NCBI GenBank assembly: GCA_005883135.1
Contig: VAZM01000343.1
Span: forward strand, 1 to 32,624
From: Alphaproteobacteria bacterium
Lineage (GTDB): Bacteria; Pseudomonadota; Alphaproteobacteria; Rhizobiales; Xanthobacteraceae
DNA length: 32,624 bases
Direction: 5' to 3'
Part shown: piece by piece, positions 1 through 32,624 of the stretch
Position numbering within the stretch: position 1 is the first letter of the stretch
Layout of the letters: each line of letters starts with the position of its first letter
Program-made: the position numbers and the translations under genes
Notes under the pieces: generated by a model
Told to the model about the DNA's origin: nothing
Seen by the model: the letters and a program-made list of their open reading frames with translations, nothing else
Database searches by the model: none

Positions 1-2290
1 CGACGCGCGCATCACCCACTAGCGCCGCGCCGACCTTGCCGTCGCCGGGCAAGAGATGCAGCACGCTCGACGGAATTCCCGCTTCCAGCAGGATGCGCAC
101 GGCCTCCGCCGCGACGAGCGGCGTCTGCTCGGCAGGTTTGGCCACGACGGAGTTGCCGACAACCAATGCGCCGGCGATCTGGCCGATGAAGATCGAGAGC
201 GGAAAATTCCATGGGCTGATGCAGACGAACACGCCGCGGCCGCGGTAGCGAAGCTCGTTTGCTTCGCCGGTCGGGCCGGGCAACGGTCGCGGGACGAGCG
301 AGCGCCGGGCCTCGAGCGCGTAATAGCGGCAGAGATCGACCGCCTCGCGCACCTCCGCGACGGCGTCATCGAGCGTCTTGCCGCCTTCCGCCTGCAGCAG
401 CGCGATCAGCCGGCCGCGCCGTGCTTCGAAAAGATTGCCTGCGCGCTCGAGCGCGGCCGCGCGCATGTCGAGCGCGGTCGCGGTCCAGGCGGCAAAGCCG
501 GTCTGCGCCGCCGCCATGGCCGCAGCCACCGCCGCCTCGTTTGCTTCGCCGACCCGGCCGATCACCTTGCCGTCGATAGGCGAGCGCACCGAACGCTCGA
601 TGCCGGGCCGGCTCGTCCCGCCGACGAGCGGCACGGCCTCGACCGAGGGCCGGGCATCGCGGATCTCGGCGAGGAGCGCATCGAGCGCCGTGCGCTCGCC
701 GAATTCAACGCCGGTGGAATTGCGTCGCTGCGGACCATAAAGGTCGCGCGGCAGGGGAATGTTGTGGTGGCGCGCCCGGCGGGCGTCGCCGATACGGTTC
801 TGCGGGCGTTCGAGGATCGAGGCGACCGGCACCGCCGCATCGGCGGCGACCGACACGAACGAGGAGTTCGCGCCGTTCTCCAGCAGGCGGCGCACGAGAT
901 AAGCGAGAAGATCGCGGTGTCCGCCGACCGGAGCATAGACCCGGCATGCCGCTTGCGGGTAATCGGCGAGCAAGAGCTGATAGAGCACCTCGCCCATCCC
1001 ATGCAGGCGCTGGAACTCATAGCCCTCGACCCCGCCGGCGTCCTCGATCACGCTTGCGACGGTGAGCGCGTTGTGGGTGGCGAATTGCGGATAGAGGCGC
1101 GGCCGCGCGGCGAGCAGCTTGCGCGTGCAGGCGGCGTAGCAGAGGTCGGTCATCGCCTTGCGCGTGAAGACGGGATAGTCGGCAAGCCCGCGCTCTTGCG
1201 CGCGCTTGATCTCGGTATCCCAATAGGCGCCCTTGACCAGTCGCACCGTCAGCCGGCGGCCGAAGCTCTTCGCGATGCCCTCGAGCCAGTCGATCACGGC
1301 GGGAGCGCGCTTCTGGTAGGCTTGCACGGCGAGCCCGAAGCCGTCCCAGCCGCGCAGCGAGCTGTCGGCGAGCACCGCGGCCATCACATCGAGGGTGAGT
1401 TCGAGCCGATCGGCTTCCTCGGCGTCGACGGTGAAATTGAGGCCGTGCGCGCGCGCTTTGCGCGCAAGCTCGCGCGCCATCGGCACCAGTTCGGTCAAAA
1501 CGAGTCCGCGCGATACGGCCTCGAAGCGCGGATGCAAGGCGGAGAGCTTGACCGAAATGCCGGGACGGCTCGCGGCATCGCCGGCGTTCGCGGCGATGGC
1601 GTCGATGGCATGGGCGTAAGCCGCGAAGTAGCGCTGGGCATCCGCTCGCGTGCGCGCACCCTCGCCGAGCATGTCGAAGGAGTAGCGCCCCGGCGAGTGG
1701 CCCCCCGCGCGATCGAGCGCGTCCTCGATTGTTTGTCCGAGCACGAAATGTGAGGCCAATAGCCGCATCGCCCGGCGCGTGGCCGCGCGCACCGCGGGAA
1801 TCCCCAGCCGCTTGATCAGGCTTTCCAGGATCGTGTCGGGGGTCTCGCCGGGATGGATGATGCGGGCGGTGATGCCCAGCGTCCATGCCGATGCGGACAC
1901 CAAGAGTGCGCTGGATTTGACGTGGTGCGAAGACCATTGGCCGGTCGCGAGCTTGTCCTCGATCAGCCGGTCGGCGGTGGCGGCATCAGGCACCCGCAGC
2001 AGCGCCTCCGCCAGCACCATGAGGGCAAGTCCCTCTTTGGTGGACAACGAATAGGCGTGCAGGAAATCCTCGATGCCGCCGAGTCCCCCGGCGCGCGCCC
2101 GAATCCCCTCGACCAGATGCCGGGCGTAGGCGTCGACCCGTCGCTCCGCCTCGGCCCCGCGGCTCGCGTCACGCAGCAAGCCGGCCGCGATCGCCTCGTC
2201 CGGCGGCGCGTAGGGGGCGCTGAAGAGGGGCGCCTCGTCTGCATCCGCGGCCGGGCAAATGTTCGTATCTGCGATCATGTCGGTTCGCAT
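1..2290 (-). CDS. putA: Bifunctional proline dehydrogenase / L-glutamate gamma-semialdehyde dehydrogenase PutA, C-terminal part cut by the left window edge
   Basis: Reverse-strand frame from ATG at 2290 (or 2278) reads MRTDMIADTNICPAADADEAPLFSAPYAPPDEAIAAGLLRDASRGAE; further on ISVKLSALHPRFEAV (PRODH region) and GRGVFVCISPWNFPLSIFIGQIAGALVVGNSVVAKPAEQTPL (ALDH region). Frame agrees at three points checked. Missing from the ORF track, presumably because it runs off the edge. Confidence 0.93.
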   Translation of the reverse strand, partial: MRTDMIADTNICPAADADEAPLFSAPYAPPDEAIAAGLLRDASRGAEAERRVDAYARHLVEGIRARAGGLGGIEDFLHAYSLSTKEGLALMVLAEALLRVPDAATADRLIEDKLATGQWSSHHVKSSALLVSASAWTLGITARIIHPGETPDTILESLIKRLGIPAVRAATRRAMRLLASHFVLGQTIEDALDRAGGHSPGRYSFDMLGEGARTRADAQRYFAAYAHAIDAIAANAGDAASRPGISVKLSALHPRFEAVSRGLVLTELVPMARELARKARAHGLNFTVDAEEADRLELTLDVMAAVLADSSLRGWDGFGLAVQAYQKRAPAVIDWLEGIAKSFGRRLTVRLVKGAYWDTEIKRAQERGLADYPVFTRKAMTDLCYAACTRKLLAARPRLYPQFATHNALTVASVIEDAGGVEGYEFQRLHGMGEVLYQLLLADYPQAACRVYAPVGGHRDLLAYLVRRLLENGANSSFVSVAADAAVPVASILERPQNRIGDARRARHHNIPLPRDLYGPQRRNSTGVEFGERTALDALLAEIRDARPSVEAVPLVGGTSRPGIERSVRSPIDGKVIGRVGEANEAAVAAAMAAAQTGFAAWTATALDMRAAALERAGNLFEARRGRLIALLQAEGGKTLDDAVAEVREAVDLCRYYALEARRSLVPRPLPGPTGEANELRYRGRGVFVCISPWNFPLSIFIGQIAGALVVGNSVVAKPAEQTPLVAAEAVRILLEAGIPSSVLHLLPGDGKVGAALVGDARV

Positions 2291-2525
2291 TTGGGTGGCG
2301 CGCGCGCCCGGGCCAAGCCCCGTTAATCTTAACAGCGGTTCATCTGGCGCAGCCGAAGAATAACGCGCATGCGGGGACAAAGTGGCAGGGCGCGGTGTTT
2401 GAAATCTGTGAAGGACGGGCACGAGGCGCGATGTCGCCTTGCGCTTTGTACCATCATGTTCTTTATCTGGCCGCTCAGCCGCGGTTTAAAGTGGGGGCGG
2501 CGCGGGGCCGACGCAGGGAGCAGCC

Positions 2526-3557
2526 ATGCGCCTCCTCAAGCTCACGCGGATCATTCATTCCGCCTCGCTCGTCGCGGCGCTGATCGCGTTGGCCGTGGCG
2601 TGGCCTGCCGCGGCGCAGACCAGCATCAAGTTCTCGCTCGATGGCCGCCTCGAAGGACTGGCCGCGACCTTTTTCCTTCCCCAGGACCGAGGCTATTTCA
2701 AGAGCGAGGGTCTCGACGTCACCGTGGACGAGGCCACGACCGCGCTCGAGCCGATCACCCGCGTGGCGTCGGGCGCCTATGAGATGGCGCTGGCCGACAT
2801 CAACACGCTCATCAGGTATCGCGATCAACATCCCACGTCGTCGTTGAAGGCGGTGTTCATGCTTTACAACAAGCCGCCCTTCGCGATCGTGGCGCGCCGC
2901 AGCCGCGGCATCACCGAACCCAAGCAGCTCGAAGGCAAGAAACTCGGCACTCCGCCCGTCGGCGTCACCTTCGAATGGCCGCTGTTCGCCAAGCTCAACA
3001 ACGTCGATGCGGCGAAGGTGACGATCGAGACCATCGGCTTTCCGGTGCGCGCGCCGATGCTGGCGGCCGGGCAGATCGATGCCGCGCTCGGCTACTCGTT
3101 CCGCCTCTACGTCGATCTCAAGGACCGCGGCGTGCCGGTCGACGACATCGTTCTGATGCCGATGGCGGATTACGGCCTCAAGCTCTACGGCAATACCATC
3201 ATCATCAACCCCAAATTCGCCGCCGAGAAGCCGGAGGCGGTGAAGGGATTTTTGCGCGCCTTTCTTCAGGGCCTCAAAGAGATCGTCCACCGTCCCGCCG
3301 AGGCGGTCGATTCGATCATGCGGCGCGACGACACCGTGAAAAGGGACGTCGAGCTCGAACGCCTGCGCATGGCCATCCGCGACAACATCGTGACGCCGGA
3401 GGTCAGAGCCAACGGTTTTGGCGCCGTCGACTTCGCGCGGCTCGCCGAATCGATCGATCAGATCGGGCTGGTCTACACCTTCAAGGCGAAGCCCAAGGCG
3501 GAGGACATTTTCGACGCTTCCTTCCTGCCGCCCGCGGCAGAACGTAAGGTTCATTGA
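2526..3557 (+). CDS. ABC transporter substrate-binding protein, NMT1/THI5-like (NitT/TauT type), with signal peptide
   Basis: 343 aa; hydrophobic leader ending AAAQ; SIKFSLDGRLEGLAATFFLPQDRGYFKSEGLDVTV typical of NMT1/SsuA-like SBPs. No permease or ATPase gene adjacent. Confidence 0.85.
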   Translation: MRLLKLTRIIHSASLVAALIALAVAWPAAAQTSIKFSLDGRLEGLAATFFLPQDRGYFKSEGLDVTVDEATTALEPITRVASGAYEMALADINTLIRYRDQHPTSSLKAVFMLYNKPPFAIVARRSRGITEPKQLEGKKLGTPPVGVTFEWPLFAKLNNVDAAKVTIETIGFPVRAPMLAAGQIDAALGYSFRLYVDLKDRGVPVDDIVLMPMADYGLKLYGNTIIINPKFAAEKPEAVKGFLRAFLQGLKEIVHRPAEAVDSIMRRDDTVKRDVELERLRMAIRDNIVTPEVRANGFGAVDFARLAESIDQIGLVYTFKAKPKAEDIFDASFLPPAAERKVH

Positions 3558-3561
3558 GCGC

Positions 3562-3579
3562 GACGCCGGCGCCGGCGTC
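3562..3579. repeat. Perfect 18-bp palindrome GACGCCGGCGCCGGCGTC just after the SBP stop codon
   Basis: Read directly; begins 5 nt after the TGA at 3555-3557; no T-run follows. Confidence 0.6.
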
Positions 3580-3710
3580 CGCGTCGTCGTGGACGAGGCC
3601 TTTCAGTCAAACGCTTCCGCCATCGCGCGCCTGCCTCTGGTTGGGGCGTAAACGAAACATGGTATAAATCTCTCCATGCCGAGTGCCCGTGTTTTGCCGA
3701 TGCCGGCTGC

Positions 3711-5513
3711 ATGAAATACTTCCGCCTTTACTTCCGCGTACTCGAACTGCTCGGGCGCGAGGCGCGTTTGGGCTGGTTGCTGGCAATCGCCAACCTGGCG
3801 CTCGCCTCGGCGATGTTCATCGAACCCATCCTGTTCGGTCGGATCGTCGACACGCTCGCCAGCGCCCAGCCGCGCGTCTCGCAAGTGGCCTGGCGGGACT
3901 TGATGCTGTTGGTCGGTGCCTGGGTCGGATTTGGCCTTTTCGTCATCCTCTGCAGCACGCTCGTGGCGCTGCATGCCGACCGCCTGTCGCACCGGCAGTA
4001 TCAGGTAGTGCGGACGATGTTCTTCGAACACGTCCTGCAGCTGCCGCTGAGCTACCACACCGGCTCGCATTCCGGGCGGCTGGTGAAGGTGATGCTCACC
4101 GGCACCAGCACCCTGTGGGCGCTCTGGCTGTCCTTCTTCCGCGAGCATTTCGCCAGCTTCATTTCGCTGATCGTGCTGCTGCCGCTGACGCTGTTCATCA
4201 ATTGGCGCTACGGGCTGGCGCTGATCCTGCTGTGCGTCATCTTTGCCGCGGTGATCGCCTACGTCATCAGCAACGTGGAAAAGCTGCAAAGCACGGTCGA
4301 GCGCTACTATAGCGACGTGGCCGAGCGCACCAGCGATACGCTCGGCAACATCGCTCTCGTCCAGAGCTTCGCCCGCATCGAGATGGAAGTTTCGGGAATG
4401 AGGAAGATGGGCGAAGAGGCGCTGGCCGCGCAGATCCCGGTACTGTCCTGGTGGGCGGTGACGACGGTGATCACGCGGGCGTCGACCACGCTGACGATGC
4501 TGTCGATTCTCGTCCTCGGGGTCTACTTCTATCTGCGCGACCTGACCACGGTCGGCGAGATCGTCATGTTCATGAGCTTCGCCACGCTCCTGATCAGCCG
4601 GCTGGAACAGGCGGTGCAATTCGCCAACAGCATGGTGATGGAGGCGCCGCGGCTCGCCGAATTCTTCGACGTGCTCGACACCGAGCCGGCGGTGCGCGAC
4701 CGGCCCGATGCGGTGGATCCCGGGCGTGTGCACGGGTTGGTCGAATTCAAGGACGTGTCGTTTTCCTATGACGGCAAGCGCCCCGCGGTCGCCGATCTGA
4801 GCTTCACCGCGTTGCCGGGGGAAACGGTCGCCCTCGTCGGCGCGACCGGAGCGGGTAAATCGACCGCGCTCGCCCTCCTTCACCGCGCGTTTGATCCGCA
4901 ATCCGGCACGGTGAGCATCGACGGCATGGACGTGCGCGCCCTCACGCTGACCGGCCTGCGGCGCAACATCGGTGTGGTTTTCCAGGAGGCGCTGCTGTTC
5001 AACCGCTCGATCGCCGAGAACCTGCGCGTCGGCAAGCCCGACGCCAGCGACGACGAACTGCGAGCGGCCTGCGAGCGCGCGCAGGTCCTCGACGTGATCG
5101 AGCGCCTGCCGCAAGGCTTCGCCACCAATGTCGGCGAACGCGGACGCCTGTTCTCCGGCGGAGAGCGCCAGCGCCTCTCGATCGCGCGGGCGCTGCTCAA
5201 GGATCCGCCGATCCTCATTCTCGATGAGGCGACCAGCGCGCTCGACGCGCTGACCGAGGCCAGAATCCAGGCAGCGCTCACCGAGGTGATGAAAGGCCGC
5301 ACGACCTTCGTCATCGCGCACCGACTCGCCACCGTCCACAATGCCAGCCGCATTCTGGTGTTTCATGGCGGCCGCATCGTCGAGGGCGGCCGGTTCGATG
5401 AACTCATCGAACGCGGCGGCTACTTCGCCGAGCTGGCCCGCAGCCAGTTCATGGCGGGCGAGACGGCAAAGAAGCGGCACGAGCTCGCGAGCGGGCAGCC
5501 GGTGGAGACCTAG
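3711..5513 (+). CDS. ndvA: ABC exporter, fused permease/ATPase, NdvA/ChvA (cyclic beta-1,2-glucan exporter) type
   Basis: 600 aa; N-terminal [26 protein letters not shown] typical of NdvA; Walker [10 protein letters not shown], signature [32 protein letters not shown]. Confidence 0.82.
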
Positions 5514-6940
5514 TGCTCAGGGCCCAGCCGTCAGAGGCCGCGGGTCAGGACGATCGTCCTCTCCGCAATTGCGAGGCTTGGCTGCGAATTCCTGTGCGCC
5601 GCCCGCTGACGAGCGTCTTTCTCCTCGCCCTTCTCGTTCGGCTGATAAATGTCGCGCTACTGGCAAATCGCGACGCTTTCTTCGCGGAGCAGGACACGTT
5701 CGCTTACTGGATGCTGGGGGCGGCGCTGGCGAAGCCGGAAACCTTCTGGCCGACGCTGTCGGCGATGACAGACCGCATGCCGCTCTATCCGCTGCTACTC
5801 GCGGCCATCCAGCATGCGTTCGGCGACGCTCCACGGGCGGTCGCGCTGATCCAGGCGGCGATGGACGCGGCCACCTGCACCCTCATCGCCGCCCTCGGCG
5901 CACTGATCTCGCCGCGCGTCGGATGGATCGCCGGCATCCTCGCCGCGCTGTCGCCGACGCTTATCGTGTTCAGCACGCAAATCCTGACGGACTCGCTGTT
6001 TCTTTTCGTCTTCGCCCTCATGCTGCTCGCCCTCGCGCGATTTCTGCTCCGCCCCGGCGCGGGGCTCGCCATAGGCGCCGGGCTCAGCGGCGGGCTTGCC
6101 CTTGTCACGCGGCCCGTCGTCGCGCCGCTCCTCGCAGCGGCGGCGCCTCTCGTTTTCGCCATTGCCTTGGTGCAGCGACGCAACGTCGGTCGCGCAGTCG
6201 CCGCCGCAATGCTGTTTACCCTAGCCGCCGCCGCACCAATCGCGCCGGTGCTGCTGCGCAACCTCGCGCAGTACCAGAGCTTCGCGCTGACCTCACAAAC
6301 CGGAGATCATCTCGCCTTGTGGATCGTGCCGCTGGTGAGGCAACGGGCGGACGGCACGCCCTATCAGGTGACGGTGGATCGCATGGAGGAGCGCTACCGG
6401 CAAAGAACCGCGCAAGGCTCGACTGACGTGGCCAATCCGTTCCGGCGCGCGGCGCTCCAGACGGAGCTGGCGCGGGAGGAGATGGGGCGCTTGCCGCTTG
6501 CCGCCTACGCCAAGGCTTGGCTCGAGGGCATGGTCGTGAACCTTGCCGCGCCGGCGCTACTCGCCGACCCGCGCGTGCGGGCGCTACCCAAACCGAGCTT
6601 TTACAACACGGCGGGCACGACCCTGTGGCAACGGGCGCGGGCCTATCTGTTCGAGCAACCGGGTGCCTATCAAATCCTCCTCCTGCTCGGGCTTCTCGCC
6701 ATGCTGCCCTTCCTCGCCCTCGAGGCGATCGGGTTCGTCATGCTGGCGTGGAGCAAGCCGTGGGCCGCCGCCTTGGCGGGCGCCGTGCTCGCCTATTTCC
6801 TCTTGCTCAACGGCCCGGTGGCGGCGCCGAAATATCGCCTGCCCATGGAGCCGGTACTGATCGTGCTCGCGGCCATTCCGCTGGCCCGGCTGACGGAGCG
6901 GCGCAGCCGTTACTTGATCCGTTCGAGGATGCTCACGTAG
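5513..6940 (+). CDS. Polytopic membrane glycosyltransferase, GT39/ArnT/PMT-like
   Basis: 475 aa, many TM segments; DRMPLYPLLLAAIQHAFGD, LSPTLIVFSTQILTDSLFLFVFALMLLAL, GLSGGLALVTRPV typical of the GT-C family. GTG start overlaps the ndvA stop (TAGTG). Confidence 0.75.
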   Translation: MLRAQPSEAAGQDDRPLRNCEAWLRIPVRRPLTSVFLLALLVRLINVALLANRDAFFAEQDTFAYWMLGAALAKPETFWPTLSAMTDRMPLYPLLLAAIQHAFGDAPRAVALIQAAMDAATCTLIAALGALISPRVGWIAGILAALSPTLIVFSTQILTDSLFLFVFALMLLALARFLLRPGAGLAIGAGLSGGLALVTRPVVAPLLAAAAPLVFAIALVQRRNVGRAVAAAMLFTLAAAAPIAPVLLRNLAQYQSFALTSQTGDHLALWIVPLVRQRADGTPYQVTVDRMEERYRQRTAQGSTDVANPFRRAALQTELAREEMGRLPLAAYAKAWLEGMVVNLAAPALLADPRVRALPKPSFYNTAGTTLWQRARAYLFEQPGAYQILLLLGLLAMLPFLALEAIGFVMLAWSKPWAAALAGAVLAYFLLLNGPVAAPKYRLPMEPVLIVLAAIPLARLTERRSRYLIRSRMLT

Positions 6941-8076
6941 TTCGCGACGGCCGTCCCACCCATATTGAAGATGCCGCCGAGACTCGCGTCCTTCACTTGC
7001 ATCTCGCCGGCCGCGCCCATGAGCTGCATGGCAGTTAATGCGTGCATCGACACGCCGGTCGCGCCGATCGGATGACCCTTGGCTTTCAGCCCGCCCGAGG
7101 GATTGACCGGCAGCGGTCCGCTCTTCTCGGTGAGACCCTCCGCCACAGCGCGCGCTCCTTGCCCTTCCGGTACCAGGCCCATGGCCTCGTATTCCATCAG
7201 TTCGGCGATGGTGAAGCAGTCATGCGTCTCGATGAAGGAGAGGTTGGAGAGCGCGATGCCCGCGCTCGCGAGCGCGCGAGTCCAGGCCTGCGCACAGCCT
7301 TCGAGCTTGAGCACGTCGCGCTTCGACATCGGCAGGAAGTCCTGCACGTGCTCGGCGGCGCGGAAGGCGACCGCCTTCCCCAGCTTGAGCGCCGTTGTCA
7401 CGTCGGCCAAAACGACGGCGGCGGCGCCGTCCGAGACCAGCGAGCAGTCCGTGCGCTTGAGCGGACCCGCCACGCGCGGGTTCTTCTCGCTTTCGGTGCG
7501 GCAGAACTCGTAGCCGAGGTCCTTGCGAATCTGGGCATAGGGATTGCCGACGCCGTTCTTGTGGTTCTTGGCGGCGATGCGCGCCAGTGCGTCGGACTGG
7601 TCGCCCCAACGTTGGAAGTAGCGCGAGGCAATTTGGCCGAAAATTCCGGCGAAGCCGCCGTCGATCTCGGCTTCTTCGCGCACGTAAGAGGCCTTGAGCA
7701 GGTTGCGCCCGATTTCGAGACCGGGCGTCGTCGTCATCTGCTCGGCGCCGACCACGAGCACGATGCGGGCGCTGTTGGCCGCGATCGCCTTGAGCCCCTG
7801 ATGCACGGCGGCCGAGCCGGTGGCACACGCATTCTCGACCCGGCTCGCACGCTTGAAGCGCAGGTCCGCCGAGGCCTGGAGGACCAACGATGCGGTGAAA
7901 TCCTGGGCTGAGAAGCCGGCGTTGAAATGCCCGAGCACGATCTCGTCGACATCCGCGGCGGCAACCCCGGCATCGGCGAGCGCCTCGGTCGCGACCCGCA
8001 CGATCAGGCTCTCGACGGTCTCGCCCTCGAGGCGCCCGAAGGGGGTGTGAGCCCAGCCAACGATGCAAGCGGTCAC
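6910..8076 (-). CDS. Thiolase-family protein (acetyl-CoA acetyltransferase / SCP-x type)
   Basis: 388 aa; VENACATGSAAVHQG nucleophile region, NPSGGLKAKGHPIGATG, NMGGTAVANYVSIL terminus. Confidence 0.9.
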   Translation of the reverse strand: MTACIVGWAHTPFGRLEGETVESLIVRVATEALADAGVAAADVDEIVLGHFNAGFSAQDFTASLVLQASADLRFKRASRVENACATGSAAVHQGLKAIAANSARIVLVVGAEQMTTTPGLEIGRNLLKASYVREEAEIDGGFAGIFGQIASRYFQRWGDQSDALARIAAKNHKNGVGNPYAQIRKDLGYEFCRTESEKNPRVAGPLKRTDCSLVSDGAAAVVLADVTTALKLGKAVAFRAAEHVQDFLPMSKRDVLKLEGCAQAWTRALASAGIALSNLSFIETHDCFTIAELMEYEAMGLVPEGQGARAVAEGLTEKSGPLPVNPSGGLKAKGHPIGATGVSMHALTAMQLMGAAGEMQVKDASLGGIFNMGGTAVANYVSILERIK

Positions 8077-8313
8077 GGCGATCTCCTGTCGATGTCGAGC
8101 TTAAACGTCATTTCCCGCACATTGTCGTCGAGGGGTAACGCCCGCCGCGGTCTAACTTGCCGAATTTTGGACGTTTTCTACCACCATCTACGGCTCTCCG
8201 GGCATCAGCGTGTCCATCCTAGCGCTTTTCGCTTTTGCCTTTCATCCCCGGTGAGCTTAGACCTTTTTCGCTGTGGAGCGTTTCCCGAAGCCAAGGATAA
8301 CAGCCGAGCCGTG

Positions 8314-9771
8314 ATGTCTTCGACGCGATCTTCTCTTGCACGCATGCTCATGTGGGTGAGCCTCGCCTGCGCCGCAACCGCCCTGACGGTGACCCGCGCG
8401 CAGGCCGAAGCGCTACTCGTGATCGATGTCGAGAACGGCAAGGTTCTTTATGCCCACAACGCGGGCAACCCGTGTTATCCCGCCTCCGGCATCCAGCTCA
8501 TGACCTCCTATGTGACCTTGCGCGCGGTCAACGAGGGCCGGATCAACCTCGACACGCCGCTCGTGGTTTCGGCGAACGCGGCGGCGCAGTCGCCGGTGAA
8601 GATGGGATTTGCGGTCGGCACGGTGGTCACCGTCGACAACGCGCTCAAGATGTTGATGGTGAAATCGGCAAACGACATGGCCGTCGTGCTCGCCGAGGGC
8701 GTGGCCGGCTCGATCGAGAGCTTCGCCGACGAGATGAACGCCACCGCGCGGCGCCTCGGCATGATCCAGTCGAGCTTCGTCAATCCCAACGGCCTGCCTG
8801 CCGACGACCAGATCACCTCAGCCCGCGACCTCGCCATACTGGCGCGCGCCATTCTCCGCGACCTGCCGGAATACGATTACTACTGGCACCTGCCCGGCAT
8901 CCGCATGGGCAAGATGGTGCGGTGGAACTACAATACCTTGCTCGGCCGCTATCCCGGGGCGGACGGAATGAAGACCGGCTTCATCTGCGCCTCCGGCTTC
9001 AATCTCGTCGCCACAGCGACGCGTAACGGCAGGCGGCTCATCGCGGTGGTGCTCGGCGCGCCCTCCTCCGCGGGCCGCGCGTTGAAGGCGGCGCAGCTGC
9101 TCGAGCGCGGCTTCAACAGCAACAGCGCCCTGTCGTGGCTGACGGGCCCCTTGGGCACGGTCGAATCGGTGCAACCGGTCGCCGTCGCCCCGACCAACCT
9201 GCGCGACGAGATGTGCGGCGGGCATCGCAAGCGGCCGGCAAGCGAGGACGAGGACGACCTCGTCGCCAACAACAATCCCGAGTCTCCTTATGCGGTCTTC
9301 CTCGCAAGCTTGCACCCGGGGAAGGGGAAGGGCGCTGCGCCGCTGCCGGAGGGCAGGCTGGGCGAGCCGGTCGTCGTCTATACCGGCACCAAGCCGCCGC
9401 CGGCGCCATCGCAGGCGTCAGGCGAATCCAAGCCGGACAAGAAGAAGACCGCCGTGATCAAGCCGGCCGCGCCCAAGGACAAGGATGGCGCATCGTCGAC
9501 GACGTCGAGCGCACCCGCGGCGAAGCCGAAGCGTAAGTCCACGGCGGAGAAGGACGGCGCGTCCTCGACCGCCGCCGTGTCCTCCGGCGATGCGCCCGCG
9601 ACCAAGCCGAAATCGAGGGCGGCACCCAAAGAGGGCGCGAAAGATGCTGCGTCCGCGGCAGCCGCTTCCGGCGATGAACCGGCAGCAAAGCCGAAAGCGA
9701 AGAAGCCTGCGCCGAAGCCCCCGCCGATGACGATTACTCCCGCGGGCGAGCAAAGTCCGCCGGCAAGGTAG
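8314..9771 (+). CDS. D-alanyl-D-alanine carboxypeptidase family (PBP5/DacF-like) protein with degenerate SxxK motif and Lys/Ala/Pro-rich C-terminal tail
   Basis: Start ATG 8314 (GTG 8311 also possible) after AAGGATAA; signal peptide; AEALLVIDVENGKVLYAHNAGNPCYPASGIQLMTSYVTL, VKSANDMAVVLAEG (SxN), GADGMKTGFICASGFNLVATA (KTG). The upstream ORF-track extension to 7927 overlaps the divergent thiolase gene and is unlikely. Confidence 0.85.
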   Translation: MSSTRSSLARMLMWVSLACAATALTVTRAQAEALLVIDVENGKVLYAHNAGNPCYPASGIQLMTSYVTLRAVNEGRINLDTPLVVSANAAAQSPVKMGFAVGTVVTVDNALKMLMVKSANDMAVVLAEGVAGSIESFADEMNATARRLGMIQSSFVNPNGLPADDQITSARDLAILARAILRDLPEYDYYWHLPGIRMGKMVRWNYNTLLGRYPGADGMKTGFICASGFNLVATATRNGRRLIAVVLGAPSSAGRALKAAQLLERGFNSNSALSWLTGPLGTVESVQPVAVAPTNLRDEMCGGHRKRPASEDEDDLVANNNPESPYAVFLASLHPGKGKGAAPLPEGRLGEPVVVYTGTKPPPAPSQASGESKPDKKKTAVIKPAAPKDKDGASSTTSSAPAAKPKRKSTAEKDGASSTAAVSSGDAPATKPKSRAAPKEGAKDAASAAAASGDEPAAKPKAKKPAPKPPPMTITPAGEQSPPAR

Positions 9772-9979
9772 CCGCCGGGCTGCTGACGACTAACGTCTGC
9801 TCGCGGACGAAGCATCCTAGCCCGCATGGTTAGAAACGACGTGCGGGAACCTTCCGGTCGACAGCGCGAACTTCGTTGCGCGAGTGCAGCGACCACGGGC
9901 GCTCTTGCCACCCCCTGCCCGCTGTCCGATGCTTCGCGGCAACGACCGGCGAGAAGCGCCGGCCAGCACCGGACCAATT

Positions 9980-11779
9980 ATGGGATTGCTCGATCGGCTG
10001 ACCGCGGAGGTGATCTCCCTCAAGGGCGCGTTGCGCACTCTCAAGCTGACAACCCCCATCGCCAAGAACCCCACCCGCGTCTTTCCGCAAGTGATCCTCG
10101 AGCTTGCCGATAAGTACGGCGACGCGCCGGCGCTCCTCTCGGATCACGAGCGCTTCACCTATCGCGAGCTCGCGGCGCGCTCCAACCGCTATGCGCGCTG
10201 GGCGCTGGCACAGCATCTGCGCAAGGGCGACACCGTCTGTCTGATGATGCCGGGGCGGCCGGAATTCCTGGCCGCCTGGATCGGGATCACGCGCGTCGGC
10301 GGCGTGGTCGCGCTCATCAACACGCACCTCACCGGGACGGCGCTCGCCTATTGCATCAACGTGGTGAGCCCAAAGCACATCATCGTCGCGGCCGAACTGT
10401 TCGACTCGCTGGAAGGCGCGCGGGCGCATATCGCGGGCGAGGGTAAAATCTGGGTTTACGGCGAGCCCGACGCCAATTTGCCGCGTATCGACCGCGCGCT
10501 CGACAACGTCGGCGGCGACAACCTCGCCGCTGCTGAGCTTCCCGCGCTCACCATCGAGGATCGCGCGCTCTACATCTACACGTCGGGAACGACGGGCCTG
10601 CCCAAGGCCGCCAACGTCAACCATTATCGCGTGATGCTGGCGAGCTACGCGTTTGCCGGGGTCATGGACACGCGCCCCAGCGACCGCATGTACGATTGCC
10701 TGCCGCTCTATCACACCGCCGGCGGCGTGGTCGCGACCGGCGCGCTTCTGGTCAACGGCGGGTCGGTGGTGATCCGGGACAAATTCTCCGCGCGCGAGTT
10801 CTGGGACGACGTCGTGCGCTGGGACTGCACGTGCTTTCAATATATCGGCGAGCTTTGCCGTTATCTCGTCAACTCGCCGCCCACTCCGAAAGAGCGGGAG
10901 CATCATTTGCGCCTGGCGTGCGGCAACGGCTTGCGCCCCGACGTGTGGCCGCAATTCAAGCGGCGGTTCCAAATTCCGCAAATCATCGAGTTCTATGCCG
11001 CGACCGAAGGCAACGTCTCGCTGTTCAATTTCGACGGAAAGGAAGGCGCAGTGGGCCGGCTGCCCTGGTGGATGGCCGCACGCTTCCCTACCAAGATCGT
11101 GCGCTTCGATCCGGAATCCCAGCAGCCGGTGCGGGACGAGCGCGGCTTCTGCATCGAGTGCGATATCGACGAGCCCGGGGAAGTCATCGGCAAGATCATG
11201 AAGGACGCATCGAGGCCCGGCCAACGTTTCGAGGGCTACGCCAACGACATGGAGACCAACCGAAAGATCTTGCACGACGTGTTCAAAAAAGGCGACGTGT
11301 GGTTTCGCACCGGCGATCTGATGCGCAAGGCCAAGAACGGCTACTTCTATTTCGTCGACCGCATCGGCGATACCTTCCGCTGGAAAGGCGAGAACGTGTC
11401 GACTACCGAGGTGGAGGAGGCGGTGGGCCGGTTCGACGGCGTTCTGGAGACCAACGTCTACGGCGTGCAAATGCCCGGCCGTGACGGCCGCGCCGGTATG
11501 GCCGCGATCGTCGCCAAGGACAATCTCAACCTCACCGCGCTGCACGATTACATCGCGCAGCAGCTGCCCGAATATGCGCGACCGGTATTCCTGCGCATCC
11601 GCAAGGACAACGACGTCACCAGCACATTCAAGCCGAAGAAGATCAACCTGGTGAAGGACGGCTTCGATCCCGGCCGCACCGCCGACCCGGTCTACTTCAA
11701 CGATCCGCAACGTAAGGCGTTCGTGCGTCTCGACCCCGCACTGTACGAGCGGATCAATTCCGGCGAGCTGCGGCTATGA
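9980..11779 (+). CDS. Long-chain acyl-CoA synthetase, FATP / FadD6-like
   Basis: MGLLDRLTAEVISLKGALRTLKLTTPIAKNPTRVFPQVILELADKYGDAPAL; YIYTSGTTGLPKAANVNHYR; WFRTGDLMRKAKNGYFYFVDRIGDTFRWKGENVSTTEVEEAV. Confidence 0.9.
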   Translation: MGLLDRLTAEVISLKGALRTLKLTTPIAKNPTRVFPQVILELADKYGDAPALLSDHERFTYRELAARSNRYARWALAQHLRKGDTVCLMMPGRPEFLAAWIGITRVGGVVALINTHLTGTALAYCINVVSPKHIIVAAELFDSLEGARAHIAGEGKIWVYGEPDANLPRIDRALDNVGGDNLAAAELPALTIEDRALYIYTSGTTGLPKAANVNHYRVMLASYAFAGVMDTRPSDRMYDCLPLYHTAGGVVATGALLVNGGSVVIRDKFSAREFWDDVVRWDCTCFQYIGELCRYLVNSPPTPKEREHHLRLACGNGLRPDVWPQFKRRFQIPQIIEFYAATEGNVSLFNFDGKEGAVGRLPWWMAARFPTKIVRFDPESQQPVRDERGFCIECDIDEPGEVIGKIMKDASRPGQRFEGYANDMETNRKILHDVFKKGDVWFRTGDLMRKAKNGYFYFVDRIGDTFRWKGENVSTTEVEEAVGRFDGVLETNVYGVQMPGRDGRAGMAAIVAKDNLNLTALHDYIAQQLPEYARPVFLRIRKDNDVTSTFKPKKINLVKDGFDPGRTADPVYFNDPQRKAFVRLDPALYERINSGELRL

Positions 11780-12345
11780 CCGGCGGCGCCGAGTCTGGCA
11801 CAGCCGCGATCGGCCCGGCCGAGGTGCTCGCGTTCTGGCGCGCGGCCGGACCCGACCAATGGTTCGAGAAGAGCGCAGCCTTCGATCTCGAAGTCAGACG
11901 GCGCTTTTGCTCGCTCTGGCACGCCGCCCGCGCGGGCGAGCTGGCGACGTGGGAAGAGACGCCGGAAGGCGCGCTCGCCCTCGTCATCGCGCTCGACCAG
12001 TTTCCGCGCAACATGTTTCGCGGCGACCTGCGCACGTATGCGACCGACAAACTTGCCCGCGGCGTGGCCAGGCGCGCAATCGGTCGCGGCTTCGACCGGC
12101 AGGTCTCGCATCCCGAACGCCAGTTCTTCTATCTGCCGTTCATGCACTCGGAAAACCTCGCAGACCAGGAACGCTGCCTGGAGTTGGCGCGCCGCTACCA
12201 CGATGATGAGTTCGGCAAATACGCCGAGCGGCATGCCGATATCATTCGCCGCTTCGGACGTTTCCCGCATCGCAACCCGATCTTGGGCCGCACCGCGACG
12301 CCGGAGGAGCAAGCCTTTCTCGACAATGGCGGGTTTGCCGGCTGA
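11776..12345 (+). CDS. DUF924 family protein
   Basis: 189 aa; VLAFWRAAGPDQWFEKSAAFD, ALDQFPRNMFRGD, HPERQFFYLPFMHSE, RFGRFPHRNPILGR are DUF924 hallmarks. Overlaps the upstream CDS by ATGA. Confidence 0.9.
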   Translation: MTGGAESGTAAIGPAEVLAFWRAAGPDQWFEKSAAFDLEVRRRFCSLWHAARAGELATWEETPEGALALVIALDQFPRNMFRGDLRTYATDKLARGVARRAIGRGFDRQVSHPERQFFYLPFMHSENLADQERCLELARRYHDDEFGKYAERHADIIRRFGRFPHRNPILGRTATPEEQAFLDNGGFAG

Positions 12346-12423
12346 CTGCATGCCATTGCGCGACACCAATCGCGCCGGTCGATCAACGCCCGCGGCCGCC
12401 TCGCCGTGCGCTTGCGCTGGCCA

Positions 12424-13536
12424 CTATTGCCAGATCGCCCGCGCGGCATCGACGAGGAGCCGCAGCTTCGCGCGCTGGTCCGCCTCGGTGAGCGGATTGC
12501 CGCCGGCGCTGCTGGCGAAGCCGCACTGCGGGCTAATCGCCAGCCGCTCGAGCTCGATGTGCTTCGCCGCTTCGTCGACGCGGCGCCGCAAGTCGTCCAT
12601 GGATTCGAGCGCGGGCGCCTTGCTGCTGATGACCCCCAACACGACGCCCTTTCCTTTCGGCACGAAACGCAGCGGCGTAAAGTCGCCTGCGCGCGGCGTG
12701 TCATATTCGAGCAGGAAATGGTTTGCTTTGGCGCGCGCGAAAAAGCGCTCCGCCACCCAGTCGTATCCGCCGTCGGCGAGATGGCGACCCCTGAAATTGC
12801 CGCGGCACATGTGGATGCCGATGACGACCTCCGCGGGGCAAGCCTCCACCGCGCCATTGATGGCTTCGGTATAGCGCTCGACCAGCGCTTCGGGATCGCT
12901 GCCGGCGCTGACGATCCGGCTCCGGATCGAGGGGTCGCACAACAAGGCGATCGCGATTTCATCGATCTGCAGGTACCGGCAACCCGCCTGCGCCAGTTCG
13001 GCGATCTCCTGCCGGAACACCGCGACGAGATCGGCGAAGAACCGATCCACATCGGCATAGACGGCGGGGTCGGCAAAGTCGGAAAAACGCAGAAAGTGCA
13101 TGGTCGAAGGCGCGGGCAGCGTGATCTTCGCAGTCCCGGCGCTGACGGCGCGCAAGAACACGAATTCAGCGACGGCGAGCGGATGCGAGCGCCGAACCTT
13201 TCCCGTCGCGTAGGGCGCCGTAAAATCGACCTCTTCGCCCCGCTCGTCACGAAATTTGAGCAGCGCAGGGCGAACCTCCAGGCCTTCGGTTCGTTCCACG
13301 AACCGGCCCCAGTAGGAGCCACGGCGAAATTCGCCGTCCGTCGTCACCTCAAGTCCGATCTCTTCCTGCAGGCGCACGACGGCGCGGATGCAATCGTCCT
13401 GAACGCGCGCGAACTCGTCGTTTCCGATCTCGTCGGCGGCATGCCGGCGGAACGCTTGCCGCAAGGCCTGCGGCCGCAGCAGGCTGCCGATGTGGTCGGC
13501 GCGAAACGGCGGGCGGCCATCCGGACGCATGCTCAT
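12424..13536 (-). CDS. Core-MetE-like (cobalamin-independent methionine synthase C-terminal domain, COG0620-type) protein
   Basis: 370 aa; FRADHIGSLLRP, EVTTDGEFRRGSYW, candidate Zn ligands in IGIHMCRGN (H,C), LLEYDTPRAG (E), LAISPQCGFAS (C). Confidence 0.87.
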   Translation of the reverse strand: MSMRPDGRPPFRADHIGSLLRPQALRQAFRRHAADEIGNDEFARVQDDCIRAVVRLQEEIGLEVTTDGEFRRGSYWGRFVERTEGLEVRPALLKFRDERGEEVDFTAPYATGKVRRSHPLAVAEFVFLRAVSAGTAKITLPAPSTMHFLRFSDFADPAVYADVDRFFADLVAVFRQEIAELAQAGCRYLQIDEIAIALLCDPSIRSRIVSAGSDPEALVERYTEAINGAVEACPAEVVIGIHMCRGNFRGRHLADGGYDWVAERFFARAKANHFLLEYDTPRAGDFTPLRFVPKGKGVVLGVISSKAPALESMDDLRRRVDEAAKHIELERLAISPQCGFASSAGGNPLTEADQRAKLRLLVDAARAIWQ

Positions 13537-13641
13537 GCCTTGGTCTGTGCGTTTTGCGTTTATCTATAGCCCAATAGGTAGAATTTAGCCCGCCGCCGTG
13601 GCACAACACAACCGCGGAGCCGCGCCGGCCCGCCATGGAGA

Positions 13642-14307
13642 ATGCGGGCCATGACCGTCGTACCACTCCGCTCACGGCGCTCGCGAACGAGCCCGCGGCG
13701 GCGCGCGCCGGAAATCATCGAGGCGGCGGCGCGCGTATTCGCGCAACAAGGTTTCCACGGCGCGACCACGCAGGACATCGCCGACGTGCTCGGCATCAGG
13801 CAGGCGTCTCTCTATTATTACTTTCCCTCCAAGGAGGGTGCGCTCGAGCTCGTCTGTCTGCAGGGCGTGGCCGGGTATTTCGAGGTGGCCAAGGCGATTG
13901 CCTCGGCGCCGGGCACGGCCGCGGAGAAGCTCTCGCGCCTGATCAAATCGCACTTGGCTCCGCTGACCGATCGCAGCGATTTCGTGCGAGTGTTCTTGAA
14001 CGAACGGCAGCACCTGCCGAGCGAAAGCCGCCGGCGGATCGGAAAGTGGTCGCGCGGGGTCGAGCGTGTGTTCGAAGATGTCGTGAAGGAAGGCGTGCGA
14101 CGCGGTGAATTCCGCGCCGACCTGGATACCCGACTGGCCGTCCTCGCGATCCTCGGCATGGCCAACGCGGCCGCGAACTGGTATCGCCACGAAGAGGTGG
14201 CGATCGAGCGGATCAGCGGCGAGTTCGCCCGCCTTGTCGTCGACGGAGTGAAGAAGCGACGGAAGCCGCGCTCGCGCGGGCGGAGGGTGCCTCGACCGGG
14301 TCGCTGA
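13642..14307 (+). CDS. TetR/AcrR family transcriptional regulator
   Basis: PEIIEAAARVFAQQGFHGATTQDIADVLGIRQASLYYYFPSKEGALELV is a canonical TetR HTH. Confidence 0.93.
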   Translation: MRAMTVVPLRSRRSRTSPRRRAPEIIEAAARVFAQQGFHGATTQDIADVLGIRQASLYYYFPSKEGALELVCLQGVAGYFEVAKAIASAPGTAAEKLSRLIKSHLAPLTDRSDFVRVFLNERQHLPSESRRRIGKWSRGVERVFEDVVKEGVRRGEFRADLDTRLAVLAILGMANAAANWYRHEEVAIERISGEFARLVVDGVKKRRKPRSRGRRVPRPGR

Positions 14308-14887
14308 CGCCGGCCGATGCCGCCAAATTCTGGTACATGCGCCGCAAACTGCGCCTGACGACGCGCAGATCTTGTGCCGGCACCCCGGCGATGGCTCTTC
14401 GTTCCAAGGCGATCGCCTGCGGCATCACGCGCGCGAGAATCGCCGCTCCTTTTGGCGCCAGGCGCACGACGACCTCTCGGCTGTTGGTGGCAGAGCGCGT
14501 GCGGCTCACGAGGCCCATCTTCACCAGACGGGTGACCACGCGCGAGAGGGTGGAAACGTCGATGCTGGTCCTGGCGGCGACGTCGACCTGACGCTGCCCG
14601 CCGTTGTTGGCCAGCACGGCGAGGACGCGCCACATCGCGATGCTCAATCGGTGACCGGCGAGCGTGTTCTGCCCGAAGTCGACCACCAGCAGCCAACCGA
14701 CGCGGTTGATGAGGTAGGGAAGGTAGTCGCTGAAATCGAGGCCGGGACCGTCGGACACGAGATTGAAATTCCTGCCGATTCTTCGCGCGACGCTTTTATG
14801 GGCCCCCTTGCGCGATGTCAAAGGCTGTTCGGCGCGACGCAGCTTTGCCGCATAGTAGGCGAGCCGGCCGGCATTGTTAAGTTGCAT
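14213..14887 (-). CDS. MarR family transcriptional regulator
   Basis: SIAMWRVLAVLANNGGQRQVDVAARTSIDVSTLSRVVTRLVKMGLVSRTRSATNSREVVVRLAPKG is a MarR winged HTH. Start ATG 14887 uncertain; in-frame GTG at 14758 is an alternative. Confidence 0.88.
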   Translation of the reverse strand: MQLNNAGRLAYYAAKLRRAEQPLTSRKGAHKSVARRIGRNFNLVSDGPGLDFSDYLPYLINRVGWLLVVDFGQNTLAGHRLSIAMWRVLAVLANNGGQRQVDVAARTSIDVSTLSRVVTRLVKMGLVSRTRSATNSREVVVRLAPKGAAILARVMPQAIALERRAIAGVPAQDLRVVRRSLRRMYQNLAASAGVSDPVEAPSARASAASVASSLRRRQGGRTRR

Positions 14888-14915
14888 TTACAACAATTGC
14901 AAATGCATCTATAGT
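14883..14915. promoter_or_regulatory. Near-perfect palindrome TGCATTTACAA-CAA-TTGCAAATGCA (14883-14907) overlapping a + strand promoter-like TTTACA-N16-TATAGT
   Basis: 10 of 11 arm positions pair; -35-like 14888-14893, -10-like 14910-14915; lies between divergent marR and the monooxygenase gene. Confidence 0.6.
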
Positions 14916-14968
14916 CTCCTTTGACAAGAAGCAGGGCTGCGACGCCCGCAACCAATGGGAGGAGCGCT

Positions 14969-16042
14969 GTGGACTTCGGCTACTTCACCCTGAGCGACAA
15001 TCACTACGAGGATAACCCGCGGGGAGCGAACCAGTTCGTCGCCGACATCGCCGAGGAAGCGCTCCATGCCGACAAGCTCGGCATGCATTCGGCGTGGATC
15101 GGCGAGCACCATTTCAACTCGCTGGGCGTGCTCTCGTGCCCGGATATGGTGCTCGCTTACATCGCGGCGCGAACCAAGCGCATCCGGCTCGCGCCAGCGG
15201 TGAACGTATTGCCGCTGCATCATCCGATCCGCGTCGCCGAGCAATGGGCCACGCTCGATCTCATGAGCAACGGCCGCGTCGATTTCGCGGCCGGGCGCGG
15301 TTACGACCGGCGCGAGTACCTGCCCTTCCACGTCTCGTTCGAGGACAATCAGAGCATCTTCGACGAGGGGCTGGAAGTGGTGCGTAAATTGTGGGCGGCG
15401 GACGAGCGCATCTCGCACCATGGCAAGCACTATTCTTTCGACGACGTGCGCATTACGCCCAAGCCGGTGCAAAAGCCGATCCCGACATATGTCGGGTCCT
15501 TCTCCAAGCCGTCGATCGAGCTGGCGGCGCGGCTCGATTGCGGCGTCATCGTCGCCCCCTTCGCTGCCGCCATGACCTTCGGCGGCTTGAAGCAGGTCGC
15601 CGACGTCTATCACGAGAGTTGCGCCAAATACGGCAACGCGCCGCGGCGCCTCATGTGCAGCTATTTCACCCATTTTGCCGACAACCGCGCGCAGGAGGAC
15701 GCGCAGCGCGCGCGCCAGATCCGCTATTACCGCGAATGCGTCATTCCCGCGCTGCCCGGCGATCCGAAGACCGCGCCGCCGAGTTATCGCTATTTCGTCG
15801 ACATGGTCGCGCGCTTGCAGACGGTCAAACCGGAAGACCTGACGGAGAATTCCGTGCTGCTCGGCTCGCCGCAGCGGATCATCGACACGCTGAAGAAGGT
15901 GGAGGCCGCAGGCTTCTCGGAAGTGATTCTTTATTTCAACGTCGGTCTCAAGCCGCACCAGCAGGTGAAGGACGAGATGAATCGCTTCATGGAGGAAGTG
16001 GCGCCCGCGTTCGACGGCGCGCACAAGCAAAAGGCCGCCTAG
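14969..16042 (+). CDS. LLM class (luciferase-like) flavin-dependent oxidoreductase
   Basis: GTG 14969 preceded by GGGAGGAG; MDFGYFTLSDNHYEDNPRGANQF, HADKLGMHSAWIGEHHFNSLGVLSCPDMVLAYIAARTKRIRLAPAVNVLPLHHPIRVAEQWATLDLMSNGRVDFAAGRGY. ORF track start 14921 (TTG) is less likely. Confidence 0.92.
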   Translation: MDFGYFTLSDNHYEDNPRGANQFVADIAEEALHADKLGMHSAWIGEHHFNSLGVLSCPDMVLAYIAARTKRIRLAPAVNVLPLHHPIRVAEQWATLDLMSNGRVDFAAGRGYDRREYLPFHVSFEDNQSIFDEGLEVVRKLWAADERISHHGKHYSFDDVRITPKPVQKPIPTYVGSFSKPSIELAARLDCGVIVAPFAAAMTFGGLKQVADVYHESCAKYGNAPRRLMCSYFTHFADNRAQEDAQRARQIRYYRECVIPALPGDPKTAPPSYRYFVDMVARLQTVKPEDLTENSVLLGSPQRIIDTLKKVEAAGFSEVILYFNVGLKPHQQVKDEMNRFMEEVAPAFDGAHKQKAA

Positions 16043-16149
16043 GAAGCGATCGCATTGGACGATAGCCTCACGCGAGCTGAAGAGAGATATTCTGCGCGCG
16101 GCCGTCAGCGGCGTATTGCGCGACAACAACGAATTCGGAGGAGACGGCG

Positions 16150-17316
16150 GTGAGCATTCAGCAAAACACCGATCACATCCAGACCACGCATATCGGCAGC
16201 TTGCCTCGGCCGCACAACTTGCTCGATCTGCTGAAAGCAAAATACACGGGACAGCCATACGACGAGAGCAAACTGAATTCGATCCTGGCGCGAGAGGTTG
16301 CCGAGTGCGTGCGCAAGCAGGTCGAGTGCGGTATCGAGATCGTGACCGACGGGGAGTATTCCAAGCCGGGATTTTTCACGTACGTCCGCGAGCGCTTCGA
16401 CGGATTCGAATCCAGGCCCAATCAGAAACTCATTTTGTTCCAGCAGGAGGTCTCGGCTTTTCCCGAATATTACGCGCAGTATTTCAAAGAAGCGATGGGA
16501 GGCGGCGCCATCCTGCCGATCGTGCCGGTCGTCTGCACCGCTCCGGTCAAGTACAAGGGCGAGCCAAAACTTGAGATCGACATCGCCAACGTGAAGGCCG
16601 CCGCCAAGGCCGCGGGCGTGCCCGACCATCACGTCTTTCTACCGGCCACGGCCCCGTCGGGCGTTGGTATCAACGAATACTACAAGAGCGAGGAAGAGTA
16701 TTTCCACGCGCTCGCGGCCGAGCTGAACAAGGAATATCGCGCCATCGTCGGCGCCGGCATTCTCCTCCAGGTGGACGATCCGTTTCTGCCAGACATCTTC
16801 GTCGAGCCGGGGCTCGACGATAAGCAGAAGAAGCGCAAGGCGGAGATTTACGTCGAAGCGAGCAATGCGGCGCTCAGTGGGATTGCGGCGGAGCGCGTGC
16901 GCTTTCATACCTGCTATGGCATCAATGAGGGGCCGCGCCTTTACGAATCCAACCTGCCCGAGATCGTCGAATACGTGCTCAAGATCAACGCCGGTTCGTT
17001 CAGCTTCGAGGCCGCGAACCCGCGCCACGAACACGAATACCACCTGTTCGAGCGGGTGAAGGTACCCGAAGGCAAAGTGCTGTGCCCCGGCGTCGTGACG
17101 CATGCCAGCAACATCGTCGAGCATCCGGAATTAATCGCTGAACGGCTGATCCGCTTCGCCGATCTGATCGGACGCGAGAACGTGATGGCCGGGGCCGACT
17201 GCGGCTTCTCCTCGCAAGCGATGTACAAGACCGAAGTTCATCCGACGGTGGTGTGGGAAAAGTTCAAGGCCATGCGACAGGGCGCCGATCTGGCGACGAA
17301 ACGGCTCTGGAATTGA
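16150..17316 (+). CDS. Core-MetE-like (cobalamin-independent methionine synthase C-terminal domain) protein, second and divergent copy
   Basis: 388 aa, GTG start with GGAGGAGAC upstream; TTHIGSLPRPHNLLDLL, EIVTDGEYSKPGFFTY, candidate Zn ligands RFHTCYG (H,C), SFEAANPRHEHE (E), GADCGFSS (C). Confidence 0.88.
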   Translation: MSIQQNTDHIQTTHIGSLPRPHNLLDLLKAKYTGQPYDESKLNSILAREVAECVRKQVECGIEIVTDGEYSKPGFFTYVRERFDGFESRPNQKLILFQQEVSAFPEYYAQYFKEAMGGGAILPIVPVVCTAPVKYKGEPKLEIDIANVKAAAKAAGVPDHHVFLPATAPSGVGINEYYKSEEEYFHALAAELNKEYRAIVGAGILLQVDDPFLPDIFVEPGLDDKQKKRKAEIYVEASNAALSGIAAERVRFHTCYGINEGPRLYESNLPEIVEYVLKINAGSFSFEAANPRHEHEYHLFERVKVPEGKVLCPGVVTHASNIVEHPELIAERLIRFADLIGRENVMAGADCGFSSQAMYKTEVHPTVVWEKFKAMRQGADLATKRLWN

Positions 17317-17356
17317 ACGAGCGCAGGGACGTTCTGCAGCGACACCGGGCTTTTAG

Positions 17357-17388
17357 ATGCGGACACGTGCATCGGCGTCCCGCATTTT
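17357..17388 (+). terminator. Possible intrinsic terminator downstream of the second core-MetE gene
   Basis: Stem ATGCGGAC / GTCCCGCAT (one bulge) around loop ACGTGCATCGGC, followed by TTT. Confidence 0.35.
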
Positions 17389-17427
17389 CTCGCGACGCCA
17401 TATCTCCGCGTGAAAAGCGATTAAACC

Positions 17428-17844
17428 TCAGTTCCCGAATGGAATCGTCAGTTCCGTCTCGTTCGTGTCCACCACGAACACCGCGAGGAGCTTGGCCGGC
17501 TTCGTCTTGCTGGCATTGGCGCTGACAGCGTGGCGGTCGCCGGGCAGCTCCGAGAAGTTCTGTCCGGCCTTGTAGGTCGTCACCGGTCCGTCGTTGACCT
17601 GACTGCGGATCGCCCCCTCGAGCACGGTCGCATAGATGAAGGCGGATTTGGCATGCGTGTGGCCTGGCGAGTAACCGCCCGGGCCGTATTCGACGAGCAC
17701 ACCCTTGATGCTCTTGCCGGGGACGTTCGGCAACTCGTGCTGATAGACGAGGGTCACCTTGGCGTTCTTCGACTTCGGCGCATGGGCGAGGACGCTGCTG
17801 AACGGCAGGGTGGCGACAATTAGCGAACAGAGGATGCGTTTCAT
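17428..17844 (-). CDS. Secreted cupin-domain protein
   Basis: MKRILCSLIVATLPFSSVLA signal peptide; GGYSPGHTHAKSAFIYATVLEGAIRSQVNDGPVTTYKAGQNFSELPGDRHAVSANAS cupin motifs. Alternative start at 17853. Confidence 0.85.
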   Translation of the reverse strand: MKRILCSLIVATLPFSSVLAHAPKSKNAKVTLVYQHELPNVPGKSIKGVLVEYGPGGYSPGHTHAKSAFIYATVLEGAIRSQVNDGPVTTYKAGQNFSELPGDRHAVSANASKTKPAKLLAVFVVDTNETELTIPFGN

Positions 17845-17874
17845 GGAGCTCACCTTCGGTTGGCGGATGCGGGA

Positions 17875-18627
17875 TCAGGCTCCTGCCCGTGAGCGGCGGA
17901 GCCATTCGTCGAGACCGATGCGGCCGAGGCGCGCTTCGCCCAACGGCACGAGCGAGCGCTCCTCGACGCGGCCGCCGAAGTACAGGGCCTCCGGGTCGCT
18001 CACGACCTTACGCGCGTCGCCGACCGCCTTCAGATAGCGGGCGACAAATTGGTTGAACGGCGCCCGTTCCGGGCCGGCGATCTCGACGATGCCGTTTCGC
18101 GGCGTCGCGAGCGCCACATCGGCAACGATGGCAGCAACGTCGTCGGCCGCGATGGGCTGGAACAGGGCAGACGAAATCCTGACGATGTTTCCATCCGCAC
18201 TCGAATCGGCGATGGCGCCGAGGAATTCCAGGAACTGAGCCGAACGGATGATGGTGTAGGGGATGCCGGAGGTCTCGATCAGTTTCTCTTGGGCGACCTT
18301 GGCGCGGAAATAGCCATTGTCGGTCCGATCGATGCCGACGATGGATAACGCGACATGGTGCCGCACACCCGCTGCGACCTCCGCCGGGAGAAGGTTGCGG
18401 CCGGAAGTCTCGAAGAATTCCAGCACCGCCTTGTCTTCAAACGAGGGGGAATTGGCGAGGTCGATCACCACCTGCGCGCCGGCCACCGCCGCTTTGAGCC
18501 CCTCGCCGGTGATGGTGTTGATGCCGCTTTTGGGCGAGGCGGCGACCACCTCGTGGCCGCGCTGGCGCAGAATGGCGACGGCCTTCGAGCCGATCAGGCC
18601 GGTGCCGCCGATGACGACGATCTTCAT
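17875..18627 (-). CDS. NmrA-like / atypical SDR family NAD(P)-binding oxidoreductase
   Basis: MKIVVIGGTGLIGSKAVAILRQRGHEVVAASP (GxxGxxG), HHVALSIVGIDRTDNGYFRAKVAQEKLIETSGIPYTIIRSAQFLEF. Confidence 0.9.
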   Translation of the reverse strand: MKIVVIGGTGLIGSKAVAILRQRGHEVVAASPKSGINTITGEGLKAAVAGAQVVIDLANSPSFEDKAVLEFFETSGRNLLPAEVAAGVRHHVALSIVGIDRTDNGYFRAKVAQEKLIETSGIPYTIIRSAQFLEFLGAIADSSADGNIVRISSALFQPIAADDVAAIVADVALATPRNGIVEIAGPERAPFNQFVARYLKAVGDARKVVSDPEALYFGGRVEERSLVPLGEARLGRIGLDEWLRRSRAGA

Positions 18628-18874
18628 GGTTTACCCTTCCATGTCTCGGCCTCCACGCGCGTGCAAAATATAAATATAACTGCGTGAACACAGTACCAAC
18701 GCGCATGTCGCGTATATTTGTGATCGGGCGCTCGACGCAGAATCCAAAGTCCTGCGATGGGGCGCCGATCTCGCGAGCAAGTGCTTGTCGCTGAGCCATC
18801 CGTCTATCAGGCTATAGAATTTGCCTGCTGCCTGGGTTATAGCAGTTCGATCGGAAGCCGCTCGCGGGCGCCGT

Positions 18875-20755
18875 ATGGTTGCAACGCAATTGCTCGATCG
18901 CGAAGCGCTGCGTCGCAAATCAGCACCGCTGTTGCTGTGCGAGCGAACGCATACGGCCCCGGAGGGGATCGCATTCCGTTCCAAGCACCTGGGCCTCTAC
19001 CGCGAACGAACGTGGCGCGAATATGCGGCGCTGGTCGCGCGCGCGGCGCGCGCCTTTGCCGCGCTTGGACTTCGCCGCGGCGACCGCGTGGCGATCATGG
19101 GGGACGCCTGCGAGGAATGGGTTATCAGCGACCTCGCGGCGCAATCGCTCGGCGCGATTGTCTACGGAATCTACCCGACCGCGTCCGCCTCCGAAGTCGA
19201 GTACCAGATGCGCGACGGCGGCGCCGTGCTGTTCATTGCCGAAAATCAGGAATACCTCGACAAGCTCCTCCCGCTCGCCGATCGACTCCCGGCCTTGAAC
19301 TGGATTGTGGTGATCGACGACACGGCGACCTTCGCCTACCAGCATCCCAAGCTCCGCGCCTATCGTGCCCTCCTCGCGGCGGCTGGAGAGCCGGATCTTG
19401 CCTGGCTCGAGGAGCAAGCCGCGCGACTCGACGCGGACGCGCCCGCCTTCATCGTCTACACCTCGGGCACGACCGGCGCGCCCAAAGGAGCGCTGGTGAC
19501 CCATGGCAAGCATCTCGCGGCGGCCGCCAACATCGTGGATCATTACCCCACCCTTGCGCAAAAGGAGCATCGCACGGTCGGCTATTTGCCGCTTTGCCAC
19601 GTGCTCGGCCGTGACGTCGCGGTGACGCTGCCGCTGATCTCGCGCCTCGTCCCGCATTTCGGCGAGCACGCGGAGGATCTACCGACGACCCTGTTCGAGA
19701 CCGCGCCGACGGTCCTGTTCACCGTCCCGCGCTATCTGCAGCGGTTCGCCGCACAGGTGCTGCTCGGCATCCGCAATTCCGGCGGCGTCAAGCGCGCGAG
19801 CGCGGAAATCGCCATGCAATTCGCGCGCGCACACGCGCGGCGGCGCTGGAACGGCGCGGGGGGCTTCGCCGAACGCGCGCTCTATCGCGCCTGCCGCGCC
19901 GGCGTCTTCCTGCCGCTTCTCAACAAGCTGGGATTTGACCGGCTCGAGCTCGTGGTCTGCGCCGGCGCGCCACTGCCGCCGCAAACGATGGCGCTCTGGC
20001 AGATGTTCGGCATCAACGTCGTCGAAATGTATGGGCAAACCGAGACCGCCGGCGGCATCATCTGCGGCCAGCGTGGGCCGTTTCCGCGCCCGGGCGACGT
20101 CGGAGCCGTGCCGGCGGGTTGGCAGGTCAAGCTGGCAAGCGACGGCGAAGTGCTGGTGAAGAGCCCAGATCTGTTCGAGTCGTATTGGAACAATCCCGAC
20201 GCAACTCGCGCGGTCAAGAACGAGGACGGCTGGCTGCGCACCGGCGACATCGGCGAATGGCACGCCGGGGCGCTGCGCCTCGTCGACCGCGCGCGCGATT
20301 TCATCGTCACGTCCGGCGGCAAGACCGTCTCTCCGTCATTCGTCGAAAACATCCTGCGCGCCAGTCCTTATATCGCGGAAGCGATCGTGTTCGGCCACGG
20401 CCGCAAATATCTCGCTGCGCTCATCGAGATCGAGGCCGACACGGTGGCGGATTGGGCTCGCAGCCACGATGTGGCCTACACGGGCTTCACGAGTCTCGCC
20501 GGCAATCCCGAGGTGGCGCAGCTGATCGGCATCGAGGTCGAGCGGGCGAACGGCGAGCTGTCGCGGCCCGAGCAAATCAAAGCGTTCCGCATTCTCCCCA
20601 AGGCGCTCGATCCGGAGGAGGAGGGCGAACCGATCACTCCGACCCGCAAGGTCAAGCGCCACCTGATGTACGAGCGCTTCAAGACGCTCGTCGAAGAGAT
20701 GTACGATGACCGCGAGCAGCAGCTGATCGCCGCCGGCGCGGTGGAAATCGCATGA
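18875..20755 (+). CDS. AMP-dependent acyl-CoA synthetase (long-chain FadD15-like)
   Basis: MVATQLLDREALRRKSAPLLLCERTHTAPEGIAFRSKHLGLYRERTWREYAALV; FIVYTSGTTGAPKGALVTHGKH; EMYGQTETAGGIICGQ; ITPTRKVKRHLMYERF. Confidence 0.9.
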   Translation: MVATQLLDREALRRKSAPLLLCERTHTAPEGIAFRSKHLGLYRERTWREYAALVARAARAFAALGLRRGDRVAIMGDACEEWVISDLAAQSLGAIVYGIYPTASASEVEYQMRDGGAVLFIAENQEYLDKLLPLADRLPALNWIVVIDDTATFAYQHPKLRAYRALLAAAGEPDLAWLEEQAARLDADAPAFIVYTSGTTGAPKGALVTHGKHLAAAANIVDHYPTLAQKEHRTVGYLPLCHVLGRDVAVTLPLISRLVPHFGEHAEDLPTTLFETAPTVLFTVPRYLQRFAAQVLLGIRNSGGVKRASAEIAMQFARAHARRRWNGAGGFAERALYRACRAGVFLPLLNKLGFDRLELVVCAGAPLPPQTMALWQMFGINVVEMYGQTETAGGIICGQRGPFPRPGDVGAVPAGWQVKLASDGEVLVKSPDLFESYWNNPDATRAVKNEDGWLRTGDIGEWHAGALRLVDRARDFIVTSGGKTVSPSFVENILRASPYIAEAIVFGHGRKYLAALIEIEADTVADWARSHDVAYTGFTSLAGNPEVAQLIGIEVERANGELSRPEQIKAFRILPKALDPEEEGEPITPTRKVKRHLMYERFKTLVEEMYDDREQQLIAAGAVEIA

Positions 20756-20781
20756 ATGCGATCAGACCAGGGAGGAATGCA

Positions 20782-21942
20782 ATGTTGGCACGAGCTCTGG
20801 CGGCCGCATTGGCTGCCGCGACGCTGGCATATCCGGCCAGCGCACAGGACGCCTACGTCATCGGCGTCACCGGCGCGCTGACGGGACCGGCGGCGGGCAC
20901 CAACGGACCGCCGATCGAGGGTTTGCGTCTCTACGTCGACCGCCTCAACGCCGCAGGCGGAATCAACGGCAAGAAGATCCAGCTGACCGTGCTCGACGAT
21001 CAAGGCGAGCCATCGAAAGCGGCGGCCAACGCCAAACGGCTGCTCACGCAGGACAACGTCAGTCTGCTGGTGCTTTCGAGCCTCTCCTCGACCTTCGCTC
21101 CGGTCATCGCCGAAACGAGGCGCGCCAACGTGGCGCTCATGCTAATGGGCGCGGTCTGTCCCAAGGAGGTCTACCCGCCGGCCGATCTGCTGCAGTTCTG
21201 CACCACGGCATATGCCGGCGGCTACGACAGCCGCGCGACGCTCGCCTTCATCAAGGAGACGGCGAAAGAGCCAGTGCGCATCGGATTTGCCGCGATGGCG
21301 ATCCCGCTCTCGCGCGGCGAAATCGACTACGCCGAAGAGCAGGCCAAGGCGATGGGCATGACGCCGGTCGACAAGGAGGTGATACCGCCGTCCACCGCCG
21401 ATTACACGCCGTTCGCGACCAAGCTCAAGGACGCCAACCCGAACTGGATATTCTCCTGGGCGCCGTGGGTCACCCAGGTGAAGACATTCGAAGCGCTGCG
21501 CCGGCTCGGCTGGGAGGGCGATTACATCACCTGGGCGCACATCGAGGCCGAGAGCGAATTGGCGCGCCTCAAGGATGGAAAATTCTATGTCATCGGCGCG
21601 AATTCCTTGTTTCAGGACAATTTGCCCATCCACAAGCAGATCATAGAGGAAGCGAAAAAAGCGAACATACGCTATCCGGCCGAGCAGATGACCGAAGGCT
21701 GGATCGGCGGACTGGTACTCGAAGCCGTGCTCAAGGCCGGCGGTTGGCCGGCCGACGCCGCGAAGATCCGCGCGGCAATGGAGAACGTGAAGGTCGATAC
21801 GCAGGGACTGCGCGGCGGGGCGATCGAGTGGAGCAAGGACAACCACTTCCGAACACGTCAGTATTACCGCGTCTATCGCTGGGATCCCGCAAAATCGGCG
21901 GTCGCCGTGACAAAGGATTGGGTCGCTTACGACGTGAAGTGA
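20782..21942 (+). CDS. Branched-chain amino acid/amide-type ABC transporter substrate-binding protein (LivJ/HAAT family)
   Basis: GGGAGGA 5' of ATG 20782; signal peptide MLARALAAALAAATLAYPASAQ; YVIGVTGALTGPAAGTNGPPIEGLRLYVDRLNAAGGINGKKIQLTVLDDQGEPSKAAANAKRLL. ATG 20752 overlapping the upstream stop is an alternative start. Confidence 0.9.
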   Translation: MLARALAAALAAATLAYPASAQDAYVIGVTGALTGPAAGTNGPPIEGLRLYVDRLNAAGGINGKKIQLTVLDDQGEPSKAAANAKRLLTQDNVSLLVLSSLSSTFAPVIAETRRANVALMLMGAVCPKEVYPPADLLQFCTTAYAGGYDSRATLAFIKETAKEPVRIGFAAMAIPLSRGEIDYAEEQAKAMGMTPVDKEVIPPSTADYTPFATKLKDANPNWIFSWAPWVTQVKTFEALRRLGWEGDYITWAHIEAESELARLKDGKFYVIGANSLFQDNLPIHKQIIEEAKKANIRYPAEQMTEGWIGGLVLEAVLKAGGWPADAAKIRAAMENVKVDTQGLRGGAIEWSKDNHFRTRQYYRVYRWDPAKSAVAVTKDWVAYDVK

Positions 21943-22088
21943 TGATGCTGCGTGGAGCCGGGACATCGCTGCGCCGGGTGGCGTCGGTTGCAGCCGAGCC
22001 CGGCGAGAAAGATCACACCGAGGCTATAGTCCGACGCGCGCCTCCCGCGCGGAGAACCATGGCAATTCCTGCCTGCGCGCGCTGACCC

Positions 22089-22961
22089 TTGCAGCTCATC
22101 GTCAACATCACCGTGCTCGCCGCGATTTATGCGCTGCTCGCCTGCGGCTACGTACTCATTTATCGCGTGAGCCGAGTGATGAACATGGCGCATGGCGAAC
22201 TCGCCATGCTCGGCGCCTATCTCCTGTACACGACCGCCTCCTTGTTCACCGATCATCCCGTCGGCGCGATCGCCGCGGCGCTGGTGCTCAGCCTCACCGT
22301 CGGCGTCCTCGTCTACGTCGCGCTGATGCGCAAGATGACCGGACAGATGGTGCTCGCCGCCATCCTCACCACGATCGCGATCGGCATCCTGTTGCGGGGT
22401 GTCATCGTACTGATCTGGTCGGCGGCGCAACAGCACCCGCTGCAGGCGCTCAAGTTCTCCAATCCATCGATCGAGCTTATCGGCGGCGCTCGCATTTCGA
22501 CTTGCGCGGCGCTGATGGTGCTCGCGACCGTGGCGGTCTATACCGCTCTGTTCGTGTTCCTGCGCTTCGGCCGGTGGGGCATGCGACTGCGGGCGGCCGG
22601 GCAGAACCCGCTACTCGCGGCGCAGCGCGGCATCAATCTCAACGCGATCTATGCCCTAGCCTGGGCGCTCTCGACCTTGACCGGATCGATTGCCGGCATG
22701 CTGATCGCGCTCGACTCCGGCCTCGACCAGACGATGGTCGTGATCGGTCTCAAGGCGTTCGCGCCGGCGCTGGTCGGGGGCCTGGACAGCCTCCTCGGCG
22801 CGCTGGTCGGCGCGGTTATCGTCGCCAGCGCCGAGGTCTTGGCCATCCACTATGTCGATCCGTTGCTGTCCGACGTGGTCCCGTTCCTGGTGCTCATCGC
22901 CGCCCTGATCGTGCGCCCGTGGGGGCTGTTCGGCACGCGCGAGGAGCTCGACCGTGTCTAG
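22089..22961 (+). CDS. livH: Branched-chain-type ABC transporter permease LivH
   Basis: MQLIVNITVLAAIYALLACGYVLIYRVSRVMNMAHGELAMLGAYL; GLKAFAPALVGGLDSLLGALVGAVIVASAEVLAI. Start is TTG. Confidence 0.9.
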   Translation: MQLIVNITVLAAIYALLACGYVLIYRVSRVMNMAHGELAMLGAYLLYTTASLFTDHPVGAIAAALVLSLTVGVLVYVALMRKMTGQMVLAAILTTIAIGILLRGVIVLIWSAAQQHPLQALKFSNPSIELIGGARISTCAALMVLATVAVYTALFVFLRFGRWGMRLRAAGQNPLLAAQRGINLNAIYALAWALSTLTGSIAGMLIALDSGLDQTMVVIGLKAFAPALVGGLDSLLGALVGAVIVASAEVLAIHYVDPLLSDVVPFLVLIAALIVRPWGLFGTREELDRV

Positions 22962-24033
22962 GTCCCCGCGCGCCAGCGGCTATTTCCGCACCAGCTACGA
23001 CCAGGACCTCGCGCTCGTGCAGACGCGGCTCGAACGCACGAGCTTGGGCGTGTTCATCGCCGCGCTGCTGGCGTTTCCGCTGATTGCGTCTCCATTCCAG
23101 CTGGATCTCGCCTGCCAGGTGTTTCTGGCCTCGATCGGCGCGCTCTCGCTCATGCTGCTGACCGGCTATGCCGGACAGATTTCGCTGGGGCATGCCGGCC
23201 TACTCGCGGCGGGCGCGTTCACGGTGGGAATTCTGTTCCGCGAGACCAATGCGCCGTTCTGGATCACGCTGCCTGCGGCGGCGGCGGTAGGAGGGCTCCT
23301 CGGCATCATCTTCGGCTTGCCGTCGCTGCGCTTGCGCGGCCTCTATCTCGCCGTGAGCACGCTCGCGCTGCATTTCGTCGTGATCTATCTCGGCGGCGAA
23401 TACGAGGCGCGGCGCGGCTTCTCGACCGGCATCGTCGTCGATCCGCCCAAGCTCGGCGGCGTTTCGATCACGGATGCACGTGCGTGGTATTTCATTCTTC
23501 TGGGCGCGGCAGCGGCGACCCTCCTGGTCTGCCTGAACCTTCTACGTGCGCGCACCGGCCGCGCCTGGCGGGCGCTACGCACGCGCGAGACCGTCGCCGA
23601 GGCGCTCGGCATCGGCGTTGCCTCCTACAAGCTGCTTGCCTTCGTGATCAGCTCCGCCGTGACCGCCGTGGCCGGTGCGCTGTTCGCCTATTACCGCGGC
23701 TTCGTTTCCGTCGAGGCATTCTCGCTGTTCCTCACCATCCAGTATCTCGCCATGGTGATTATCGGCGGCATGGGCTCGCTGCTCGGCGCGCTGCTCGGAG
23801 CAATCTTTGTCACCCTCTTTCCCTACATCATCGAAATCGGCCTGCTCGCGCTGCCCGGGGCGCAGCGCCATGCCAGCCTACTGTTTGCGGTGAATTACGC
23901 CGCATTCGGGCTGGTCATGATCCTGTTCCTGATGTTCGAGCCGCTCGGTCTCGTCGGCATGTGGCGGCGTATGCAAAATTACTTTCTGTTGTGGCCGTTC
24001 AAGCATCGTCGGGCTGGGGGATCGCGCGGATGA
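22954..24033 (+). CDS. livM: Branched-chain-type ABC transporter permease LivM
   Basis: GALSLMLLTGYAGQISLGHAGLLAAGAFTVGIL; IFGLPSLRLRGLYLAVSTLALHF; TREVAEALGIGV-like TRETVAEALGIGVASYKLLAFVISSAVTAVAGAL. Confidence 0.92.
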   Translation: MSRSPRASGYFRTSYDQDLALVQTRLERTSLGVFIAALLAFPLIASPFQLDLACQVFLASIGALSLMLLTGYAGQISLGHAGLLAAGAFTVGILFRETNAPFWITLPAAAAVGGLLGIIFGLPSLRLRGLYLAVSTLALHFVVIYLGGEYEARRGFSTGIVVDPPKLGGVSITDARAWYFILLGAAAATLLVCLNLLRARTGRAWRALRTRETVAEALGIGVASYKLLAFVISSAVTAVAGALFAYYRGFVSVEAFSLFLTIQYLAMVIIGGMGSLLGALLGAIFVTLFPYIIEIGLLALPGAQRHASLLFAVNYAAFGLVMILFLMFEPLGLVGMWRRMQNYFLLWPFKHRRAGGSRG

Positions 24034-24799
24034 CCGCTGCACTGTTGACGGTCGAAAAACTCGAAGTGGTCTATCACCGCGCCATCACGAAAGCATCGTC
24101 GCTCTATTGGGAACGAACGGCGCCGGCAAAACCACGACATTGCGGGCGATCTCCGGCTTTCTCGGCATCGACGACGCGCGCGTCACCGAAGGCGCGATCA
24201 CCTTCAAGGGCGCGCGCATCGAGAATCGTCCGCCGCACGAGAACACGCGGCGGGGGATCGTGCTGGTGCCGGAACGCGACAAGGTCTTCCCCAATCTCAC
24301 CGTCGCCGAGAACCTCGCCGCCCCGGTGGCGCCCGCCGCGGCGGCAATCGAGCGCCGGCGCCGCGAGGCGCTCGCGTACCAGTTCTTCCCGCAACTCGCC
24401 GACTTGCGTCATCGCGTCGGCGGCCTTCTTTCCGGCGGCGAGCGGCAGATGTTGGCACTCGCCAGCGGACTCGTCTGCGAGCCTGAACTCCTGCTGGTCG
24501 ACGAGCTTTCGCTCGGCCTCGCGCCCGTAGTGGTAGCGGATTTGCTGCGCCGGCTGGCCGAAATCCGCCGCCAGCTCGGCATCGCCATTCTGGTCGTGGA
24601 GCAGAGCGCAACGGTGGCGCTCGAGGTCGCCGACTACGCCTACGTGATGGAAAACGGTCGCATCGTGCTCGACGGCACGGCCGAGCGCCTGCGCCGGCAT
24701 CCCGATATCCAGGAATTCTATCTGGGCCGCAAGAGTGGCGAACGAAGAAGCTATCGCGAGGTCAAGCAATATCGCCGCAGCCGGAGATGGTATGGCTGA
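24030..24799 (+). pseudogene. livF: Branched-chain-type ABC transporter ATPase LivF with an apparent internal deletion/frameshift near codon 20
   Basis: ATG 24030 (ATGA overlap with livM) reads MTAALLTVEKLEVVYHRAIT, then LivF homology resumes in another frame from GAA 24089: ESIVALLGTNGAGKTTTLRAISGFLG...LLSGGERQMLALASGLVCEPELLLVDELSLGLAP...QEFYLG. Could be a sequencing/assembly error. Confidence 0.75.
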
Positions 24800-25562
24800 G
24801 CTGGAGGTCGATCGCCTGACGCTGCGGTTCGGGGGCCTGACGGTGCTCGAAGGCGTGTCGCTCGCGCTTGGAGCGGGCGAGCTGTTTGCGCTGATCGGTC
24901 CGAACGGCGCCGGCAAGACCAGCGTGCTCAATTGCGTGAGCGGCATCTACCACGGCGAGGGCGAGATCCGGTTTCGCGACCGTAACATCGCGGGGTGCGA
25001 GCCGCACCAGATCGCCCGGCTCGGCCTTGCCCGCACCTTCCAACACGGCGAACTGTTCCCGCAGATGTCGGTGCTCGACAATCTCCTGACCGGGCGCCAC
25101 GCGCGCATTCACACCAATCCCCTTGCCGAGATGTTGTTTCTGGGGTCGGTTCGGCGCGAGGAAATGCGCCACCGCGAGGCGGTCGAGCGCATCATCGAGT
25201 TCGTCGAGCTCGAGCGCTATCGCCATACGCCGGTGGACGGCCTACCCTTCGGCATCCAGAAGTTGGTCGGGTTTGCGCGTGCGCTCGCACTCGAGCCGGC
25301 CATCCTGATGCTCGACGAGCCCTCGGCCGGGCTCAATCGCGACGAGCGCGAGGACTTGGCGCGCTTCATCCTCCGCGTCAAACACGAACTCGGCATCAGC
25401 ATGATCTGGATCGAGCATGATCTGGAGATGGTCGCTGATCTTGCCGACCGCATCCACGTGCTCGACTACGGACGGACGCTGGCCGAAGGCGAGCCCGGCG
25501 CGGTCTTGAAGGATCCGCGCGTCGTTGCCGCCTATATCGGGACAAGCGCAGGCAGCGCCTGA
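24792..25562 (+). CDS. livG: Branched-chain-type ABC transporter ATPase LivG
   Basis: MAELEVDRLTLRFGGLTVLEGVSLALGAGELFALIGPNGAGKTSVLNCVSGIY; ARTFQHGELFPQMSVLDNLLTGRH; LMLDEPSAGLN; WIEHDLEMVADLADRIHVLDYGRTLAEG. Confidence 0.92.
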   Translation: MAELEVDRLTLRFGGLTVLEGVSLALGAGELFALIGPNGAGKTSVLNCVSGIYHGEGEIRFRDRNIAGCEPHQIARLGLARTFQHGELFPQMSVLDNLLTGRHARIHTNPLAEMLFLGSVRREEMRHREAVERIIEFVELERYRHTPVDGLPFGIQKLVGFARALALEPAILMLDEPSAGLNRDEREDLARFILRVKHELGISMIWIEHDLEMVADLADRIHVLDYGRTLAEGEPGAVLKDPRVVAAYIGTSAGSA

Positions 25563-25610
25563 CCGCAAGCCATCATCCTGCACGCCGCGCAAGCCCCCGC
25601 CGCGGCTCTT

Positions 25611-27236
<1,626 letters not shown>

Positions 27237-27309
27237 GGCGGCGCAGGCTAGTGATGCAAGTTCAGCAGGTCCATAGCGACCGGTTCGAACATGATTTGGC
27301 CGCATTCGC

Positions 27310-27402
27310 CCGCCGGAACCGGCGGCCGATTTGATGCAACCCAGCGAGCTTCCAGCGCGTTTTGTTCGTGCATAGGACTGTCACTCCAAGGCGTAGGAGG
27401 GA
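27310..27402 (+). promoter_or_regulatory. Candidate 5'-UTR RNA thermometer (ROSE-like architecture) of hsp20
   Basis: Stable hairpin CCGCCGG-AA-CCGGCGG (27310-27325), weak long-range stem ATGCA/TGCAT (27334-27338/27369-27373), terminal stem TCACTCC/GGAGGGA (27381-27387/27396-27402, one A-G mismatch) enclosing the SD upstream of ATG 27409. Confidence 0.4.
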
Positions 27403-27408
27403 ATTCAC

Positions 27409-27939
27409 ATGGATCAAATTGCAACCAAGCCAGCCGCCATCATCCCGGAACAGAAGGCCGATCGTGCCGCCGAGTGGCGGCCGTTCGACGGCCTGCGACG
27501 GGAAGTCGATCGCCTGTTCGAGGATTTCCAGTTGGGCGCCTGGCGCTCGCCGTTCGGGCGCGGCGCGTTCGACATTCAACCGTTCTGGCGCGGCGACCTT
27601 TGGAGCAGAACCCCGGCCGTCGATATCGTCGACAAGGAGAACGCCTACGAGCTATCGGCCGAGTTGCCCGGCATGGACGAGAACAGTATCGACGTCAAAT
27701 TCTCCGACGGCACCTTGACCATCAAGGGCGAGAAACGAGACGAACGGGAGGAGAAGAAAAAGAATTTTCATCTGGCGGAGCGTCGGTACGGCTCGTTCCA
27801 GCGTTCGTTCAGCGTCCCTGAGGGGGTCGACGCCGACCGAATCGAGGCGAATTTCAAGAATGGCGTGCTGACGGTCACGTTGCCGAAGTCGCTGCAGGCA
27901 CGCAAGAACGAGAAGAAGATTCCGGTCAAGCAGACCTGA
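27409..27939 (+). CDS. Small heat-shock protein, Hsp20/alpha-crystallin family
   Basis: TPAVDIVDKENAYELSAELPGMDENSIDVKFSDGTLTIKGEKRDEREEKKKNFHLAERRYGSFQRSFSVPEGVDADRIEANFKNGVLTVTLPK. Confidence 0.95.
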   Translation: MDQIATKPAAIIPEQKADRAAEWRPFDGLRREVDRLFEDFQLGAWRSPFGRGAFDIQPFWRGDLWSRTPAVDIVDKENAYELSAELPGMDENSIDVKFSDGTLTIKGEKRDEREEKKKNFHLAERRYGSFQRSFSVPEGVDADRIEANFKNGVLTVTLPKSLQARKNEKKIPVKQT

Positions 27940-27970
27940 GGTCGACCGCTCGGTGAGTTTTTAAACGCGC

Positions 27971-27986
27971 GCCGGCGGCCGCCGGC
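27971..27986. terminator. Perfect 16-bp GC palindrome GCCGGCGGCCGCCGGC between convergent hsp20 and the M15-like gene; possible bidirectional transcription stop
   Basis: Read directly; on the minus strand it is followed by GCGCGTTTAAAAA, a weak tail. Confidence 0.3.
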
Positions 27987-27988
27987 CA

Positions 27989-29152
27989 TCAGCGGGCGTG
28001 CGCGAGTCGCAGCCTGGATTTGTGCCGCCGTTTTCCGCCGTCGGCCACGCGAACGCGGCTCTGTCGGAACGTCGACGCGACATTGCTCCATTCACCGCGC
28101 TGCTGCACATGCGCAGGGTCGTTGCCGGGCATCGGCCGGGTGAGCCCGTATTTCGCACCGTGGGCGTCGATCCATTTCCAGACTTCTTCCGGATTGGTTC
28201 CTTCTACCGCGGTCAGGTCGACCGCGCGGCCGTGGCCATAGCCGCCGGTGCGGCGGCTGCCGCCATGCAACGAGTTGCCGCCGCGCGCCTTGAAGCCGGC
28301 GGCGAGGCGTTGGCGATAATCGTCGCGAAATGCGCTGAGCATCGACCAGTGAAGGCCGTCAGCATCCATGGCGCGTCCCGCGTTGTAGAGCTGCTCCCGA
28401 AAACCCGGATCCATGCCGCCGATCACGTAGTCCTGGAGCGCCAAGCCCATGCGGTTGGCGGCGGCAGGGTCCTTCCAGGTGAAGTCGCCGCTCGAATCCT
28501 TCTTGATCGGCGCGCGCTGGTAGACCTCCCACAGGTAATCATCGATTTCGTCGAGAACCACCATCCCGCGCTTTCGGCGCATGTCCAAGCTTTCCGGCTG
28601 CGCTTGCTCGCGCGACGGAAACGCGACAAAAGCGCCTACCTTGGTCAGTGCGCGCTTGATCAGTTCGCGTGCCGCGGCGGCGACGGACACCGGCGGCTCG
28701 GGATTGACGAAGCGGACCGTTTGTACCGTGCGCGGATAATGCGCGCCGGCGTCCTCCCTTTGCTCGGTGGCATCGGTGGCTTGCGGATGCGCGGGAGGCG
28801 GCGCCGCCCGGCGATAGACGATGGTCTCGTTGCCGACGGGCTCAGACCCGGTCACCACCGGCTCGCCGTCCCGGTAATTCATGATCGCCAACGCCACCAT
28901 GCCTGCGAGCAACGCACAGGCGGCGAGCTTAAGCCCAACAAGGGCGTGAGTGAAAATCGCGCTCAATACGACGACCGGTCCGCGCAGCGCACGCGCGATG
29001 CCGCGCGGGCGCAGCGTCAGCGTGATCGTCGGGTGACGTGACGTCGGCGCCACCGCTGATCGGCGCGGCGCCTGCGGCGGTCGTATGGGAGTTCGTCGCG
29101 CCAGCGAAACGGCGCGCGAATGCCGCACTACAGCGACGAGCTGTCCCGCCAA
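27989..29152 (-). CDS. Membrane-anchored protein with M15 (VanY-like) peptidase-like C-terminal domain
   Basis: 387 aa; one N-terminal TM segment (GLKLAACALLAGMVALAIM); C-terminal AMDADGLHWSMLSAFRDDYRQRLAAG...GGSRRTGGYGHGRAVDLTA...VWKWIDAHGAKYGLTRPMPGNDPAHVQ. Start (TTG 29152) uncertain. Confidence 0.6.
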   Translation of the reverse strand: MAGQLVAVVRHSRAVSLARRTPIRPPQAPRRSAVAPTSRHPTITLTLRPRGIARALRGPVVVLSAIFTHALVGLKLAACALLAGMVALAIMNYRDGEPVVTGSEPVGNETIVYRRAAPPPAHPQATDATEQREDAGAHYPRTVQTVRFVNPEPPVSVAAAARELIKRALTKVGAFVAFPSREQAQPESLDMRRKRGMVVLDEIDDYLWEVYQRAPIKKDSSGDFTWKDPAAANRMGLALQDYVIGGMDPGFREQLYNAGRAMDADGLHWSMLSAFRDDYRQRLAAGFKARGGNSLHGGSRRTGGYGHGRAVDLTAVEGTNPEEVWKWIDAHGAKYGLTRPMPGNDPAHVQQRGEWSNVASTFRQSRVRVADGGKRRHKSRLRLAHAR

Positions 29153-29338
29153 AGTGAAGCTCCCCCCTGCCGATCACTCTGGGCGAAGATGTCCCGCTAG
29201 AATGGCGCGCGCACAGCCCTCCCCAGGGCGACAACAGCGTCAACGCCCGCACTTTCCAGCCAGACTAAAAGCGAGTGCTCCCCACCCCAGAAGTAATCCC
29301 CAAACAGGCGAAGTTGAATTGATAAATAAGGAGAAAAA

Positions 29339-29542
29339 TTGACCTCGGGGGGACCAATTGGCGGCGGCGGTTGCGCCCGGCACGTGGTTAACGCTGCGTA
29401 CACCACGTCTGGCGCGCTTCCATTCGCTTGCGTTCCAGGCTGGATGAGAAAGCGCCGCAGGCAGGCTTTGCCTCGCGCACACGGCCCGCTAAAGAGGGAG
29501 CGCCGCCGCGAGCCGGGCCGACCACGAGCTACGTTTTATTGA
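29339..29542 (+). CDS. Putative short leader ORF upstream of and overlapping the MFS gene start
   Basis: AAGGAG (29328-29333) 5 nt before TTG 29339; stop TGA overlaps the ATG of the MFS gene at 29542 (TGATG). 67 aa, no recognisable homology. Confidence 0.3.
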   Translation: MTSGGPIGGGGCARHVVNAAYTTSGALPFACVPGWMRKRRRQALPRAHGPLKRERRREPGRPRATFY

Positions 29543-30747
29543 TGACCGAGGAGCTGAGCGCGCGCCTGCCCCCGAAGGGGGACATCGATTACCGCCTGCT
29601 CATCCCGTTCCTCGCCCATGTCACGCTGATCCAGACGCTCACGCTCATCATCCGGATCACGACCTCTTACCGCGCGATCGAACTCGGCCTTCCCGTCCTC
29701 TGGCTCGGCATCATCGCGACCGGCTTCGCCATCATCCCGGTGTTCACCGCGCTGCAGGTCGGGCGGTGGATCGACCGCGGCAACGACGCGCGCGCCGCGT
29801 GGGTCGGCTCGGCGCTCGTGTTCGCCGCCTGCATCGGATTCTGGGCCTGGCCGCGATCCGCCATGCATCTCCTCGGCTTCTCCGTGCTGTTGGGCTTTGG
29901 CCAAATGTTCTGCATGGCGGGCCATCAGATGCTGGCGGTGCGCGCGGGCGGAAAGCGCAGCCGGGAGTCGGCGCTCGGCTACTACGTGGTCGCGACGGCG
30001 ATCGGACAGGGGCTGGGGCCGTTCGTGGTCGGCTGGCTCGGGGGCGCGGCGGCGCTGCCCCCGACCGGGCTGCTGTTCGAGATTGGCCTCCTCGTCGCCG
30101 CCGTCAGTATCGTCATCGCGCTGTTGATCAGGCCCGCCGCGGGCAAGGCCGAGCATCGTCACGGCGGCGATTTCATCCCGATCCGGCGACTGCTCGCGCT
30201 GCGCGGCTTCGCGGCCGTCATGGTCTCGAGCGTGGTGACCGTCACCGCGCTGGACCTCCTGGTGATCTATCTTCCGGCACTGGGCGCGGAGCGCCAGATC
30301 GATGTCACTCACATCGGCCTGATGTTGACAGTCCGCTCGGTCGCATCGTTGGTGTCGCGCGTGTTTTACGCGCGGCTGATCTTCGCCATCGGCCGCACCC
30401 CGCTCACCTTGACCAGCATGCTCGGCAGCGCCGCCGGATTTTTGCTCCTCGCACTGCCGCTCTCGCTTTCCATCATGTACGCGGTTCTCATCGGCTTGGG
30501 AGTTGCCATGGGTATCGCCTCGCCACTGACCCTTTCCGGCGTCATGTACCTCGCGCCGCCTGAAGTGTGCGGCACGGCGTTGACCTTGCGCATGACCGGC
30601 AACCGCATCGGGCAGATCGTGTTTCCGACGCTCGCCGGGCTGCTTGCCGCCACGACGGGCGTGGCGGGGATCCTGCTGGCGATCGGCGTCGGCCTGGCGG
30701 CATCAGGCGTCGCCGTCGCGGTGCGCCAACCGAGGGCGCCGTCCTGA
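29542..30747 (+). CDS. MFS transporter
   Basis: MTEELSARLPPKGDIDYRLLIPFLAHVTLIQTLTLIIRITTSYRAIELGLPVLWLGIIATGFAIIPVFTALQVGRWIDRG; about 12 hydrophobic segments. Confidence 0.88.
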   Translation: MTEELSARLPPKGDIDYRLLIPFLAHVTLIQTLTLIIRITTSYRAIELGLPVLWLGIIATGFAIIPVFTALQVGRWIDRGNDARAAWVGSALVFAACIGFWAWPRSAMHLLGFSVLLGFGQMFCMAGHQMLAVRAGGKRSRESALGYYVVATAIGQGLGPFVVGWLGGAAALPPTGLLFEIGLLVAAVSIVIALLIRPAAGKAEHRHGGDFIPIRRLLALRGFAAVMVSSVVTVTALDLLVIYLPALGAERQIDVTHIGLMLTVRSVASLVSRVFYARLIFAIGRTPLTLTSMLGSAAGFLLLALPLSLSIMYAVLIGLGVAMGIASPLTLSGVMYLAPPEVCGTALTLRMTGNRIGQIVFPTLAGLLAATTGVAGILLAIGVGLAASGVAVAVRQPRAPS

Positions 30748-30776
30748 CGCAAATTCGCTTACATGGGAGAACGCGC

Positions 30777-31709
30777 ATGCCCGACCCGATCCGCATCCGC
30801 ATGGGGGGCTACGCTCCGCCAACGAGCGGCTTCAGCCGCGCACTCAAGCGCATCGGCGACCGGCTCGCCGACGAATTCGGCGAGCGCGTCGAAGTCAAAT
30901 ATGTGTGGAACATCATGGAGTTCGGCTATCGTGCCGAGGACATTCTATGGCTGGTCGAGAACGGCCTTCTGACGCTCGGCTATCAGTCCTCGAGCTACCT
31001 GACCGATCGGGTGCCGGACCTCGGCGTCGTCGACCTGCCGTTCCTGTTCGCCAGCGCGCAATCCGCGCGTGCGGCGATGGACGGCGCGCTCGGTGACGTG
31101 CTCGCCCGCGGGATCGAGGAGCGCACGAATTTCCGCATCCTGGGCTGGTTCGAGAACGGTTTTCGGCACATCTCCAACCGCATACGGCCAGTGCGCGCGC
31201 CCGCGGATCTCGCCGGGCTGCGCATGCGTGTCCTGCCGAGCAAGGTGCAAGCGCGGACGTTCGAATTGCTCGGCGCGGTGCCGATGCCGATGGACCTCAC
31301 GCAGGCGATCGCGCTGATCACCGCCGGAGACATCGACGCGCAGGAGAATCCGCTCTCGAATACCGTGACCTACGGCGTGCACAAGTTCCACCGCTTCCAC
31401 ACCCTGAGCAATCACTTCTACATTTCGCGGCCGATCTTCCTGCATCGCACCGCCTTCGAATCCTGGCCGGCCGATCTTCAGCGCGCCATGCGCAGCGCGA
31501 TAGCGGACGCGGTTGCGTTTCAACGCGAGCTGCATGTCGAGGAGGAAGAGCAAGCACGCCAAGCGATCGCGGCGCAGGGCTGCGAGATCGTCGAGCTCAC
31601 CGCCGCCGACCACGATGCATTCGCCGCCGCGGTGGCGCCGCTGCTCAGGGAGGCGCGACAAATCTTCGGGCCGGCGCTACTCGACTTGATGGCCGGGCAC
31701 GTAGCGTGA
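30777..31709 (+). CDS. TRAP transporter DctP-family solute-binding protein lacking an evident signal peptide
   Basis: MPDPIRIRMGGYAPPTSGFSRALKRIGDRLADEFGERVEVKYVWN; DLAGLRMRVLPSKVQARTFELLGAVPMPMDLTQAIALITAGDIDAQENPLSN typical of DctP. Confidence 0.85.
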   Translation: MPDPIRIRMGGYAPPTSGFSRALKRIGDRLADEFGERVEVKYVWNIMEFGYRAEDILWLVENGLLTLGYQSSSYLTDRVPDLGVVDLPFLFASAQSARAAMDGALGDVLARGIEERTNFRILGWFENGFRHISNRIRPVRAPADLAGLRMRVLPSKVQARTFELLGAVPMPMDLTQAIALITAGDIDAQENPLSNTVTYGVHKFHRFHTLSNHFYISRPIFLHRTAFESWPADLQRAMRSAIADAVAFQRELHVEEEEQARQAIAAQGCEIVELTAADHDAFAAAVAPLLREARQIFGPALLDLMAGHVA

Positions 31710-31737
31710 ACGCCGCCGCGAGGACGCGAAAGCGGGT

Positions 31738-32277
31738 TTATCCACGCCCCTCTTCGGGCTCCGCCAAGATCAGCGCCCAGAACACCTTGTACTTGGACTT
31801 CGGCGCATAAGCCGCGGCGATGCCCATGCGGGTCGCACCCTTGAGCAACATATTGTCGCGGTGCGGCGGCGAATCGCGCCAGCCGGAAAAGGCTTGCGCC
31901 AGGGTGTGATACCCGGCGCCGACATTCTCCGCCGCGGTATGTGCGCGGTAGCCGCCCCCTTTTAGGCGGTCGTGGAAGCTGCGCGCCACGTCGTGACTGA
32001 GCGTGTCGCGGCTCGCCATGGCCTGCGCCTGCGCCTCGGCGAGTTTCATCAGCTCGGGATCGACGGTGACCGGGGTCAGTCCGTTGTTGGTGCGGTAGCC
32101 GGAGATCATCGAGGCCGCCATGGTCGCGTCGACCTGCGCGTCCTTGGCGGCGAGGCTGCGATAAAAGCTCGGCTCGCCGCTCGGCAGATCGCGCTCGGCG
32201 CAGGCGCAAAGGAGCGCCGCCGCTGCAAGCATGGACAAGCCCGCGCCAAGGCGCACAGCGCGGCGTCGAAAGGTCAT
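31738..32277 (-). CDS. CAP-domain (SCP/PR1-like) lipoprotein
   Basis: MTFRRRAVRLGAGLSMLAAAALLCACAERD lipobox-like leader; AAENVGAGYHTLAQAFSGWRDSPPHRDNMLLKGATRMGIAAAYAPKSKYKVFWALILAEP CAP motifs. Confidence 0.9.
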   Translation of the reverse strand: MTFRRRAVRLGAGLSMLAAAALLCACAERDLPSGEPSFYRSLAAKDAQVDATMAASMISGYRTNNGLTPVTVDPELMKLAEAQAQAMASRDTLSHDVARSFHDRLKGGGYRAHTAAENVGAGYHTLAQAFSGWRDSPPHRDNMLLKGATRMGIAAAYAPKSKYKVFWALILAEPEEGRG

Positions 32278-32347
32278 CGCTCTCCCCCCTCCGCCGCCGA
32301 TCCTGCGCTCACAGCATGGCAGAACCGTGGAGATCGTGCGGGGGCGG

Positions 32348-32624
32348 TCAATTCCCGCCGCGATAGACCAGCGCCGGCTGCGCGAAGAAGCTTTCCAGGA
32401 TGTGATAGCAGATGGCGTAGTTCTTCTGGTGAAAGGAGGCGTGGGCGATGCCCGGCATCACGGCGAACTGCTTGTCCGGATTGGGCAGCAATTCGAAAAA
32501 CTTCAGAAGGTCGGCAATGCTTGCGATGCCGTCGTATTCGCCGCGCATGATGAGGGTGGGGACGGGGATTTTCTCAGGGTCGCAGACCGGCAGATTGGCG
32601 CACATGTCGACATAGGTGCCGGTC
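32348..32624 (-). CDS. Alpha/beta hydrolase, C-terminal part (5' end beyond window)
   Basis: Reverse frame open to the edge: TGTYVDMCANLPVCDPEKIPVPTLIMRGEYDGIASIADLLKFFELLPNPDKQFAVMPGIAHASFHQKNYAICYHILESFF, i.e. acid (GEYDGIA) and His (GIAHASF) regions. Confidence 0.82.
   Translation of the reverse strand, partial: TGTYVDMCANLPVCDPEKIPVPTLIMRGEYDGIASIADLLKFFELLPNPDKQFAVMPGIAHASFHQKNYAICYHILESFFAQPALVYRGGN

Follow-up and report, generated by a model that had tools for sequence, protein, structure and literature searches.

At positions 8314-9771 of the window (the whole stretch of 32,624 nucleotides analysed here), the forward strand carries an open reading frame of 485 amino acids, which ends with the stop codon at 9769-9771. 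Upstream, no stop interrupts the frame as far back as an ATG at 7927 (7927-9771, forward strand), where the frame overlaps a thiolase gene on the opposite strand; homology to the congeners, which begins at residue 1-2, favours the start at 8314. The gene is an orthologue of the S11 D-alanyl-D-alanine carboxypeptidases. Its product matched the Peptidase_S11 profile (PF00768) over 8392-9063 (forward strand) with 181.4 bits (E 2.5e-53), the cut-off of the profile being 27.6 bits. A Sec signal peptide (...TRAQA-EA) was predicted at 8314-8409 on the same strand, and the SxN box (S118-A-N120, 8665-8673) and the KTG box (K220-T-G222, 8971-8979) were both encoded intact on that strand. Signal peptide, SxN, KTG and reading frame were thus found as the original prediction had described them; the gene end at 9420 that it had proposed falls inside the C-terminal tail, the true end being 9771.

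The whole-domain match, the signal peptide and the SxN and KTG boxes are shared with the low-molecular-mass PBPs of the DacA/DacC/DacF type (S11, PF00768). The protein differs from these by an S-G-I-Q in place of SxxK, by a low-complexity tail and by the lack of a Pfam call for a PBP5_C domain. Among the relatives with solved structures are 4k91, 6osu and E. coli PBP5/PBP6. The tail (9391-9768, forward strand) is rich in Lys, Ala and Pro and had been put forward as a special interaction module. The same tail was encountered in orthologues whose SxxK box is normal, in the congeners as well as in Afipia and Bradyrhizobium, and it is therefore unrelated to the loss of the lysine and gives no evidence for a non-catalytic role.

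Codons 8479-8502 read CCC GCC TCC GGC ATC CAG CTC ATG (P-A-S-G-I-Q-L-M), with GGCATCCAG at 8488-8496. S-G-I-Q thus replaces the catalytic S-x-x-K at residues 58-61 (8485-8496, forward strand); the nucleophile Ser58 is kept and the general-base lysine is lost, in agreement with the initial reading of these codons. As the mechanism of S11 enzymes relies on the SxxK lysine as general base (PMC9953012), normal acylation is not to be expected of the protein as written. The lysine of the KTG box possibly helps to polarise the serine (PMC9953012), and with Ser58, SxN and KTG intact, a slow but penicillin-binding enzyme could be imagined that uses this or another lysine as its base. Such activity by another route is very improbable: Lys61 is invariant in all orthologues, and W54, V59 and T60 are altered together with it.

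The SxxK box was present in the orthologue of all seven congeners, each genome having one clear orthologue. The homologue set comprised 109 homologous loci, corresponding to 100 distinct sequences about 60-86% identical to the protein; the four nearest congeners displayed 78-86% identity. SxxK and a tryptophan at position 54 were carried by all 100 distinct orthologues, and Lys61 and Trp54 were invariant across the 109 loci. These orthologues, from Pseudolabrys, Pseudorhodoplanes, Afipia, Bradyrhizobium, Rhodoplanes and related MAGs (60-86% identity), have the same type of tail. In orthologues of the genus and family, Trp precedes the SxxK box (typically PWYPASVTK), whereas PCYPASGIQ occurred only in the window.

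A scan of 399 genomes of the family with a degenerate DNA motif recovered the SxxK form in 398. The SxxQ pattern was found in eight of the 399, but in an S11 orthologue solely in the genome of the window; the seven other matches (L160-L165 and L167) were unrelated and displayed no S11 similarity, except for one chance match of 13 residues. The class was scanned with a stricter pattern, to which SGIQ itself does not conform; this gave three matches in two of 385 genomes, and real S11 similarity was absent from all three. A conserved SGIQ clade was rejected, the form being absent from the seven congeners, from the 100 orthologues and from any other S11 match in the 399 genomes. The original prediction had read the protein as a candidate pseudoenzyme and had left it to be decided whether SGIQ marked a clade or a single genome; it proved to be the latter. 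Confined to one assembly, SGIQ does not mark a conserved family of inactive PBPs; it would stem from a sequence error in this place or from activity lost recently in this one lineage.

The change of the lysine did not stand alone. It lies within an anomalous patch of private, amino-acid-changing substitutions at codons 41-65 (8434-8508, forward strand), which comprises N41, H48, N52, W54C, V59G, T60I, K61Q and A65S. W54C (8473-8475, forward strand) puts a Cys at the position of the Trp that was invariant in the 109 loci. Compared with the four nearest relatives, the 32 bases 8475-8506 displayed five private changes, G>T (W54C), T>G (V59G), C>T (T60I), A>C (K61Q) and G>T (A65S), all five of which alter the amino acid. 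Eight residues of the sampled domain were never seen in the 100 orthologues; P294T is one of them, and the other seven are located at positions 41-61. Their clustering (six within 14 residues) was matched by none of 20,000 permutations, and in the box region (positions 53-66) every other orthologue had at most one such residue. Of 88 positions at which at least 97% of the homologues agree, only W54, K61 and P294 were altered. Nothing notable was encountered at the patch in terms of repeats or hairpins liable to upset sequencing. Since the lysine change belongs to this patch, which the original prediction could not see, a local sequence error must be considered a serious rival.

Counted as private changes relative to three relatives, the patch displayed seven non-synonymous and no synonymous changes (7N:0S), while the same segment in the congeners gave 1N:4S, 0:0 and 0N:6S. 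Codons 66-290 gave 11N:14S, within the range of the congeners, which indicates that the remainder of the fold is under purifying selection. These counts led to the rejection of general gene decay, and the earlier view that the gene is not decaying was upheld.

The surroundings of the gene were also considered. Homologues of the adjacent opposite-strand thiolase gene and of the upstream ABC-transporter gene sit in many of the relatives' loci, and the gene is therefore most likely a core orthologue in place rather than a freed duplicate. By homology it is an ordinary, family-wide conserved S11 D,D-carboxypeptidase orthologue by descent, but as written it is a non-canonical S11 enzyme. The contig's other genes with deep homologue sampling (2526-3557, the ABC transporter, the thiolase, the AMP-ligase and 11776-12345) displayed isolated private residues only, without a comparable patch; a contig rich in errors throughout was accordingly not supported. 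Clusters of up to eight never-seen residues per 14 amino acids occurred in 27989-29152 (reverse strand) and 18821-20755 (forward strand), as judged against four to five homologues, which are too few to interpret them. Towards its right end, at about 28-32 kb, the window was generally more diverged from the congeners.

The draft assembly of the host comprises 670 contigs, with a completeness of 84.8% and a contamination of 4.4%. Besides the gene considered here, three complete S11 genes were present in it, their boxes reading PASLTK or PASLSK, together with an S11 gene fragment with a normal PASLTK box at the end of another contig (C70:3-164). One S11 paralogue (contig C156, 1087-2331, reverse strand) starts with unread bases (12 X residues), due to a scaffold gap or to masking. 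Neither a second canonical copy nor a contig-end overlap was found in the host genome, the orthologue being single-copy in the assembly. Gene conversion from a paralogue was rejected, as the S11 paralogues read PAS[LIV][TSA]K.

The observations appear best explained by a local error of consensus or assembly, for which the chances are about even. In one draft genome, some 75-90 bases surrounding the first catalytic box of a family-wide S11 orthologue would have been miscalled, and the true gene would probably encode a normal SxxK enzyme: a secreted, penicillin-binding D,D-carboxypeptidase acting through an acyl-enzyme. Such an error is suggested by the constancy of SxxK and W54 in all seven congeners and 100 orthologues set against one SxxQ form in 399 family genomes, by the restriction of the changes to one patch with SxN and KTG left intact, by the inclusion in this patch of positions not tied to catalysis, by the lack of such a patch in those other genes of the contig that were deeply sampled, and by the incomplete, fragmented state of the assembly. 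Local assembly errors without even one supporting read have been documented in draft MAGs, for instance 13 in a genome of 1.13 Mb (PMC7111523). Against an error, the frame is intact, the patch is free of indels and stop codons, and Ns are absent from the contig. A merging of natural variants cannot have produced the CAG codon, because all relatives inspected have AAG or AAA. About a quarter of random errors would be expected to be synonymous, while none of the seven changes was. Filtering by k-mers would often remove an error-bearing stretch inside a 32-kb contig, which also counts against an error.

A real, recent and lineage-private loss of catalysis, in which an in-frame inactivated allele took on no selected new role, is rather unlikely. 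The loss would be tolerated because three other S11 enzymes remain. The patch, being wholly non-synonymous with no synonymous excess, agrees with what relaxed constraint predicts, and the altered lysine is the one described as the S11 general base (PMC9953012). Relaxation should, however, also have reached SxN, KTG and the remaining domain, all of which look constrained, and three positions of the patch (41, 48 and 52) vary across the family and have no link to catalysis. Error and recent private loss fit the observations about equally well, error being slightly likelier than a real feature.

A selected pseudoenzyme, which would keep the fold and the substrate-binding walls formed by SxN and KTG while having lost acylation, and would bind peptidoglycan or serve as a scaffold or regulator, is improbable. 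It would imply that, in one alphaproteobacterial lineage, fast and localised remodelling of the SxxK segment gave rise to a non-acylating, peptidoglycan-binding or regulatory S11 protein, a doubtful proposition. Purifying selection outside the patch is consistent with it, and there is precedent for a structural role of an inactive PBP from a different PBP class: a catalytically inactive PBP2B can sustain the division of Bacillus subtilis as long as PBP3 is there (PMC5656894). The likeness is confined to the idea of a non-catalytic role, as PBP2B S309A is an engineered mutant of a class B transpeptidase (PMC5656894) and not an S11 carboxypeptidase. No second genome carries SGIQ, so that there is no sign of its maintenance over time, and the tail is not special to the SGIQ protein. 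Being a subset of the real-change case, with the conserved remainder as its sole positive support, the selected pseudoenzyme is possible but unsupported.

Taken as a whole, the original prediction held for the lost lysine and the non-decaying gene; an established pseudoenzyme and a special tail were not supported, the SGIQ form being confined to one genome and the tail being shared by orthologues with normal boxes. The observation itself was confirmed, while the pseudoenzyme reading was weakened to that of an unverified single-assembly variant. If the patch is an error, it shows that a short unsupported stretch of a draft genome can mimic a pseudoenzyme. If it is real, the protein would be a rare natural S11 carboxypeptidase without its catalytic lysine and with the remainder constrained, and it would permit testing of the non-catalytic roles of low-molecular-mass PBPs.
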